From: a virus
Reading direction: 5' to 3' (one strand)
DNA: 64,000 nucleotides
Virus record (IMG/VR): IMGVR_UViG_3300033064_003457
Coordinates: 1-64,000 of that record
The notes below the pieces were generated by a model. The model searched no databases, had not been told where the DNA came from, and saw only the letters and a list, made by a program, of their open reading frames with translations. Both the position numbers and the translations under genes were made by a program. Shown here in pieces: positions 1-64,000 of the stretch; position 1 is the stretch's first letter; the number at the start of each line of letters is the position of its first letter.

Positions 1-148
1 AAAAATAAAAATAAAATATTGATAGCTTTATGTATTCTCTATAGTAACTCTTTAAATCTCTCTCTTCGTTAAAACAATCAACAAACTTAAATTTGTAATA
101 TAAAGGACACTTAATGTATGATATTAATTCGTTTATACTTATTCTCAT
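1..148 (-). CDS. PD-(D/E)XK nuclease-like protein, 3' end outside window
   Basis: This reading frame starts with ATG at 148, three bases after the primase stop codon, and runs off the left edge, so only 49 residues are visible. The N-terminus MRISINELISYIKCPLYYKF fits the opening motif of RecB/AddB/Cas4-type nucleases (Ser-x-x-x-Leu, then Tyr-x-x-Cys-Pro-x-x-Tyr-x-Phe), where the cysteine is usually the first ligand of a 4Fe-4S cluster. The catalytic core is not in the window. Its position directly after a primase-helicase suggests a role in replication or recombination. The identification rests on the N-terminal motif alone. Confidence 0.6.
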   Translation of the reverse strand, partial: MRISINELISYIKCPLYYKFKFVDCFNEERDLKSYYREYIKLSIFYFYF

Positions 149-151
149 ATT

Positions 152-3100
152 TTAAACTTTTAAAAATGGGTTACCGCCAGCCTCTGGGTGGCGCTTGTCT
201 TGTACCTGCTTAATGGCAGCAGAGTAATCTTTCTTCCACTCTCGGATCTCATCCTCACCACACTCAAAGAAGATAGATCTTTCTGGTACAAATTTATAAT
301 ATAATATATCCTTATACTCGCTTATCTTATTTTTTTGTATATCTATCTCTAACACTGGGCGCCTTACTGGCTCCCCACCTACGGTGTCTGTCCATATAGT
401 ACTGGCCTTATCTCGTGATGCGTGTAGGTCATTATATATCATACCGATAAGATTATTGTCATACTCCATTTGCTTTGACTCAGAAATATCTTGAAGCATA
501 GGTCTTTGATTTTTTGCCCCACCCATAAGCTTCCTAATCTCCATAGTACAGATAGCAGTAAAGTGAAGCTTGTTCTTCATCGAATGTATTCTTGCCGAGG
601 CATGCTTAAATCTTATTCTTTCATCCTTCTGCCGTTCATCTCCAAGCTTATGAAAGTTATCTAAAAAGAATACTATCTCCTTATTCGGATAGTTATCCTT
701 GGCCCAACGTATCCACCCCTCTGCAAAATCAAGTGTATTACCGTGGCTGTTATCTTTAAGGGAAAACTTATTTTGCTCAACAAGTCTTCTCACAGCATCC
801 CACCCTTGCACTAATTTTTTTCTATCCTCATCATTGCTGATGTTTTGAGATGGGTGAGTTATTTGCTTTATTTTTAATCCGCTTTCTATGGCAACTAGTC
901 TTGTCATGGCTTGTTGCCTAGAGTCATCTATTGACATAAAAAGAGTCATTATGTTGTCATTGTGCTTAGATAAGTTCAAGGCCAGGCTAAGCATAAAACC
1001 AGTATTGTGTACGACAATGTCATTTGCTATAAAGTTATTAGTTCTATTGACAACCAAATCGTAACACTGATGAATACCTATTCCTTGAACATCTGTTATC
1101 TCATCAAATGATATGTCTCCATCACAAATGGACTCCAGAAAGTTATCATCTAAATACTCTGCTATTTTTTTAAGTAAATTAGGATTTATATTATTGTTAA
1201 ATGATACATTATATTTTTTTGTTCTTTTTTTATTTCTACTTTTATCATAATATTCTGTATCATTACAAACATTATCTAATAACATGTTCATTGGAATCTT
1301 CTTGTCAGAGCACTTATCTTTTATAACAGACCAAAGTTCCTTAGGAAAATAATTCTTATAAGAATATCTTTTATTATCATAGCATTTATTTTTATTTAAA
1401 TATTTTTTAATTGCATTCGATTTATACTTCAATGGCAAATTAATCTTTTGATTAAATTTTAGTATATTATTATAATCTCCGATAGATATCGTAAACCTAT
1501 CGAAACATTTACCATTGAGTTTAACTTTACCAGAAGATATCTTTGTTTTTATCCCGAGTCTAAGTAGAAGAGAATGTATCTGTTTGATCAGATTATAATT
1601 ACATAACGACAAACCCAACTCTACTCTTTTCCCGTTGTTGTAGAACCAACCATCACAAGCATAAAAAGCGCCAATGAAAGAAGAAATTATATCATTAGTA
1701 CCACTAAATATTTCATCTGGAACAAATTTGTTATGACTATTCCTACCAAGCAATCCATATTGTCTTAAAAAATCTAATGCTGGGTTAACCTTTTGGCCAG
1801 AATACGAAGCATAAAGAGTATTCTTATCATATCTAAAACTAGGAATACCATTAAAAACTTTTCTTACTAAACTCTTGAACAAACCCAATAACTCTTTATC
1901 AGTATTAGAAAAGCCTGCAGCTTTTGTTATTGATCCATCCGATAAAAATAATCCTAAAAGCAATGACTCTTCTTTAGAGATGCTATCTACACCTTCTATA
2001 TCATATCTTTTTGGCACAGCTATTTTATCGCCGACAGTAAGATCCTTAACCATCTTCCAGCCATTAATAGTATAATATGGATGTGTTTCAGAGGATTCGT
2101 CAACCAGCCCACTCGCTGTTTTTACCTTATAACATCGTAATTTACCAGAGTCAACCCAGTCACTTGCCTTTGACTTAACTATCCTGTGGTTATCCATAGT
2201 CATAATATTTGTCAATTTATTTTTACATATATATTCTATAGTTTTGTACGTACCATCGGATAAAAGCACTGGTGTATCAAACTTTTTACATTTGCCAGTA
2301 TTACTATCCCCAGCAAAGGTTATCATTGTGTCTTGTTTAGGAATGCCAGATAGGACGGTATCTAGATTCTCAAAGCCCGTCTTCCACCCCTGAAGCCCTG
2401 GTTTTCGCGAGGAGAACTCATCCTTAATGATATCTATCGATGATAAAACCTCATTAGAAGCGTGAATGTCCTCACCAGCAAGCGATTGAAGTTGTCTTAT
2501 GTCGTCGGCTGCAGCTTCTAATATGTATGTTGGGTTGTCTGGTGTATATTTAATGTCATCAGCGACCTGTTTCAACCTCAACTGTATCTGGTTGTCTTTC
2601 CTGGCGTCTTCTATGTTAATCAATTTATCTATCTGTCTAACTATCGTCTTCAGCCTTATTCCTGTAGACTCTGAAAGCTCTCTGGCCATTAACTCTCTAT
2701 GAATCTCATTTGGATCATTGAGGATTAGTGGTATTAGCTTATCACACACATCTTCTGGCTTAGACTCATAATCAAACCTACTTAATCTCCACTGGAATGG
2801 AGTAAGCAGTGAGAGTTTGTTAAAATTATCAACACCATAAGCGTTAATATAATCATCTGGGTCACTATTATCGTTAGGTAGCTTTAGCACTCTTATTCTT
2901 ATTGTCTCGTCACCCCTAAAGTAATCATCTAGCAGTTTTTGTGTTCTTAGCTGTCCTGGCTCGTCACCGTCAAGGGCTAATATGCAATCAGAAATACCCA
3001 ATCCCCTTAGCAGCCTTATGTGATCCCTGGTTAATGCCGTACCGCCGATAGCACAGATATTAGTCATTCCATACTTATAGGCTGTAACAAAATCAGGATA

Positions 3101-3874
3101 TCCTTCAAATATATATAGTGGTGTTGGGTTTTTAAGTGCAACGTTAAGACCATACAAAATGTTGCTCTTGTTATAAATGGGACACTTAGAGCTAGTATTG
3201 ATAAACTTTAGCTTTTTAGATGTCTTATCGTGAGACATATCCCTTCCAGAAAACCCTACAACCCTGCCCTTCTCGTCAGATATAGAGAATATTAACATTC
3301 TCTCATTGAAAATTGATCTATTTAAATCTATATCTCCTACAAACTTAGCATCAAATCCCCTATGCTCCATCCTAGATAGGAACTCGCTATGGCTACGCAC
3401 AGTACCTATTTTTAGCTCTCTACATAGCGTTACAGGCCATTTCCTGCTACTTATGTACTCTAGGGGTTGATACTCTGATATGATATCTGCTGCCACAGAA
3501 TAAGCACTATGCACTCTTCTAGTGTACATTTCCTCCGGAGTAGCTTCTATGGTGTCATAGTCTATACCGTACTTGTTAGCCAAATATAGAACGTTTCCTT
3601 CTATGAACCCTTCCCCACTTAGTGGTTTTGACTCAAGGAAGTTGGCAGCATCAAATATGTCTGACCCTGCACCACAGGAAAAACAGAAGAACTTTTGTTC
3701 TTTTGTACCCTTAATGAAACTACAATTTCCTAGACGGCGATCATTGTGGTCGGGATGTATGCATAAAAATCCACCACTTCCGTCTATATCTATGTTTCTT
3801 TCCTCAAGATACCTTCTTAGGAAGGGCCTTATCTTAGCCATGAGATCATCTAAATTAGTAATCTTATCTACCAT
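152..3874 (-). CDS. Replicative primase-helicase interrupted by an intein
   Basis: Bifunctional replication protein that primes and unwinds DNA at the phage fork. Residue numbers count from the GTG at 3883. A CHC2-type zinc finger is seen (C41, H46, C67, C70), then a TOPRIM domain (FEG with E260; DGD at 305-307), then a DnaB/gp4-type helicase domain from about 480. The Walker A motif AGDSNTGK-T is split by an intein (residues 532-960), and a Walker B-like FFLDN follows. The mature extein is about 810 residues, normal for T7 gp4-like or fused DnaG-DnaB proteins. I prefer the ATG at 3874 because GAGGTG lies six bases before it; the GTG at 3883 is the alternative. It is followed by the nuclease start at 148 and preceded by an overlapping small gene. 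Confidence 0.93.
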   Translation of the reverse strand: MVDKITNLDDLMAKIRPFLRRYLEERNIDIDGSGGFLCIHPDHNDRRLGNCSFIKGTKEQKFFCFSCGAGSDIFDAANFLESKPLSGEGFIEGNVLYLANKYGIDYDTIEATPEEMYTRRVHSAYSVAADIISEYQPLEYISSRKWPVTLCRELKIGTVRSHSEFLSRMEHRGFDAKFVGDIDLNRSIFNERMLIFSISDEKGRVVGFSGRDMSHDKTSKKLKFINTSSKCPIYNKSNILYGLNVALKNPTPLYIFEGYPDFVTAYKYGMTNICAIGGTALTRDHIRLLRGLGISDCILALDGDEPGQLRTQKLLDDYFRGDETIRIRVLKLPNDNSDPDDYINAYGVDNFNKLSLLTPFQWRLSRFDYESKPEDVCDKLIPLILNDPNEIHRELMARELSESTGIRLKTIVRQIDKLINIEDARKDNQIQLRLKQVADDIKYTPDNPTYILEAAADDIRQLQSLAGEDIHASNEVLSSIDIIKDEFSSRKPGLQGWKTGFENLDTVLSGIPKQDTMITFAGDSNTGKCKKFDTPVLLSDGTYKTIEYICKNKLTNIMTMDNHRIVKSKASDWVDSGKLRCYKVKTASGLVDESSETHPYYTINGWKMVKDLTVGDKIAVPKRYDIEGVDSISKEESLLLGLFLSDGSITKAAGFSNTDKELLGLFKSLVRKVFNGIPSFRYDKNTLYASYSGQKVNPALDFLRQYGLLGRNSHNKFVPDEIFSGTNDIISSFIGAFYACDGWFYNNGKRVELGLSLCNYNLIKQIHSLLLRLGIKTKISSGKVKLNGKCFDRFTISIGDYNNILKFNQKINLPLKYKSNAIKKYLNKNKCYDNKRYSYKNYFPKELWSVIKDKCSDKKIPMNMLLDNVCNDTEYYDKSRNKKRTKKYNVSFNNNINPNLLKKIAEYLDDNFLESICDGDISFDEITDVQGIGIHQCYDLVVNRTNNFIANDIVVHNTGFMLSLALNLSKHNDNIMTLFMSIDDSRQQAMTRLVAIESGLKIKQITHPSQNISNDEDRKKLVQGWDAVRRLVEQNKFSLKDNSHGNTLDFAEGWIRWAKDNYPNKEIVFFLDNFHKLGDERQKDERIRFKHASARIHSMKNKLHFTAICTMEIRKLMGGAKNQRPMLQDISESKQMEYDNNLIGMIYNDLHASRDKASTIWTDTVGGEPVRRPVLEIDIQKNKISEYKDILYYKFVPERSIFFECGEDEIREWKKDYSAAIKQVQDKRHPEAGGNPFLKV
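1004..2290 (-). mobile_element. Intein with LAGLIDADG homing endonuclease inside the helicase P-loop
   Basis: The 429-residue insert starts with Cys (CKKFDTPVLLSDG) directly after the Walker A lysine and ends with VVHN, followed by the extein threonine that completes GKT. These are the standard splice residues: N-terminal Cys, penultimate His with terminal Asn, and a Thr nucleophile at +1. A block B-like THPYY lies near residues 600-604. Two LAGLIDADG-type helices are visible, LLLGLFLSDG (641-650) and FIGAFYACDG (736-745), so the endonuclease domain looks intact. Insertion in a helicase P-loop is a common intein site. The insert is richer in Lys and Asn than its host gene, consistent with horizontal arrival. 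Confidence 0.93.
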
Positions 3875-4085
3875 CAGATGCACCTCGCGCTCTTAATACT
3901 GTTAGTTTAAGGTCCTGAGCAACATACTCACTTTCACCAAATAACGCTTTCTGTAACAACATATTGTATGCCTTGATTACCTTGTCTAGGGCTCTAGGGT
4001 CTATATTAAAAGAACCACTCTGTGACACAACAAACCATTCCCGTTCACATCTCATCCAACTATCTTCTTGCACTTCTGCCTCCAT
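3864..4085 (-). CDS. Small hypothetical protein before primase
   Basis: A 73-residue protein of unknown function, the first gene of the leftward replication unit. Its last bases overlap the primase start, implying translational coupling. It is acidic in the N-terminal third and looks helical in the middle (ALDKVIKAYNMLLQKALF). No family is recognised. A weak GGA-type ribosome site precedes the ATG, and a sigma70-like promoter lies 34-62 bases upstream. It could be a regulator or an accessory replication factor; nothing in the sequence decides this. Confidence 0.6.
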   Translation of the reverse strand: MEAEVQEDSWMRCEREWFVVSQSGSFNIDPRALDKVIKAYNMLLQKALFGESEYVAQDLKLTVLRARGASDGR

Positions 4086-4118
4086 TTTTTATTCTATCCA
4101 TTATTTCTACCTGGCTCT

Positions 4119-4147
4119 ATTATACCACATATTTGATCATTCTTCAA
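4119..4147 (-). promoter_or_regulatory. Sigma70-like promoter for the leftward replication genes
   Basis: Read on the minus strand, TTGAAG (4147-4142) and a perfect TATAAT (4124-4119) are separated by 17 bases. It points at the small gene starting at 4085 and at the primase. It uses consensus host-type elements, so transcription by the host polymerase early in infection is the simple inference. Confidence 0.75.
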
Positions 4148-4178
4148 CTATTTTTTATCTATTTTTTATAAAAAGTTG

Positions 4179-4207
4179 TTGAACATATATTATAAATATG
4201 GTATAAT
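4179..4207 (+). promoter_or_regulatory. Sigma70-like promoter for the rightward nuclease gene
   Basis: TTGAAC (4179-4184) and a perfect TATAAT (4202-4207) are separated by 17 bases, about 50 bases before the ATG at 4259. Together with the mirror-image promoter at 4119-4147 it forms a compact divergent control region. Confidence 0.78.
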
Positions 4208-4258
4208 CACTATGTGGGATCAATTGGACAAAATAATTAACATAACAAAAGGAGAAAA

Positions 4259-5113
4259 ATGGAGTTAATCAAAGCCGTAGACAAGTACCTCGAGAACCCT
4301 CACCTAAAAAGACAAGCAAGAAAAAGAACCGGATGGTATCCATCCCAGGCATCATGTACAGTGACCAATGAATACAATGAAAACGTTGTAGTTGGTGGCT
4401 GTTTAAGAGCCATGTATTGGCAGAGCAAAGGTGTATCAAGGACAAACCCCATGACTGCTAGAGGATACAGGATAACAAGTATCGGCAAAAAAGTAGAAGA
4501 GATAGAAGTGCTAAGATACAAAGAAATGGGAATATGGCGTGGTAACAATATAAAGTTTTTTAATGATAAATATAAAATATCTGGTGAGGCCGATGCTATA
4601 ATTTATGACAAAGTACTCGATGGTGACATCGGAGTAGAAATAAAAACAGGTTATGGTTATAAATTTCAGAAAGAAGTCTTTGGGTCAACATATAGAAAGG
4701 GCAAACCAAAGATAGAACATCTTATGCAAGTTATGCTATATATTGATTATTTTAAACTTTTGTTTAAGATGGTTTATGTAGACAGGGGTAACGCTCAGAG
4801 AGGAGAGTTTGATGTTACACTAAACTCTGATGGAACACCAAACGTAGATGGAAAAAAACTTACTAATGGACTATCATTGCCTGGCATAATACACAGGTTT
4901 GATACTGTAGCTAAATGTCTGGAAGATGGTGTTCTCCCTGAAAGAGATTACCAATTAAAATATAACAAAGATAGATTACAATTTTTATGTGATTCTAATA
5001 GATTGAATAAGAAAGAGAAGGAAGAGTTTTTGAAGAATAAAAATGTTGATTCTGGTGACTGGCAGTGTGCTTATTGTGATTATAAAGATTATTGTTGGAA
5101 GGAGAATAAATGA
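4259..5113 (+). CDS. Cas4-like / RecB-type PD-(D/E)XK exonuclease with Fe-S cluster
   Basis: A 284-residue protein with the PD-(D/E)XK signature: D112 in SGEADAII, then E127-x-K129 in GVEIKTG, then Q157 in LMQVMLY. Cysteines C48 (GGCLRAMYW) and C270, C273, C279 (CAYCDYKDYC) match the ligands of the 4Fe-4S cluster in Cas4/AddB-type nucleases. Such phage enzymes process DNA ends during replication or recombination. The ATG is preceded by AAAGGAG. Length is usual for stand-alone phage Cas4-like proteins. It is one of only two convincing plus-strand genes in the window and overlaps the next ATG by four bases. Confidence 0.85.
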   Translation: MELIKAVDKYLENPHLKRQARKRTGWYPSQASCTVTNEYNENVVVGGCLRAMYWQSKGVSRTNPMTARGYRITSIGKKVEEIEVLRYKEMGIWRGNNIKFFNDKYKISGEADAIIYDKVLDGDIGVEIKTGYGYKFQKEVFGSTYRKGKPKIEHLMQVMLYIDYFKLLFKMVYVDRGNAQRGEFDVTLNSDGTPNVDGKKLTNGLSLPGIIHRFDTVAKCLEDGVLPERDYQLKYNKDRLQFLCDSNRLNKKEKEEFLKNKNVDSGDWQCAYCDYKDYCWKENK

Positions 5114-5331
5114 TTAGAAAGTTATTAGAGCAATGGCTAGTAGTAAAAGTTATTAAGCCTGCATGGGTTTTCTTAGAACCAATAATTGAACTTAGTATAT
5201 ATGTTTCTATAGCCTGCATATTAAGCAACTTACTAAGTATAACGTTCATGCATAGTATTATTATTGTATTTACATATTTTGTTTTGAACTTAACTAGAAC
5301 ATACTTGACTATATTAAGAGATAAAACATAA
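5110..5331 (+). CDS. Small membrane protein
   Basis: A 73-residue protein whose ATG overlaps the stop of the nuclease gene (ATGA), so the two are translationally coupled. Two hydrophobic stretches (about residues 17-38, IKPAWVFLEPIIELSIYVSI, and 39-60) fit one or two membrane helices, followed by a basic tail. Holin-like topology is possible, but its place in an early, plus-strand unit makes another membrane role equally likely. No family is recognised. Confidence 0.6.
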   Translation: MIRKLLEQWLVVKVIKPAWVFLEPIIELSIYVSIACILSNLLSITFMHSIIIVFTYFVLNLTRTYLTILRDKT

Positions 5332-5419
5332 CGTAATGTAACGTAACGTGTTATTCACTAGTTGTTAATAATATAATAGCTAGTGTGTAACATGTAACGT
5401 TAAGTTACGTAACGTTAAG
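5331..5419. repeat. ACGT-rich inverted and direct repeats between convergent transcripts
   Basis: Between the end of the plus-strand gene (5331) and the end of the long minus-strand block (5440) lies a long imperfect hairpin: arms 5339-5361 and 5380-5402, with CACTAG/CTAGTG innermost and TAACGT outermost. Next to it is the palindrome GTTACGTAAC (5404-5413), flanked by two copies of AACGTTAAG (5396-5404, 5411-5419). ACGT occurs six times in about 85 bases of otherwise AT-rich DNA. There is no U-tract after the stem on either strand. It may act as a bidirectional terminator or a protein-binding site. Confidence 0.7.
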
Positions 5420-5439
5420 TATATATAGATATATATATA

Positions 5440-5703
5440 TTATAGATTATCTACAACTACTTTTAGCATCCTTAGCTGAGCTTTTATCTTGCTCATGTTT
5501 GACTCTAGAGTAGACACTCGTGTGGTTGTGTCAGCAAGAATCTCTTCCCACCTATAGTACCAGTCGGTAACAGTCTTGTTTGCAACATAACTGTCCAACT
5601 CGGTGTCTACGTCATCTAAAGCGGTAGTCAGGTAATCTATCATATACTCGACATAAGCCCCGCTAGACATTGCCCCAGTAGCTGCTATGATTGGAAGGTC
5701 CAT
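5440..5703 (-). CDS. Small coiled-coil structural protein, last gene of late block
   Basis: An 87-residue protein with AGGAGAG just before the ATG. The N-terminal quarter is small and hydrophobic (IIAATGAMSSGAYVEYM). The C-terminal half (VSTLESNMSKIKAQLRMLKVVV) has heptad-spaced hydrophobics typical of a coiled coil. It follows two genes that also end in coiled coils. It could be a fibre-associated or fibre-trimerising protein; no named family is recognised. Confidence 0.6.
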   Translation of the reverse strand: MDLPIIAATGAMSSGAYVEYMIDYLTTALDDVDTELDSYVANKTVTDWYYRWEEILADTTTRVSTLESNMSKIKAQLRMLKVVVDNL

Positions 5704-5711
5704 TTTCTCTC

Positions 5712-6050
5712 CTAAAAATTATCCCTTAATGATTTTTTAATATTAGCTATGTCTTCTTGTAGAGTTTCTATGCTACTCTCATCTGTGTCTAGGCTGGTAG
5801 ACAGTGATTGCAATGTAGTGTTGATAGCCCCTTGCTGGCTATTGATATTAGAGTCTAAACCACACCTAGTCATCTTAGAGTTTATTTTAGACATTCTGTC
5901 AAACACATCTGTAACACCTTGAGATGATGGAAAAGATTTTGTGCCAACGTACTGTACCCCGCTTATTCCATAGAGCGACCCTTCTTCTACTGTGTCTGGG
6001 CTTGGTAGTGTTATGTCACCTAAGTTTGTGCTTATTATTATTACTGCCAT
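5712..6050 (-). CDS. Short tail-fibre tip protein, paralogue of the large fibre C-terminus
   Basis: The 112 residues resemble the last ~100 residues of the large upstream fibre. Both contain a VxEGxLYGxSGVQYVG segment, then SSQ(G/S)VT, then a coiled coil ending in an acidic LQxDIADI-type heptad. The gene starts in the TAATG overlap with the fibre stop codon. It looks like a detached copy of the C-terminal module, perhaps a chaperone or an alternative tip that trimerises with the fibre. The function is inferred from the duplication only. Confidence 0.65.
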   Translation of the reverse strand: MAVIIISTNLGDITLPSPDTVEEGSLYGISGVQYVGTKSFPSSQGVTDVFDRMSKINSKMTRCGLDSNINSQQGAINTTLQSLSTSLDTDESSIETLQEDIANIKKSLRDNF

Positions 6051-8416
6051 TAGCTTAACCCCCTAACCTCATCGATAATATCTGCTATATCTAGTTGAAG
6101 CTGTTTTATTTCTTCATCGATAGAATCCAAGTCTACTGCCATTCCACCCAATGTATCGTTGATAGATGTTTGTAAACTCGATATTCTTGAATCCAAAGCA
6201 AGCAAAGAAAAATCTGCGCTTAAATCAGTTAAGGTATTATATAGATTGGTTACGCTTTGTGACGAAGAATAGTCTAGCGATCCTACATACTGGACACCAC
6301 TAACACCATACAGTATGCCTTCCGATACGTTAGTTTGGCCTGGTACAACAAAATTACCTGTTTCTGTATCAAAATTAAAAGACACATTGTCTATTACATC
6401 ATTTATTGATGGATAGTCGCAAGAAGCTGAGTATGTGCCGGTAAATTCTGTACCATCAGCGCCGTAGGATGTCCCAATCTTTACGTTTGCCTCTCCAGGT
6501 TCGGTAAAATTTCCAGTATACTCACTACCGTTGCCATAGGTAACACCGCTCTGCACATCATCTTCAGACGGCGAAGTAAACGTGCCAGAATATGTTCCAC
6601 TAGCGAATGTTATGCCGTCCTGGACATCACCAGCACTAGGGTAGTCCGCATCAAACGCACCAGTAAACTCGCTTGCGTTACCATATGTTTCCCCTGATTT
6701 AACCGATGCCTCGTCTGGTACTACAAAGGTTCCGTTAAGCTCAATGCTCCCAGAGCCATAAGCCACCCCATATTCTACGTCACCGACTGACGCTGGCGAC
6801 AACTCTCCAACCCTACTTTCCTCACTGAAAACAGTTCCTTCCCTAACGTCGCCAGAATAAGGATAGAGCCCATCTATCCCTGCACATATTGTAGGAAAAC
6901 CTCCTTCCCACATGCAAAAATTTCCTCCACAAGTGTCCTTTCCAACAACAGATAGGTCTTCCATGTATACATACCCTGTTGTCCCTCTAGCCTCAACCCA
7001 TAGCTCAGCAGCTCCAGATTGTGATATGTTGTAGGATGGTACAGATACTGAAAACTCTTCATAGTCAGTAGAGGCATCTATGGCACTATAACTACAGGCT
7101 GGATTTCCAAGAAAGTATACAATAGCCCTAATATCACCATTAAAATCAGCTGTTTTTTTAATATAAAATTTTACTTCTAATGAAGTACCATTTACTACCT
7201 GTATTGGCAGCTTCATTCTTATGTATTCTGAGGCGCTTGTTGGCTCAAATCTAGCCGATTGCCCACTCCTAGATTCATCTCCAGTGTAATGACGCAATAT
7301 TCCATGCCTATACAGGGCCATGTCGTTTCCCGCAGTATTAACGCCTTGACAAGTAATAAGCGGGTCTGGTGAATTATGTGAAGAGTAAAATGTAACATTA
7401 GGGTCGCCACCAGCTGATGTTGTGATACCCTCTATTACCAAGCAAGACAATGACCGATAATAAATATCTATATCACAGTTTACCATAGTTATATTTTGTA
7501 AGTACGGCAATGTTCCAGCTACGTATATTGGCGTAGGCGATCTCATTATCGTTGCGTTAACAGCTCTGTTTGATCCACAATCATAGGCGGTACTTATAGC
7601 AATTGAATCAGTAAAGCTATTCATTGTATCAATCACAACATTACCAGTTGACCGATATAGCCTTATTCCGCTATCGTTGAGGTAGCACTGTGAAGTTTCA
7701 TAGTTTGATATTGTGATGTCTGTTACGGTGTCACAGTAAAAGTTAGAATCACCGCTAGCCAGTGAAGAAATATTAGTAAAGCTACTTCCAGTTGCAGTCC
7801 TGAAATATATCCCATTCAAATATCTGCAAAAACCAATATCTCGTAAGTGGATATAACTATCTCCACCAGTATACATTTGTATGCCATAACCATACTTGTT
7901 TGCACCGCTCTGGAAAAACCATGTCTCACCATCCTGCGCTTCGTTTGTTAGGTTCCATCCCCCAGAAATAACCAATAGGCTTTGTAGCGATGTCCCGTCG
8001 CTTGCTGGCTGCTGTACTATTTCAGCTCCAGTGGCGGCAGTCCCTGTATCAGTAACGCCAAGTTTATAGGCTGAGGTTGTCTCACTGGTTCCAGCGTATA
8101 TAGCCGCTAACGTTATTGTGTCTGATGTTATCGATTCTATTTCCCACCACGTCTCTGAGCTAATGTTTTTACCCACAAAATCCTTAGAAGATAGGACTCC
8201 AGTGAGATCTTGTGCTGTAGTTATTGATGTAGTACCGTCAGTAAATGTGAGATTGCCAGATAGCAGGGTGTGAGCTGGGCTCTTGGCGCACCTAACTTCA
8301 TCGCCACCAGCAAGACCAGTGGATGCCTTATATATGTTTTTATATGGGTTACCAGCAGATCCGTCTCCTGTGTCATCGTTGCCAGAGGTAAAATCGCAGT
8401 AATTGATTGTGGCCAT
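6050..8416 (-). CDS. Large tail fibre/tailspike: beta-helix, carbohydrate-binding-like and YG-repeat domains
   Basis: A 788-residue probable receptor-binding protein. The N-terminus (CDFTSGNDDTGDGSAGNPYK) has the Asp/Gly-rich opening of right-handed beta-helix proteins. Residues about 20-340 are short beta-rich rungs. Residues about 370-490 (ARFEPTSASEYIRMKLPIQV onward) read like a carbohydrate-binding jelly roll. Residues about 515-715 are repeats of V-x-x-G-x-x-YG-x-G..G-T/N-F, seen in many phage adhesins. The C-terminus is a coiled coil. It starts with ATG and ends in a TAATG overlap with its short paralogue. No glycosidase or lyase active site can be assigned by eye. Confidence 0.8.
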   Translation of the reverse strand: MATINYCDFTSGNDDTGDGSAGNPYKNIYKASTGLAGGDEVRCAKSPAHTLLSGNLTFTDGTTSITTAQDLTGVLSSKDFVGKNISSETWWEIESITSDTITLAAIYAGTSETTSAYKLGVTDTGTAATGAEIVQQPASDGTSLQSLLVISGGWNLTNEAQDGETWFFQSGANKYGYGIQMYTGGDSYIHLRDIGFCRYLNGIYFRTATGSSFTNISSLASGDSNFYCDTVTDITISNYETSQCYLNDSGIRLYRSTGNVVIDTMNSFTDSIAISTAYDCGSNRAVNATIMRSPTPIYVAGTLPYLQNITMVNCDIDIYYRSLSCLVIEGITTSAGGDPNVTFYSSHNSPDPLITCQGVNTAGNDMALYRHGILRHYTGDESRSGQSARFEPTSASEYIRMKLPIQVVNGTSLEVKFYIKKTADFNGDIRAIVYFLGNPACSYSAIDASTDYEEFSVSVPSYNISQSGAAELWVEARGTTGYVYMEDLSVVGKDTCGGNFCMWEGGFPTICAGIDGLYPYSGDVREGTVFSEESRVGELSPASVGDVEYGVAYGSGSIELNGTFVVPDEASVKSGETYGNASEFTGAFDADYPSAGDVQDGITFASGTYSGTFTSPSEDDVQSGVTYGNGSEYTGNFTEPGEANVKIGTSYGADGTEFTGTYSASCDYPSINDVIDNVSFNFDTETGNFVVPGQTNVSEGILYGVSGVQYVGSLDYSSSQSVTNLYNTLTDLSADFSLLALDSRISSLQTSINDTLGGMAVDLDSIDEEIKQLQLDIADIIDEVRGLS
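6270..6866 (-). repeat. YG-type amino-acid repeats in the fibre gene
   Basis: About seven divergent repeats of 24-27 residues are encoded here. Each has the pattern (S/A/D)xxxVxxGxxYGxxxx(F/Y)xGxF, for example SEDDVQSGVTYGNGSEYTG and GEANVKIGTSYGADGTEFTG. Repeats differ at many sites, so this is an old protein-level array rather than recent DNA duplication. In other phages such repeats form the slender, trimerising part of receptor-binding proteins. Confidence 0.75.
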
Positions 8417-8432
8417 TAATGTCTCCCGCTAT

Positions 8433-9635
8433 TTATGTTGTGGTAGTATAAGTTAATGTTATAGAATCAAACAAAGGGCTACTAGAGTCTCCTGTCTCCT
8501 GGGCTATCTCAATCATCACCCAGATACTATCTGTAGCATAGGTAGTTATCTCCAGCTGACTATCTACTGTTATCGGAGAGTTAGAAGACGTCCACACTGG
8601 TGTGTCTGAATCAAAATCATCTTGAGAGATGTATAAATATGCTTTATATTTTATGTTATCGTACCCAGGATCTGTTCTCAACGATGTTATTTTTGATAAC
8701 AATCCTGTCTCGTAGCTTGGTAATGTAAACTTAACACCTATCTTGCCACTTGGTTTATATTCAACCTTTTCTATCCCTATCTCCTGAGCCCCATAGACAA
8801 ATGTTTTATAATCTTCTTCTAGCTCATTGTTGCGTTGTCTAAGATAGAATCGCATTTTTGTTGGCTGAATATTGTTAAAAGAATACATCTTGCTTCTTAT
8901 GTTGTTTTCTCCATCGACAGGAAATGTTGGTAGTATGTTATCTTGAGAGGTTAGGGTATCATACTCAACATCAGTTACATCTATAGTCCCGTCGGGGTAT
9001 GGCTTAAAAAATACCTTGTTGACATATGGGTTACTCATAGATGGTAATGTTAATTCTAACTCACAGGATATTGAGTCCTTGACATGGTCTCTATTAAATC
9101 TTACCTTTCTTTCCCACACTGACTCATCTGTTCCATCAAAAGCATTAAGTACGCTAAGCTCTTCCACCTTAACGTTTCCATCTTCATCGCTAGGAGTAAC
9201 ATCTACAGATAGGTCTGGCATCCTATATATCTTTCCATCAGATATGCCTATCGTGTATACTTTTGAAAAACTATTACTAACAGGAAGGGTTACTATGCCA
9301 AACTGAGTGTCTACAACACATTTTTCCCCGTCAGGGAGATCCTCTGGATAGGTTGTATCCTTCGTTAGATAGAAGTCCTCATGGAACATCTTGTACCCCG
9401 ACGCAGCCCTATCATAAGCGGACACAAGACCGCTGACAGCATATAGCCTAGAGCTTATTGCTCCAGTATCATGCCTTATCCGTGACTCTATGTTATTTAA
9501 ATCTACAACTAGTGAAGATATATCGGCGAAAGCAGTATTTAAATCGTATAAAATCTGCTCAAAATTCGTGTTCATATCCGCCGAAGAAGTATTACCTCTC
9601 CATGTTGATTTAATCGGCGTAAATGTTGGCGGCAT
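8433..9635 (-). CDS. Tail-associated structural protein
   Basis: A 400-residue protein with a helical N-terminal third (about 20-80) and a beta-rich remainder. The N-terminal pattern SADMNTNFEQILYDLNTAFADI recalls the DYNxTMxExxxDL segment at the start of the three large fibre paralogues at 17715-24592. It also shares with them a phrase of the type DTxxGIVTLP. It is therefore likely a shorter relative of that family. The ATG is preceded by AGGAGGG. It is the first gene after the radical SAM cluster and returns to the structural theme. Confidence 0.65.
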   Translation of the reverse strand: MPPTFTPIKSTWRGNTSSADMNTNFEQILYDLNTAFADISSLVVDLNNIESRIRHDTGAISSRLYAVSGLVSAYDRAASGYKMFHEDFYLTKDTTYPEDLPDGEKCVVDTQFGIVTLPVSNSFSKVYTIGISDGKIYRMPDLSVDVTPSDEDGNVKVEELSVLNAFDGTDESVWERKVRFNRDHVKDSISCELELTLPSMSNPYVNKVFFKPYPDGTIDVTDVEYDTLTSQDNILPTFPVDGENNIRSKMYSFNNIQPTKMRFYLRQRNNELEEDYKTFVYGAQEIGIEKVEYKPSGKIGVKFTLPSYETGLLSKITSLRTDPGYDNIKYKAYLYISQDDFDSDTPVWTSSNSPITVDSQLEITTYATDSIWVMIEIAQETGDSSSPLFDSITLTYTTTT

Positions 9636-9646
9636 TCTTATCCCTC

Positions 9647-10564
9647 CTATTTATAAAGACACTTCCTGTTTTTATATATATGTTTTTGTGCATAATATGT
9701 TTTCCAGCACATCCCAGGGCAAGTGTTTTGTTTTTCACAATCGTTACATCCATACCAATCTAGTACCTGTTGGTATCCATAATCAAGATACTCTAAATCG
9801 TTACACAATCTATCCCATTCCTTATCTTCTATCCAAGATGGCTTCCTAGTAAATCCAGCACATGTAAAAACGCCCCTTGATGTTATCGCTTTTAAATGAT
9901 TAGATACACATCTTACTGCTGGAAAATCAGATTTTAATTTAATGTTTTTATAGGAGAAAGAAAATCCGTCCATCATAACCGGTTCTTCCCAATCTATAGC
10001 TGCATACTTACTTAATTTCTTTATGTACGGAACGTAGTCATCCTTGCTAGTCATCAATATTCCTATGCGAAGGATATTGTCAAGTCTTTCTAAATTTTCC
10101 CAGTATCTCTTTTCTTTTTCTCTAGTTTTTATTCTCTCGGTGCTAAATGGAACTAAAATATTTACATTAAATTTCTTGCTTAATATTTTAGCAAAATCTA
10201 CACCACTCTTGCTTATGTTCTCTAGTGACAGTGGAATATCGAAGCACCCCCTATCTCCTATAAATTTGTGTACTATTGAGAACAGATTTGTTAGCTTTCT
10301 TCTGTACACTGGGTCAACAACTAGCTGATCCATAAAAAGCTCACCACCAAATATTCTTACTATTATATGTGAACTATCATAGTCGTATTTTGACAATGTG
10401 CTAATTACATTATTGTAGAGCTTTCCCCAATCTCTGTCGCCAACTACACTCTTGTTAAGGAAACAAAACTTGCATCCGCCAGTGCATAGAGATGTTGGTA
10501 CTATACTTATTTCTCTCCATGGATGATTTCTTCGACGCTCCATTATGCTACATGTTTGTGTCAT
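9647..10564 (-). CDS. Radical SAM enzyme with C-terminal SPASM-like cysteines (fourth of four)
   Basis: A 305-residue enzyme with the 4Fe-4S/SAM motif C27-x3-C31-x2-C34 (CTGGCKFC) and the SAM-binding GGE motif (FGGELF). The C-terminal part carries CNDCEKQNTCPGMC and a last Cys five residues... near the end (NRKCLYK), a pattern of auxiliary Fe-S ligands like those of SPASM/twitch peptide maturases. Such enzymes commonly install thioether or C-C bonds in ribosomal peptides. The ATG at 10564 has GGAG six bases before it and overlaps the previous gene by 17 bases. It is the last gene of the modification module. The substrate is inferred from context, not from sequence. Confidence 0.85.
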   Translation of the reverse strand: MTQTCSIMERRRNHPWREISIVPTSLCTGGCKFCFLNKSVVGDRDWGKLYNNVISTLSKYDYDSSHIIVRIFGGELFMDQLVVDPVYRRKLTNLFSIVHKFIGDRGCFDIPLSLENISKSGVDFAKILSKKFNVNILVPFSTERIKTREKEKRYWENLERLDNILRIGILMTSKDDYVPYIKKLSKYAAIDWEEPVMMDGFSFSYKNIKLKSDFPAVRCVSNHLKAITSRGVFTCAGFTRKPSWIEDKEWDRLCNDLEYLDYGYQQVLDWYGCNDCEKQNTCPGMCWKTYYAQKHIYKNRKCLYK

Positions 10565-11648
10565 TTAAAACTCCATAGTTGCTATGCACCCATTCAACAA
10601 ATCTTTTGGCACCTATACATTCATCGCTATCATCATACTCATCCTTGTATACCTCGGATAAGCATCTACCGGCATAATCACAGACAAGACAATCTGCTCG
10701 GTTATTAACTAGGCGTTGCTTGTACAGAAACGACTTTCTTTTATCTGAATTTACTATATCCTCAAAAGAAGACTTGTCGCTCAATCTTCCAAACTCTTGG
10801 AGGTACTCTTCCTTGTCACTATTATATCCCATATACAAAAATCTCATTCCTCCATCGATGAACACAACCTCGCCACCAAGAGCAGTTCCTATGTCATTTC
10901 GATGCGCTACATCATATATCATTCCACTTTTTTCTTTATGGCCACGCTTAATGATTTCCTCGTGTACTGCTATGGAAAAATCAGAGAACTCAGACATGTT
11001 AGTTGCGTATTTATTCCACAGATGCCGTTGTCCTTTGATTGGTATAAACTGCTTTAGGCTAAAGCCAGCCAGGCAACCAAGATTCTCTAGAACATCAACA
11101 TAATTTTGTGGACCCAACTCTAGCATTGTCTTGTTAACCACAGACATAACACAGACTCTTACTCCTGCCATGCGTAGTTCTTTAACATTCCTAAATAACT
11201 TTTTGTTGTATTCTTCTCCGCGCATTAATCCATCATAGCTGACAGCTGACAATTCTTCTCCATTACTCTTTTCTGACATATATTTTAATAGAGATATCCA
11301 ACCGTCATTCATTTTTTGCAATGACGTATATATATCAAAGACAGCGTTGCTATAGAATTCTTCTATGTTTGTTAGCATAGACCTTATGTACTCTGGAGAT
11401 AATGTTTGTGGCTCAGCTCCATACAGAGTGAACTTAATCCTGTTCCATTTTGACCTATAATCTTTCATTGATTCCAAAAGATTTCTAAGATCAGATATAG
11501 ACATGTCTGAAGACTTATCCTCCTTAGACATAGCCTTAAGATAACAAGATGGGCAATTATTAAAGCATCTGTATGTTATCCATAGGTGGGGATTAAAGTA
11601 TCCTGTTTCTATGCTTAGTATCGGTTGAGACGTAGCCATGTCTATCAC
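10548..11648 (-). CDS. Radical SAM/SPASM-type enzyme (third of four)
   Basis: A 366-residue enzyme with C28-x3-C32-x2-C35 (CFNNCPSC) and GAEP in place of GGEP. The C-terminus has CLVCDYAGRC followed by a distal Cys (DECIGAKRF), resembling the second half of a SPASM domain. The usual first SPASM cysteines, in the Gly-rich turn near residues 265-280 (GGMRFLYMGYNS), are missing, so it may bind only one auxiliary cluster. The GTG at 11648 overlaps the upstream stop (GTGA) and is preceded by GAGGGG; the ATG at 11639 is the alternative start. Coupling implies balanced synthesis with its neighbours. Confidence 0.85.
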   Translation of the reverse strand: MIDMATSQPILSIETGYFNPHLWITYRCFNNCPSCYLKAMSKEDKSSDMSISDLRNLLESMKDYRSKWNRIKFTLYGAEPQTLSPEYIRSMLTNIEEFYSNAVFDIYTSLQKMNDGWISLLKYMSEKSNGEELSAVSYDGLMRGEEYNKKLFRNVKELRMAGVRVCVMSVVNKTMLELGPQNYVDVLENLGCLAGFSLKQFIPIKGQRHLWNKYATNMSEFSDFSIAVHEEIIKRGHKEKSGMIYDVAHRNDIGTALGGEVVFIDGGMRFLYMGYNSDKEEYLQEFGRLSDKSSFEDIVNSDKRKSFLYKQRLVNNRADCLVCDYAGRCLSEVYKDEYDDSDECIGAKRFVEWVHSNYGVLNDTNM

Positions 11649-12739
11649 GAGCAGTACCCCTCGTCTCGTATATAGTTTTTTATGTAATTAGAAAAACTAT
11701 CGTTATGTTGAATGTGGTGAGATATAACAGAAAAAAAACTTTTACTCTCATAGCATTCCTTACTCTGACAGCACCCGCCATTGCAAGCTGGGAAGAATTC
11801 ACACTCCATGCATTCCTTTCTTTGGAATCTTTCTCTTATGGCCATGTCTCTTCTTTTGGTAGAATTAGCAAAATCACTGAAGTTATCATCAAGTGTGCAT
11901 ATTGGATTATCTTTACTAGTATTGGGGCAGGTGCCAACAGTCCCATCAGAGTTTATTGTCATAACAGTCAACATACAATCGCGACCAGAACAACCGATAT
12001 ATCTCCCATCAAAAAAAGATTTTGCTTTACGTACAATCTCATTCTTAGGAAACTTTGTATACAAATTACTTTCTATCAAGTAGTTAGCAAATTCTGCTTT
12101 CCATTCACCGTAGCGCTTGGTGTCTATTGCTATTTTATTCCAGTTTTTATCGGCCAGTCCATTCCTTGTTACCGGTTCAAAATGAAAACCATATATATTA
12201 TTATCGACAAGAAAATGTATTAAATCTTTAGGCTCATTCTCTCTGATATAATCGTTCGATAATGTTATAACTAAATACACATCTAACCCATCTTTCTTAC
12301 ATTTTTTTATATTTTCTAACCAGACCTTTTCATGGCGCTTGTCTTTGTTAACAAATCTAATTCCAGGAGAGTATGATGTTCCAACTTGACCATTTAATCT
12401 TTTCTTTATAAAATTAACCAATGGAGTATTGTACATCAATAGATTAGTCTGTATAGAAAAATCCATGTCCAAGAACGGTAGCGATGATTTTATAGTCTTA
12501 TATATGTTTTCTAGTTTTTTTACTCCTAGCAATGTTGGCTCTCCGCCATGGAACACAACATCTATAAACATACCCTGCCTATTCTTATCTATGTATTGTC
12601 CCATGGATGCCAAGAATGGACTTAATCTTTCTTCTTCCAATACAGAGCTTGTGTCCCCCGATGCATTATAACAATGCAAACACTTAAGATTGCACTGCTC
12701 AGTTGGTTTTATGTATAGTGTCATCCTATTTTTTAACAT
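11645..12739 (-). CDS. Radical SAM/SPASM peptide maturase-like enzyme (second of four)
   Basis: The most canonical member of the set, 364 residues. C16-x3-C20-x2-C23 (CNLKCLHC) binds the SAM cluster and FHGGEP binds SAM. A full SPASM domain follows: CSGRDCMLTVMTINSDGTVGTC, then CMECEFFPACNGGC and a further Cys. This architecture is shared by anaerobic sulfatase-maturing enzymes and by sactipeptide/ranthipeptide maturases. There is no sulfatase in the window. The ATG at 12739 has GGGG upstream and overlaps the preceding gene by 14 bases. Confidence 0.92.
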   Translation of the reverse strand: MLKNRMTLYIKPTEQCNLKCLHCYNASGDTSSVLEEERLSPFLASMGQYIDKNRQGMFIDVVFHGGEPTLLGVKKLENIYKTIKSSLPFLDMDFSIQTNLLMYNTPLVNFIKKRLNGQVGTSYSPGIRFVNKDKRHEKVWLENIKKCKKDGLDVYLVITLSNDYIRENEPKDLIHFLVDNNIYGFHFEPVTRNGLADKNWNKIAIDTKRYGEWKAEFANYLIESNLYTKFPKNEIVRKAKSFFDGRYIGCSGRDCMLTVMTINSDGTVGTCPNTSKDNPICTLDDNFSDFANSTKRRDMAIRERFQRKECMECEFFPACNGGCCQSKECYESKSFFSVISHHIQHNDSFSNYIKNYIRDEGYCS

Positions 12740-13643
12740 ATGATATCCCCTTTAATTTTGAAAAGAACCGCTTTGCAGATTCACAATAATTTGTATCATC
12801 ATAGGATTCAACCATCCAGTTACGTATTGTACATCCCCTACACAGATTAAAGTGATCGCATATAAAACACTTCTTTGGTATATCATATTTTAAGTCTTTT
12901 CTCTCTTTTCTCATGTCACCCATTACTGGACATGGGTACGAAGAAAAGTCTGTCTCTATATTAACCATTACATCATCATTGATACATGTTTTTATGTATG
13001 GGCAGATATCGTTTCCACCTTTTAGTGAGTTAAGTATATTTGTAAACGGCTGTATTTCATGGAACCCACTCTCTATCCATGCATCTATCAATCTAGTATA
13101 TATATCAAACACATCTGAAACTTTCAATATTCTTTCTTTGTGCCTGGCGGCTAGGCCAGATGGAACAATATAGTTTATCTTTAGTGGAAAATCCTTTGCT
13201 ATAGAGCTACTTACCCATTCTTCTGCTTTAAGCAAAGATACGTTCTTGTTGGTATCTAATACTATTAGGACAGGCGGTGAGTACCCAACCACTTCCCTAA
13301 CCATCTCGTATGCAGTAAAAAAATCAGCCACGATATCAAACTTGTCACCACTGACTGACAGTCCCTGGAAATTTTTATGTGTTAGCACGCAATCCCACGA
13401 AGAGTCATATAGCATGATGTTTGACTGCAAAGAAAACTTAAGCCCCTTATCCAGTAGTTCTGAGTAATATTCAGGAGGTAGCATCATTGGCTCTCCCCCA
13501 ATAAGAAGAACATTTTCTGACTTATATGTATCGTACAGTCTTACTATATCTCTCTGCTCTATGTATCCGTCTCCACTAGTAGAACAAAACCAACATTTAT
13601 TATTACAATTTAATACATTTTTAATAACTAAAAATTTATTCAC
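12726..13643 (-). CDS. Radical SAM/SPASM-type enzyme (first of four)
   Basis: A 305-residue enzyme with C13-x3-C17-x2-C20 (CNNKCWFC) only 13 residues from the N-terminus, then GGEP. The C-terminus has CINDD...YPCPVMGD and CFICDHFNLCRGC with a last Cys in NYCESAKRFF, a complete SPASM-like set. It is compact, lacking the N-terminal extension that some maturases use to grip leader peptides. Translation begins at GTG (13643) with GAGGT upstream, and the start lies inside the end of the preceding gene (8-base overlap). Confidence 0.88.
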   Translation of the reverse strand: MNKFLVIKNVLNCNNKCWFCSTSGDGYIEQRDIVRLYDTYKSENVLLIGGEPMMLPPEYYSELLDKGLKFSLQSNIMLYDSSWDCVLTHKNFQGLSVSGDKFDIVADFFTAYEMVREVVGYSPPVLIVLDTNKNVSLLKAEEWVSSSIAKDFPLKINYIVPSGLAARHKERILKVSDVFDIYTRLIDAWIESGFHEIQPFTNILNSLKGGNDICPYIKTCINDDVMVNIETDFSSYPCPVMGDMRKERKDLKYDIPKKCFICDHFNLCRGCTIRNWMVESYDDTNYCESAKRFFSKLKGISYVKK

Positions 13644-14598
13644 TTCTTACCTCTATAGGGAAAAGATCCCGCTTGCTTTTGCAGTTGCTTGTTATTACAT
13701 AATTGCCATCCTTTAATACGCTTAATATATCGCTATCCGACATCCCATCGATACTGTCAATGTGCACTGGCTGTTTTTCATTGTTATTAATGTATCTTTC
13801 TGTAAGTAATGAATAGTCTACTGTAGGAGCCAAAGCATTTATTACCATACCCTTAAATATTGATATAGCATAGTCAAATTTCTTGTCTGTAGGATATGCT
13901 CTATATGGATTGTACTTCATGTCTCTCATCACAAAAGCTAACGGAACATACAGCCCTGATTTAATTCTATATTGGCAATCTTCTATCTTGCTATTATTGT
14001 TGCCAGAATGATAGTCGTATGCCACATCAAAAAGATACTTACAGTGGTGCTTAAAATCATCCACGAATTGCCTATTGGTATCTATCATGTGCAGTAGCAT
14101 CCACTTGGACCATTCGTTGATAAATTCAAAAGTATACTTATCTTTTATGTAAGTATAATATATGAATTTGTTTAGCACAGTACTTACTATTTCATCCCAC
14201 TTATCAAATATGTCTATATCATAAAAATGTCTCATGTACAAAGCATATAGTGATACTAGAACTATTATTTTTGCCGGATAAACTATCTTCTTCATATCTG
14301 TATCTATGTAACTTACAAGCAATTCTTCCATTTGACTGTCTGTGACATTCTTTATTAATATATTAATATTAATATTATTTGACAGATTTATAATATGTCT
14401 TCCTGACAGGTCAAGGCTTTCGAACTCAGCAAACGTTGTATTTAGTGCATTGCTGTTAGTCATCTCTAGCTCCAAGAGCTTCTCAAATATCTTATAGTCT
14501 ATTGGATAATCTAGCTTTATTATGTAATCTGTGGCGTCGTTGTAGTGATTCATTAAATACGATATCTTGTCTATATATTTTACCTTACTTTTTACCAT
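13636..14598 (-). CDS. Unknown protein of the radical SAM module
   Basis: A 320-residue, mostly helical protein with many Tyr, Asp and Ile and no recognised family. The central part (VYPAKIIVLVSLYALYMRHF) is hydrophobic but looks like a buried helix rather than a clear membrane span. The C-terminus contains GYVITS-like beta segments and one Cys (SNCKSKRDLF). It overlaps both neighbours (14 and 8 bases), placing it firmly in the modification module. A role as a substrate-recognition or scaffolding partner for the radical SAM enzymes is possible but is inference. Confidence 0.65.
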   Translation of the reverse strand: MVKSKVKYIDKISYLMNHYNDATDYIIKLDYPIDYKIFEKLLELEMTNSNALNTTFAEFESLDLSGRHIINLSNNININILIKNVTDSQMEELLVSYIDTDMKKIVYPAKIIVLVSLYALYMRHFYDIDIFDKWDEIVSTVLNKFIYYTYIKDKYTFEFINEWSKWMLLHMIDTNRQFVDDFKHHCKYLFDVAYDYHSGNNNSKIEDCQYRIKSGLYVPLAFVMRDMKYNPYRAYPTDKKFDYAISIFKGMVINALAPTVDYSLLTERYINNNEKQPVHIDSIDGMSDSDILSVLKDGNYVITSNCKSKRDLFPIEVRSE

Positions 14599-14851
14599 TT
14601 ATAACTATACCCCCATCAACCATATCAAACCCTAAGCTATCAATTTTTCTAGACAAACTGTCAGGTATCTCTGAGTTTATTTGTATCTTAATACTATTAG
14701 CTATACACTCAACATCAAAACTAATATTATCGCTCTTTAGCAATTGTACTAGAAATGTTATCTTTACTATCTGGCTATTAGTAAAGCTATCATAGCTGTT
14801 ATCAATACAATCAAAAAGCTTATTTTCTAATTCATAAATTTTCAATGACAT
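14585..14851 (-). CDS. Small unknown protein of the radical SAM module
   Basis: An 88-residue protein. I choose the ATG at 14851, seven bases after GGGAG, over a TTG one codon earlier. The predicted fold is an alpha/beta mix: helix (IYELENKLFDCIDNSY), helix (SQIVKITFLVQLLK), then strands with alternating hydrophobics. Size and position next to radical SAM genes recall small partner proteins such as RRE (RiPP recognition element) domains or HxsD of His-Xaa-Ser systems, but no diagnostic motif of either is seen. Confidence 0.6.
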   Translation of the reverse strand: MSLKIYELENKLFDCIDNSYDSFTNSQIVKITFLVQLLKSDNISFDVECIANSIKIQINSEIPDSLSRKIDSLGFDMVDGGIVINGKK

Positions 14852-15281
14852 CAATTATCTCCCGTTGATAGTAAAATAATTCAACAGTCTCATCTGTTGA
14901 CTTTCTTTCTTTCCTTATAACGTCACCACACTCTATTACGTTTTCACCATATTTTTTAATCTCAGATTTATAGTCTTCAAGATTAGATACTATGGTAATA
15001 TTGTAATCCCTAATACTTATCGGCTTAAGCCTTACAAGACTCCTTAGGGTATATTCATCGCCGTCTTTGCTATGGATAAAAGGCATTGAGTAAAATAGAG
15101 ATTCTACTAAAACAAGAAGTAGTCTGGCCCTTGACCCACTGTTTAGATACTGGTGGGTAATGACCTCTTTTAACTTAGGTATAAATTCATCATCTACGTA
15201 TGCTGCGTTAGCAGGACAATACTCAGTCCAGGTGTCTATTGTTGGTATCTTATTGTTAGGCCAAAGTAAAATTAGTCTCAT
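14832..15281 (-). CDS. Unknown protein of the radical SAM module
   Basis: A 149-residue protein. The start ATG at 15281 overlaps the upstream stop codon (ATGA); the longer open frame upstream of it lies wholly inside the neighbouring gene and is ignored. The C-terminal half is rich in charged residues and strand/helix alternation (YNITIVSNLEDYKSEIKKYG). Two cysteines (one in EYCPANA, one in VIECGDV) are spaced too far apart to suggest a simple metal site. No family is recognised. Overlaps on both sides tie it to the module. Confidence 0.6.
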   Translation of the reverse strand: MRLILLWPNNKIPTIDTWTEYCPANAAYVDDEFIPKLKEVITHQYLNSGSRARLLLVLVESLFYSMPFIHSKDGDEYTLRSLVRLKPISIRDYNITIVSNLEDYKSEIKKYGENVIECGDVIRKERKSTDETVELFYYQREIIDVIENL

Positions 15282-16201
15282 CGTATGGGCCTCGCTTCTT
15301 CTGGTGCTTTTCCTAAAGGATAATAGCTTAAAACAAATAACTGCATTTCGTCTACAGGTATATGTGGTCTTGATGGTACGAACACAAGAAAGTTCCCATC
15401 TATCCCTCTGCTTATCCATCTAGAGAAAACATCCTTTTTTAATCTAACTAATATGCTGTCAGTTTTTTCTGTATAGAATAATCCAGTTAAACTGTCCAAG
15501 ACCTGTAATATGGCTCTTGGTTTATAATATTTTTTGAAATTATTTTTAATCTTAACGTAATAATCTCTGCCCATTGGTCTATAGTAAACAGATCCTTCCT
15601 TGATCACGAATGAACATATCATGGAATTAAAGTTTACACACATATTTAGTCCATGGTCATTATGCATTTTTATCAGTTCTTTTTCTCCATCCTTATCGTG
15701 AGCTAGTACTACATGAAGAGCCGTCCTATTTATCTTAAGCTGGTCTATTGGTATTTCTGTCCTCATATATGTATGGTCTACTGGTGCGGCATATTTATCT
15801 GCCTTTTGTGCGTAGTGAAAAAATCCATGCTGGAGTATCTGCATCGGTAAATTGCAATAAAATAATGACAAATTTTCCTTTGTAAACGTAGATAACTTAA
15901 ATGGCTCTTCCCACGAAGATAAACTTGGACCGCTTATTCCATCATCCCTAACCTCTAGTAGCCTATCCCATCCATCTTTATACCATTGCCAACAAACCTG
16001 GAACCAGTTGGCGAACATATCAAAGTACTCGAAATTTCTTGGTGTAAAGTCTAGATTAAAGTACTCTACAGCATCATCGTTTTTATCAACGTCAAAGTGA
16101 GACCATACTCCTTCATCTATTTTTTTCATGGGGACTCTATCTTTGTCACCACCGAACAATTGTGTATAGTAATCTGCTAGTTTTGTAAATTTTTCACTCA
16201 T
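15278..16201 (-). CDS. Unknown protein encoded directly after the Cys-tailed fibre
   Basis: A 307-residue protein using the ATG at 16201, two bases after the stop of the Cys-tailed fibre gene. It is rich in aromatic residues (FEYFDMFANWFQVCWQWYKDGWDRL), with a block of beta strands in the second half (ICSFVIKEGSVYYRPMGRDYYVKI). No family is recognised. The next gene starts inside its stop codon. Its immediate linkage to the putative substrate suggests a chaperone, carrier or enzyme acting on that fibre; this is inference. Confidence 0.65.
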   Translation of the reverse strand: MSEKFTKLADYYTQLFGGDKDRVPMKKIDEGVWSHFDVDKNDDAVEYFNLDFTPRNFEYFDMFANWFQVCWQWYKDGWDRLLEVRDDGISGPSLSSWEEPFKLSTFTKENLSLFYCNLPMQILQHGFFHYAQKADKYAAPVDHTYMRTEIPIDQLKINRTALHVVLAHDKDGEKELIKMHNDHGLNMCVNFNSMICSFVIKEGSVYYRPMGRDYYVKIKNNFKKYYKPRAILQVLDSLTGLFYTEKTDSILVRLKKDVFSRWISRGIDGNFLVFVPSRPHIPVDEMQLFVLSYYPLGKAPEEARPIR

Positions 16202-16203
16202 TG

Positions 16204-16764
16204 TTATCTTTTGCCTCTCTTGCAACTAGAGTAACAGCTAGAATGACAGCTGGAATGACACTCGCTTATTACTATATATTCAGTCCCTGCACTTGGAAAA
16301 AGAGTAGTGTTGTGTATGGCACATCCATCAACTATTATTTCTAATATATCCCTAGATGGACTTAATACTATATTTTGTATCTTGCCACCTGCTACTGGTG
16401 CTGTTATGTACGCTGGAATGGCAGTGGTAAAGCTTCCATCCCTTCTGCCTTCAACATCACTAGAGACTGCTGTCCTTCCATAATTCCATTCTCCGCTGGA
16501 GAGTCTCCTTCTACAGCTATCATATTTTCTCATGAAATTATATTTTGTTACAATACCATCGCTATCAGAGAAGTGAGCTGCACGTATTGCTATGCCAGAA
16601 GTTACTGTTCTGCTAACAGTAGTTTGTGTCGACTGTAATAGAACAGACGGAGTTATAGTGCCAGTAGTAGAAGATATGTTAACATTATTACAGCTAGTAA
16701 TAAGGTTATTTAATGTTCCTCTCGCAGAATTCCAATCTGTCGCTGATACTTTTCTTACAGACAT
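16204..16764 (-). CDS. Fibre-like protein with CHSSCHSSCYSSC C-terminus, candidate radical SAM substrate
   Basis: A 186-residue protein with GGAGG before its ATG. Residues 1-60 contain NSARGTLNNLITSCNN and Ser/Thr-rich stretches like short phage fibre shafts. Residues 60-165 are beta-rich (AYITAPVAGGKIQNIVLS). The end is unusual: Cys169, Cys173, Cys177 and Cys181 with His-Ser-Ser, His-Ser-Ser and Tyr-Ser-Ser between them, then the basic tail KRGKR. It sits first in a chain of nine abutting or overlapping genes that includes all four radical SAM enzymes. The evenly spaced Cys tail looks like a RiPP core fused to a virion protein. Alternatives are a metal site or disulfide-linked trimer tip. 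Confidence 0.75.
   Translation of the reverse strand: MSVRKVSATDWNSARGTLNNLITSCNNVNISSTTGTITPSVLLQSTQTTVSRTVTSGIAIRAAHFSDSDGIVTKYNFMRKYDSCRRRLSSGEWNYGRTAVSSDVEGRRDGSFTTAIPAYITAPVAGGKIQNIVLSPSRDILEIIVDGCAIHNTTLFPSAGTEYIVISECHSSCHSSCYSSCKRGKR
16222..16260 (-). repeat. 12-bp tandem repeat encoding the C-x3-C tail
   Basis: Read on the minus strand, the unit TGTCATTCCAGC is followed by TGTCATTCTAGC (one change), TGTTACTCTAGT (three further changes) and a final TGC. The unit encodes Cys-His-Ser-Ser or Cys-Tyr-Ser-Ser. The two first copies are nearly identical at DNA level, so recent expansion by slippage or duplication is plausible and repeat number may vary between relatives. Confidence 0.85.
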
Positions 16765-16779
16765 ATATTTCCTCCGTTA

Positions 16780-17079
16780 TTAGTATACAGGACCCTGTTC
16801 AGCCTCTATATATATTCTTTTCTCAAATCTTTTTTCATAATCGTATAATTGGTTACGTAGATCAAACATGCTATCGCTATACCCTGACGGCATTATGTAC
16901 CCAGAAGACAGCACTTCAAGGCTATCTCCGGTGGACGTTAGCTTATCATATGATGTCCGTAGATCAACCAATATTTCTGACAGCGTTGAGGCTATTTTGC
17001 TAGACTCTGTTTTGCCATAGTAGGCATGGTTTCTCTTTGTCGTTGTCACTATGCTATCAAAGTTATCTATAAAAGACAT
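16780..17079 (-). CDS. Small structural protein
   Basis: A 99-residue protein, mostly helical (SKIASTLSEILVDLRTSYDKL; FDLRNQLYDYEKRFEKRIYI), with a central turn SSGYIMPSGYSDS. It lies between two fibre genes on the same strand with short gaps, so it is probably a fibre connector or trimerisation unit. The last residues carry no special motif. No family is recognised. Confidence 0.6.
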   Translation of the reverse strand: MSFIDNFDSIVTTTKRNHAYYGKTESSKIASTLSEILVDLRTSYDKLTSTGDSLEVLSSGYIMPSGYSDSMFDLRNQLYDYEKRFEKRIYIEAEQGPVY

Positions 17080-17089
17080 TCTTAACCTC

Positions 17090-17713
17090 TTATTTTGAAG
17101 AACACAATACAGTTATCGCTGTGGCCACAGATAGCGTTATGTCTAGCCTATCCATACTCTTGTGTTCTATTGTTTTCGGATAAAATACTTCTCCAGCAGA
17201 TGTGTCAAATACTTCTACCAGCGGATATACTCCAAGATTGTGATCAACCTGGAAAAAAGTGTTAGATGAGTATTCTTGCGAAAAGTAACCGCTAGAAGCT
17301 GGTTGCCATGTTCCTGATCCTACAGCGTCTGCCGTAAGCACATATCCTGGAATGGCTGTGCCTCCTAGCTGGAACTCATCAGTATATAGATATTCAAATA
17401 TTCCTGATGGAGCAAATACCCCATAGCTGAATATTCCAGAAACAGATTTTACATACTCTCCAGTAAAAATACCAGATCCGCCCATATCGTAAACACCAGA
17501 CGGCGTATATATTCCATGAGTAAATATACCAGACGCACTATATACATCGGTGAATATTCCAGATCCTATATATGCATAGTCAAAGTATCCAGATGGAGCA
17601 CTGAACGTATCGCATCCAAGGTGCCAGCATCTTACGGCCCTATCCTTCAGGTCACCATCTCGCTTTAGCATATGTTTAGAGAAATTATTTAATCTGTCTT
17701 GATACTCTGCCAC
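17090..17713 (-). CDS. Tail fibre with SG(I/V)F repeats and a phage knob C-terminus
   Basis: A 207-residue protein. Residues about 38-110 hold seven copies of SG followed by I/V/Y and F/Y (SGYF, SGIF, SGIF, SGVY, SGIF, SGIF, SGIF) spaced 7-15 residues apart, likely turns of a repetitive shaft. The C-terminal 60 residues (TFFQVDHNLGVYPLVEVFD, then VFYPKTIEHKSMDRLDITLS) match a widespread phage fibre end domain with a DHNLG..P.V.V.D signature. It is probably receptor-facing. The gene abuts the large structural gene upstream. Confidence 0.75.
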   Translation of the reverse strand: MAEYQDRLNNFSKHMLKRDGDLKDRAVRCWHLGCDTFSAPSGYFDYAYIGSGIFTDVYSASGIFTHGIYTPSGVYDMGGSGIFTGEYVKSVSGIFSYGVFAPSGIFEYLYTDEFQLGGTAIPGYVLTADAVGSGTWQPASSGYFSQEYSSNTFFQVDHNLGVYPLVEVFDTSAGEVFYPKTIEHKSMDRLDITLSVATAITVLCSSK

Positions 17714-17714
17714 C

Positions 17715-20051
17715 TTAATACCCCAATTTTATAGTGTAAGAATTTAGTGTAGGCGTTGTTATCGGCGATGAATCATCGTTTCTTGATAATACAGCCTTTA
17801 AGTATATATCATTTGTCTGTGTAGATATATATTTGTATGACAACACATATGTCTCAGCCCCATCAGGACAAAGCATGTCATCTGAAGAAGAGGACCATAG
17901 TGACGTTTGTGGCTTATAGTTTACCACTATTTCTTTATTGCTATCGCCATCATAATCAATAACACAGAACCTAGAGTGATTTGATTTTAATGTGTTGTTT
18001 TTCAACTCAAACCAGCTAACCTCTTGTAACTTCTCGGCATATGCAAATTGTCTATACACTTTTTGATATAAATATTTGTCATCATTAACACTATAGAATC
18101 TATCATTATCTTCACGTGGCTCAGCAGTCGTTACAACTTTATGCCAGCCTGGTGGTATATGAAAAAATGTTTCTGATGACAGATCTATTATTCCCTCGGT
18201 TGTAGTTATAGTTGTAAAGTTTCCAGCATCTTGCTCTGCAACGGTAAATGGAGTTATGTTAATATCTAGCCCATCGCTGTTCAATATATATATATATGTA
18301 GTATACTCAGTTGGCTCAGACTCTTCATCATCGTACTTATAGTCCACATATACAGTGTTTGATGGAGACTGTGGATCGTCCGATATATTGCTACCAGTAG
18401 TCTTAGTTATTATTTTTGTAGAATAGCTCACTTCATAATCACTAGAATTTACATATACATAGCCTGGATTTTCTCCAGGTTCGCTCTTAACTACGATAGA
18501 GCCCCTTATCAGTCCTTCACCATCTATGGCAGCAGAGGTAGGATATGTCAAAGTTATAGTGCTACCGATATCAAACGAATGCTCTTCATTGTAAATAGCA
18601 ACCCTCTTGACATCATACTTTGGAGTTACTTGCCAATTGTTTTTTCCTCTATAGATCTCAACGCTATCTCTAACTGGTTCATACGGAAACTCATACACTT
18701 TATAAAAATCCACACCCTTATAAGACTCTAGAGTAGCCCCATAGCTAGACTCGTCCCACTGTATGTCTGGAACATTAGTAAAGAATGAGACATGTCTAAA
18801 ATCAACAAGTTGCTGTTCTGTTGGTTCTTGTGAATTTACTGGACTAACTGAAACCCAATTATATTCTGTAGGATCATCCTCGCCTTCTTCACCAAGGGAT
18901 AGGTAATAATCTATTTTTGTTTCTGGCTGTATATCCTCTTCTGTTATTAGCACAGCTTTATCTATAGTACTTTCTTCTCCGGTAGGATCTTCCATTGTAA
19001 AAACATTGGAATATAATGTCGACGTTTTATTATAAGCCATCTCTAGGATTTCAATATTTTTAAATCCCACCGTGTATAGGTATGTTGATATATTTTCACT
19101 AGCTGCCATCTGGTCTTCTATGTCCTTAGTTACTACAAACTTTAAATATTTTGCCCTTAGTTCCTCAAAGTTCCATATGGTTTTCTTGTTGTCAGTTACT
19201 AGCTTATTTCCTACACCATATCCGATAGGTAATCTCTTAAAGTTTATATTATCTAGCGACCATAGAGGTTCAACCTTCATGTGATTGGATGATTGCCCCC
19301 GCATCTCTATCCTAGAAATATATGTACCCATATCAAGCTTAGGTGTTAGGTCTACAATGAAAGACACCACCAAGGCCCCACCTTTTGTGCTAATTATGCT
19401 TTGTGCCCACGAAGTGTTTATGTCACTAAAGGCATAACCAAACTTGCTATCCAACATAAGATGGTTAGATATTATGTTGTCGGCATATTCTTCGTCTGCT
19501 AGTATTGGATAATTCACAACATCAAAGTAGTGTGACATGTCTAATTTTTTTATTCCTTGGCGACTTTCCCTCAGGGTTACTATCCCCGCGTCTGTATTGA
19601 CTTCACAAGTAGAATATTCTAAGTTTATATTGCTTCTATCTATAAAACTATCATGAAATGAGTATAGATAACCTTCAGTGTCCTCCGCTACCAACAGAAG
19701 ATCATCAAGGTTTCCTTCCAGTTTTTTAATCTCATGCATAAGTTTTTGTCTTTCAGTGTCGTAATAATCAAAATCTTCTAGTATTATAGTGAACTGATCT
19801 ACTAGTTCCTCATACAGATTGTTTAAGTCATTGCTCAATTCTTTTAAGTTGTCATTGTACTTGTCAATATCCCATGCCTTCCTATAGTTTTGTGTGCGTA
19901 ATTTGAACGATGGCATACCAACGCTTATCATTTTATAGAATTTGCTTAGTTGTGATACTATGTGCTCCATAGTCGGAACATAGCCCTCTTTCATTCTCTC
20001 TTCTATGATTCTATTGACTTCTTTTTTTACTTGTCTGGATGCTATACTCAT
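17715..20051 (-). CDS. Large tail/fibre structural protein, paralogue A
   Basis: A 778-residue protein. The N-terminus is helical, with PSFKLRTQNYRKAWDIDKYNDNLKELSNDLNNLYEEL, the same pattern (P-x-h-K-L-R, then DYNxxxxExxxDh) as the next two genes upstream. A discoidin-like beta region follows (about 180-330), then several beta domains with Glu/Asp-rich loops and a C-terminal domain ending in YTIKLGY. Similar endings (Y-x-L-x-h) occur in its paralogues. It is probably a baseplate-peripheral or whisker protein. ATG start; four-base gap to the upstream gene. Confidence 0.7.
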   Translation of the reverse strand: MSIASRQVKKEVNRIIEERMKEGYVPTMEHIVSQLSKFYKMISVGMPSFKLRTQNYRKAWDIDKYNDNLKELSNDLNNLYEELVDQFTIILEDFDYYDTERQKLMHEIKKLEGNLDDLLLVAEDTEGYLYSFHDSFIDRSNINLEYSTCEVNTDAGIVTLRESRQGIKKLDMSHYFDVVNYPILADEEYADNIISNHLMLDSKFGYAFSDINTSWAQSIISTKGGALVVSFIVDLTPKLDMGTYISRIEMRGQSSNHMKVEPLWSLDNINFKRLPIGYGVGNKLVTDNKKTIWNFEELRAKYLKFVVTKDIEDQMAASENISTYLYTVGFKNIEILEMAYNKTSTLYSNVFTMEDPTGEESTIDKAVLITEEDIQPETKIDYYLSLGEEGEDDPTEYNWVSVSPVNSQEPTEQQLVDFRHVSFFTNVPDIQWDESSYGATLESYKGVDFYKVYEFPYEPVRDSVEIYRGKNNWQVTPKYDVKRVAIYNEEHSFDIGSTITLTYPTSAAIDGEGLIRGSIVVKSEPGENPGYVYVNSSDYEVSYSTKIITKTTGSNISDDPQSPSNTVYVDYKYDDEESEPTEYTTYIYILNSDGLDINITPFTVAEQDAGNFTTITTTEGIIDLSSETFFHIPPGWHKVVTTAEPREDNDRFYSVNDDKYLYQKVYRQFAYAEKLQEVSWFELKNNTLKSNHSRFCVIDYDGDSNKEIVVNYKPQTSLWSSSSDDMLCPDGAETYVLSYKYISTQTNDIYLKAVLSRNDDSSPITTPTLNSYTIKLGY

Positions 20052-20054
20052 TTA

Positions 20055-22289
20055 TTATAGACCTCCGAAAGGATATATTTGTAATGCATACTTAGATAAA
20101 ACTGGCGTATAGCTCTCTGCGTCAGCTATGGTTGTCGGTCTGCTAAGCACGGCCCTGAATCTTACCTCATAAACAGGGTACCCTATGTCGACATAAGATA
20201 ACGGGTTATCTCTGGCTTCTGGGCTTATATCAGAGTTTATATTAATTACCTCTGGTATATTGTTTATGCCATCGGTGCTAATTGTAGTGCGATGATTTTT
20301 TGGTGATATCCTATACCACGTTGTACCATCGTCAGCCGATACATAGTACTTTATCCACTCATTTTCCGTGCCAGATAAACCAGCAGATGTATAAAATACC
20401 CTTGGTATCTGTTCATCTACAGCCAACGTTATCTTAGATATTGGCTTAGGAGAGGTGTACGGCTCAGAAACAACTTCGCTCGTTTCTGCAAACTTATAAG
20501 CATACATGTTAATGTCTCTTATCCCTATTGCGAATCTTGCTTTATCTTCTTTTGCTTTTACCCATTGTCTTTTTATTGTCTGTGGACCAACAGTTGTTTC
20601 TGTCTTTTTTGACGAACCAAATAGTCCTCCTAACAATAAACCAGCTATCATACCTATTGGTCCACCTACTAATCCGCCCAACATAAACCCAGCTATCCCA
20701 CCAGCTGCCGCTCCAATAGTACTAGCTAACCCAGTGCTATCAGATCCTCCTATATCTATTGCGCCAGGCTCAAGATCTAGAACATCAAACCCGCAAACAA
20801 GACCTATTAGATATGGTATCTCTGCTGTCTTTTTTACTACCTGTGTTGACGTTGATGTTTTAGCTCCGCCAAAGAACTTCTTCTTTGTTGTAGTTGATGT
20901 TATTACTTGTTCTGTTTCTACCATAAGAACATCGTATGGTTTGTTGTATGACCTAGTTTGACGTATAATAAATTTTAGACATTTTACTTTTCTTGCCGCA
21001 AATACCCATATGCCTTGTCCTGCGAATTTGAATCTGTCAGGTGCCAATGTATCTTTGACCATACTAGGTGTAAGTTCCTGGTTTGCTTCTTTTGTAAGAA
21101 CAATATCATATTCATGGTCATCAAAACCTTCTAGTTCTTCAAACACTTCCCCGTCGGCAGAGGTTTGTATGGATAGTACTTCCATGTAAAGTTCTTTACC
21201 AAAGTTGTTAGGCAACAAGCTTATCCAGTTCATCTGCTCAGTTCTTTCTAGATGCACTGTAAAGCTAACAGAAAGGAACTCTCTGGCACTAGTTTCTGTT
21301 ACTGGTATATAATCTTCTATAAGGTTACCATACTCTTTGGTTACTACTGTATCGCCAACTATCTCTATGTTTGGTGAGTTTATCTCATTGTTAACAAGTT
21401 CATTAAATTCAGCTGCAGTTATCTGGTCTCCACTGTATCTATTACGATATCCTTGGATTGGGTTGGTAACCATTTCTACTTCCCAGAATGTATCTGGGGT
21501 ATCATCAAACATTTGCAACCTTCTTGCCATTAGAGCTTCTTCAGCTGCTCCATTCTCCCAAAGAGTTTTCCCATCTTCAGCGTATGATATGTGCCAATTT
21601 CCACCTTCTGGCCTAGACTCATTCTTGAGCCCGTAATACAATCCTTCATACCCTCCAGTCTGAGAATGAGGGTTCCAATCTGGTATTGATTCTTGTATTC
21701 CTGTAACCTTTTCCACCAAAGGAGACCTGTTGGTGTTGCTTATTCTTTTTAGCGTTATAACTCCTTGATGTGAGATTAACTCTGCTTCTTGTGCCCCAGG
21801 AGTTATCTTACTGAAATCTATCTTACTATTATCTACAAGAGAATCTACCCCAAATATAGAATTAGACTTTGCCCCCTCTGAATAGAATGAATAGTCTATA
21901 GATTTAGATGCTAGCTTCCTTACCTTATTAGTAAGCATTTGTTTTTCTATTTCTCCATAATTAAAGTTCTTTACCATAACAGAAGACAATGAATTTTCTT
22001 CAGCGTATCCCACACCTATATCATCATGTAATTCCTGCATAGTATCATTGTAGTCTCTTGATACTGGTGGAGATTCTTTTTTTTGATATCGTAGCTTTAA
22101 TGTTGGCTTGCCAAGGTTAGAAAAAAAATCTTTGAATGCCTTATATAGCGCAGTAAATATAGAGTTTTCACTCTGAGTATCTTTTCTGTCTAGCTTATCT
22201 TTACGCTTAGCACTAATTACAGCCAGAAGATTCTCTGCTTTTTTTATATTTAATTTAGTGTCAGTTAATCTTAGGTATTCATTTCCCAT
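20055..22289 (-). CDS. Large tail/fibre structural protein, paralogue B, with glycine-zipper segment
   Basis: A 744-residue paralogue of its two neighbours: the N-terminal PTLKLRYQKKE is followed by DYNDTMQELHDDIG. Discoidin-like beta domains (about 230-420) include SVSFTVHLERTEQMNWISLLP. Unlike its relatives it carries a 45-residue Gly/Ala/Leu segment (about residues 527-570, ending in MIAGLLLGGLFGSS) with GxxxG spacing typical of glycine zippers. Its C-terminus ends LSKYALQIYPFGGL. The ATG overlaps the upstream stop (TAATG). Confidence 0.72.
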   Translation of the reverse strand: MGNEYLRLTDTKLNIKKAENLLAVISAKRKDKLDRKDTQSENSIFTALYKAFKDFFSNLGKPTLKLRYQKKESPPVSRDYNDTMQELHDDIGVGYAEENSLSSVMVKNFNYGEIEKQMLTNKVRKLASKSIDYSFYSEGAKSNSIFGVDSLVDNSKIDFSKITPGAQEAELISHQGVITLKRISNTNRSPLVEKVTGIQESIPDWNPHSQTGGYEGLYYGLKNESRPEGGNWHISYAEDGKTLWENGAAEEALMARRLQMFDDTPDTFWEVEMVTNPIQGYRNRYSGDQITAAEFNELVNNEINSPNIEIVGDTVVTKEYGNLIEDYIPVTETSAREFLSVSFTVHLERTEQMNWISLLPNNFGKELYMEVLSIQTSADGEVFEELEGFDDHEYDIVLTKEANQELTPSMVKDTLAPDRFKFAGQGIWVFAARKVKCLKFIIRQTRSYNKPYDVLMVETEQVITSTTTKKKFFGGAKTSTSTQVVKKTAEIPYLIGLVCGFDVLDLEPGAIDIGGSDSTGLASTIGAAAGGIAGFMLGGLVGGPIGMIAGLLLGGLFGSSKKTETTVGPQTIKRQWVKAKEDKARFAIGIRDINMYAYKFAETSEVVSEPYTSPKPISKITLAVDEQIPRVFYTSAGLSGTENEWIKYYVSADDGTTWYRISPKNHRTTISTDGINNIPEVININSDISPEARDNPLSYVDIGYPVYEVRFRAVLSRPTTIADAESYTPVLSKYALQIYPFGGL

Positions 22290-24592
22290 TATATTGTCCT
22301 CAATTTTAAAGTATAGTCTTTACAAATGGGTGTCTCCGATATATTTTTCCTTATATTGTTACGTAATAGAGCTTTCAGCTGTATATAATCATTAAGGTAT
22401 TTATATATTATTTTTATTTCCCTTCCGTCCAACGGAGTATTGAAATATACATTGTTCCCACTGTGAAAATATTCAAAATTTGGGTAGCTTGCGGCATTGT
22501 ATGACGTAAGTGCTGGCCGTATATCATTATAATAGTCAGTTCTGTTCTCGGCAGCATGCCCATCAACAGTTATTGTAAACATATCATAGTAAGATCCATA
22601 TTCTATATCAAACTTATTAAAGCCACTCACGTTAAGCCATCTACCAGCCTCATACGAAAATCCCGGGCCAGACTTACCAGCCTGTGCTGTGTCGTTTATT
22701 ACGTCGTAGTCTATATATGGATAGTGAGATAGCTCTATTTTGTATTGTCTTGTGGAGTTGTCAGTGAATGTTTCTTCAGTTTCTATTAGTGAATCATTAG
22801 CAAAGCTTACGACTACTCCGCTAGGAGTAACATCTGATGTTCCTTTTGGCTGATAAGAGATAGTATATGATGCACTAGCGTTGTACCACCCAGAAGCAAC
22901 AGCCACTGATCCATCAGAGCTAGAATATGTCCAATCAACAGCAGGCATATCCTCATCGTTCCTATACATGCCAACTGGGCTTGATTCTGCTGGGAACCGC
23001 AATATTCCTACCCTAGTAAGTGGGTCTATGTCTACTCTTTCTTTTGTTATATAGTGTCCAGATGGCAATATGTTCTTCCATTCATCTTTTCTTGTGGCTA
23101 CCTGGTATTCTATTGACGCCCCAGACGGGAGAACTTCCACTGCGTCTAGTCTGGTTTCTAGGATAGCTCCATTGGCTTTGTATTGAGGACTTACATACTC
23201 CCCTCTCTCTAGATACCATATGTGCTTTATGTCTATATTATACGCTCCATATAGGTACTCGTATTTTCTTACCTCGATAAGTTCTTTGTCTGGATCATCC
23301 TTTTCTCGCAAAATATCCATAGACAATTCTTCTGCACCAACCTTAGACGCCTTTGTCATCTCTTGGGTGGTAGCTTTGAATATTGTCTTTGACATGCTGC
23401 TACCAGCACTATCTTCTGTCTTGCCCAACTCTTTAGTCTTTTCTTTATATTTTTCTATCTCATCAGTGTAAGCCCTGAACCCAGTTATGTAATCTATCAT
23501 ATCCTGTGTGGCTTGGATTGGGGCATTGGTAGATGTAGAAAGGGAATATTCCCTATCTACTATCTGTTGCCACATCTGAGCATTGTTTACTATATATTTT
23601 GGTATATTATATGTATTTATACTAGGATTTTTTTGGTTTATTACTATCCTAATCTCCTTGGCATATATTTCTGTGAAATTAAATTCTATTGCCGATACAG
23701 ATGTTTGTTCTGTTATATCTAGCTCTGACCAAGAGTCAGCGATTGCCTCTCTATATTCTATTTTGAATATCCTAAGCGGGTAGTTAGTGAATGGCAATAT
23801 CTTTATATGGTTTATAGGCTCGGTCCTAAACAACCTTATTGTAACTTCGCATATGGTACCAAACTCTAAATTGCCATTATATATTTGTCGGATTGGTTCA
23901 TCAGTAAGTATTACTTCGCCCCAGAATGTCTGCATGCTTTCGTCTATAGCTTTTTCCTTGCGGTGTTCCTCTGTCTCTAGCGTCCCCATTATACCGCCAC
24001 CATATCTAGAGATGCTGATCTCTGCTGCAGCTAGTCCATTTATACTAAGGGTAGAATTGTCCATACCAAATGGCAACTTCAGTGAATTTGTGTCTGTATC
24101 AATCCAAGCTTTATATGGTCCATCTTCTGCCTGATTATCATCCTTATAAAAGGTATTAAACTTTGCATCTGTTATCCCGGTCTTATTTTCTTTGATAACT
24201 TTGTATACCATTATGTCGTTTTCTACTTTGCGCAATGCCGACCTTACATCTCTTAACGTAGCGTCATTGATGAGCTTATGTGTTTTTATGGTACGGTTTA
24301 TAGTATTGTTTTGCTTGAACAAAGCCCCCAAATCAACATAGGCCTCTTCCATGGTATTATTATAATCCACAGATGATACCTTACTATACTTTTCTGCTTT
24401 TCTAAGCTGTATCAACGGATTACCTAGAGGATTTTTAAGCTCAGCGACTAATTCCTCTAGTTTGTTTTGTAGCGTTTTATCGTCAGGAGACACACCAGCA
24501 TCATCATACTTCGTTTTTAATATTTGAAGTAACCTGTCCTGTTGTATCTTAGGTATTATACTGTAATATGATTCAATGTAAGATTTTCTCAT
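22289..24592 (-). CDS. Large tail/fibre structural protein, paralogue C
   Basis: A 767-residue member of the same family, with NPLIQLRKAEKY followed by DYNNTMEEAYVDLG near residues 58-90. The next domain (MQTFWGEVILTDEPI, then CEVTIRLFRTEPINHIKILP) has the layout of F5/8 type C-like beta sandwiches that often bind carbohydrate. The C-terminus ends KDYTLKLRTI, like the other two. Three tandem relatives suggest duplication and specialisation in a multi-part adhesion apparatus. The start overlaps the end of the upstream coiled-coil gene by 20 bases. Confidence 0.72.
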   Translation of the reverse strand: MRKSYIESYYSIIPKIQQDRLLQILKTKYDDAGVSPDDKTLQNKLEELVAELKNPLGNPLIQLRKAEKYSKVSSVDYNNTMEEAYVDLGALFKQNNTINRTIKTHKLINDATLRDVRSALRKVENDIMVYKVIKENKTGITDAKFNTFYKDDNQAEDGPYKAWIDTDTNSLKLPFGMDNSTLSINGLAAAEISISRYGGGIMGTLETEEHRKEKAIDESMQTFWGEVILTDEPIRQIYNGNLEFGTICEVTIRLFRTEPINHIKILPFTNYPLRIFKIEYREAIADSWSELDITEQTSVSAIEFNFTEIYAKEIRIVINQKNPSINTYNIPKYIVNNAQMWQQIVDREYSLSTSTNAPIQATQDMIDYITGFRAYTDEIEKYKEKTKELGKTEDSAGSSMSKTIFKATTQEMTKASKVGAEELSMDILREKDDPDKELIEVRKYEYLYGAYNIDIKHIWYLERGEYVSPQYKANGAILETRLDAVEVLPSGASIEYQVATRKDEWKNILPSGHYITKERVDIDPLTRVGILRFPAESSPVGMYRNDEDMPAVDWTYSSSDGSVAVASGWYNASASYTISYQPKGTSDVTPSGVVVSFANDSLIETEETFTDNSTRQYKIELSHYPYIDYDVINDTAQAGKSGPGFSYEAGRWLNVSGFNKFDIEYGSYYDMFTITVDGHAAENRTDYYNDIRPALTSYNAASYPNFEYFHSGNNVYFNTPLDGREIKIIYKYLNDYIQLKALLRNNIRKNISETPICKDYTLKLRTI

Positions 24593-25175
24593 TTTTCCCC
24601 AAACATTTTAATGTATTATCAATACTTAGATCTTTGCAATTAAATACCTCTATGAGTTCATCCGGCACTTGTCTCCCGTTGTCAATATACCACTTTATTC
24701 TTGTAGAAAACTTAGTATCCCAATAATGTCTATCAAGGTCATATCTTTCATTTTCTGTTATATCCGTAAACTTAGGCTTAAGGTAACTTACCGCTGAAAA
24801 AAATTCTTTTGCTTCACTAGATACCTCTCTAAGCGATCTGCTACTAATAGCAATAGACATCATATTGTTTTCTAAATCTATCTTCGCCACAGCTATGTCT
24901 AAGTCATAATCTTCAGGCCTATACTTTTCCAGCCTAGCTATTTTTCTTTTTGTTCTTTCTATCTCTATTTTTGATTTATTTATATCATTTATGGCTATCT
25001 TCATACCTCTTATTCTCTTATGTAGTTCACGTAAAGCTTGCTTGTATTTCCCCCATTCTGTTATCCCATTATCACCACCAAGTATAAAGTTGTGTATTTG
25101 AAATTTTGAATGGTTAAGCTGAAGATCCTTAAACAATTCATTGTAATTATTATTAAATAAACTTAAATCTTTCAT
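24573..25175 (-). CDS. Coiled-coil tail protein related to the N-terminus of the fibre paralogues
   Basis: A 200-residue, almost wholly helical protein. The segment ILGGDNGITEWGKYKQALRE, followed by LHKRIRGMKIAI, resembles the helical start of the three large paralogues downstream, so it may be a free copy of their attachment module. A later helix pair is rich in Lys/Glu. The ATG overlaps the upstream kelch gene stop (ATGA). The role is not known. Confidence 0.6.
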   Translation of the reverse strand: MKDLSLFNNNYNELFKDLQLNHSKFQIHNFILGGDNGITEWGKYKQALRELHKRIRGMKIAINDINKSKIEIERTKRKIARLEKYRPEDYDLDIAVAKIDLENNMMSIAISSRSLREVSSEAKEFFSAVSYLKPKFTDITENERYDLDRHYWDTKFSTRIKWYIDNGRQVPDELIEVFNCKDLSIDNTLKCLGKNEKILH

Positions 25176-26287
25176 TCTAACTTAAATCCTCCTCCGCACG
25201 ATCCACCACGAGCAGGTTCTGGCAAATCACTCCTAAATACCCATGAGTCAGTATAGGTTGAGTATCTACTTACACTTTTAGAGGCACTACTAACTCCGTC
25301 ATACCCACCATTGCTGAATCCATACATGCCTTTTAATCCAAAGCCGGCAGCACCCTGTTGAGATGTGGCCATAGCTGTTCTTGATAACCAAGAGTTTAGA
25401 TTATTGTCATATTCATCGCAATCATCAATAACACCATTCCTGAACCCACCAGTTATATATGCTTTACCGTTGGCTGTGAAAGAAGATGGCCTCTTCCTAG
25501 CCGGCTCAGGACAATCTGTCATAGTTCCCCAGGTATTGTTGCTTTTGTCATACCTGAAACAGCTCTTAGTATCCTCACCTCCAGAAGCTTTGCCAGCAAT
25601 AACAAAGCCATAATTAGTTCCTATATTTGCACAGGCGTGAGCATAGCGCGCATACGTAATATTAGTCATGACTGACCATGAATCATCATTATTGCTGTAC
25701 TCATCGCAATCATTAAATGGCCCAGCTGCTATACCACCGACAACATAGCCATTATTATTGTTTAGACTAAAAGAATTTACATCTCTAGTCCCATGATCTA
25801 AGGCAGCCCTACTATCCCATGAGTTCAATGTGTCGTTATATCTGTCGCAAATAGCAAGATCTAGTGGGGCAGGGATAACATCTTTGTATCCACCGACCAC
25901 AACACCTATAGTATAACCCAATGAAAAAGCTGACCCTAACTTTCTTGCGGGAGATGGCATATCGGTCCTACTTTCCCAGACACCGGAATCTTCATTGAAT
26001 CTGTCGCAATCCTGAAGAGAGTAATCTGATCCACCACCACCATCCCATCCTCCGCCAGCGATAAAACCCCTGTGGGCCACATCTATATATTTGAAACATT
26101 TTATTACACCACTTGCGCTTATCCTGTTGGGTAATGACTTGTCTTCGTTTGGCTCAGTCAAGATTACCCCATAAACTAAACCATTCTTGCCTACTCTCAG
26201 TTGGTATGGGTTAGGATCATCATCAACAGCAACTGCATAGATTCCAGACGCTGTCATTGTTCTCAGGCCTATATCAACTTCAGACAT
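25172..26287 (-). CDS. Kelch-repeat beta-propeller virion protein
   Basis: A 371-residue protein. From about residue 75 to the end there are six kelch-like repeats: a CDRY/CDEY/CFRY motif, then W after about 8-10 residues (for example RYNDTLNSWDSRAALDHGTR), then a Gly-Gly pair at the end of a strand (VVGG, VIAG, ITGG). Six to seven blades close a beta-propeller. Kelch propellers bind proteins or glycans; in a tail-fibre block, host-surface binding is the natural inference. It overlaps neighbouring starts on both sides. Confidence 0.85.
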   Translation of the reverse strand: MSEVDIGLRTMTASGIYAVAVDDDPNPYQLRVGKNGLVYGVILTEPNEDKSLPNRISASGVIKCFKYIDVAHRGFIAGGGWDGGGGSDYSLQDCDRFNEDSGVWESRTDMPSPARKLGSAFSLGYTIGVVVGGYKDVIPAPLDLAICDRYNDTLNSWDSRAALDHGTRDVNSFSLNNNNGYVVGGIAAGPFNDCDEYSNNDDSWSVMTNITYARYAHACANIGTNYGFVIAGKASGGEDTKSCFRYDKSNNTWGTMTDCPEPARKRPSSFTANGKAYITGGFRNGVIDDCDEYDNNLNSWLSRTAMATSQQGAAGFGLKGMYGFSNGGYDGVSSASKSVSRYSTYTDSWVFRSDLPEPARGGSCGGGFKLE

Positions 26288-26874
26288 TATACATCAGTCC
26301 TTATCCAAAGTAACCCGGTTGATGGCGTAACTGGATCCGAAGTTCTATTGTCTAGACACATGTTCTTCATTTGCATGTTTTGGATGTCTAGATCATCAGC
26401 TGTTATTAATTCTACGTCTCCTCCAGACTCTTGCCACAACAACCTGGAATCTACATATATCTTAGGCACAACATCTTGATCGTTGCTGGGGCCATCGTAT
26501 ACCCTCAATAGGTCAAAATAACCATTTCCCATTGGAATTGATGACGAACCAAAGCCAGGAACGCCACTTGCACTTGATAGCATATCTCCACTTAGTGTTA
26601 ACTCAACAGAACCATTGTTCCATGTAAGATACGTTACTCCGCCTAAATCTCCACCGTCATTATACTGTAGTTGCATATCTGAACCGCCAGGAGTAGCACC
26701 AACACCAGTAAGACTACTTCCATCACCGTAATATGTCTTAGCATAGATTTTATTGCCAACTTCTAGGTTATCAAAAACACCAGATGCGAATGCAGTGCTT
26801 AATGTACCAACGTCGTGTAGACCACTAGCACTAGGCACAACTGCTTCATATGTTGTTATGTAGTCATATCTCAT
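26287..26874 (-). CDS. Short tail-fibre-like protein
   Basis: A 195-residue protein of low complexity, rich in Gly, Ser, Asp and Leu (LHDVGTLSTAFASGVFDNLE; YYGDGSSLTGVG), typical of phage fibre shafts and of the repeat region ahead of a chaperone-processed knob. The motif ASGVFDNLEVGNKIYAK is like peptidase_S74-associated fibre stalks, but no S74 domain is present. No clear ribosome site precedes the ATG, so coupling to the upstream gene (one-base gap) is likely. Its stop overlaps the kelch gene start. Confidence 0.65.
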   Translation of the reverse strand: MRYDYITTYEAVVPSASGLHDVGTLSTAFASGVFDNLEVGNKIYAKTYYGDGSSLTGVGATPGGSDMQLQYNDGGDLGGVTYLTWNNGSVELTLSGDMLSSASGVPGFGSSSIPMGNGYFDLLRVYDGPSNDQDVVPKIYVDSRLLWQESGGDVELITADDLDIQNMQMKNMCLDNRTSDPVTPSTGLLWIRTDV

Positions 26875-26875
26875 A

Positions 26876-28900
26876 TTATATATAGTTTATTATTGGGTAT
26901 TCTCCAAGAGCCATATGCTTTAATATCTTTTCCCTAATTTCATCTTCCTCGAAGCTACCACCATTTGATTGCAATAATACTTTTGGCACATTTATAACTA
27001 ATACTCCATTGGAAGGAAACGCCTTGCCGTCAAAATAACCAACATCCCAATAGAATTGTGCTTCTGGTTGTATTTCTTCAACATTTGCCAGGTCTTGGAT
27101 GGCAGACTTGCTTAATCCGCCTCCCCTAGTACGAACATCAGTAACTTCTACATCGGCAACCTTACAGTGTGGCCCTACCGAAACGCTACCTAACCTAAAA
27201 TCATAAGAACCAGATGGTGTTCCAGTAAAATTATGATACAACGATTCGCTACATACAACTTCATTGGCATCTATGTCAATATATGGTCTTAAAAAAACAT
27301 GTGCTACTGTACCAGAGGCGTACATTCCATAACTATGTCCCGGAGTAGGATTAAGATCTAGCTCAAGATATGGTAACGATTCACCTGTAGGAAAAGGATA
27401 CCCACTACCAACAAAACCGTCATACTCATAGTAGTCTGATTCATATGCATAGTCAACTACTATATCATCCCTATGATTTAATATCTGAGCTACCTTTACT
27501 GTTCCATTGTAAACATCCCAATCAAGTATGCTGTTCTGTGATAAGGAACTGTCATTTACTTTAATATGCATATAGCTTGATGGAGGAAACCCTGGATCGT
27601 CACTATTGTATAATACATCGCTAGGATCTATATATACAGGAGTTCTGTATAGCTGTATTTCCTGCTGACCTAATAGGTCTGGCCTTTCAGATATTACATC
27701 TTTGCGCGGTTTACCATGGGTCATGCTCCATAATTGTGTATTGTACTCTGGAACAGCGTATTCCCACATGGTACCTTGTCCTGATGGCACAGCTGACCCA
27801 TCAGCTAGCATTCTTCTTCTGAACCTTCCATTCTTAACCTGTAAGTACCAGTTATCATCTATGTCTGCATTGTTAGGCTTTTTTAAATATATAGAGTTAT
27901 ACGCTCTTGGCTTAAGATAATAATACGATCTTATGGCAGTGAATGTGGCCCTATCACCATTTTTTAAATAATTATCTGAATTAACATCTACACTTACTCC
28001 AGGGATGCCTGTTATCGTTGTTCCTATAGTAAAATTTGTTTGGCTACCCCAAGTGTCAGCAGTAGACGATGTAAGGTAATCATTGGCTGGAGCACCATCT
28101 CTAGTTTTATCTCTCTTAATACTAAATGTAGTTGTACTGGTGGCATCTAGAGTATATGTTACAGTAACACCAAGCGCATATTCTTTTACTATTGCTAGGT
28201 CTGGCTTAATTGTGGTTGGAGCAGCCTCAAAGGAAATACCAATAGAATTGATAAGCTCAGACAGTGTAGGGACTGGTGGAACAACACAGCTCCATAGTCC
28301 ATCTCCCAATTCTAACAATGAGTATTGCTCAGTGGCTATCAGGGGGTTACCTAATACAAAAAACTGCCTAGCGTTAAGTGACTCATGCCAGCTAGGATAG
28401 ATTGTACTACCGTCTATATTGCATCTATTGTATCTTACTTTATAAATCACATATTCTGTATTTTTGAAATCTGTTAATACTTCTATCTTGTACACATTCT
28501 TCATCTGTCTTTCAGCGCGAACTATGTAGTTTATGCCCTTCAATATATTTTCATTTTGATCTGTAATATATACCTGTTTTGTAGGATTCTCTCCATATGT
28601 ATAATGGTAGAATCTACCTATATGGTTAAAGTATAGAGGTGCAGCATCCTTGTCATTCGTTGATGGAGTTGTCACATTCGTAACGTCAAAATCAATCACA
28701 GTTAACGCTGGCATGTGTCCACCGGAATCAACATAGGACTCCACCAAAGAAGAATCTAGCTGGGCTACATTCTCTTCCCACTCATAAGAATGGTCTACTA
28801 ATGATATATTTCTTTCTGGGTCAAGCCCAGGCACGTCTATCATGGCCAAAGCAAACCCTGATGGTGAAATGTGTCGTCCTACTCTAAAGGTTACAGACAT
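26876..28900 (-). CDS. Large structural protein of the tail-fibre region
   Basis: A 674-residue beta-rich protein. The N-terminus (FRVGRHISPSGFALAMIDVP) and later beta domains carry many Tyr/Asp/Ser turns; no enzymatic motif is seen. A basic residue cluster near residue 370 (NGRFRRRMLADGS) may be a surface loop. The C-terminal 40 residues switch to a helix-rich end (EDEIREKILKHMALGEYP). The ATG is preceded by AGGAG. Likely a fibre or baseplate-peripheral protein; the family is not recognised. Confidence 0.65.
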   Translation of the reverse strand: MSVTFRVGRHISPSGFALAMIDVPGLDPERNISLVDHSYEWEENVAQLDSSLVESYVDSGGHMPALTVIDFDVTNVTTPSTNDKDAAPLYFNHIGRFYHYTYGENPTKQVYITDQNENILKGINYIVRAERQMKNVYKIEVLTDFKNTEYVIYKVRYNRCNIDGSTIYPSWHESLNARQFFVLGNPLIATEQYSLLELGDGLWSCVVPPVPTLSELINSIGISFEAAPTTIKPDLAIVKEYALGVTVTYTLDATSTTTFSIKRDKTRDGAPANDYLTSSTADTWGSQTNFTIGTTITGIPGVSVDVNSDNYLKNGDRATFTAIRSYYYLKPRAYNSIYLKKPNNADIDDNWYLQVKNGRFRRRMLADGSAVPSGQGTMWEYAVPEYNTQLWSMTHGKPRKDVISERPDLLGQQEIQLYRTPVYIDPSDVLYNSDDPGFPPSSYMHIKVNDSSLSQNSILDWDVYNGTVKVAQILNHRDDIVVDYAYESDYYEYDGFVGSGYPFPTGESLPYLELDLNPTPGHSYGMYASGTVAHVFLRPYIDIDANEVVCSESLYHNFTGTPSGSYDFRLGSVSVGPHCKVADVEVTDVRTRGGGLSKSAIQDLANVEEIQPEAQFYWDVGYFDGKAFPSNGVLVINVPKVLLQSNGGSFEEDEIREKILKHMALGEYPIINYI

Positions 28901-28909
28901 TAATACTCC

Positions 28910-29212
28910 TTATGGTGCGTATGTACAATATCCATCTGCTGATAAATGTACACTGCTTGTATTTACATCATCTATTTGTATAGTACCATTAACTATGTGC
29001 GACGTGGTTACGCTACTCGCAGCTAGCATGGTTCCACTTATGACACTCGCTGGTATTTGACTAGCCGCAATAGTTCCTGCTACGTTGGTAAAATTAACCT
29101 GTACACCGTAAGTGCCGTCATGCGTATGAGAGTTAATTGCTGCAACCATAGCATTCATTTTTGCAGAGGCTAGTTTTTCATATAATGCATATGTACCACT
29201 ATATACAGCCAT
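28910..29212 (-). CDS. Short tail fibre/attachment protein
   Basis: A 100-residue protein. The start (YEKLASAKMNAMVAAINSHTHDG) and the Ser/Thr-rich shaft (AASQIPASVISGTMLAASSV, then TTSHIVNGTI) match a common phage fibre pattern in which NSHTHDG is followed by short repeats with Ile every 5-7 residues, forming triple-stranded beta structures. It ends in a Cys-containing YCTYAP. It probably makes a small trimeric spike. Confidence 0.72.
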   Translation of the reverse strand: MAVYSGTYALYEKLASAKMNAMVAAINSHTHDGTYGVQVNFTNVAGTIAASQIPASVISGTMLAASSVTTSHIVNGTIQIDDVNTSSVHLSADGYCTYAP

Positions 29213-29221
29213 TGGTTCCTC

Positions 29222-30091
29222 CTATGTTAGATAATCTAACATGTCTAATAAAGATCTATCTAATACAAATGGCTCAGAGGTGCTATAGTACTGTAGTATT
29301 TGTACTATATCATATATACCAGATGCATCTTGATAATAAGCTTTTATGTTTTGTACTCCAGTATTGTATTTTGTAGCTAAGTACTTTATTCTTGCTATGC
29401 CACCAGAGTCAGTGTCTTTTATTACCTCGATAGGGTATCCACTGCCATCTGCAGCCTGTACTGTCCCATCTGCTGATTCAAAGTACCCTAACTCTGTATA
29501 GTCCCCAACGTCTTGTATCTCAAAAACTATAGGTGCCTCAGCCACCCTATCATAGTTGGCATCATAAAGTGTAGCTGTCAGCTCTGCTCTTCTATAGCCA
29601 TCTGCCCATAATGAGCTTTGTGATGTAGCTAAGTATAGCGCATCTGGAGAACTTATAGTAGAGTAATGGATGAACCCACCCTCCCTTATTTCTCCTCTGG
29701 CCGGATGAATGTCTATAGTATCTAATGTGTAATACCCACTAGGTCCTGCTTCATATTCTATAAAAACATTTTCAGTTAACGTTTTGTTAAAAACCAGTTT
29801 ACCACTAGAGTCAGGATGCAATGCAAACTCATCTAAAGAGGTATCGTACACGCCAGCTGGTGTTAGCGTGAAATCACCAAAACCAACCTTGGTATATTTA
29901 CCACTGCCACCTATCCTAGCCCAAGGATCTTGAGCTGTAGTTGTTTCATTCCCTGATGATGTGACAACTATTGGTGCATTTTGAGTAACAGCATGGTCTA
30001 GCGCACAGTAAGACACACCTGTGCTTGCTGACTCATAAGCCTTTTGAGAGTATAGGTAATATTCGTTATATAGAAATCCGCTAGCTGTCAT
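29222..30091 (-). CDS. Structural protein with invasin/Big_1-like Ig domain
   Basis: A 289-residue protein. Residues about 160-255 (LWADGYRRAELTATLYDANY, then PIVFEI and GIARIKYLAT) have the ADG..ATV.D..G..V..V.F pattern of bacterial Ig-like group 1 domains, common accessory adhesin modules of phage tails. The N-terminal half is beta-rich and carries SPSGYYTLD-like turns. Ig-like domains may bind host-surface polysaccharide loosely. The ATG follows an adjacent upstream gene by eight bases. Confidence 0.7.
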   Translation of the reverse strand: MTASGFLYNEYYLYSQKAYESASTGVSYCALDHAVTQNAPIVVTSSGNETTTAQDPWARIGGSGKYTKVGFGDFTLTPAGVYDTSLDEFALHPDSSGKLVFNKTLTENVFIEYEAGPSGYYTLDTIDIHPARGEIREGGFIHYSTISSPDALYLATSQSSLWADGYRRAELTATLYDANYDRVAEAPIVFEIQDVGDYTELGYFESADGTVQAADGSGYPIEVIKDTDSGGIARIKYLATKYNTGVQNIKAYYQDASGIYDIVQILQYYSTSEPFVLDRSLLDMLDYLT

Positions 30092-30099
30092 ATTGTTCC

Positions 30100-31404
30100 T
30101 TATAGGTTAAATACCCCTGATGGATAAGAAGAATAAAAATAACCAGAATGTATATCTAGATACCAAGAAAAACCACTTATTCCAGGGTTCCAAACTTCTC
30201 TTGCTTGTTCCTTCACCCATAAATCATCGTTGTCCCCAATTCCAGGACTTTGCCACTTTTCATATAGACCACTAGCATCAGGATCCCAAATATGAGGCAA
30301 ATAAGAGTATCCTATTCCTTCTTCATCTACGCTATCCCAATACCCCTCATCTGCTATTATGTTGCCCCAGAATATAGGGTTTCTAGAATACACTTCAGAT
30401 ACATATGTCTCTAGTGGTGTATTTATAGCATTGTTATCTTCATTTAATAAATTTCCAGAATAATTTGGGTTAGCTAAATCATCTAATTTCTCTATAGTTA
30501 TATCACTGTAGGTTAACCCAAGCTCTCTAGCTATCCCATATTTTAAGCCAGCATATGTTGCACTAGCCGGATTCTGATATACGTCTGATAGCCTATCTTT
30601 GTAATCACTATTGTTTTCTCCATAGTTTCTTTCAAGCCCTAGCAATAGTCCTAGCTCATCAAAATAGTTCCATACGTTAAATGCCTCTGTGGTAGCAACT
30701 ATAAGATTGATTGTAGCGCTTACGATATCGCTCACAATGCCCGACGTAGATCCAACTACGGATGATATTGCTTCTATATAGTTATCTCCACTTACTAGTG
30801 GCATATTGTACTGCCATATTACCCCAGAAATTCCATTAGGGTAGCTAGCTTCGCTCCAATCTCCGTCATTATTTCGTATAAAAACATGCAATGATGTCTC
30901 TTTAGTGCCAGTTATTAATTGCCAGAAATCATCAGCAGGAGAAGTAACTGTATCTATTGTAGGCGGGTAAGGACTACTTACAAATAGATTAAACTCATAA
31001 ACATCAGACCAACTAGAATAGTTTAGTCCGTCATATGATCTTATTCTAGCATAATGAAGTCCCTCGCGAGAGAGTTGGCTTTCGGTTGGCAATAGATATG
31101 TCTGGTCCTCAGCCGAAAATCCATCTAAGTCTATGTCTGGATTAGAAAAATCATTAGCCCCAAAGTTTATTTGCAGCTGATATGTTATTACATCTGAATC
31201 AGAAGCAGATATGTTCCATGTAAATGTAGGGTCAACCCAGCTTATAGTATATGTGCCACTCACTAACTCTGCACTTTGTATCGCTAAAGATGTCGGCGTT
31301 GGCGCTGGATAATCAATTCCATACTTAGCTCCAGAGCCATAGCCTACATTGTTATATTTGTTTGTAGATGTGCTGTAATATCCGTAAGAATAAGACCGAG
31401 CCAT
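30100..31404 (-). CDS. Structural protein with fibronectin type III-like domain
   Basis: A 434-residue protein. Residues about 35-150 look like a FN3-type fold (SGTYTISWVDPTFTWNISAS; then YQLQINFG and HYARIRSYDGLNYSSWSD). The second half includes LGLLLGLERNYGENNSDYKD, followed by RLSDVYQNPAS and GLKYGIARELGLTY, a pattern found in baseplate-peripheral proteins of other large phages. It may connect the baseplate rim to fibres. ATG start with a short intergenic gap. Confidence 0.7.
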   Translation of the reverse strand: MARSYSYGYYSTSTNKYNNVGYGSGAKYGIDYPAPTPTSLAIQSAELVSGTYTISWVDPTFTWNISASDSDVITYQLQINFGANDFSNPDIDLDGFSAEDQTYLLPTESQLSREGLHYARIRSYDGLNYSSWSDVYEFNLFVSSPYPPTIDTVTSPADDFWQLITGTKETSLHVFIRNNDGDWSEASYPNGISGVIWQYNMPLVSGDNYIEAISSVVGSTSGIVSDIVSATINLIVATTEAFNVWNYFDELGLLLGLERNYGENNSDYKDRLSDVYQNPASATYAGLKYGIARELGLTYSDITIEKLDDLANPNYSGNLLNEDNNAINTPLETYVSEVYSRNPIFWGNIIADEGYWDSVDEEGIGYSYLPHIWDPDASGLYEKWQSPGIGDNDDLWVKEQAREVWNPGISGFSWYLDIHSGYFYSSYPSGVFNL

Positions 31405-31415
31405 TATCTAACCCC

Positions 31416-32576
31416 TTATGTTATGCTTACCACGATTCCACTTTCTACTTTAATTGTTTTTCCGTCTGTAGTTGTAAAGCTACCATTAGCCCCTGTACTG
31501 GCCCCAGTAGTATACTGAGCAGCATACATTGTATCAAAACTACCAGTATCAAAAGTAACTGCTTGGCTACCAACTGTTCTTAATCCGCTAGCCTCAGGCA
31601 TGATATTGCCACTAGCAGTAGCACTACCTTGTAGGAATATATCATTGCTTAACTCAAACTGATCATCAGTATTGTTCCACCTTAGCCATTCACCATCAAA
31701 CGTGTCATTATAGAAATAATACCATGAGTCAGAGTTAGGACCATCAGAATTTACTCCCATCCAGACACCACTACAAGATATTTCTTCTGCCCATACCCTG
31801 TTTGTGTCCACCAATTCTCTAACGCTGATACTACCAGGGACATCGAGGTCTCCAACAAGCAGATCATTGATATCAACCCCATGAGGATTGGTATCTGACT
31901 GGGCTACCCCACCGCGAGAATCTATATGCCCTTGTACGCTGGCAGGGGTACACGAACCAGGTGGAGTAACAAATATTGAATCTGCAAAATGTGCAGCATT
32001 ATGATTGTCTTGATGAGTCTTAATGTCTAGTATCGTAGGCGCTCCAGACGCAAGCCAGTTATCACCCATTATATCGTTGCTTATTCCATCTGGCACTATT
32101 GATCTGGACGATATCCTGTGTCCATCAAATCCACTCGCAGCTATTCTCTGCTCCATGGTGTTTAATCTACCACCTACGGTAGGCCAGCCAGCCTTAAGGT
32201 TTATCCCTAATTCTGTTTCTACATTTTCTATCTCTGTTTGGAGTTCATTAACGTGTTCAGCCATTATGTCATCACCAAGAGTAGTATACCTAGCCTCTAT
32301 GGCAGAACCTAAATCCGTCGAATAAAAAGTTACTTTACCATCATCGTAATCTACTAAAAATTGTCCTGCTGCGGTTGGAGTAGAAAGTACCTCTGTCCAT
32401 TCAGCGCCGCCAGATGCAAAGACATGTGTTGTATCAACATCCTTTGGTACATGGTCAAGATACATTGTGTACGGCGATGATAATGGTACGTTAAAATACT
32501 CTCCACTTACATACCACCCGCTTGCACTCTTATCTATTTTAGTAGTGTAAGTTGGAATGTCTGCGGGATAACCCAT
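31416..32576 (-). CDS. Tail fibre protein
   Basis: A 386-residue protein with a beta-rich N-terminal domain (about 1-100), a short coiled coil (EHVNELQTEIENVETELGIN) and a long fibre-like rest with Gly/Ser/Asp repeats, including SDTNPHGVDINDLLVGDLDV and HQDNHNAAHFADSIF, where paired His residues recall metal-binding shaft spikes of short tail fibres. GGAGG precedes the ATG. Similar module order occurs in many host-recognition fibres. Confidence 0.72.
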   Translation of the reverse strand: MGYPADIPTYTTKIDKSASGWYVSGEYFNVPLSSPYTMYLDHVPKDVDTTHVFASGGAEWTEVLSTPTAAGQFLVDYDDGKVTFYSTDLGSAIEARYTTLGDDIMAEHVNELQTEIENVETELGINLKAGWPTVGGRLNTMEQRIAASGFDGHRISSRSIVPDGISNDIMGDNWLASGAPTILDIKTHQDNHNAAHFADSIFVTPPGSCTPASVQGHIDSRGGVAQSDTNPHGVDINDLLVGDLDVPGSISVRELVDTNRVWAEEISCSGVWMGVNSDGPNSDSWYYFYNDTFDGEWLRWNNTDDQFELSNDIFLQGSATASGNIMPEASGLRTVGSQAVTFDTGSFDTMYAAQYTTGASTGANGSFTTTDGKTIKVESGIVVSIT

Positions 32577-32593
32577 TGCTTATTACCTCCTAA

Positions 32594-33568
32594 TTATGTG
32601 TTAGATATAAAAACACCCGACTGATAATTTTCTCTAAAATACACATATCGATTATCTTTGTCTAGTATAAAATAATCATGTCTTGGCTCCAAGCCATATA
32701 TCCTATTTTTACCAGTATCACATAACCATATATTTTTTTCTTCGTCAATTATTATACCAGAAGGTTCATGCTCAATACCATCGGTTATTTCGAATACAGC
32801 TAGCAAATCTAACGTATCATTTCGTGGTATTTGAGTTCTTGTGCTTGTGATATTTATAAAATACTTATTGTCTAAATGTCCTACCCACCATAGCATGTGG
32901 TCAGAATAAAACATGTCTATTGGATACCCAGACCCAGTTGGAGGGTATGACTCATAGTCCCCCATTGATTCTCTGTCTTGTTTTCTTATTCCACCATCAG
33001 CATAACACCAAGAAATATCATGCTCAACTTTCCATATGTCTATATACTTTTGACCTAAATCTATTATACCGCTTGGTTTTGTATGCCATTCTATACTATC
33101 TACATTGGAAGCATAGTCGCCAGAACTCATAACTTCTAGCCTGGTAGGCAATACATCATAATAAAACTCTTCTAAGTTATTTATTTCTTTCAGCCATATG
33201 TTGCTTACACCACTAGGTTCACATCCTGATGGAGCAGTTATGCACCTAAGTCCCGAAGCAGAAGCGTCAGTTAGGTTTATGTCGGAGCCTAACTTAGATC
33301 TATAGATAACATCTATCTCATCAACTGGGGCTATATCTAAGAACTTACCCTTAAACACGTCATCCATCTTTTCTTCCAGATTTTCCAGATCTATCGCTGC
33401 CGATGAAAAAAACTGTTGGCCCCTAGACCTATTGTTGCTTCTTATATGCATCCATGGAGGAAACATATTAGACAGCTTTTGTGTAACATGGCTTCTATAG
33501 TAACCACTAGCAGCTATGTTGTCTCCTGGGTTAACATATGTTCTATCACAACTGATTGGATAAGTCAT
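32594..33568 (-). CDS. Baseplate-proximal structural protein with NHL-like C-terminus
   Basis: A 324-residue protein encoded right after the J-like gene, the usual place of the protein that links wedge to fibre (gpI or gp7 type). The N-terminal 90 residues are helical (LENLEEKMDDVFKGKFLDI). The C-terminal 60 residues have an NHL/propeller-like strand pattern (GIIIDEEKNIWLCDTGKNRI) but only one or two blades, so a complete propeller is not present. The family is not named with confidence. Confidence 0.65.
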   Translation of the reverse strand: MTYPISCDRTYVNPGDNIAASGYYRSHVTQKLSNMFPPWMHIRSNNRSRGQQFFSSAAIDLENLEEKMDDVFKGKFLDIAPVDEIDVIYRSKLGSDINLTDASASGLRCITAPSGCEPSGVSNIWLKEINNLEEFYYDVLPTRLEVMSSGDYASNVDSIEWHTKPSGIIDLGQKYIDIWKVEHDISWCYADGGIRKQDRESMGDYESYPPTGSGYPIDMFYSDHMLWWVGHLDNKYFINITSTRTQIPRNDTLDLLAVFEITDGIEHEPSGIIIDEEKNIWLCDTGKNRIYGLEPRHDYFILDKDNRYVYFRENYQSGVFISNT

Positions 33569-33576
33569 TTGATCTC

Positions 33577-34710
33577 CTATAATATTCTAATGGCTTCTGA
33601 CGAGTCTGGATTAGGGTAGAACATCTCATCCCAATATATCTCTACATTTCCTAAGAAATGAGGTTGCTCTCTAAAATAATAACAGCTCACTACATGGTCT
33701 TTTATCTTTGTGTCTACATCCATTATCTGTTGTCTAAGTTCATTCAGGATGAATTCTCCACCTAAAGGTATGTTGACTATATACTTTTCTACAGCTGTTC
33801 TTACATTGCCCCTTATGTTTGTTTTTTCAAAATCTGTTGTATTGCTTAAAAACATTAATTTGATATCTAGATTCACTGGAACAATTGTAGGAGATATGGC
33901 GGTACCCTTTACTCCTAGCGCATGAGCGCTGTCTATAGCGTTCTGTACATTCCCTACTAAGGCGCTATTAGCAATACCCTCCACAGGTATAACTATAAGA
34001 TCATATGACCCTATCCCTCTAGCGTAGGGCTTTATAACAACATCAGATACTCCAGGAACTGATAACGCTGCCAATCTCACTGCTATCTCGTTAGCTTTCT
34101 CTGCTGCCAATGTTGCGTTAGATAATCTATACCTATAGTTTGAATCTGCTTCTGTGTCAGTACCACTAGCTATGGCCTTGTTGTTGGTTGTATATACACC
34201 ATCCACCCCAAGGTCTGTTACTATCAGTGTATTTTTGCCAACATTATATTTAGTACCCTTATCTTCTGCAATTATAGGAACATAGACTTCAGTGTCACCG
34301 ACTGAAAATGCAGTATTTTCTGAAACATAAAACGTTATTACACCATCACTCGTTCTGACGTATGTGTTGGCTGGTATTATGTCCGTTGGTATTCTATCAT
34401 GGAGTGTACCTGCAGTAACATAGAAACGCTGTGTATTGTCTGCCGCCCCTAGCTCTGCTTTGGCCGATACCAACCTTTGCATATTAAACATTTGTCCTAT
34501 AAGATCCAAGAAGTATCCTTCTGCAGTAGAAAGAAAGCTCATGGCCATGTTAATGTCTAATACATCATAATATTCTGCTATATTCTTATTTATAATTTCT
34601 ATCAGAGATCTAGTCACTCCACCTATACTGGTATTAGTTATATCAGTATTAGTTTCTAGAAATGATAAAGCATCTTGTACTAATTCTCCATATTCTTTTT
34701 TAAATAGCAT
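33577..34710 (-). CDS. Baseplate J-like wedge protein
   Basis: A 377-residue homologue of baseplate J/gp47/T4 gp6 proteins, which form the wedge ring. Family features are YFLDLIGQMFNMQRL near the N-terminus, then PANTYVRTSDGVITFYVSE with PIIAEDKGTKYNVGKNTL, and ALSVPGVSDVVIKPYARGIG, followed by the C-terminal helical domain. I start at the ATG at 34710, six bases after AGGAG; the longer frame overlaps the upstream gene. Length fits the family. Confidence 0.92.
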   Translation of the reverse strand: MLFKKEYGELVQDALSFLETNTDITNTSIGGVTRSLIEIINKNIAEYYDVLDINMAMSFLSTAEGYFLDLIGQMFNMQRLVSAKAELGAADNTQRFYVTAGTLHDRIPTDIIPANTYVRTSDGVITFYVSENTAFSVGDTEVYVPIIAEDKGTKYNVGKNTLIVTDLGVDGVYTTNNKAIASGTDTEADSNYRYRLSNATLAAEKANEIAVRLAALSVPGVSDVVIKPYARGIGSYDLIVIPVEGIANSALVGNVQNAIDSAHALGVKGTAISPTIVPVNLDIKLMFLSNTTDFEKTNIRGNVRTAVEKYIVNIPLGGEFILNELRQQIMDVDTKIKDHVVSCYYFREQPHFLGNVEIYWDEMFYPNPDSSEAIRIL

Positions 34711-34711
34711 T

Positions 34712-35131
34712 TTATTCTCCTGGTATATTGGTAACACCCTCTACCATGTCTAACACATAATCAGGTGTAACATTGAGTTGCTCTATCCCGTCATTAACAA
34801 AAATATAAAAAACTATTTTTTCCAGCGCCACCGGAACTCCCCTAACATATAGATCCATATTTCTAACCATGCCATCAGCTGTTAACGAATGTACTATCTT
34901 GGATTCGCCAACCTTAGCAGTTTCTTTTGTGTTAGGTTCTCCGATTAACTCATCTATGTCTGCACCTACATTTGGATGCGGCTCAAACTCACCATAGCTT
35001 GTTCTTACCCTAAAGGTTATATCTTGCTTAAGCACTCCTGATGCTGCTATAAGAGATAGATCACTCCCTGAGGCCAAAGATAGATCTCCGCTTGGTGTAA
35101 GACATATATCTATTTTGTCATATAGACCCAT
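34712..35131 (-). CDS. gp25-like baseplate wedge protein
   Basis: A 139-residue protein. DITFRVRTSYGEFEPHPNVG followed by ADIDELIGEPNTKETA is the hallmark of T4 gp25-like / W-type wedge proteins, which bind the first sheath ring and trigger contraction. Its gene precedes the J-like gene, the normal order. AGGAG lies before its ATG. Confidence is high. Confidence 0.9.
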   Translation of the reverse strand: MGLYDKIDICLTPSGDLSLASGSDLSLIAASGVLKQDITFRVRTSYGEFEPHPNVGADIDELIGEPNTKETAKVGESKIVHSLTADGMVRNMDLYVRGVPVALEKIVFYIFVNDGIEQLNVTPDYVLDMVEGVTNIPGE

Positions 35132-35141
35132 AGTTTATCTC

Positions 35142-35660
35142 CTAAGCATTAATAAATTCTGTAAATGGTTTCATGAAATCTTTGAACATACCTATATACC
35201 CTGGTATCCTATACAAATATTGTGGCTCTACCCTATGAACATGCTTCATGCTAATAGTGTGTATATGGCCATCTGGGGCAGGGTCTGTTATAATGGGCAT
35301 TTTGCCGTCACCTATAACACTACTTATGTCTAGGCCTTGAGATCCTGCCATTTTATAGGCTACTTCCTTTACCAATGATTCTGCCATTACTGTTTCAGTA
35401 TGAGTAAATAACTTATATGAGTTAGGATTCTCTGTGTATTCTGCTTTCTTAATAGACTTGCCCTTGCTGGTCATATACAAATCACCCTGTATGGTTATCC
35501 CGTTGTCACCAACCTGTATACCATTAACAAGATTTCTGCTTGTTATTGTTACATTGTCATCGTCTATAATAACCGCAGACGCCTTTTCAGCATCTTTACT
35601 AGCTATTGCAACTTTTCCCTCGTGGGTATTAAAAAATAATCTTTCAAAATTTATACTCAT
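35142..35660 (-). CDS. Baseplate/spike-associated protein
   Basis: A 172-residue protein in the spot where the central spike (gpV/gp5-type) or its tip is usually encoded. The middle (SKGKSIKKAEYTENPNSYKL) is polar; DGHIHTISMKHVHRVE contains several histidines that could bind metal, as in iron-loaded spike tips, but the exact HxH tip motif is not clearly formed. It is coupled to the preceding gene by a TAATG overlap. The assignment to the spike is positional. Confidence 0.55.
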   Translation of the reverse strand: MSINFERLFFNTHEGKVAIASKDAEKASAVIIDDDNVTITSRNLVNGIQVGDNGITIQGDLYMTSKGKSIKKAEYTENPNSYKLFTHTETVMAESLVKEVAYKMAGSQGLDISSVIGDGKMPIITDPAPDGHIHTISMKHVHRVEPQYLYRIPGYIGMFKDFMKPFTEFINA

Positions 35661-36049
35661 TATGCACCAAGTTTTTCGTCTATCAATTCTATCTGTTGAG
35701 CCTTTATATCATCCATGTCATCCCTGTCCCATTCATCAAAAGAATTTATAAATGTCTGTGGTATAAGAAATCCTATAGAGCTTGGAGAATTGTCTTGAGG
35801 TATATTTAGCACTAAAGCATAGAACTTTTCTTTCAAATGCAAATCCCACCATCTCATCGGTCTATTACCACATATGACATTAAACTCAACTTTTTCTGTA
35901 TTGTCATCATCAGACACAAATGGTGCAACTTGCATAACCAAACCCATGCCTTTTATGTCTACTACTTTTGTAATCCTACACACAGAAAATGGCTGGTATT
36001 TAAATAAATCATTGTCTATCTTTCCTCTTATGGCGTCTATTGGTCTCAT
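35660..36049 (-). CDS. Small baseplate hub-associated protein (OB-fold-like)
   Basis: A 129-residue protein starting at ATG 36049 (ATGA overlap with the hub stop; TGGAG upstream). Beta-strand pattern in residues 20-105 (CRITKVVDIKGMGLVMQVAP, WWDLHLKEKFYALVLNIPQD) fits an OB-type barrel of the kind found in T4 gp5/gp27-region proteins. The acidic C-terminal tail is helical. Its place between hub and spike supports a central baseplate role. Identification is by context. Confidence 0.6.
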   Translation of the reverse strand: MRPIDAIRGKIDNDLFKYQPFSVCRITKVVDIKGMGLVMQVAPFVSDDDNTEKVEFNVICGNRPMRWWDLHLKEKFYALVLNIPQDNSPSSIGFLIPQTFINSFDEWDRDDMDDIKAQQIELIDEKLGA

Positions 36050-39000
36050 TTGCGACTCCACCAATCGGACAGCTTTCTTGTGAACAAAGTCCATCTAGAC
36101 TTAATATACTTGACTGTATCTCTATTGCGCAAATCGAATCTCTGCACGAATCCGTCTATAGCCTCTACTAACGTATCTTTTCTAAATCCTTCTATTCCGG
36201 CTATATATGGTCTGCCGGCGTATAGTAGTGGAGTAAAACTTATTGGCTCTCTTCTATCTACTGATAAAGCAGATAAAGAAAATATCAATCTTGCCCATAG
36301 CTCTGGCACTTTCTGTATAGAACGGAATGGCCACATAGTCCCAGAACTAAATGGTAACATGTGCCCTAAACGAAATGGCGACATCTTTCCCAATGGTATA
36401 TTTTCTAGGACTCTTAGGTTATCCATTCTCCTTGATAATGCATCAGAATATGATCCAGCCACTAGTGTTGCCCCTTTTGATAATATGTTGTTTACATAGC
36501 ACACCAGATCTGGCACTATTGTAGTAACAAAACCAGTATCTCTACTAAAATGATGTGTTACTTGCTCTACCTCTACCGGCCCATACATGTCATTAAAAAA
36601 ATCATTCATAAAAACAAAATCATAAGGCTTGATCGACGGATCGCCAAGTAGCGTAAGCCCACCAACATACATCTCTCTCATCCCTAGCCATAGATTGCTT
36701 AGGGAATAAAGCCACGCCAATGTTATGTCATGAGCATTTCTTTCTGATATTTTTTGTTCCTTTATTTTCTCTGGCCATATATCATCGTCTGCCTGAGCAG
36801 ATACTGTTTCAGCTGGTCCTAATTGTCCCTTCCTCTTAGAGTTAACCCATTCACTATCGCTACCATAACGCACAGTTGCTTTGTTATACATATATTGGTC
36901 AGAAGCAACAATATTGTTAGCGATTATATGGTGGACACTGTCCTTATAGTGATAGGTTCTTACTAACTTTCTATATTGGTCTCTATTGTATTCTTCAGTC
37001 CTTACTGCATTGTAGTCATTCACAAGCTCTGTCTCAGTGTATATCTTTCCATTGCTATCAGAATATCTATTTTCATTGCTTTCGTACTGTATAGATATGG
37101 TGTTTCCTTTAACGCTCCCTTTAAAGTCAAGATTCTTTCCAGACGCCAACGAATTAGATATAAACTTCACAGCATTTATCTTTGTTAGATCGTTTTCATT
37201 CTTACTGTTAAGATTGGATAGCGCTGTAGTGTCTAAAAAGTTTATAGCATTTTCGGAAGAAGCCTGCAAGAAACTAGTTCCACCAGAGATAGAAGATACT
37301 ACAGATTCTATATTTTTCTTTATTTTTTTATCGCTGGTACTATTATAAATATCTGTAAGATGGCTACCCAATATGTTTGCGTTTTTTCTTAAATTCTGTT
37401 GTGGCACTATCTCATATTTCCCTCTAACCATAGAAAGCTCATTTATTTTTTCCTCAGGAGTGCTTGTTCTTGTATCAAAATCAAACTCCTTATATATTCT
37501 GTTTTTTCTATTTGTGTAATAGTATGTACCATCTGCTGGACCAAAGTATATTGTGGCTCTATAGTCAAATGGCAATACAGCGCTGATGTATCCTGGCATT
37601 CTTCTAGTCATATCCTGAAATACATCCCATACTGTTTTGCCCTGAGCTATAAACGTACCCTTTGCTCCACCAAATATATTGTATAAATACGTCTGTTCTG
37701 GATGGTATATATTATCATCCTTAGGGTCGTTCCGCAATTCATATAAGTGTCTAAATGCAGGAAGATTTCTATGCCAACTTTCCCAATGGAAGTTAGATAG
37801 ATCTTTATTAAGAAAACCAGCCTCTACCTTCTTGCGCAATCCAGCAACTTTTTGTTGGCTAGTAAATTTTCCTAACCATTCCCATCTTCCAAAATGTAAT
37901 AAGTGTGGGCTCTTTACTGCTTTATCTAATATCTTAAACATTGCTACCCTGAATTCTGTGTAATTGTCTTTTGATGTAGGAGTAAGTAGCTCTACTCCAT
38001 ATCCCTGTGCTACTATATTCATGGTATCACCAGTGCTTACCTCAGCCACCATACCATTAAATACGATATCCAATAAATTTGGATCCGAGCTATATCCCAT
38101 CTTTATCTGAATGCGTGTTCCTGGTTTTAGTATGAACTGGTCAATCCGTTGTTCTAGCGCTGTCTCTTGTTTATCTATATCAAAAGATTCTGTAGGTCCT
38201 TTCTTACGATTTTTTGTTGCCTCATCATACAAACCATAATCTGAAGAATCGAGAACACCATATGTGTTTAGCAAACTTATTACGGCAGTGTCTGCTGCTT
38301 CTTTTCTTGATTTAATTATATCTATGCTATTAATAGCTCCGTATTCATACGGATCATCATATAACCCCCACTCCTCTGAATCCTCTTCAATGAAATATAA
38401 TTTAAATGTTGGAAATGCCCTAACCATCCTTAGGTCATTATCTTTTTGTTGATCTCTTATTCTTTTTGCTATTGTACCTAAGTGTTCTTTGCTTAACCTA
38501 TCATAGCTATATGTTTTTGTTATATTTGTTATTTGGCTATCGTCAATACTCCTGTCATCTCCAGCCGTAGCAATCTTTGATATTCCAATAACACTTTCAG
38601 TCTGGTCTTCTTTTGTCGATACTGGCTGACCCATTACTTCTTGTCTTTTGGCTGTATTTTTTTTTAGGTTCTCGTTGACAACCTTGGCTATAAGCATACC
38701 AAAAACCACCTTACCAACAACATATCTATCAACAACCTTCTTAAGTTTCATTAATGGACCAACATACGCCTCAGCATCGTTTATAAATTTTTCTTTACTA
38801 TCTATATCTTCAGGTATTAGCTGTATGTCTTTGTTTTCTAGTTTTTTGGCAATATCTTTTTCGCTAGGTGCCTTTTTCTCTTTATAATTTTTATTACTGT
38901 GAAGCATCTTCTCAAAAGTATCCATGCTTCTTTTTATGGCTTTATGTAGATTCGTATCACCATCTATCTGTTCCCATAGATATCTTTTATACATAAAAAA

Positions 39001-41520
39001 ATCAGGATCTACATCTGACCAATCGGACTGGAGTGGTTGTCTGTCTTGCTTGCCACCCATCCCAGATTTCTTATATGTATTTTTTAAATATAATCCATTG
39101 GTAATGTCTGAATACTTAGGTAACTCTAAATCTGGATAGCAGTAAGATCTTCTTAGTGGGCTATCAGCATCCCTAGAATTTTCTAGGTGCTGTACTAATA
39201 ACGGATGCTCAGTTTCGTTTAGTATCATTTTTTTTATATCATCTTCGTGCTCGATAGCTAGAACCCCAGCTATACTATCTAGGCTATTATTAAATAGCAG
39301 ACCATCGTCTTTACCATTGAAAGAATCAATAAAATCAAGAGAATAGTCCTTAACAATAGACGATCTACCGCTAGGACTAAGATTGGTTGTGTTTGCTGGA
39401 GACTTGTTTGACAATGCTGATTTTTCTATTCCTTGCTGAGCTTCTGATAGTTTCTTCCAGTCTCTATACCCTTGATTCCATTCATTCCAGTGAGAGATAA
39501 TCAAGTTGTTTTCTTTATTAGAGCCATAAAGCCATCCATCATTCTGGTTAGACAATGTTTTGTAGTAGTAACCATATTCAGCATATTGCCCAGAAAATCT
39601 ACCATTTGCTGCATACTTATGAGACTTGTCAAGCATCCATCTGGCAGCTTTTTTAATTTCTTCGTCACTAGTTATGCCTTGTCTTTTAAGTTTTTGGGCC
39701 TCTCTTGTCTCTAGCTTGTATTCCGACAACATTATAGACAACGAATATAACCCAGGATTTTCTGGTACCGTGTCTATGTTAAAAGAATTGATGGCAAAAT
39801 ATCTCATACCACAAAACTGTAATAGCTCATTTTTTATTAGTATGAAATTATTTCTTGTTATATTATTATTTGTTCTTGATGCTCCACCAGTTTTTTCTAT
39901 CATCTTACTAAACTCATTAACTTTTGATATGTTTGTGGCGAACATGTTTATTGATACATCAGTGTTATAGCTACCTAAATATTGGCACGTAGGATTCTTG
40001 TGTGACAATATCGGCAAGAACTGAATTATGTTTTTGAAGGATATAGATATGCCAGATATTTCTAATCCATCTCCTATCTCCATCTCATCAGTAGCAACTG
40101 AATCAGTGCTATCTTCATTATCATCAACTGGGCTTATATTCTCTATGTATGCTATCGTTGTTTTGCTATCGCCAGCAACCTTTTTAAGATTAAGTTTTTT
40201 ATTGTCTTCTGTTTCACTCAAAAATCTTCTAGCGTACCAATCAATGAATAGGGAACACTCCCACACATTCTGTGTCCACCTGTCTTCTCCTCCATCTGCT
40301 ATAAAAGCAAAGTCCTCAGAGAATGGTTCATAGTTAAATATGTAAAGAGATATTCTACAAGCAAGCGTCTCCGGAAAGTCTGGTACAGTTGAGATTGAAA
40401 GTTGTGACAGTACTCCAACTATTGGCTTGTTAAGCATTCTTTCCTGCAAACATTCTTTTCGCAGGCGTGAACTTTGTGTTGATAGATCCTCTAAGCTACT
40501 TTGTAATCCATCCAGTTTTGATATATCTCTCTCTAGAGCTACAAGGCTTTTCTCATCTGAGTTGTTAACATTGATCTCTTTCCGCAATAAAGTAGCAAAG
40601 CTAACAGTTTTTTCGTTATTAGGTTTTACTCTTATATCTTCGTCAGCTATGGAACTTGGTGGTATCTCACTGGGGTTTTTGAAATAAGACTCTACGAGTG
40701 TCATCATTGATTCTTGACTAATATACCCTCTGTCTTGCAGTCTTTTTAGTATACCTGTTATATCGTTTTCAGCTGTCTTGCTTTCGCTGCTAACCTTAAC
40801 TAGATCCTCAACAATGGTATCTTTGTTGCTACTCTCGGAGTTGTACTGGATATTAAACGGGGTAAGAATATTTTCTAAATAACTATTCTTAATTGGTAAA
40901 AATGGTGTAGTCTTGTATTGTGCCAATAGTGGTCTTAGTTTGTTATTTATATCATCAAGGCCATTGAAAACAATATCGAGATCCACTCTTGTAGTAGACC
41001 TTCCAGAAGACAGTATTGTTTCACCTACGCTTCTTAATGTATCAAACCTAAAATTTTGTCTTTCGTCAGATACGCTTATCTGGCTAGGAGGTATAGAAAG
41101 AAAAACAGTACCTATGGAGAAACTATCTTCACGTGAGAATTCTTTTGACTCAATTTGTTTTTGGATACGAAGCTTTTCTTCACTAATAACATTATTATCT
41201 TTTGAGTCATTAGCTGTGTCTTTGCTATCTTTCTTTACTTCAGCGTACTTCCTATTAAACTCATCATAGTTATACCTTAGATTAAGAAGCTCAGAGTCTG
41301 ATTTCCCAGTAGATGTTTTTAGATCCCTATAGTGAGATGCTTCTACCAAATCATCAGTAGTATAACTCCGAAGGGAAACTTTGCTTTTGTAATTGTTTTT
41401 CCATTGATCATAATTATTAGAGTACAGATTATACTCAGCAAGAAAATCGTATATATTTTCTGTGTCAGAGAGTTTTAATTTAGAAATTTTTGTGTATTCT
41501 TCTAGATTATATGTGCCCAT
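36046..41520 (-). CDS. Giant baseplate hub protein
   Basis: An 1824-residue protein at the hub position between tape measure and spike genes. A beta-domain (about 133-240, SIGTVFLSIPPSQISVSDER onward) and a second copy-like domain (about 390-650) are followed by a helical region. Residues about 1000-1200 contain a gp27/gpD-like domain, with LKPGTRIQIKMGYSSDPNLL and IVFNGMVAEVSTGD, the signature of tail hub proteins that open a channel for DNA. The C-terminus is basic (YIKSRWTLFTRKLSDWWSRK). It appears to fuse several hub modules that other phages encode separately. Confidence 0.78.
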   Translation of the reverse strand: MGTYNLEEYTKISKLKLSDTENIYDFLAEYNLYSNNYDQWKNNYKSKVSLRSYTTDDLVEASHYRDLKTSTGKSDSELLNLRYNYDEFNRKYAEVKKDSKDTANDSKDNNVISEEKLRIQKQIESKEFSREDSFSIGTVFLSIPPSQISVSDERQNFRFDTLRSVGETILSSGRSTTRVDLDIVFNGLDDINNKLRPLLAQYKTTPFLPIKNSYLENILTPFNIQYNSESSNKDTIVEDLVKVSSESKTAENDITGILKRLQDRGYISQESMMTLVESYFKNPSEIPPSSIADEDIRVKPNNEKTVSFATLLRKEINVNNSDEKSLVALERDISKLDGLQSSLEDLSTQSSRLRKECLQERMLNKPIVGVLSQLSISTVPDFPETLACRISLYIFNYEPFSEDFAFIADGGEDRWTQNVWECSLFIDWYARRFLSETEDNKKLNLKKVAGDSKTTIAYIENISPVDDNEDSTDSVATDEMEIGDGLEISGISISFKNIIQFLPILSHKNPTCQYLGSYNTDVSINMFATNISKVNEFSKMIEKTGGASRTNNNITRNNFILIKNELLQFCGMRYFAINSFNIDTVPENPGLYSLSIMLSEYKLETREAQKLKRQGITSDEEIKKAARWMLDKSHKYAANGRFSGQYAEYGYYYKTLSNQNDGWLYGSNKENNLIISHWNEWNQGYRDWKKLSEAQQGIEKSALSNKSPANTTNLSPSGRSSIVKDYSLDFIDSFNGKDDGLLFNNSLDSIAGVLAIEHEDDIKKMILNETEHPLLVQHLENSRDADSPLRRSYCYPDLELPKYSDITNGLYLKNTYKKSGMGGKQDRQPLQSDWSDVDPDFFMYKRYLWEQIDGDTNLHKAIKRSMDTFEKMLHSNKNYKEKKAPSEKDIAKKLENKDIQLIPEDIDSKEKFINDAEAYVGPLMKLKKVVDRYVVGKVVFGMLIAKVVNENLKKNTAKRQEVMGQPVSTKEDQTESVIGISKIATAGDDRSIDDSQITNITKTYSYDRLSKEHLGTIAKRIRDQQKDNDLRMVRAFPTFKLYFIEEDSEEWGLYDDPYEYGAINSIDIIKSRKEAADTAVISLLNTYGVLDSSDYGLYDEATKNRKKGPTESFDIDKQETALEQRIDQFILKPGTRIQIKMGYSSDPNLLDIVFNGMVAEVSTGDTMNIVAQGYGVELLTPTSKDNYTEFRVAMFKILDKAVKSPHLLHFGRWEWLGKFTSQQKVAGLRKKVEAGFLNKDLSNFHWESWHRNLPAFRHLYELRNDPKDDNIYHPEQTYLYNIFGGAKGTFIAQGKTVWDVFQDMTRRMPGYISAVLPFDYRATIYFGPADGTYYYTNRKNRIYKEFDFDTRTSTPEEKINELSMVRGKYEIVPQQNLRKNANILGSHLTDIYNSTSDKKIKKNIESVVSSISGGTSFLQASSENAINFLDTTALSNLNSKNENDLTKINAVKFISNSLASGKNLDFKGSVKGNTISIQYESNENRYSDSNGKIYTETELVNDYNAVRTEEYNRDQYRKLVRTYHYKDSVHHIIANNIVASDQYMYNKATVRYGSDSEWVNSKRKGQLGPAETVSAQADDDIWPEKIKEQKISERNAHDITLAWLYSLSNLWLGMREMYVGGLTLLGDPSIKPYDFVFMNDFFNDMYGPVEVEQVTHHFSRDTGFVTTIVPDLVCYVNNILSKGATLVAGSYSDALSRRMDNLRVLENIPLGKMSPFRLGHMLPFSSGTMWPFRSIQKVPELWARLIFSLSALSVDRREPISFTPLLYAGRPYIAGIEGFRKDTLVEAIDGFVQRFDLRNRDTVKYIKSRWTLFTRKLSDWWSRK

Positions 41521-41522
41521 AA

Positions 41523-43760
41523 TTATCTGTTGAGGTATTCAGCAAACTCCCTTTGTATGCTATGTGAATTAACTTTTCTGCTATTATCTGTTACGTTCAA
41601 ATCTATGTTGGCATTGTTTACACCCAACGCATTACGTGACAATGAACTCATAGTATGAGCAAGCCCATTGTATTCAAGAGTATTATTATTGTCTTCTGTT
41701 TCTATGTTTACATTTGTATCATATCCAGGCTGTCTGTTAACTACTCTTACTGGAGAATTATTAGTCGGAGCGGCCTCTGTGGGGAATCTATCCGATGGCT
41801 CTCCATACATACTAGATGGTATGTCTCCTGGATCCATTAATGGTCTCTTACGCGAAGACCTTGTAGCACTCCAAAGAAACAGTGCTCCTGCTGCTAGGGC
41901 TATTCCCATTAGGCCATACTTTAGCTTACTTGCTGCACCTCCGGCTAAACCCTTCTCTATTGTTTTAGAGTCCTTTATGAAATCTGTCATTGGTTTTCTA
42001 GGAAATCTTGAGACCAATGATTCTTTTGCTTTCTGAGTTGCCTTGATATATTTATCCCCTCTTCCACGAACTATATCGTCAAGGACCTCTTGAACAGCGG
42101 CTTCTTTCCCAGTACCAGCCATTCCTGGCAACGGCCTTGTCCACGCAAGCTTGTATTTATCTGGCACTTCTTTCCATCCAAACCTTTCTGTCTTGAATGT
42201 ACCAGGACTTGTTTCTACTGTTTTATATGCTGCTGCTTCATGAGGAAAAACCTTTACAAAATATTCACCTTTCTTGGGATATATTCTAGCAAACATTTCT
42301 GTCTTTAACAACCCCTGAGTCCCACGATCAATTTCTCTAGCATAGTCATGTTGTAACCAACCAAGCGATTGGCCTGATTCTGTTACTGCTTCTGTGGCAA
42401 ATTTATGATAAGTTTCATGGAACCATTCGGGTCTTCTTACCAGCCTAACCTTAAATAGATCAGGGGCAGACGCTTCTGAGCCAAACTTCTCAGCATAGCT
42501 TTTCATCACTGGTCCAAGAAATTGTGCTCTTTTTGTTTGCTGTGATATAATAGTAGCATATTCAGGCTTTGATAATTCTGCTACCTTTGCGGTTATACCA
42601 CCAGAAAGCTGTAGTCGTGTACCTACTGATGATTTCTCTACAAGCTCCCTTGCTCCCTCGTATCCACGTATGTTGAGTTTTTCTAGTCCTCCGCCAGACA
42701 GGTCTTCTATGTTTTTAATTATATTTTTTTGGAATTGGCTCGCGGCTGATGCATCTATTCTTTTCTTTGGTATCCTAACTGGCTTTATCTGCCCTTTTCT
42801 CGGACCTCTAGTGACTAGTTCATTCTTAAGAGCTTCCTCACCACCGATGCCCTCAATGGCCTTGGATAGATACTCTTCAGCCCTGTCACTAATACCAGCA
42901 GTTTTTCTTATTGAGCCTATGGCTCTTTCATAAAATTCATCGTCACCAAACATTGACTTTACCATTTTGGTAGATACTGCTTTACCAGGGAACGCTTCTT
43001 CTATCCTTAACCTCATCCACTGCAACTTTCTAAGTAGTGAACTAGGCTTGGCTTTAGCTAACTCCTCAGCTACTGGCTCTAGTGATCTTTCCAGTACTCT
43101 GCCAGTTATTCTTCTACCACCAAGGAGTAATGGCTTGCCAGTTTTTTCACTAGCAAGATATTTGGTTTGCCCAAACATCTGATGTACTCCAGACAATGCC
43201 TGTTCCTGGGTCATGTATATCTTCTTCATTGAAGATAGCGTTGGCCTTCCCATGTAATACGAACCTTTTGGTACTGGCCCCAATCCATAGGAATATATAG
43301 GTAATGAATGCCCTCCAGATGTATACTTGGTAAACAACCCTCTCTCTATACCTACCATTTCTTCTGCGAAACTAGACTGGGATATGGAGCTCTTACGTAT
43401 TATTCCTTTTCTCATAGGGTCTAACACTTGTGCCCCACCACCAACAGCAGCATATCCTTGCTGTTCCATGAACTCAGGTGAGTACGCCCTTGGAGATATA
43501 CCTCTAAAAAAACTGTCTCTAGTAGCTGCATGGCTCGATAGCCATTTATTAACACCACCACTTCCAGCAACTTCGTTCTTAGAATAGAACTCACTCCAGC
43601 CACGACCACCGGAGCTAGCCGAAATTGCCTCCATCTCTTCATTTATCCTTGGGCCTAGTCCACGTGTTTGAGTTGATGGCATCCAGTAGTTTTCTTCAAA
43701 GTTAAACTCACCAGGCCTGCCTTCAGAGTATGAGTATCCTGTAAATTTCTTTTTAAGCAT
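41523..43760 (-). CDS. Tape-measure-region protein (second component)
   Basis: A 745-residue protein overlapping the larger tape-measure gene by eight bases. It is rich in Gly/Ser/Lys at the start and has many helical stretches, plus a hydrophobic segment (about 613-635, GLMGIALAAGALFLWSATRS). Its end (NIDLNVTDNSRKVNSHSIQR, then EFAEYLNR) resembles the end of its larger neighbour (LKLNIKRNRKSEYAASMRET). That common tail suggests both are parts of the tail-length ruler assembly or of the ejected hub plug. Confidence 0.68.
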   Translation of the reverse strand: MLKKKFTGYSYSEGRPGEFNFEENYWMPSTQTRGLGPRINEEMEAISASSGGRGWSEFYSKNEVAGSGGVNKWLSSHAATRDSFFRGISPRAYSPEFMEQQGYAAVGGGAQVLDPMRKGIIRKSSISQSSFAEEMVGIERGLFTKYTSGGHSLPIYSYGLGPVPKGSYYMGRPTLSSMKKIYMTQEQALSGVHQMFGQTKYLASEKTGKPLLLGGRRITGRVLERSLEPVAEELAKAKPSSLLRKLQWMRLRIEEAFPGKAVSTKMVKSMFGDDEFYERAIGSIRKTAGISDRAEEYLSKAIEGIGGEEALKNELVTRGPRKGQIKPVRIPKKRIDASAASQFQKNIIKNIEDLSGGGLEKLNIRGYEGARELVEKSSVGTRLQLSGGITAKVAELSKPEYATIISQQTKRAQFLGPVMKSYAEKFGSEASAPDLFKVRLVRRPEWFHETYHKFATEAVTESGQSLGWLQHDYAREIDRGTQGLLKTEMFARIYPKKGEYFVKVFPHEAAAYKTVETSPGTFKTERFGWKEVPDKYKLAWTRPLPGMAGTGKEAAVQEVLDDIVRGRGDKYIKATQKAKESLVSRFPRKPMTDFIKDSKTIEKGLAGGAASKLKYGLMGIALAAGALFLWSATRSSRKRPLMDPGDIPSSMYGEPSDRFPTEAAPTNNSPVRVVNRQPGYDTNVNIETEDNNNTLEYNGLAHTMSSLSRNALGVNNANIDLNVTDNSRKVNSHSIQREFAEYLNR

Positions 43761-46700
43761 ATATTGTTTCCCTCATAGAGGCAGCGTACTCGCTCTTTCT
43801 GTTGCGTTTTATGTTAAGCTTTAACTTAATATTATCAGCACTGGATGGTGTTCTAACTATATTTATTCTTGTTCCTACAAACCCCTGGTTTACTAACTCA
43901 TCATGCAATATATTCTGTAGGGAAGATAGGTTATTGTTCTTGTGTATGTCTTCTATTGTTGGAACATACGGTCTTCTCTCTAGTTGTCGTCCTTGAGACT
44001 CCCATAAGTTGAAATCATGAATGTCCATGCCTTCGTTCTTTACAACCTTGTATTTAACATCATCTATGTCTACGTCTGGATGCCAACCAACCCAATTAGC
44101 CGAAGGTAGGTGATGGGTCTTGAAGAAATCAACAGTATCCCTAGCTGCGGTATCTTCAACGTTGTATTGCTGTGGCGCACCATCTTTCTTGTCTCTCATG
44201 TTCCATTGGGCTTTATACAACTTTTGCATTTGGTCTGGAACCATTGCTAATATTTCATCCCTTTCCGATCCTTCTGCCTCTACAAATGAATCAAAGAATG
44301 CCCTTTCGCGTTTAGGAATAGAAGCTATAGGAAAAGTGCTGTCAAGATTTGTCCCAACCATTGTTTTATTGGATAGCTTCTTGTACTTATTACGTAGACT
44401 CATCTTTCCTTGATCCTTAGCAATCCCAGATAGCTGTAAATATTTAACATATTTCATTTTGTCGAAGTACTCTTCATACTCTCTTCTTTGGGACTCTTCG
44501 TTAGGAACAAACTCTTTTCCAAAAAGATCAGCAAATCTACCCCTTACTTTGTTTGTCCATGGCATAACAAAATCTCTTATTGGATGCCCCCAACTAGTAA
44601 ACTCACTACCGTATAGCCGATAGTCTTTGTACGTTGATGCTGCTGTTCTATATGGAAAGAACTTGCTTATTGGTGCTAGTGGAGTGGCTTCTGTTAATGC
44701 TGCAGCGTTAGTTATTGATGCAGACACATGGCGATATATAGTGCTAACCGGCCTAATAAATCCAGGGACATCTTCGGACGGTTCCAGCTCAAGAAATTCG
44801 TATTCTTTCATCGTTTCGCTACGTTGTGATATCTTTTTTTGCACTTGCCCTGACCAATAGTCATCATCCCTTGTCATTGACTTTGCCAGGTACCTATAAT
44901 GCTTATACTCATTGGAATATGGGGCAACATCGGCTAATATCATAAATCTGTCTACAGCATCATATGTTGCAGGAACACCAGAATGTAGTCTATTAAGCGA
45001 TTCATACCCAGCCCCAGGTAGTCTTGCTTCACCCATAGGTATTTTTACGTAAGGGTCACCGTGCTTGTAGTCTAGATAATAATCACTGCCTGGCATCCAA
45101 TCGGGCATTTCATTTTGTATAGGGTTCCACTCATCTATACCCCTTCTTCTATGTGGCAAGAACCTACGTAAGAACTCTGTGGCTAATGGGTCGCCAGCCT
45201 CTACATCCCAGTAGCTTCTTTCGTATCCAGTAGCCCTTCTAGCGCTCTGGATAATTGGGCCATTTGGCAATAGATCAGATCTACCTGTTAACCTCGCAAC
45301 TAACTGCTGAGCCATAAACCCCCTAAAACCCATTTGCTCAGTTAACGTGTACATTGCCTCTGAGGCCTTCCATTTAGTTTCATCTGGAGATATGGCAGGA
45401 AACGTTTCTTCGGAAGATAACTCACCCATGCCAAGCATTGATCCTGCCCCAGCAACAACATCTCTGTCCTGAACCATGCCCTGAGGAACACCCCAGTAAC
45501 CAGTATGCATTGGCCTTTGTGGCTTTATGACCTCACCTATAGTTGTATTGCCTAACCATGCAAATGGCATTGTTGGCTCAAATAATTCACCTGTTGTAGG
45601 GTATGGCCTGTCTTTATAGTGCTTTTTTTCCCAATAATACGGATCCCACAACTTACCAGTAAGTATTGGAGCCAGTACTGGAGATAGCGGTGAACCTTGG
45701 CCCCAGTATTCTGCTTCGGAATTCCAAAGCTGTCCTTTGTACTGGTACTTGCTTTTCATCAATGGATACCAATGAGGTCTCCAGTATTGTATCTTTCCAC
45801 CACCCCAAGGATTTCTCCCCAATGGCCAATACCTTCCCTTTCTTATTGGTATATCTCTCTCTCCAGTATATATCTCGTGTAGCTCTTCTGGAGTTTGTGT
45901 TATGTCTCCCCAAAGAAGCAACGCAAGGGCTATACCAAAAGCCAAACCAGTTCTTGCCCCTTTTGTACCACCAAATTTCTTCCCCGCAGCTGCAGCCCAT
46001 AGTGGTGCTGTGGCTTGAGCTATTTTTGCTGCTGGGCTCATTAACGTTCCAGGAAAGGCTGCTTCCATCGTTTCAGCAAAACGTCTAATCCCAGTGAGCT
46101 CTAGAGCAGTCTGCTGGGTCTCTCTTCCTGAGGTATACATTTTAGCAACAATATCAGTAGGACCCCATCCTCCGGTTGCTTGGCTGGCAAGAAAGTTAAC
46201 AAAATTATAGGAAGTATACATTCCTATACCGGCGCCTACAACTCTGCCCCATTTTCCTAAGTATCTAGCAAAATATTCTCCCCATGATCCCTCAGAGGCT
46301 CCGAAAGATTTAGCTATTCCACTAGTAACACGGTTTAAGCGAGAAGATACACCTATGCCAAAAGTCTCTTCCAGTGGCATACCAAAGGCTGTGCCTTCGG
46401 TCCATATCATAGCTATTCTTTTTGCTGCTCCACCAGCTGGAGAAAGATACGCCCCTGCTGGTTTTTTACCAAGCATACCACCAAGAGCCATACCTGGCTT
46501 AGCATATACTCTAGGATCAATAGGGAATGGCATTCCAGATGCTGGATGCTTTTGGCCAAACTCACCTAGCTTACGAACTGTTCTTTCTACCTTCTGCAAT
46601 AATCCAGACCCATGCCTAGAGTACATTTCCCCTATACCAAGCTTTGTTTGGGCTCTATACAGCCTATAAGCTGCGTGAGTAGACTTGCTCCTTAGCTGTT

Positions 46701-47628
46701 GCTTAGCTAATATTTTGAATGTTTGTTTGTAAGAAGTCTCTATCCCGCTAGCTTGACTTTTGAAAAACTTTTTTGGGGTTAGTATTTTCGGAGCAGACTT
46801 TCTTATTATGCTGGCTTGTTTGGCAAGTTCTTTTATGCTTGATTCTTTGGATGTACCGGCACCAAACCCTCTTACGTATCTAGCAAAAGCTAAGCGTCTT
46901 TCTTCTTCTAACATAACGCTCTTGCTTGGCATTCTTACTGAGCGCACAAACGCTCTTATATTTTTATGCTCCGCAGCAACATCACCAGTTCGTCTAGCGG
47001 CTTCCATTCTTGCGCCTGGCAAGCTTCTTAACGCAAGACGCATGTTCTTTACGCTTGCTTTTATTTCCCCTGACTCTCCTATAGTATGTAGAACACCTCC
47101 GGAGAATACTCCACCATACTTACCAACAGTCTCCTTGCCTATACCTAGTGTAGCGTTTGGTCCAACCAATCCAGCTGCTGGCCCTCTCATGAACGTATTC
47201 CACTTTGTCCACCCTTCCAGGTTTTGTTTCACGCTACTTGGAAGTTTGACAAAATCAAGCTTAAGCCCCATCTTTGGAGCTGAAGCTATAGCCATATTTA
47301 ATTGTTCTTGAGCAGTAGGAAATGGCTTAAGTACTGCTTCTGACCAACCACGTACAACCGACGGTATTTTTTTAAATCTTGACTGTGATAATTTTGTTTT
47401 TAAAACGTACTTATCAAACCTGTCAAAACCCTTACCTAGCCTTTTAGCAGAAGACGAAAAGTAACGAGTTAATGCTATCTTTCTTCTAGCTAAGATAAAT
47501 CCAGCCGCAGTAGCTATTAATGGAAGAGCATTACCTATACCTCCGCCATCCCCCTCAAGTCTCTTCTGAGAAGCGATTTGGTCGTCAATGTTTAATAAAT
47601 AATCTTCTCTGTTTGGTGGCATGGGCAT
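43753..47628 (-). CDS. Tail tape-measure protein
   Basis: A 1291-residue protein directly after the chaperone genes, the canonical place of the ruler that fixes tail length and is ejected on infection. Hydrophobic segments lie near residues 32-46 (LPLIATAAGFILARR), 460-490 (VVGAGIGMYTSYNFVNFLA) and 560-590 (RTGLAFGIALALLLWGDI), typical of ejected proteins that insert into the host membrane. No ribosome site precedes its ATG: the bases just upstream are a terminator stem and U7. Together with its neighbour it uses about 6 kb. Confidence 0.85.
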   Translation of the reverse strand: MPMPPNREDYLLNIDDQIASQKRLEGDGGGIGNALPLIATAAGFILARRKIALTRYFSSSAKRLGKGFDRFDKYVLKTKLSQSRFKKIPSVVRGWSEAVLKPFPTAQEQLNMAIASAPKMGLKLDFVKLPSSVKQNLEGWTKWNTFMRGPAAGLVGPNATLGIGKETVGKYGGVFSGGVLHTIGESGEIKASVKNMRLALRSLPGARMEAARRTGDVAAEHKNIRAFVRSVRMPSKSVMLEEERRLAFARYVRGFGAGTSKESSIKELAKQASIIRKSAPKILTPKKFFKSQASGIETSYKQTFKILAKQQLRSKSTHAAYRLYRAQTKLGIGEMYSRHGSGLLQKVERTVRKLGEFGQKHPASGMPFPIDPRVYAKPGMALGGMLGKKPAGAYLSPAGGAAKRIAMIWTEGTAFGMPLEETFGIGVSSRLNRVTSGIAKSFGASEGSWGEYFARYLGKWGRVVGAGIGMYTSYNFVNFLASQATGGWGPTDIVAKMYTSGRETQQTALELTGIRRFAETMEAAFPGTLMSPAAKIAQATAPLWAAAAGKKFGGTKGARTGLAFGIALALLLWGDITQTPEELHEIYTGERDIPIRKGRYWPLGRNPWGGGKIQYWRPHWYPLMKSKYQYKGQLWNSEAEYWGQGSPLSPVLAPILTGKLWDPYYWEKKHYKDRPYPTTGELFEPTMPFAWLGNTTIGEVIKPQRPMHTGYWGVPQGMVQDRDVVAGAGSMLGMGELSSEETFPAISPDETKWKASEAMYTLTEQMGFRGFMAQQLVARLTGRSDLLPNGPIIQSARRATGYERSYWDVEAGDPLATEFLRRFLPHRRRGIDEWNPIQNEMPDWMPGSDYYLDYKHGDPYVKIPMGEARLPGAGYESLNRLHSGVPATYDAVDRFMILADVAPYSNEYKHYRYLAKSMTRDDDYWSGQVQKKISQRSETMKEYEFLELEPSEDVPGFIRPVSTIYRHVSASITNAAALTEATPLAPISKFFPYRTAASTYKDYRLYGSEFTSWGHPIRDFVMPWTNKVRGRFADLFGKEFVPNEESQRREYEEYFDKMKYVKYLQLSGIAKDQGKMSLRNKYKKLSNKTMVGTNLDSTFPIASIPKRERAFFDSFVEAEGSERDEILAMVPDQMQKLYKAQWNMRDKKDGAPQQYNVEDTAARDTVDFFKTHHLPSANWVGWHPDVDIDDVKYKVVKNEGMDIHDFNLWESQGRQLERRPYVPTIEDIHKNNNLSSLQNILHDELVNQGFVGTRINIVRTPSSADNIKLKLNIKRNRKSEYAASMRETIYA

Positions 47629-47672
47629 AAAAAAAGAGGAGTCCAGCTAATGGTTTAGCTAGTGGCTCCTCT
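47629..47672 (-). terminator. Intrinsic terminator overlapping the chaperone stop codon
   Basis: On the minus strand AGAGGAG (47672-47666) pairs with CTCCTCT (47641-47635). Inner stems CC/GG and AGCTAA/TTAGCT are separated by small bulges and a 4-base loop, and TTTTTTT (47635-47629) follows. The chaperone stop codon lies inside the first arm, so a ribosome finishing that gene would block the stem. The tape-measure ATG begins immediately after the U-tract. Confidence 0.8.
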
Positions 47673-48248
47673 TGGTGGTTGACGCGTAATAGGAATTTTC
47701 TTGTTTCCTATAAGCATCTGATTTTCTTTTTCAAAATCTATGGTTTTAGTTTCTTGCTGTTTTTGCACGTCTAACTTGACATCTAGTATATTTTCAGCCA
47801 ATGCCAAATAGTGCAAAAGAGTAGGATAATCTAAATCATCCAAGCCTCTTGGTGTTAGTTGAGGGAAAGCCTTGCATATCAATAAGGTAATCTGATTATT
47901 CAATAAAGAAATATTATTTCTTTCTACAGCTAAGTCCTGTTCAAACTTTTTGTCCTCAGCAAATCCAGATGCTACTATAATACATTCTAGCAAATACTCG
48001 ATCTCTCCAGCCAATACGCTGTCTAACGAGTTATCATTGCTCTTATATAATAAGCTGTTATCGATGATTATGTTCTCTCCATCTATAACACCATTATCTC
48101 TAAGAGACAAGATCCCTATGTACTCCCCCCGGGTAAGTGCTCTAAATATATAAATATTATCTGATATTTTTAAATAGTAAATAGAACAGTATTTTTTCTT
48201 CCAGAAGAGTATATCATCTGCTAAATGAGATATACCATTAATTTGCAA
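47655..48248 (-). CDS. Tail assembly chaperone-like protein 2
   Basis: A 197-residue protein beginning at TTG (48248) with AGGAG six bases upstream. The stretch ILFWKKKYCSIYYLKISDNI followed by YIFRALTRGEY repeats the motif of the protein before it (WKSKHGDVYVAP..YVYRPIRRVEY), so the two are paralogues. The rest is helical. In myoviruses two small proteins precede the tape measure and guide its folding. Here they are separate genes rather than a frameshift product. Confidence 0.7.
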   Translation of the reverse strand: MQINGISHLADDILFWKKKYCSIYYLKISDNIYIFRALTRGEYIGILSLRDNGVIDGENIIIDNSLLYKSNDNSLDSVLAGEIEYLLECIIVASGFAEDKKFEQDLAVERNNISLLNNQITLLICKAFPQLTPRGLDDLDYPTLLHYLALAENILDVKLDVQKQQETKTIDFEKENQMLIGNKKIPITRQPPRGATS

Positions 48249-48256
48249 AATCTCTC

Positions 48257-48598
48257 CTATAGCTTTATCGGTTCTTCAGAAATACCAAAATTAGACGCTG
48301 CCATTATTAAATCAACCAACGTTGATATAGTCCCAGCCTTTTGTGCTGACAGCTTAGTTGCATCAATCTCTGGCCATAAAATACACATTTGAGCTACCTT
48401 TTCTTCAGCAAATGTTTTTGATTCTTGTAGATTCCCTAATCCTAAAATTTGCTTGTATTCGACTCTACGTATAGGTCTATAAACATATTTCTCTGTGTCA
48501 CTGAAAGGAGCTACGTAAACGTCTCCGTGCTTACTTTTCCATTCATCAATCTTTTCTTGGGTTGGTCCCCCATTAATACCTAAAGGGCTATCTGCCAT
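48257..48598 (-). CDS. Tail assembly chaperone-like protein 1
   Basis: A 113-residue protein with the WKxKxGxVY..YVYRPIRRVEYKQ motif, known in conserved proteins of SPO1-type and related phages located between tube and tape-measure genes. The C-terminal part is helical (SAQKAGTISTLVDLIMAASN). The gene ends eight bases before the TTG of its paralogue. Function is assigned from location and motif. Confidence 0.72.
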   Translation of the reverse strand: MADSPLGINGGPTQEKIDEWKSKHGDVYVAPFSDTEKYVYRPIRRVEYKQILGLGNLQESKTFAEEKVAQMCILWPEIDATKLSAQKAGTISTLVDLIMAASNFGISEEPIKL

Positions 48599-48614
48599 GA
48601 TTACTTCTCCTTAC

Positions 48615-49358
48615 TTATCTAGTGGTCCCAATGTACTTATCAGTGTCCTTTGCTATAAAATCGTATTGCTCCATAACGGGTTGACCACCAACCCTGATAA
48701 CTTGTGATTCCCCCACAAGATGGACACCTATTAATGTTTTTGCTGTAGACTGTAACTGGTCTCTTAGTGTTCTTGCTTCAGTACCGGCAGTGTTACCATA
48801 TGTTATAAGTATGTTAAATCCATCCGGTATGTTTGCAGATTGTTGAATATCTGGTGCAAGATTTTCTAATGTGCTGTCATCTTCATCGGCCCCAGCAATG
48901 CCTCCTCCCCATATTGTTTCCTCGTAAGCCTTGGCTAGTTCTAAAAAGTCTGGACTACTTCCTATGTCCTGTAAGTCAGCAGTAGTGGTTGGTCCGAATG
49001 TGCCATTCTTTAAATGCAAACCAACTAATTTTCTAACTTCCGGCCACGACCCGTTATCCTTAGTATTGCCATATAGATTCTTAATTGAATCTACTATTGC
49101 TGATAGGTATCCTCTCTGTCTAAAGTTTATAACAAAACTTCCGCTAATCATTATCGTACCTTTAGCTACAGCATCAAAGGTTTGAGAGGCATACCCATAT
49201 ATGGGTCTTTTATTCTGAACTCTTTGGAATTGTATAGAGTTGATATCGTCTAATAAGATATTACCAAACCAAACTGTTGTTTGAGATCCTGAATAAAAAT
49301 CAAACTTATTAGTTGAGCCTAGATCATATTGTGTTCCGAATCCAGTAGTTAATGTCAT
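48615..49358 (-). CDS. Tail tube-like protein 3
   Basis: A 247-residue protein, the third member of a tube family. WFGNILLDDINSIQFQRVQN followed by KRPIYGYASQTFDAVAKGTI corresponds to GELQGVSYSVTREKAPIYTM followed by SRGKRGIAGTLIF in the main tube gene. The insertion around residues 110-190 is acidic and specific to this copy. It may form the tail terminator end or tip rather than the repeating tube. Its ATG overlaps the preceding gene by four bases. Confidence 0.72.
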   Translation of the reverse strand: MTLTTGFGTQYDLGSTNKFDFYSGSQTTVWFGNILLDDINSIQFQRVQNKRPIYGYASQTFDAVAKGTIMISGSFVINFRQRGYLSAIVDSIKNLYGNTKDNGSWPEVRKLVGLHLKNGTFGPTTTADLQDIGSSPDFLELAKAYEETIWGGGIAGADEDDSTLENLAPDIQQSANIPDGFNILITYGNTAGTEARTLRDQLQSTAKTLIGVHLVGESQVIRVGGQPVMEQYDFIAKDTDKYIGTTR

Positions 49359-50134
49359 TGTAACGCACTCCTATGAGAGCTCATACGTTTTTTAGACTCA
49401 TTCATAAGAATATCACTACCAGTTTGTAGCCCAGGAACAGTCTTGTTGTTCTTGAACGGAGGCCCCTTATGTAGCATATCTATGTCAGAAGCAACGTATG
49501 TATTGGTTTGCTCAGCTATCATATCATCAACACTAAAAGTGCTTCCTTCATTTATTATCCTTATACCGTATATCCCCATAGTTGATACATCGCCATATTC
49601 ATTATTGCATGTTATTATTATGTTGAATGGTGGTATCTGATCTATCAATAGCGTGGATGGATCATACTCTGTAACATAGGAAGACTTTAATGCTTCCGAT
49701 AAAACATATTGGTCTAATGTTGTCCATATCATACTACCAGCTATAGTCCTATCTCCGCGAGTATAGCCAGATACGTATGTATGCCCTAGTGATTTAACCG
49801 GCTGTACATCCCTGAACGTGCTATAACTAATTGTTTGTAGCGTCCCTAAAACACCTATGACCGGCTCTGTGGTAGAATGAGGACCAACAATGTCCTCTCC
49901 CCTTATTTCTTGTGGTGGTATATGGATATAAGCTACAATGTCAGCACCAGAGAATGAATTAAAATAACCGTTATTGTTACTCCAATAGCTCTGTGTACCT
50001 TGTATGGCCCGAGTCCTAGCTACCCTTTCGTTCTCTGTCTGGTTGTTACCATACCCCTTGTCGCCTAATGGCCACCAGTATGGTGCATGAACCAAACTAT
50101 TTATATCATTAGACCAGCTACTCAAGAATCCCAT
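49355..50134 (-). CDS. Tail tube-like protein 2
   Basis: A 259-residue paralogue of the 203-residue tube: both have NSFSG(A/V)DI near the start, DQIPPF(N/D)(I/V)(I/V)(I/L)T in the middle and INEGS..S(V/I)DD(M/I)(I/V)(A/T)EQ at the end. An extra N-terminal 60 residues (WSNDINSLVHAPYWWPLG) and a basic C-terminal tail distinguish it. Its role may be a tube cap, completion or baseplate-proximal ring. AGGAG lies eight bases before the ATG. Confidence 0.75.
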   Translation of the reverse strand: MGFLSSWSNDINSLVHAPYWWPLGDKGYGNNQTENERVARTRAIQGTQSYWSNNNGYFNSFSGADIVAYIHIPPQEIRGEDIVGPHSTTEPVIGVLGTLQTISYSTFRDVQPVKSLGHTYVSGYTRGDRTIAGSMIWTTLDQYVLSEALKSSYVTEYDPSTLLIDQIPPFNIIITCNNEYGDVSTMGIYGIRIINEGSTFSVDDMIAEQTNTYVASDIDMLHKGPPFKNNKTVPGLQTGSDILMNESKKRMSSHRSALQ

Positions 50135-50149
50135 TTGTATCTCCTTGGA

Positions 50150-50171
50150 CCGGGGCCAATTAAGACCCCGG
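50150..50171 (-). ncRNA. GC-rich intercistronic hairpin after the main tube gene
   Basis: On the transcript, CCGGGGTC and GGCCCCGG pair over eight base pairs (one G-U) around loop TTAATT, twelve bases after the tube stop codon and just before the next ribosome site. No U-tract follows, so it is not a classical terminator. A similar stem lies after the MCP gene. Protection of the upstream messenger from 3' exonucleases, or partial termination, are likely roles. Confidence 0.7.
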
Positions 50172-50182
50172 AATTGTGTCTA

Positions 50183-50794
50183 TTAAGCAGTACCGCCAGA
50201 ACCAGCCCATGTCGAATTCGATGAAACATCAGAATAAGATGCAGTCCACGGTAATATTTCCCGCGCTACAAAGGTCATTTGCTGTTCGGTGACTATATCG
50301 TCTATAGATATTCCAGATCCTTCATTGAGTATTTCTACTCCACGCACTGACATTTGTGCTATCTGCCCATATTCATTAGCAGCAGTAAGCACTACATCAA
50401 ACGGTGGTATCTGATCTGGATACCATGGGGGTTGCCAAGAATTGTCAGTATTCACATCTTGCCATACCTGGCTTCCCCTTTCTTCGTCAGAATTGTGTTT
50501 TTGAATATCTGTATCATGAGCAAAAAACCATCCTGACCTATCTTCCATATTTTTAAAAACTTCAAGCAAAGCATTTCTATCAAATACCGTAAAGATTAAA
50601 GTTCCCGCAATACCTCTCTTCCCTCTAGAAAAGGATCGAGGATCTGCAGAGCCCATTGTATAAATCGGAGCCTTCTCTCTCGTTACGGAATATGAAACAC
50701 CCTGCAATTCGCCGACAACCTTCCCACCGAATGTAGCCTTAATATCTACACCAGAGAAAGAATTATAGCTTCTTGTATATTCGCTTACAGGCAT
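50183..50794 (-). CDS. Major tail tube protein
   Basis: A 203-residue protein encoded directly after the sheath, the normal place of the inner tube protein. It holds the tube-type beta sandwich: VGELQGVSYSVTREKAPIYT, RGIAGTLIFTVFDRNALLEV, DVVLTAANEYGQIAQMSVRG and GISIDDIVTEQQMTFVAREI. Two larger relatives follow. GGAGG precedes the ATG, suiting a highly expressed gene. Confidence 0.88.
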   Translation of the reverse strand: MPVSEYTRSYNSFSGVDIKATFGGKVVGELQGVSYSVTREKAPIYTMGSADPRSFSRGKRGIAGTLIFTVFDRNALLEVFKNMEDRSGWFFAHDTDIQKHNSDEERGSQVWQDVNTDNSWQPPWYPDQIPPFDVVLTAANEYGQIAQMSVRGVEILNEGSGISIDDIVTEQQMTFVAREILPWTASYSDVSSNSTWAGSGGTA

Positions 50795-50819
50795 GTTATC
50801 TTCCCTCCTTTTCTAATTT

Positions 50820-52178
50820 TTATTCAGAAGTCAAAGCTACGATTATTCTAACTTCCTGTAGCTCAAATGCCGGAACTAATATCAACTCAACAGTAGCTTT
50901 ACCAAGTACCTGATCTGTTGGTGACGACCATACATTAAAATTAAACCTTCTTAATGCTCCCTGTTCTTGCATAGTTTTTAGTGCGTTTTCTATCGCTGTA
51001 GCCATAGCATTTCTTTGTGGGGCGTTATTAGGCTCACCTATAAACTGGTCAGCCGTCTCCCTAACATAGTTAACCGCATCATGTACAATTCTAACTGTGC
51101 TCAAACGAACAAAGTCAGATCTATAATAGGCGCTTATGTTATATGCTCCTGTCATTGCGCTAGCAATTACAATCCCTTTTGGTTTTGACATCAGAGTTAC
51201 AAATCTACTACCAGCCAGTCTATTTGCTTGGCCTTGAGATATTCCTTGTTGTAATGTAACTCCATAAACTATCTTGTTTGTTGGTGCGCTCTTAGCTGGT
51301 AACGATGATATCAAACCAGCGTATGAAGCAGCTCCATCAGCATTATAGTAACCTATAGTTGGATATAAATCAGAAGCAGCATCATTAGCAGCCCTTACAT
51401 TAGAGGCTACTACAGAAATGTATGCACCGATATCAACCCTATTACCCTTAGAATCAGTAACATCACCACCTGCATAATTCGGTGGCTGTGTCTCATCAGT
51501 TCTAGCAACAAAACAATAATTACCTGGGGTGCCAGTAGCAGTTTCAGTGGTTCCATCATAGTAACCACAATTACTGTAGTCCTCTAGGCTACTTACCCAG
51601 TCCTCAACTTCAGTTAATGTCGGTGTTCCAGATGCGCTAGTAGTAGCTCCATCAACTCCGATAACACCTAAGCATGTGTTGTTATTTACAGTCGCTTGAT
51701 AGCAAAAATTTGCTAACTGATAACCAAAACTCCACTGAGTTCCTGGTCCACCATGATAGTCAGCTGTTATTGAATCATCTAAGTGGGCTATTAAAGGAAC
51801 AACCATATCAACAGGATAATTAAGTAAGGTATCATAGGCTTCTCCAAGATATCCATATCTATCATTGACTTCAAGCAATGAGCCAGAGCCAACTGGTAAT
51901 ATATTCATTAGTTCTATATCACGTCCGCCAGCTACATAGCACTCATATAATCCCTTACATAGTTCGCTGACGCTCCCATCGGAATTGAGGAATGTTTTAT
52001 ACGCATCCGTAAGCGAATTTTTAGAGATAGAATACGGGATATAAGGTTTAGCATCTTCATTTGTTGAGGTAGTCATACCCAACAGGAGGATTTTGGGACC
52101 AGAGGGAGGTCTACTAATACGTAGCCCCTGGTCTAGTACTTCTACCGTTGCGCCTGGTAGATTAGCAAAGGTTGGCAT
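50820..52178 (-). CDS. Tail sheath protein
   Basis: A 452-residue contractile sheath. Family features: an N-terminal PGATVEVLDQGLRISRPPSG, a central domain with ERHOSTED-type Gly-rich turns, and a C-terminal domain with VRIVHDAVNYVRETADQFIG, RNAMATAIENALKTMQEQGA and QVLGKATVELILVPAFELQE. The last strands exchange between subunits in known sheaths. It lies between connectors and tube. GGAGG is placed before the ATG. It establishes the myovirus morphology. Confidence 0.92.
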   Translation of the reverse strand: MPTFANLPGATVEVLDQGLRISRPPSGPKILLLGMTTSTNEDAKPYIPYSISKNSLTDAYKTFLNSDGSVSELCKGLYECYVAGGRDIELMNILPVGSGSLLEVNDRYGYLGEAYDTLLNYPVDMVVPLIAHLDDSITADYHGGPGTQWSFGYQLANFCYQATVNNNTCLGVIGVDGATTSASGTPTLTEVEDWVSSLEDYSNCGYYDGTTETATGTPGNYCFVARTDETQPPNYAGGDVTDSKGNRVDIGAYISVVASNVRAANDAASDLYPTIGYYNADGAASYAGLISSLPAKSAPTNKIVYGVTLQQGISQGQANRLAGSRFVTLMSKPKGIVIASAMTGAYNISAYYRSDFVRLSTVRIVHDAVNYVRETADQFIGEPNNAPQRNAMATAIENALKTMQEQGALRRFNFNVWSSPTDQVLGKATVELILVPAFELQEVRIIVALTSE

Positions 52179-52202
52179 GTTAACTCCTCCTTTTATTTTT
52201 GT

Positions 52203-53150
52203 TTATACATAAGCTGTAAGACCATCATCTAATATTTCAGTTTTACCAGAAGGTGGCAACTCTGTGTACCCGACCCCAAGAAACCCAGAAGGTACAGCAT
52301 TTGCCAGCTCTAGATATAAATCTATTTGTTTAAGATCGTGTTCTCTGATTATTGTTATCTTTTCAGTCTTAAAATAATAGATAACACTTCTAACTGCTAA
52401 ATCATTTCTCCACTTTCTTACAGCCTCGTCTTCTCTTCTCATCCAATAAAGTATTTCATTTACTCCATTTTTTTTCCAAACCCAGATATATTTGAACATA
52501 AAATCTTCGAACCATGCTATAAGATCATCAGCCCTATTATTTGTTCTGGACCAACAATCGAATTGCAGAAGATTGTCAAACCATTGGCCTAACACCTGTA
52601 TGTGACAATCTCTATAATCTGGGTCTACTAACTCTTGCCTAACTCTAGGTTTTATTTCTGATGGTGGATCAAATGGGTGCTTACCAATGGTTCCAGGCTC
52701 TCTCCTGTTAACTCTAAAGGTTATAGTGTCAACCCATTCTGAGGTAGGCTTATCTTTATATTCCTCTGAATAATCTGAAACAAAGTTAACCATTCTATTC
52801 TCAGACAACTCTAATCTATTGAGCCTAGATGGTGCAGTTGTTCCAGATATTTTTATTAAATTAGTACTTTCGTCTATTATGTCTGTTATGATATAGTATT
52901 CACCAGTACTTAGATTTTTGATAGAATCATTAACGCTTAAGTACCTGGCGTTAGGCATAGCTATTATCCATTCTGACCTGTCAGATACAATCCATTTTCC
53001 CTGAAAATCTATTAAGCTTTGATATATATAGGTTGTAATATCATTCAGGGTCGCTTTTCTATCAGCCTGGCGGATATCTGCCCTTGTAAGATTAGTCAGA
53101 AAATAATAGTCATCGGTGTAAGATTCAAGCCTGCTACCATAATCAGACAC
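52203..53150 (-). CDS. Head-tail completion / connector protein
   Basis: A 315-residue protein between the head genes and the sheath. The N-terminus is helical (LTRADIRQADRKATLNDITT); the body has strand-rich stretches (DSIKNLSTGEYYIITDIIDE) and a Trp-rich helix (FEDFMFKYIWVWKKNGVNEI). Position suggests a tail terminator or neck protein. No named family is recognised. The start is coupled to the upstream gene by TAATG. Confidence 0.65.
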   Translation of the reverse strand: MSDYGSRLESYTDDYYFLTNLTRADIRQADRKATLNDITTYIYQSLIDFQGKWIVSDRSEWIIAMPNARYLSVNDSIKNLSTGEYYIITDIIDESTNLIKISGTTAPSRLNRLELSENRMVNFVSDYSEEYKDKPTSEWVDTITFRVNRREPGTIGKHPFDPPSEIKPRVRQELVDPDYRDCHIQVLGQWFDNLLQFDCWSRTNNRADDLIAWFEDFMFKYIWVWKKNGVNEILYWMRREDEAVRKWRNDLAVRSVIYYFKTEKITIIREHDLKQIDLYLELANAVPSGFLGVGYTELPPSGKTEILDDGLTAYV

Positions 53151-53746
53151 TATAATACCTCCATCTTAACAGCAACTCTCCAGTACTCTATTCTTCCCTT
53201 TTTGTCTCTGAGGGGCTCCGCAACTGATACGTTATGCATTTCTTGGTGTTCGTATGGTCTCACTGGATTGCCGTCAGCATCATTAGTTATTTCTATTATC
53301 TTGTCTTCTTTTTTTGGATTAACATAATATTCGAAATAATACACTATGGCTAAAACACTCATAATACCTACTGGAGTTTTTTCTTTCTCTTCAGCCAGCC
53401 CTATGGCCGGTGCAACCATCCTTCTTCTTACTAAATATAGTTCATCTTCATACACCCATCCAGAACCACCACAGATAGTACAGTTCTCGTCAGGCTCATC
53501 GTACTTTCTAAAGTCATCACTATATTTTTTATTTCCAGAACCACGCTTATTCCAACAAGAACACCTTTGAGCTTTGTCCATTCTCCTTAATAACACCCAG
53601 TGACCTCTCTGTGGACTGTTTGCATCTCCAGCTAAAAATGTATTCATTTCAGAGCGTATATCTACTTCTGTCTCTCCGGCTATAGTATCGTATAGTGGTA
53701 CCCCATTAGGTACAATACCACGCTTAGGCCAAATTTTTATGCTCAT
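53150..53746 (-). CDS. Neck/connector protein with zinc-binding cysteines
   Basis: A 198-residue protein carrying CSCW near residue 62 and CTICGGSGW near residue 90. Four Cys in CxC and CxxC pairs 26 residues apart look like a zinc ribbon. Proteins with this combination sit in the same place in SPO1-like phages. The rest is beta-rich. The gene abuts its neighbours on both sides, with a two-base gap upstream. Function is inferred from position. Confidence 0.68.
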   Translation of the reverse strand: MSIKIWPKRGIVPNGVPLYDTIAGETEVDIRSEMNTFLAGDANSPQRGHWVLLRRMDKAQRCSCWNKRGSGNKKYSDDFRKYDEPDENCTICGGSGWVYEDELYLVRRRMVAPAIGLAEEKEKTPVGIMSVLAIVYYFEYYVNPKKEDKIIEITNDADGNPVRPYEHQEMHNVSVAEPLRDKKGRIEYWRVAVKMEVL

Positions 53747-53748
53747 AA

Positions 53749-55125
53749 TTAGCTCCAGTCAGAATATACTCCAGGAGATTTAAGGATTCTTTCTGTCCTT
53801 TTATTTGCCCCGAGCCTGCCATCTTCAGGAACACTCCATGTTCTAACGCCTCTCATTGGAGGTGTTGCTGGATTGGCTACGCCCTTAATAACCATCTTTG
53901 CTCTAGCCCTTCTGTATTTGCCTAACAATTGTTTTAGCCAAGCATTGCTACACTCTAAAGCCTTAGCTATAGAACTCTTTACGCCATCCTGAACCTCAGT
54001 CCCTTCCTGGATTGAGAAATCTCCCAATCTTTTCATTTCTCCGGCACCCGATGAGGCCATGTCTAATAATCTGGCGTGTAAAAGATCGTATTGAGTTTTG
54101 CAAAATACCCACATTTTTGCTGCAAACGTTGGAGAACTTAGCGCCCATTGAGACTGATCATACATAACATTTGCTATATTATATGCCTCTAGGGAGTTAA
54201 GGTATATCGTCCTATTAATAACATCGTCGTTAACATCACGGATAAATGGTCCTATTGCTGTTCTTATTTTTTTTACTGTGCTATACAAAGGATAGTAACA
54301 AGTAGTAAACATAAACTCATAGTCATCACTAAGTAAGTTGCCCTGATAATCTTTTACATCCTCAGAAACAGTTACTGTTACTTCGTTGTTCACTCTCCAT
54401 GTCGTATGATTGTCTTGATACGTAGATGGAGTCCATGTAATGGTATCACCAGTTACGTTGGCAACAGTTCCGCTAGGAGTTGCTGTTGTGGTTGATGGGT
54501 CTCCGTCTACAGCCTCAACAGACAATGCTATCCAGTCTTGCTCTACAGCAGTACCACTAGCTAATAGTCTATTGAATTTTACACTGACGCTATCGCCCCA
54601 TGTAACAGTTGTGTGATCGCTGCTCTCTGTACCTAGATTTGTACCATAGTTTCCTGGTGTAGTTTTTGTAATAGCAAAAGATGTTTGAGATCTTGGCTCT
54701 AAAACCTTGGCTACTGGAGAACTGGCCACAGGTGTGTCTGGTTGCGTTTCTGGAATCGTGTCTTCTGGTGCCTCGTACAACTCTGTACCAGTAGTAAAAT
54801 ACCAAGTAGCAGTTGTAACTAAGCTCTCTGATGATGCGTTCTTTACACATGTACTAGATTGATCTGCACCTACCACTACAACATTATAGGTAGTGTTTTC
54901 ATCGAATATACTATCAGGGGTTATAGTAGCAGTATAGGTAGAACTACTGTACCCTATCGTTTTATCAATAAGCTCATAGTCTGAAGACCTGTAGACCAAT
55001 ATAGTGTTATCTGTCAGCGTGCTAGAGTCAACGTTTTGATCAAACACTAGATATATAAGCTGATTTAAGTATATATTAGTAGCGTTTATTGCTGGTATTC
55101 TACTACTTAATTGTGGTGCAGCCAT
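53749..55125 (-). CDS. Neck-region protein with SbsA-type Ig-like domains
   Basis: A 458-residue protein. The first 250 residues contain two copies of an SbsA/Big_5-like Ig fold: SRIPAINATNIYLNQLIYLV with FDQNVDSSTLTDNTILVYRS, and the second with SVSVKFNRLLASGTAVEQDW. Each ends in a T-F-T/FTT motif. The C-terminal 200 residues are helical and basic. It lies among head-completion genes, so the Ig domains may decorate the neck or whiskers. ATG start. Confidence 0.72.
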   Translation of the reverse strand: MAAPQLSSRIPAINATNIYLNQLIYLVFDQNVDSSTLTDNTILVYRSSDYELIDKTIGYSSSTYTATITPDSIFDENTTYNVVVVGADQSSTCVKNASSESLVTTATWYFTTGTELYEAPEDTIPETQPDTPVASSPVAKVLEPRSQTSFAITKTTPGNYGTNLGTESSDHTTVTWGDSVSVKFNRLLASGTAVEQDWIALSVEAVDGDPSTTTATPSGTVANVTGDTITWTPSTYQDNHTTWRVNNEVTVTVSEDVKDYQGNLLSDDYEFMFTTCYYPLYSTVKKIRTAIGPFIRDVNDDVINRTIYLNSLEAYNIANVMYDQSQWALSSPTFAAKMWVFCKTQYDLLHARLLDMASSGAGEMKRLGDFSIQEGTEVQDGVKSSIAKALECSNAWLKQLLGKYRRARAKMVIKGVANPATPPMRGVRTWSVPEDGRLGANKRTERILKSPGVYSDWS

Positions 55126-55137
55126 GTTTATCCTTTT

Positions 55138-55635
55138 TTATTCTGTTCCCTTAGTCAAACTAATCTCTATTTTTTCTTGACCTTCTTCTACTACGTTAGA
55201 AACACCAGCCAGTTTGTCTAAATATCTTTCGAATAATTTTATTACGCTAGACCTAGGCTCTGATCCTTTATTCTTTCCTTTCTTTTCTTCCTCTAATAGA
55301 GACTCTAGTTTTTTAAGCTTTTCGCTATTCTTAAGCTTCTTGCTATCCATCAAGCTATCTATGTAGATCATTATATTTTTTCTTCCATTATCTAATACAG
55401 AACTATCATCCTTATCTACTGTGGTTACTTCTTTTTTATCTTCAGGCCAACCTACAGATAGGTCACCCATGCGAATTGATACGTTGATTCTCGCTAGTAT
55501 GTCATCGCTTATATCCTCAGGTATTATTGCTGTTTCTTTTCCCGGTTTTAAATTAATTCCCTTGTCACCTTGGAAGAAGAATAATCTTCTCTTCTTATTT
55601 AAACTTACCCTACTGCCTTTCTTAGCAACACTCAT
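55138..55635 (-). CDS. Small head protein
   Basis: A 165-residue protein, started at ATG 55635 with GGAGGA seven bases upstream; a longer frame would run into the MCP hairpin. Residues 1-75 are basic then beta-rich (RRLFFFQGDKGINLKPGKET); residues about 85-165 form a long, highly charged helix (KLKNSEKLKKLESLLEEEKK). It follows the MCP. Head-tail joining or head-completion are likely roles. The family is not recognised. Confidence 0.65.
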   Translation of the reverse strand: MSVAKKGSRVSLNKKRRLFFFQGDKGINLKPGKETAIIPEDISDDILARINVSIRMGDLSVGWPEDKKEVTTVDKDDSSVLDNGRKNIMIYIDSLMDSKKLKNSEKLKKLESLLEEEKKGKNKGSEPRSSVIKLFERYLDKLAGVSNVVEEGQEKIEISLTKGTE

Positions 55636-55663
55636 ATAAAAATCCTCCGATATATTACAAATC

Positions 55664-55702
55664 CAGTGACTAGGGGAGGAATTACCCTCCCCAAGATCAC
55701 TG
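55664..55702 (-). ncRNA. GC-rich hairpin just after the MCP gene
   Basis: On the minus strand CAGTGA...GGGGAGG GTAATT CCTCCCC...TCACTG forms two stacked stems with a small internal loop, ten bases after the MCP stop. No U-run follows, which argues against a simple terminator. The shape and placement match the hairpin after the tube gene, the other highly expressed structural gene. Confidence 0.75.
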
Positions 55703-55711
55703 AAAAACAAT

Positions 55712-56480
55712 TTATGTAGTAGTTACACCTGTCTGATCTATGGTAGGTAACGCGCCAGAACCAGCCTGCCAATTAAGCATATCTTCAATAGCGTATGCTT
55801 TAGCAATGCTTGTGTTCTTAGCAACGGCAACTGCGTTGCCTTCGTTAAGAATACCTAAACCGTATCTTTCTCTAAACTTGATAGATCTAATATCTCTATT
55901 CGGGTCATCCCATTCTTCATTAGTTACATCTTCGTCAACAACAAGGATACCAAGTTCATTGGTATCGCACATAATTATATCAGTTGTTGCCGCAGTTGCA
56001 CCAGAACCAGCTGTATAAGAACAGAACGGACTTACTATGATCCGTAATGGTGCTGGGAAAAGATTAGGTACATTAGAGAAGGTTGAAGACATTGAAGTGG
56101 CTTGCGCCGTAGGTCCAACGTTAACTCCACCAGTATACCAGCTTTTCGCCAAACCAGCTTGCCCCTGTAGAGGGGAGAAGATCGGTCCACCGTTAGCAAA
56201 ACCAAAAGCTCTTAAAATAGGATCACGTGCAAAAGTTAACCAGCCAAGAGGGCTCATTAAAAGAGCATTAGGCACAAAACCCTGTCTTACTATATTAGCA
56301 TACATAACTAACAAATCATCTAAAGTGATTGTAGCATTTCCATTACCTGCAGAATCACGTCCTGATGTTTGTAGGTTGTTAACATTATAATCAAAAGTAG
56401 TAGCACCTTCATTAGTGATCATGTTAAAAATCTTTGTTTCTTTATGCCGCGCCAGTGCTCTACCCGCAGCTTTAATATGC
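55712..56480 (-). CDS. Major capsid protein, exon 3 of 3
   Basis: Codes for the last 256 residues. It opens with the HIKAAGRALARHKETKIFNM motif that continues the family signature of exon 2 (ITDEMLRYSQYDV). It includes a NLFPAPLRIIVSPFC beta stretch and a C-terminal helix, all typical of HK97-fold capsid proteins of large phages. The splice at 56480/56481 restores the reading frame (Val codon GT/G). The internal ATG seen at 56422 is not a gene start. The 434-residue product from the three exons has normal MCP length. Confidence 0.9.
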
Positions 56481-57391
56481 CTTAAGTGTTACCCATAATT
56501 ATGGGGTCTAAACATTTCTGCTAGACTCTTGTGCTCTCACACAAGAACGGACTATATCATCATGCCCTTTAGCATGCCAGTCGCTGTTTTTATCGATTTT
56601 ATATTTCATAGAAGGAATTATATATTTAGATATTTGAGGAGATAATTTATCAAATTCTGTTCCGTTAGTCCTCAATCTGTACTTATCTCTTGTTTTGCTT
56701 ACTTTAAAATTTACTCCCAAAATATTCTTTAAGTGTTTGGCTAGAATGAGTTGATCTTCTATAGGATAGCAATCGGTACACAATGTAGCATCCCATCCAG
56801 CGCTTCTATACTTACCTATTCTATCGTGGTTACATCTATCTTTTTTCGTACATTTTTTAAAATGATGAAAAAGATTGCCATCATCCATCCACATTATGGC
56901 AAAACTTTGAGGGGTTATATAATTTAGTATATCTTTTGTTATTCTTTTATTGTTATTTATATATATTCTATTATATATATCCCTATACCAAGGATGCGCT
57001 CTACTTGTAGACGTAATCATTATTCTATCATCACAATAAGTTCCGATAGGTGAGTATTTATGCACTCTCATTTTTGTTACATCACTTAATAAATTTGTTT
57101 TCCAGGTTAGGTATTCTTCCTGTTTTCCGGAGTGGCACATAGAATAGTGCACGCTATTGCCTCTCTTGCATAAATAACCATCCCCAAGAATCATTCCAAC
57201 TATGATATCTTTTGTTTCTTTCTTGCTTGTTTTCAACATGGAATTTCTCCCAATAATTAGTTATCGATAAATTTAGTCTCTACGGGTTCCCTTATTGGGC
57301 TTCCCACGGTATTGCCCTCGACTTTACGTTAGGGGTTTCACCGTTTTCAACTGGTTTATTGAGCACACAAGAAATTCTCTCTATGCTCATT
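56481..57391 (-). ncRNA. Group I intron 2 in the MCP gene, with endonuclease ORF
   Basis: A 911-base insert. The 5' exon ends GATGT and the intron's own GCAT pairs with ATGT to give P1 with the conserved U-G at the splice site. The core shows ACGGTGAAACC..GGCAATACCGTG (P3-P6 region) and ATATAGTCCG (P7), then stem-loops CTTGTG/CACAAG, TCTA/TAGA and CCCCAT/ATGGG. The final base is G. The homing endonuclease frame lies inside and overlaps P7 and P9. Removal joins GT and GCAT in frame, supporting the boundaries. Confidence 0.88.
56508..57239 (-). CDS. LAGLIDADG homing endonuclease in MCP intron 2
   Basis: A 243-residue site-specific endonuclease that would spread the intron to intronless alleles. 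Two LAGLIDADG helices: IIVGMILGDG (12-21) and FAIMWMDDG (113-121), each followed by the beta strands of the half-sites. The ATG has GGGAG seven bases upstream. The 3' end extends into the intron core (P7-P9), so intron folding and translation compete. The frame is intact and probably active. Confidence 0.9.
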   Translation of the reverse strand: MLKTSKKETKDIIVGMILGDGYLCKRGNSVHYSMCHSGKQEEYLTWKTNLLSDVTKMRVHKYSPIGTYCDDRIMITSTSRAHPWYRDIYNRIYINNNKRITKDILNYITPQSFAIMWMDDGNLFHHFKKCTKKDRCNHDRIGKYRSAGWDATLCTDCYPIEDQLILAKHLKNILGVNFKVSKTRDKYRLRTNGTEFDKLSPQISKYIIPSMKYKIDKNSDWHAKGHDDIVRSCVRAQESSRNV

Positions 57392-57466
57392 ACATCGTAT
57401 TGACTATATCGTAACATCTCATCAGTAATTCTTACCTTGACACCAGATTTCCCGATGAATGCTGTA
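57392..57466 (-). CDS. Major capsid protein, exon 2 of 3
   Basis: A 75-base exon encoding TAFIGKSGVKVRITDEMLRY and SQYD, a highly conserved MCP stretch. It begins with one base that completes the Val codon split by intron 1 (GT/T) and ends with two bases of the Val codon split by intron 2 (GT/G). It lies outside any long open frame and is detectable only by intron boundary logic. Total coding length over the three exons is 1305 bases, exactly 435 codons. Confidence 0.88.
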
Positions 57467-57765
57467 CAATTTTGTTGCTACACGCGACCTGTTATATCTT
57501 CACCACAACAAGGACATATTAATTTGTGACCAGGAAGATGCTTTGAAACTGTTGTAAGTTCCAATTTTGTGTGGCTCGATCATTTCTGCCGAGCTCTGCA
57601 TGTTTCCATGCAGTTCAGACTATCGCTTCGCACATAAGTGCGTCCCATTGCTTAGTCGTTGCAGCTGCACAGATCTCTGAGATCTTGCTTGCTGTGGATT
57701 GCCATAGCTTTCGCCTTAGGGTTCCCCAATTAATCAAACGGGATTTAAACACGGCTACTTTGTTA
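57467..57765 (-). ncRNA. Group I intron 1 in the MCP gene (no complete endonuclease)
   Basis: A 299-base insert. The exon end TACGGT pairs with GCCGTG in the intron (six pairs including the conserved U-G at the splice site). The core GGGGAACC..GGCAATCC, then ACGACTA..ATAGTCTG (P7) and stem CTGCATG/CATGCAG (P9), closely parallels the td intron of phage T4. The stem GCTCG/CGAGC follows, then a tail ending in G. It contains a 33-codon frame without start codon that ends in CPCCGEDITGRV, possibly an endonuclease remnant. Confidence 0.85.
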
Positions 57766-58226
57766 ACCGTACCAGCTACTTCGAGTTTTCTTTCCGGATA
57801 TTCTCCGCCTTCTGGAATATCTTCAGCTGTAAAAGCACCAGCTGCTGGGAAAGTAATCTGTTGCCCGGCAGAAAATCTGATAGTATGTAACAAACTAGTA
57901 CCAACTAACAAGGGTTCCATGGCTTCCTTAACTACATTGGAAACAACTCTTCCAATGAGTATTGAAGCATCTGGGGTAGAAAGAGCATCAACTAAATCTT
58001 TATAACCAATTTTCTGATCTCTCTTAGAGGTATCATACTGGTCATTCTGATTTTCGTAACCATTGTTACGCCAAATTTTCCATGTATTGTCATACTTGTC
58101 TTGCAATTTACCATCGGAAAATTCAGAACTCTTACCTTCTACGCCTGCAGATTTCAATTGCTTGGTCACCTTGGCAGTTATTGTATCTACTAATTCTTCA
58201 TTCACTACCAACTTGTCGTCTGCCAT
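57766..58226 (-). CDS. Major capsid protein, exon 1 of 3
   Basis: First 153 residues of the 434-residue HK97-fold capsid subunit that forms the head shell. The ATG at 58226 is preceded by AAAGGAGGAAA seven bases upstream. Residues about 1-90 form the N-arm and first helices. Residues 115-150 (FPAAGAFTAEDIPEGGEYPE) are the characteristic E-loop/P-domain border of capsid proteins from large phages. The apparent open frame continues past 57766 into intron sequence; that part (WGTLRRKL...) is not protein. Exons: 58226-57766, 57466-57392, 56480-55712. Confidence 0.9.
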
Positions 58227-58265
58227 AACTATATTTCCTCCTTTATTTTTATATTTTAACCTCAA

Positions 58266-59048
58266 CTAGGCTACCATTAACTGAATTAACATCTTTTCGC
58301 TATAAGCTGTGCTATTATCGTAGTCATATAAATGCTGAGGTATACCACCAGTATCAGAGCCAGAAAGACCAAGCCCAGGTACTGTTTGAACTTTATCTAA
58401 ATTATCAACTGCAGCAACTGTAGATCTCTGAATACATCTACCAACAATCTGTGTTACATCGTCAGTGTTATCTCTCCAGATTATATATCCACCATTGATA
58501 TCTGCCTGTACTAAATCTCCAGGATTAATAGTACCAGAAGCATCGCATCCAGACTTTATAGGAACTTCAATTAGGTAATCACAAAGAACTGCTACCTTAT
58601 CCTGTACTTGATAGTTGTTATACTTAGTTAACCCAGTTGGGCTTGCGCTATCAAACCCTTGATTAAGATTCTGATAATAATCATAAGGTGCTACACCTAC
58701 TGGTTTATTGCCTGGGGCATAAGCCGTGGTTGTTTTTGCCGCAGAAACGTATGTGTCATGTCCACCATCATCATAATCGATAGTAAGCCCTACATCACTA
58801 GCAACGTAAGTGTACTGGTGAGAAGCTCCACCGTTTGCCCACACAAGATCTCCACTGGCGTCTATAGCTACTACAATACCAGCCTTAATAACAACCCAGT
58901 CGTTCAAGTATTGATCCTGTACTGATACAGGAAGATACTGAGCTGGTTTTGCTTCAAATGCTGGCCTTTCTCCTTGAGATATTTCCATGAATTCTCGTAC
59001 TAAGTTACTATTGCGTTCATATCCTCTTGGGACCCTATTGTCAGCCAT
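58266..59048 (-). CDS. Head protein, possible capsid decoration or head-fibre base
   Basis: A 260-residue protein between scaffold/protease and MCP. It starts with a short helical, charged stretch (RGYERNSNLVREFMEISQGE), continues with beta-rich segments (VVIKAGIVVAIDASGDLVWA) and includes KSGCDASGTINPGDLVQADI, a small barrel-like pattern. Such proteins bind the capsid surface or plug hexamers. No enzyme motif is seen. GGAGG lies before the ATG. Confidence 0.65.
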   Translation of the reverse strand: MADNRVPRGYERNSNLVREFMEISQGERPAFEAKPAQYLPVSVQDQYLNDWVVIKAGIVVAIDASGDLVWANGGASHQYTYVASDVGLTIDYDDGGHDTYVSAAKTTTAYAPGNKPVGVAPYDYYQNLNQGFDSASPTGLTKYNNYQVQDKVAVLCDYLIEVPIKSGCDASGTINPGDLVQADINGGYIIWRDNTDDVTQIVGRCIQRSTVAAVDNLDKVQTVPGLGLSGSDTGGIPQHLYDYDNSTAYSEKMLIQLMVA

Positions 59049-59076
59049 TATTTACTTCCTCCTTTTTCCTCGTTTA

Positions 59077-60600
59077 CTACACACCCTTACCGAAGAGCTT
59101 ATTGAGAGTCTCTTTTTTAGTCGTTGGCTCGCTAGTTGCAATGTCTTCGACCTCGTTGGTCTTATCAACATGAACAGCTGCCGGAGAATCTACTAGCTCA
59201 CTTAAGGGATTTGTAGCAATTAGTTGTTCTTGTTCTAATCGTAAATCATTAATTTGATCTTTGAGAGACTCTAAACTTCTCTGTGAAAATTCCTCTACCT
59301 TACTATCGCGGGCATCTGGGGTCTTAATACCCACAACATCTGGTTTTCTTAGTAATTTCTTAAGATCATATAGTCTCTCAGAAACATTTTTTTGTAACTC
59401 TGACTTAGACGCTATACTTTCATCTAACAATCTTTTATTGTCTTCATTGTTTTTTGATAAGTCTCCCTCTAGTTCTTTAATCTTTGCGGTGAGGGCATCT
59501 TTTTCACCAGCACATTTGCTTAATTCGTCAGCTCCATCATTACATGATGCTCCTTCTTTGGCTTTAGTGAGTTCATCAACAACCTTATCATGCTCTTCCT
59601 TAGAAACGCTACTATCCTTATATGTATTAAATTCCTTCTGTAGCGTATCCAATTTAAGATCGCACCCAGCCTCAGATCCACTGTCTTTTTTTGCAACTTC
59701 TTCATCTATTAGTTGCTTAACAACTTCAGACTCTAGTAGTTGGTCTTTGGTTAATTCTTCTAATTTCACTTCGTCCTCCTTATTGGATTGTGCTATCTTA
59801 TTGGATTTGTCGAGAAGATGAAGAATAATATCGTCATCCTCGCCTGATTCATCATCCAATAAACTATATAGATTCTTATTACCAGAATCAAAACCCACAA
59901 ATATCTTTTCCTTAGGGTTGTCGGCATATAACGATATCTCTGCGTTACCGTCAGAACGAATACCATCAACCATCAGTGCCTCTTTAACTCCAGCAAACTC
60001 ATCGGCAGGGATATTGACAAAAGATACTTCTTTATAATTAAGATCACCAGTAGTAACGTAGGCTAATTCCTTGTCATACTTTGTACCAAGAATATGTTCG
60101 CATGGTCCTTCCTTGCTCCAGTCTGAGTTACAGATAGAACAAAAAGCATGGTTAGTTGACATCCGAACCGATACAGTGTCATACCTACCATCTAATATTT
60201 TTCTTATTGCTTCTTTATCTGTTATTCTTACAGTGAGCCTAACAAAGCCATATCCGTCGCTTTCCTTTAGTATAGGTCTGTACTGACTATCTTGTACTGA
60301 TCTTTCTGTGTTTATATATTTTGCTTTAATAACTCTACCTATAGGGTCTGAGTTTTCATCATGGTTAGTCAACACTGGCTTCTTATATGGAGCAGTCCAA
60401 CTTCTGATGCCCTTCTGCATGGATTCTGGAGGATAAATTCTATTGTTTATCAAAGTTCCTGCGTGAGAAGCGTCTATCTCACATACCAAGCTATAGTCTT
60501 TCTTGACCTCATCAGAGTCAGACAACATAAGTTTTTTGTCCTTATCTTCTATGTTCAGCCCTATGGTAAATTTGTCGTATAACTCTAACTGTTTTCCCAT
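59077..60600 (-). CDS. Prohead protease fused to a scaffold-like coiled-coil domain
   Basis: A 507-residue protein from the ATG at 60600 (AAGGAGA five bases upstream). Residues about 30-230 are the prohead protease: SVRMSTNHAFCSICNSDWSK, GPCEHILG and KEVSFVNIPADEF match SPO1-like capsid maturation proteases with a cysteine-rich insert. Residues about 265-500 are acidic, Lys/Glu-rich coiled coils (LSKCAGEKDALTAKIKELEG onward), typical of scaffolding proteins. One chain may thus shape the head and then cut itself and the capsid. No separate scaffold gene is seen. Confidence 0.82.
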   Translation of the reverse strand: MGKQLELYDKFTIGLNIEDKDKKLMLSDSDEVKKDYSLVCEIDASHAGTLINNRIYPPESMQKGIRSWTAPYKKPVLTNHDENSDPIGRVIKAKYINTERSVQDSQYRPILKESDGYGFVRLTVRITDKEAIRKILDGRYDTVSVRMSTNHAFCSICNSDWSKEGPCEHILGTKYDKELAYVTTGDLNYKEVSFVNIPADEFAGVKEALMVDGIRSDGNAEISLYADNPKEKIFVGFDSGNKNLYSLLDDESGEDDDIILHLLDKSNKIAQSNKEDEVKLEELTKDQLLESEVVKQLIDEEVAKKDSGSEAGCDLKLDTLQKEFNTYKDSSVSKEEHDKVVDELTKAKEGASCNDGADELSKCAGEKDALTAKIKELEGDLSKNNEDNKRLLDESIASKSELQKNVSERLYDLKKLLRKPDVVGIKTPDARDSKVEEFSQRSLESLKDQINDLRLEQEQLIATNPLSELVDSPAAVHVDKTNEVEDIATSEPTTKKETLNKLFGKGV

Positions 60601-60641
60601 ATGTTTCTCCTTAACATTACTGTCCAAGCTTTACTACGTAA

Positions 60642-61313
60642 TTATACACCGGTATAGTTTGCCGTAAGATTCATGGCTGCCGACGCAGCTCCCCCAGAAT
60701 TATTCTGTAGCCATACATAATAATCTGTGTTATTTTTTAATTTCCATGTAGTCGTAGGAGCGTTAATCCCTAAGGTTAAATCACCTATCACTGAATCCCA
60801 TATCTTATATGATCCACTAGCAGTAACTGTAGGATTGTTAAGAAACTCAGCTGTCATAGAGTGCGTAGTTGTCCTGTCCATATTGTGTGACGATATTGCC
60901 ACACCACTTGCTGATACTGTAGGATTCTCCCACAATTCTACCCACCATTCACCTCCACCGGTAAATGATAATTGTGTAGTTATGTTGTCTCGCTTAGGAC
61001 AGATTAAAAGAGATACGGCTTCAGCATCTGCGATGTCATGCCAAACCTTACTCACACTATACATCTCTCCTTTTTCTGTAAGGTGCCTGTCTAAATCTAC
61101 CGTAGTTAACCCATCCTTGTGTATGTAAGCCCCAATGTCCACTGGAACACCACTAGGCCAGTTCTCAGTATTAATCTGTACTTGGCCATTGATAGCTATA
61201 TCTCCAGAGGCCGGTAAAACCACCTTGAACATATCGAGGTCATTATGGTATCCTAAGTGTCTTGCTGTTAGATCGCTAATCCTCAATGAATCTATCAATG
61301 GATCATATCCCAT
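60642..61313 (-). CDS. Head-region beta-rich structural protein
   Basis: A 223-residue protein with strand-rich pattern and GGAG before its ATG. SFTGGGEWWVELWENPTVSA and WKLKNNTDYYVWLQNNSGGA resemble jelly-roll or Ig-like surface proteins that decorate phage heads. Between portal and protease genes, a decoration or head-fibre role is plausible. No family is recognised by sequence alone. Confidence 0.62.
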   Translation of the reverse strand: MGYDPLIDSLRISDLTARHLGYHNDLDMFKVVLPASGDIAINGQVQINTENWPSGVPVDIGAYIHKDGLTTVDLDRHLTEKGEMYSVSKVWHDIADAEAVSLLICPKRDNITTQLSFTGGGEWWVELWENPTVSASGVAISSHNMDRTTTHSMTAEFLNNPTVTASGSYKIWDSVIGDLTLGINAPTTTWKLKNNTDYYVWLQNNSGGAASAAMNLTANYTGV

Positions 61314-61325
61314 AATCTTCTCCTA

Positions 61326-61484
61326 TTATTTTTCTTTGGCTGGGCTTTTTTTCTTATTAGCCCCACTTTTGCTATACCTTTTATTAAGGTCTAATTGTAC
61401 TTGTTTAAAATATTCTGCATTTTGACCTTTGCTCGGATCGTAAGGACCGACACCAGCCGTTGAACCACCTATGCTAGCTCCCAT
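61326..61484 (-). CDS. Small basic head protein overlapping the portal gene end
   Basis: A 52-residue frame starting at ATG 61484 inside the portal C-terminus, with GGAGG six bases upstream, ending at TAA 61328-61326. It reads MGASIGGSTAGVGPYDPSKG, then QNAEYFKQVQLDLNKRYSKS and GANKKKSPAKEK. The Gly/Ser start and Lys-rich end suggest a nucleic acid- or capsid-interacting peptide, perhaps internal to the head. It fills an otherwise empty gap of about 150 bases, which supports it being real. Confidence 0.65.
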   Translation of the reverse strand: MGASIGGSTAGVGPYDPSKGQNAEYFKQVQLDLNKRYSKSGANKKKSPAKEK

Positions 61485-63312
61485 CTTGAACCTCCATATT
61501 AAACTCAGAGTCTATTAAATTAAAAATTCTATAACGTAACGACTCAAATATTCCTGCCACCCTAGATGGCATATCGTCACGCATATGTCTCTTTTGTATA
61601 TCTCTATCTATAGCTTCTGCTAAATCTCCTAGTATGCTTTTTAATTCTTTTTCTATATGTTTTAACTTTTTAGAACCAGATAACTTCAATCTTATATCTT
61701 CGTAGGTAAGCATCGCTATTGGACGCAATTTTTCTAAATCGAAATTGCTGAAATCTTTGATATCATTAAGCATATCTACTACATCTAACCTAGTAAGGTA
61801 CCAAGAATGGTCCACTAAAGCTTTTAGTTGGTCTTTTTTGCTTTTTGTTTTTGCTTTTTTTGTACCATGTTGATTTTGGGGTTGTTCTCTATTGATAGTT
61901 GCCTTTTTCTTTTTTTCTTCCTTGGACACCTTTTCGACCAATGCTCCCTTGGCTTCAGAGGTAAATGGTTCGTCTACAGCTAGTATAATTGCTTTTGGCT
62001 TTGTAACTCTTTCAAAGTACATGTCGCTACGTTGTTTTTCGCTAACTGGATCAAGCCCGATTAGGTCCCTTAGCTCTGTTTCTGTTATAGCATCATGTTC
62101 GTACTTAAAGACAGAATGATTCTCAACTTGCAACATACTGTCTATATCTATTTCATTAAACTTTAGCTTTACGAAGTTATCTTCCTTTTCGTCCAACTGA
62201 AAACCACCTTCGAACAATAGCTCTTTAATCATGAACTCATTAACGAACGTCTCTGCAACATCTTGAAAATCTTTGCATCTATCTGTAAGCATTTTATCTA
62301 TTACAGTAGCAGTAGATCTATTAGCAGAGTCGCCTCTTCCGAGAGCTACCTCTGAGATTCCTAATCCTGCAAGTACACGAGATTCAAAATAATCTAAATA
62401 CTTAGATGCATCTAGTGCCTTTCCTTGGGCACCAAGGCTTCTTATTTCATGCCTTTCTGGTGTAACTATACTTCCTTCAGTAGGCATGTCTTCTATTTGG
62501 TCTTTTACTATGTCTATTTCTGTTGTGCCGTCATCGTACAGTTCTGCAGGATTATCCTCAGTCCCTACTATATATTGGTGTAGGGGGAATAGATGCTGAC
62601 TAATTAGCATCTCTATGTTCTCTTCCATTCTTCTCAACGATCTTATGTCGTCTAGCACTGGTATAATATATGGAGTACCAAATGCAAAGCCCTCTTTTCT
62701 GTCATAATAGACATGAACCACGTCTTCTGCTCTAAATTCCGGGGTCTTAGGATTTCCAGTTACCTTCTGCTGATATTTTAAAATCTTACCATACTCTGTT
62801 CGCTTAATTAACATTGACGTAGGATCCATAGGAAAGTATGCCGCGATTGGATTTAGTGCTGATCTATAATTGCCACCTATTGGTGTTCCAGATGAGAATC
62901 TCTTGTCCCTTACCTTTACCATAAAAGCGTTAGAGTATGAAACTAAATTCTGCAATACACTTCTAAGCAACATATCAAACGTCATGCCAGAAACATTAGC
63001 CATTTCTCGTAATCTACGTCTGATGTAGTTCGTGGCCTCTTCATCCCTAGAACTTATTTTATAGCCTTCCTTCAAACATAGCTCTATGTGCTTGCCAAAT
63101 GCTTGTCTGACATATGACTCTATGTCAATTATTTTTGATATCTCACCTAGGTTATACTCAGCTCTTTCAAACTGGGCTCTAGATTGGGTAGAACCAGTAG
63201 CCGAACCGTAAACAACGCCCCTAGAACTTATCCTGGGAACTATTATCGACTTTCTAGTGTTTTTATTTGTAGTTTTGTTTACTATTGACTGGCTAATAGA
63301 GAATAGATTCAT
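61474..63312 (-). CDS. Portal protein
   Basis: A 612-residue protein from ATG 63312 (AGGGGAA upstream), two bases after the preceding stop. Portal features are SYVRQAFGKHIELCLKEGYK, FPMDPTSMLIKRTEYGKILK, FRAEDVVHVYYDRKEGFAFG with RSLRRMEENIEMLISQHLFP, and GISEVALGRGDSANRSTATV, the conserved stem/wing region of phage portals. The C-terminal 150 residues are basic and helical. It would form the dodecameric ring through which DNA is packaged. The terminase must lie outside the window. Confidence 0.92.
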   Translation of the reverse strand: MNLFSISQSIVNKTTNKNTRKSIIVPRISSRGVVYGSATGSTQSRAQFERAEYNLGEISKIIDIESYVRQAFGKHIELCLKEGYKISSRDEEATNYIRRRLREMANVSGMTFDMLLRSVLQNLVSYSNAFMVKVRDKRFSSGTPIGGNYRSALNPIAAYFPMDPTSMLIKRTEYGKILKYQQKVTGNPKTPEFRAEDVVHVYYDRKEGFAFGTPYIIPVLDDIRSLRRMEENIEMLISQHLFPLHQYIVGTEDNPAELYDDGTTEIDIVKDQIEDMPTEGSIVTPERHEIRSLGAQGKALDASKYLDYFESRVLAGLGISEVALGRGDSANRSTATVIDKMLTDRCKDFQDVAETFVNEFMIKELLFEGGFQLDEKEDNFVKLKFNEIDIDSMLQVENHSVFKYEHDAITETELRDLIGLDPVSEKQRSDMYFERVTKPKAIILAVDEPFTSEAKGALVEKVSKEEKKKKATINREQPQNQHGTKKAKTKSKKDQLKALVDHSWYLTRLDVVDMLNDIKDFSNFDLEKLRPIAMLTYEDIRLKLSGSKKLKHIEKELKSILGDLAEAIDRDIQKRHMRDDMPSRVAGIFESLRYRIFNLIDSEFNMEVQDGS

Positions 63313-63314
63313 TG

Positions 63315-64000
63315 TTATTTCCCCTGGTTTTTGGCGTTTATCCATTCCTTAATCAATACTCTGTCATCGCTTACTAGTCTCCGTAGACAGGTATCCATCT
63401 TTTCGCTTCTTGATGTCCCAACAGACGTGGTGAGTATGCCAGATTCAGATTTCACAGATGTTCCCTGCTGTGTATCTTCATCTCCACTATCGGTGGTATC
63501 CTGTATGAAGCTATTAAAGGAGTTAGGATTTTCTTCCTCAGTGTATTTGTATTGCTCGCTTGGGCCTAAATCGTAAGCATCCATCAATCTCTTTATTTCC
63601 TCACCGGTAGGCGAAGAACCTGTTCCGCATATAGCAGATCTATTAAGCGCTGACGATACTAGATCTAAAAGGTTTATAAATGTTCCAAGTCCTTTTTGCT
63701 CTTTTATGATAGTTAATTTAAGTCCATTTCCTATGTTCTTTAGTTCGTTCTGTTTATACCATTTTTTTATCAATTTAGCCAGCAGTCTTTCTACATAGTC
63801 AATGGTATTAACCACATAATTATTTACAAATTCATCAACTGGTGTACAAACAAATATTTTCTGCCACCTAGGATCTGGATTGTTCACCCATTTTTTAACT
63901 GGATCTATAAGACTTTGAAATACTTGAGTAACCAATGAAACTAACTGATGTGTTATTATGTTTCTAAATATATTATTAGTTATGTTTTTTATTGATATGT
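63315..64000 (-). CDS. Hypothetical protein before portal, 5' end outside window
   Basis: A reading frame open to the right edge with no stop upstream of TTG 63935, so the true start probably lies beyond position 64000; at least 227 residues are visible. The visible N-terminus is hydrophobic and helical (IFRNIITHQLVSLVTQVFQS), the C-terminal half acidic (NSFIQDTTDSGDEDTQQGTS) and then basic. It ends two bases before the portal start. Its place between presumed terminase and portal would suit a head or packaging accessory protein; the family is not recognised. Confidence 0.62.
   Translation of the reverse strand, partial: ISIKNITNNIFRNIITHQLVSLVTQVFQSLIDPVKKWVNNPDPRWQKIFVCTPVDEFVNNYVVNTIDYVERLLAKLIKKWYKQNELKNIGNGLKLTIIKEQKGLGTFINLLDLVSSALNRSAICGTGSSPTGEEIKRLMDAYDLGPSEQYKYTEEENPNSFNSFIQDTTDSGDEDTQQGTSVKSESGILTTSVGTSRSEKMDTCLRRLVSDDRVLIKEWINAKNQGK

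Follow-up and report, generated by a model that had tools for sequence, protein, structure and literature searches.

A fibre-like protein with a Cys-His tail is encoded with four radical SAM enzymes in a viral late operon: a candidate system for modifying an attachment tip

Introduction

Peptide maturation by radical SAM (rSAM) enzymes is a known type of chemistry, and several described systems resemble parts of the operon reported here. The Hxs system combines a His-Xaa-Ser repeat protein, HxsA, with the radical SAM pair HxsB and HxsC (TIGR03977-03979). The present system likewise co-encodes a His/Ser repeat protein with paired rSAM enzymes, and one tail from a predatory bacterium, CHSSHSSHSSHSSRGRR, resembles His-x-Ser repeats; it differs in its many more enzyme classes, its C-terminal RGRR, and its virion setting. 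Anaerobic sulfatase maturases and the cyclophane-forming rSAM/SPASM maturases of RiPPs (DynA, YhhB, AmcB, and FxsB) include the nearest described relatives of our class A enzymes, which align with such peptide and protein maturases over their full length and have the SPASM Cys pattern in common with them, although all scores here lie far below the curated cut-offs. Those maturases act on a sulfatase or a short precursor peptide, whereas the candidate target here is the conserved C-terminus of a fibre-like protein. Ranthipeptide and sactipeptide systems (PapB, CefB, and others) also encode, next to SPASM enzymes, a peptide rich in regularly spaced Cys, but the number of Cys in the present tails is inconstant (1 to many) and the enzyme match is weak and below cut-off. 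In predatory bacteria, the chimeric MAT fibre proteins of Bdellovibrio carry phage-like S74 tips and function in prey recognition (PMC10769870). The tail proteins considered here differ from them in being small and encoded beside pilin-like genes, and the words radical, cysteine, and post-translational do not occur in the main text of that paper. An earlier note on this DNA knew of no described phage system of this kind, and our search of the open literature found no published description of the tail-enzyme system.

Results

The window, i.e., the whole 64,000-nucleotide stretch of viral DNA analysed, contains a nine-gene operon laid out as the earlier note had described. All nine ORFs are open on the minus strand from 16764 to 9647 and are translationally coupled, with a 2-base gap after the first gene followed by overlaps of 4, 20, 14, 8, 14, 4, and 17 bases. 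A fibre-like protein of 186 amino acids with a Cys repeat tail, the putative substrate, heads the operon (16204..16764, minus strand); four small unknown proteins (g2 to g5) and four rSAM enzymes (rSAM1 to rSAM4) follow in that order. The flanking genes, also on the minus strand, encode virion structural proteins: the downstream product (8433..9635) matches phrog_19670 (E = 2e-26), which places the operon inside the late structural region, and the upstream product (17715..20051) matches phrog_19683 (E = 1e-47).

The tail protein ends in ...EYIVISECHSSCHSSCYSSCKRGKR, and its last codons (16207..16260, minus strand) encode the putative modified segment CHSSCHSSCYSSCKRGKR. Comparison of the C-terminal 25 residues with a family of phage tail proteins gave an hhalign probability of 96.8; the match is confined to the C-terminus, and no clear homology to this family was found for the body of the protein. 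Members of the family are small fibre-like proteins with a near-fixed C-terminus, typically CHxSCHxSCHxSRGRR. The window has a variant end, with Tyr for His in the third unit and KRGKR for SRGRR. Tail positions that the search pattern left free are nonetheless conserved (S at -13 in 107/118 tails, S/A/N at -5 in 118/118, and R at -1 in 118/118), while synonymous codons vary freely. The tail is thus conserved at the level of the peptide.

Tail and enzymes are linked in both directions. An initial scan with a broad Cys pattern returned mostly repeat noise, and tblastn with the tail peptide by itself gave no match, probably an effect of the low-complexity filter; two scans, one with the tail motif alone and the other with a single rSAM class alone, converged on the same system. 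rSAM genes lay within a few kilobases of the tail at 110 of 114 tail loci, compared with 4 of the 319 control loci that these scans supplied. Conversely, a tail was encoded just downstream of the class A gene at 76/76 untruncated class A loci, with no case among them of enzymes kept and the Cys tail missing. (The class A profile was built from a closer set of 8 members, 18 distant members being aligned too divergently for scanning.) The co-occurrence search that the earlier note had proposed therefore bears out its association of enzymes and tail. Enzymes of homologous classes accompany this kind of tail in well over 100 viral contigs, which indicates that the arrangement in the window is more than chance. 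The kit is conserved, its usual gene order being cupin - rSAM-A - TAIL - protB - p367 - rSAM-D; in the window, by comparison, the class A gene belongs to the operon of the tail gene and is not directly adjacent to it. Having a CH...RGRR-type tail next to class A in this sense, the window locus qualifies by sequence as a member of the putative tail-maturase system, and the linkage strongly supports the view that enzymes and tail form one functional unit. A role in auxiliary metabolism, in which a small molecule, nucleotide, or sugar would be the substrate of the rSAM enzymes and the tail a mere neighbor, is strongly disfavored: these phage genes are annotated as generic radical SAM enzymes only, as such a role would allow, but the tail gene lies inside the enzyme cluster and is the constant neighbor of class A at all 76 loci. 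We give that reading very little credence.

Each of the four enzymes carries one CX3CX2C motif (CNNKCWFC, CNLKCLHC, CFNNCPSC, and CTGGCKFC), as anticipated. The full set of SPASM-type C-terminal Cys, previously attributed to all four, is present in rSAM1, rSAM2, and rSAM4; rSAM3 has only the last four and thus accommodates one auxiliary cluster at most. Scores against Pfam Radical_SAM were 27, 35, 26, and 13 bits for rSAM1 to rSAM4, above the cut-off for rSAM2, below it for rSAM1 and rSAM3, and far below it for rSAM4, and profiles of related phage enzymes matched all four. With CX3CX2C in a Radical_SAM fold, the four window enzymes are, as judged from their sequences, members of the radical SAM superfamily. 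rSAM2 (11645..12739, minus strand) matched class A with 215 bits, is sister to class A in the tree (support 98/94), and matched phrog_1802 (E = 1e-36); rSAM1 (12726..13643, minus strand) matched class B with 78 bits and is sister to class B (100/99). We assign these two firmly. rSAM3 (10548..11648, minus strand) scored 58 bits against class A and 40 bits against class C and groups weakly with C as its sister (92/39), and rSAM4 (9647..10564, minus strand) matched class D with 29.6 bits (E = 5e-10) and has no resolved placement in the tree; they probably belong to classes C and D, respectively.

Scores against the curated families of these known systems all fell below cut-off. Membership in the Hxs system, raised by the His-x-Ser appearance of some tails, was rejected on the scores of all three components. 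For HxsA (TIGR03979, cut-off 121.65 bits), 0 of 11 records scored above cut-off and no phage tail protein matched; the two subthreshold matches (19 bits) were located elsewhere, and controls gave subthreshold matches as well. HxsB scores were 20 to 44 bits (best, 43.5) against a cut-off of 370, and HxsC scores were 12 to 26 bits against 267.9. Anaerobic sulfatase maturases were likewise rejected, since scores for TIGR03942 (74, 51, and 45 bits) fell below the cut-off of 349.45 and a Pfam scan found no sulfatase encoded in the window operon. Against DynA (NF041298), rSAM2 reached 119 bits of the 450 set as cut-off.

The intervening genes, all on the minus strand, were less informative. The starts of g2 and g3 were corrected to the ATG codons at 16201 and 15281, giving proteins of 307 (15278..16201) and 149 (14832..15281) amino acids; g4 (14585..14851) encodes 88. 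These three products had no significant match in Pfam, PHROG, or NCBIfam, or to the accessory families of the system. g5 (13636..14598, 320 amino acids) appears to be a fusion of a protB-like part (residues 24 to 103; hhalign probability 52, E = 1.4e-4) and a YPAK-like part (residues 94 to 187; hhalign E = 4.9e-5; hmmsearch 18 bits, E = 2.9e-6); both matches are weak, yet their register is consistent. In Foldseek searches of the PDB, neither the tail protein nor protB had an informative structural match, and protB returned no RiPP-recognition (PqqD-like) fold.

The system occurs in six isolated jumbo phages and in predatory Bdellovibrionota, on whose chromosomes it was found in 17/369 genomes, 15 of them with a tail. 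Among the cultured phages, Burkholderia phages FLC6 and FLC8 encode the tail protein as gp72. There, the kit adjoins genes for pilin-S74-fibre fusions (pilin/Peptidase_S74 proteins). Opening Cys-His and C-terminal RGRR (CH…RGRR-COOH) are the constant parts of the tail across phages and predators. Cys is matched in constancy by His, Ser, and Arg, and in some Bdellovibrionota the same enzymes accompany tails with a single Cys or two (CHSSHSSHSSHSSRGRR, CHGNFPPPCHGSRGRR). This variation bears on the sactipeptide or ranthipeptide reading that the earlier note had drawn from the even spacing of Cys, in which thioether (sactionine/ranthionine-type) links to nearby residues would form a stiff cross-linked ladder. 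The invariant Cys of the CHxSCHxSCHxS pattern in most phage tails and the presence of SPASM enzymes, including PapB-like matches, would suit such a ladder. Predator tails with one or two Cys, however, argue against evenly spaced thioethers as a product common to the whole system; the equal constancy of His, Ser, and Arg and the PapB scores (NF047865; 52.8 and 46.8 bits, far below the cut-off of 340) point in the same direction. We consider the ladder doubtful, at perhaps one chance in a few.

Metal-tipped phage spikes exist, and regular Cys-His repeats at an extreme C-terminus would make good ligands, the rSAM enzymes then modifying something else or installing a metal or cofactor. Simple metal binding, however, needs no set of several rSAM classes, tail and rSAM genes are strictly linked both ways, and variants without most of the Cys still keep RGRR. 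A metal-binding tip therefore seems improbable to us.

Relatives, like the window, have the system among structural or fibre genes, in agreement with the structural setting first proposed. For Agrobacterium phage Atu_ph07, a virion-proteome cluster, 'CDS 170-215', is described (PMC6102473) that starts exactly at gp170, the tail gene; we read the probable presence of the tail protein in that virion from this cluster boundary. Placement among structural genes also weighs against cleavage of the C-terminus to give a secreted peptide, an antimicrobial or signaling RiPP. RGRR is similar to a dibasic site and some tails (L214) hold many core-like repeats, but no residue follows RGRR in the tail, and neither a protease nor an exporter is prominent in the set of families that recur with the kit. 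Release as a peptide is more improbable still than a metal-binding tip.

Discussion

We regard it as highly probable that the operon is a substrate-plus-maturase cassette, in which radical SAM enzymes and accessory proteins turn the C-terminal peptide of a virion protein into a contact tip. A small protein associated with the fibre or baseplate would be made with its near-invariant C-terminal peptide as the presumptive substrate. The co-encoded rSAM enzymes, possibly all four classes A to D of the window, would modify this peptide with the assistance of accessory proteins such as the protB/YPAK-like g5, in the cytoplasm, either ahead of virion assembly or while it proceeds. The chemistry may be a cross-link or another carbon-centered radical reaction, and the product would be an altered, probably cross-linked, exposed tip that may touch the host and engage the target-cell envelope.

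Substrate, multi-class kit, signature, and phage/predator setting match no described system in the literature searched. The radical SAM set that many large phages and some predatory bacteria encode beside a fibre-like protein with a near-fixed tail strongly suggests a new way to chemically alter a surface-exposed attachment part. Tailed phages and predatory bacteria must both attach to a Gram-negative envelope, on which a modified tip would then act as an anchor of general use. The broader proposal, that a new multi-enzyme radical SAM system equips the tip with a complex covalent structure, is exchanged between the two groups, and provides such an anchor, is in our estimate evenly balanced between right and wrong. 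If right, it would tie the adsorption of phages to the contact of predatory bacteria with their prey.

Should the tail be modified, radical chemistry would be the means by which hundreds of phages build a nonstandard attachment tip, unlike that of any phage described in the literature searched. Jumbo-phage papers list clusters of radical SAM, cupin, and 2OG-oxygenase genes without a role (PMC11898562, PMC8066314, PMC5468394), which tail modification would explain. With the family signature as a rule, many unnamed genes can also be annotated, and the enzymes of the system are new candidates for peptide modification.

In the immediate lineage of the window, searches for close relatives with rSAM1, the tail protein, and the gene at 8433 to 9635 gave no matches, and Pfam Radical_SAM had a single weak, frame-broken match across the 21 nearest phages by sheath. 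Three of the larger of these (G014, G019, and G020) carry a homologue of the upstream fibre gene with neither tail nor rSAM in the adjoining stretches, an arrangement that marks the cassette as an optional element of this lineage.

A fibre-like protein and four radical-SAM enzymes share a phage operon

The window belongs to a 75-kb IMG/VR virus record and derives from a contractile-tailed phage (sheath, portal, and baseplate genes). Nine coupled genes on its minus strand (16764 to 9647) encode a 186-amino-acid fibre-like "tail protein" (16204 to 16764), four unknown proteins (g2 to g5), and four radical-SAM (rSAM) enzymes, and are flanked on both sides by virion structural genes on the same strand (17715 to 20051, phrog_19683; 8433 to 9635, phrog_19670). 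The tail protein ends in CHSSCHSSCYSSCKRGKR. The CX3CX2C motif is present in all four enzymes; rSAM1, rSAM2, and rSAM4 have full SPASM-type C-terminal cysteines, and rSAM3 has the last group only. The operon was accurately described in the earlier note, which had likened its layout to sactipeptide, ranthipeptide, and related pathways and proposed cross-linking or other chemical alteration of the tail tip.

Elsewhere in the window, a LAGLIDADG homing endonuclease ORF (56508 to 57239, minus strand; PF03161, E = 1.5e-30) adjoins a major-head-protein-like gene (57615 to 58265; phrog_3922, E = 9e-4), possibly because the capsid gene contains an intron or intein; Rfam gave no intron match.

Tails and radical-SAM enzymes co-occur

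Viral contigs were scanned with a DNA pattern for CHxxCHxxCHxxC, with no enzyme sequence in the query. Most matches were repeat noise, and only three plausible phage proteins carried the motif as a C-terminal tail (loci L080, L090, and L098), each adjoined by two to seven rSAM genes. A second scan, with C-terminal Arg positions added, yielded many more tail loci. Across both scans, rSAM ORFs lay within a few kilobases of the tail at 110 of 114 tail loci (the other four are short or end close to the tail gene), compared with 4 of 319 control loci, where the match lies in something other than a C-terminal tail. Because tail loci supplied the rSAM profiles, unrelated rSAMs may be somewhat under-counted among the controls, a bias that is unimportant given a difference of this size.

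As a guard against tail-pattern bias, viral contigs were also searched with an alignment of enzyme class A (361 relatives). Among the best 80 of these, four loci end too soon; at all 76 others, a tail protein with a CHxxCHxxCHxxR[GS]RR end starts within 2.5 kb downstream of class A. Relatives keeping the enzymes without a Cys-tailed fibre, which the earlier note had named as evidence against its proposal, were thus absent among these untruncated loci.

The tail peptide is conserved. Among 118 non-redundant tails, Ser occupies position −13 in 107, Ser, Ala, or Asn position −5 in all 118, Gly or Ser position −3 in 116, and Arg position −1 in all 118, none of these residues being set by the search pattern. 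Synonymous codons for Cys, His, Ser, and Arg vary freely across 157 distinct tail proteins. Fixed pattern-free residues combined with varying codons argue for selection at the peptide level. One tail protein (L214, 7956 to 8660) has about a dozen CHxS units in NVPV-separated blocks before a final SNRGRR, resembling a multi-core precursor.

The gene kit comprises five enzyme classes

Clustering identified recurrent families: the tail protein, protB (~241 amino acids, 91 loci), p367, a cupin/JmjC-like protein, a 2OG-Fe(II) oxygenase, and rSAM classes A to E, most commonly ordered cupin-A-tail-protB-p367-D. Class E, a divergent rSAM-like group, goes unrecognised by Pfam and matches the other classes at the profile level only. 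Each of the five classes is monophyletic in a tree. Window rSAM2 groups with class A (support 98/94), rSAM1 with class B (100/99), and rSAM3, weakly, with class C (92/39); rSAM4 is placed ambiguously, class D being its best profile match. Window g5 appears to fuse two accessory domains, one protB-like and one YPAK-like. The window system is thus a divergent representative, and its kit is reduced. The body of its tail protein has no demonstrable homology to the tail-protein family. A second subtype, found in L226, L251, L260, L280, L294, and comparable viral contigs, combines a tandem pair of short tail proteins (~126 amino acids) with several class-E rSAM-like genes and few or no class A to D enzymes.

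None of the system's enzymes or proteins reached the defining score of the named rSAM families tested. No description of such a system was found in the open literature; preprints and subscription journals lay outside the search, so a prior description is possible.

Cultured phages and predatory bacteria carry the kit

Kit and tail are present in six isolates: Burkholderia phages SURPRISE13, FLC6, and FLC8, Agrobacterium phage Atu_ph07, Sinorhizobium phage Phosso, and Pseudomonas phage pPa_SNUABM_DT01. Papers on SURPRISE13 (PMC11898562), FLC6 (PMC8066314), and Ralstonia phages phiRP12/RP31 (PMC5468394) mention enzymes of this kind and assign them no role. By mass spectrometry, the majority of Atu_ph07 virion proteins came from three gene clusters, including CDS 170 to 215, and the capsid protein gp215 was detected (PMC6102473). 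We found that gp170, the first gene of that cluster, is the tail protein; portal and baseplate numbering agrees. The cluster boundary suggests that gp170 itself is among the detected proteins.

A genome scan also matched Bdellovibrionota contigs. protB was found in 17 of 369 Bdellovibrionota genomes, in none of 399 from the phylum of the Pseudomonas reference, and in none of 195 from that of the myxobacterial reference; 15 of the 17 carry a tail ending R-x-R-R. Ordinary chromosomal genes surround the predator loci that were examined; one of these loci, on a single contig of 4.15 Mb, adjoins respiratory-chain-like genes (genes named by eye). Predator and phage sequences interleave in the class-A tree, which points to exchange of the kit between them. 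Predator tails vary (CHGNFPPPCHGSRGRR, CHTNVPTPPPCHASRGRR, CHSNHCSHSNHGSRGRR, CHSSHSSHSSHSSRGRR); the constants are the opening Cys-His and the RGRR end, with Cys number not fixed.

Many examined predator loci have a pilin-like protein nearby. Both of those tested (L589, 17076 to 18206; L562, 13448 to 14503) have a C-terminal Peptidase_S74 domain, a phage tail-fibre chaperone domain, and one of the two has a pilin methylation motif. In most predator loci, a conserved protein of ~190 amino acids with a GRHWVKxK-like end adjoins the pilin-S74 gene (L589, 18215 to 18799; L585, 426 to 1010; L560, 7151 to 7705; and others); two tested had no Pfam match.

A putative maturase cassette for the fibre-like protein

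The evidence best fits a maturase cassette in which the radical-SAM enzymes would act on the C-terminus of the fibre-like protein. Class A aligns full-length with peptide and protein maturases, namely sulfatase maturase, DynA, YhhB, and the structure of SuiB. AlphaFold2 gave a confident body and a low-confidence C-terminal tail for the tail-protein family and a confident model for protB. Neither the body nor protB matched a solved structure; the body matched uncharacterised viral proteins only, including that of Atu_ph07. Because the system is common to phages and predators of Gram-negative cells, a role in contact with the Gram-negative envelope is suggested.

In distant relatives of the window phage, the fibre gene next to the operon is retained, and glycosyl- and sulfotransferase genes lie nearby in place of the cassette, consistent with a possible exchangeable slot for surface-modifying or virion-decorating genes. 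In two relatives (L545 in G019 and L546 in G020), GDP-mannose dehydratase, glycosyltransferase, and sulfotransferase genes follow the shared fibre gene near the cassette position.
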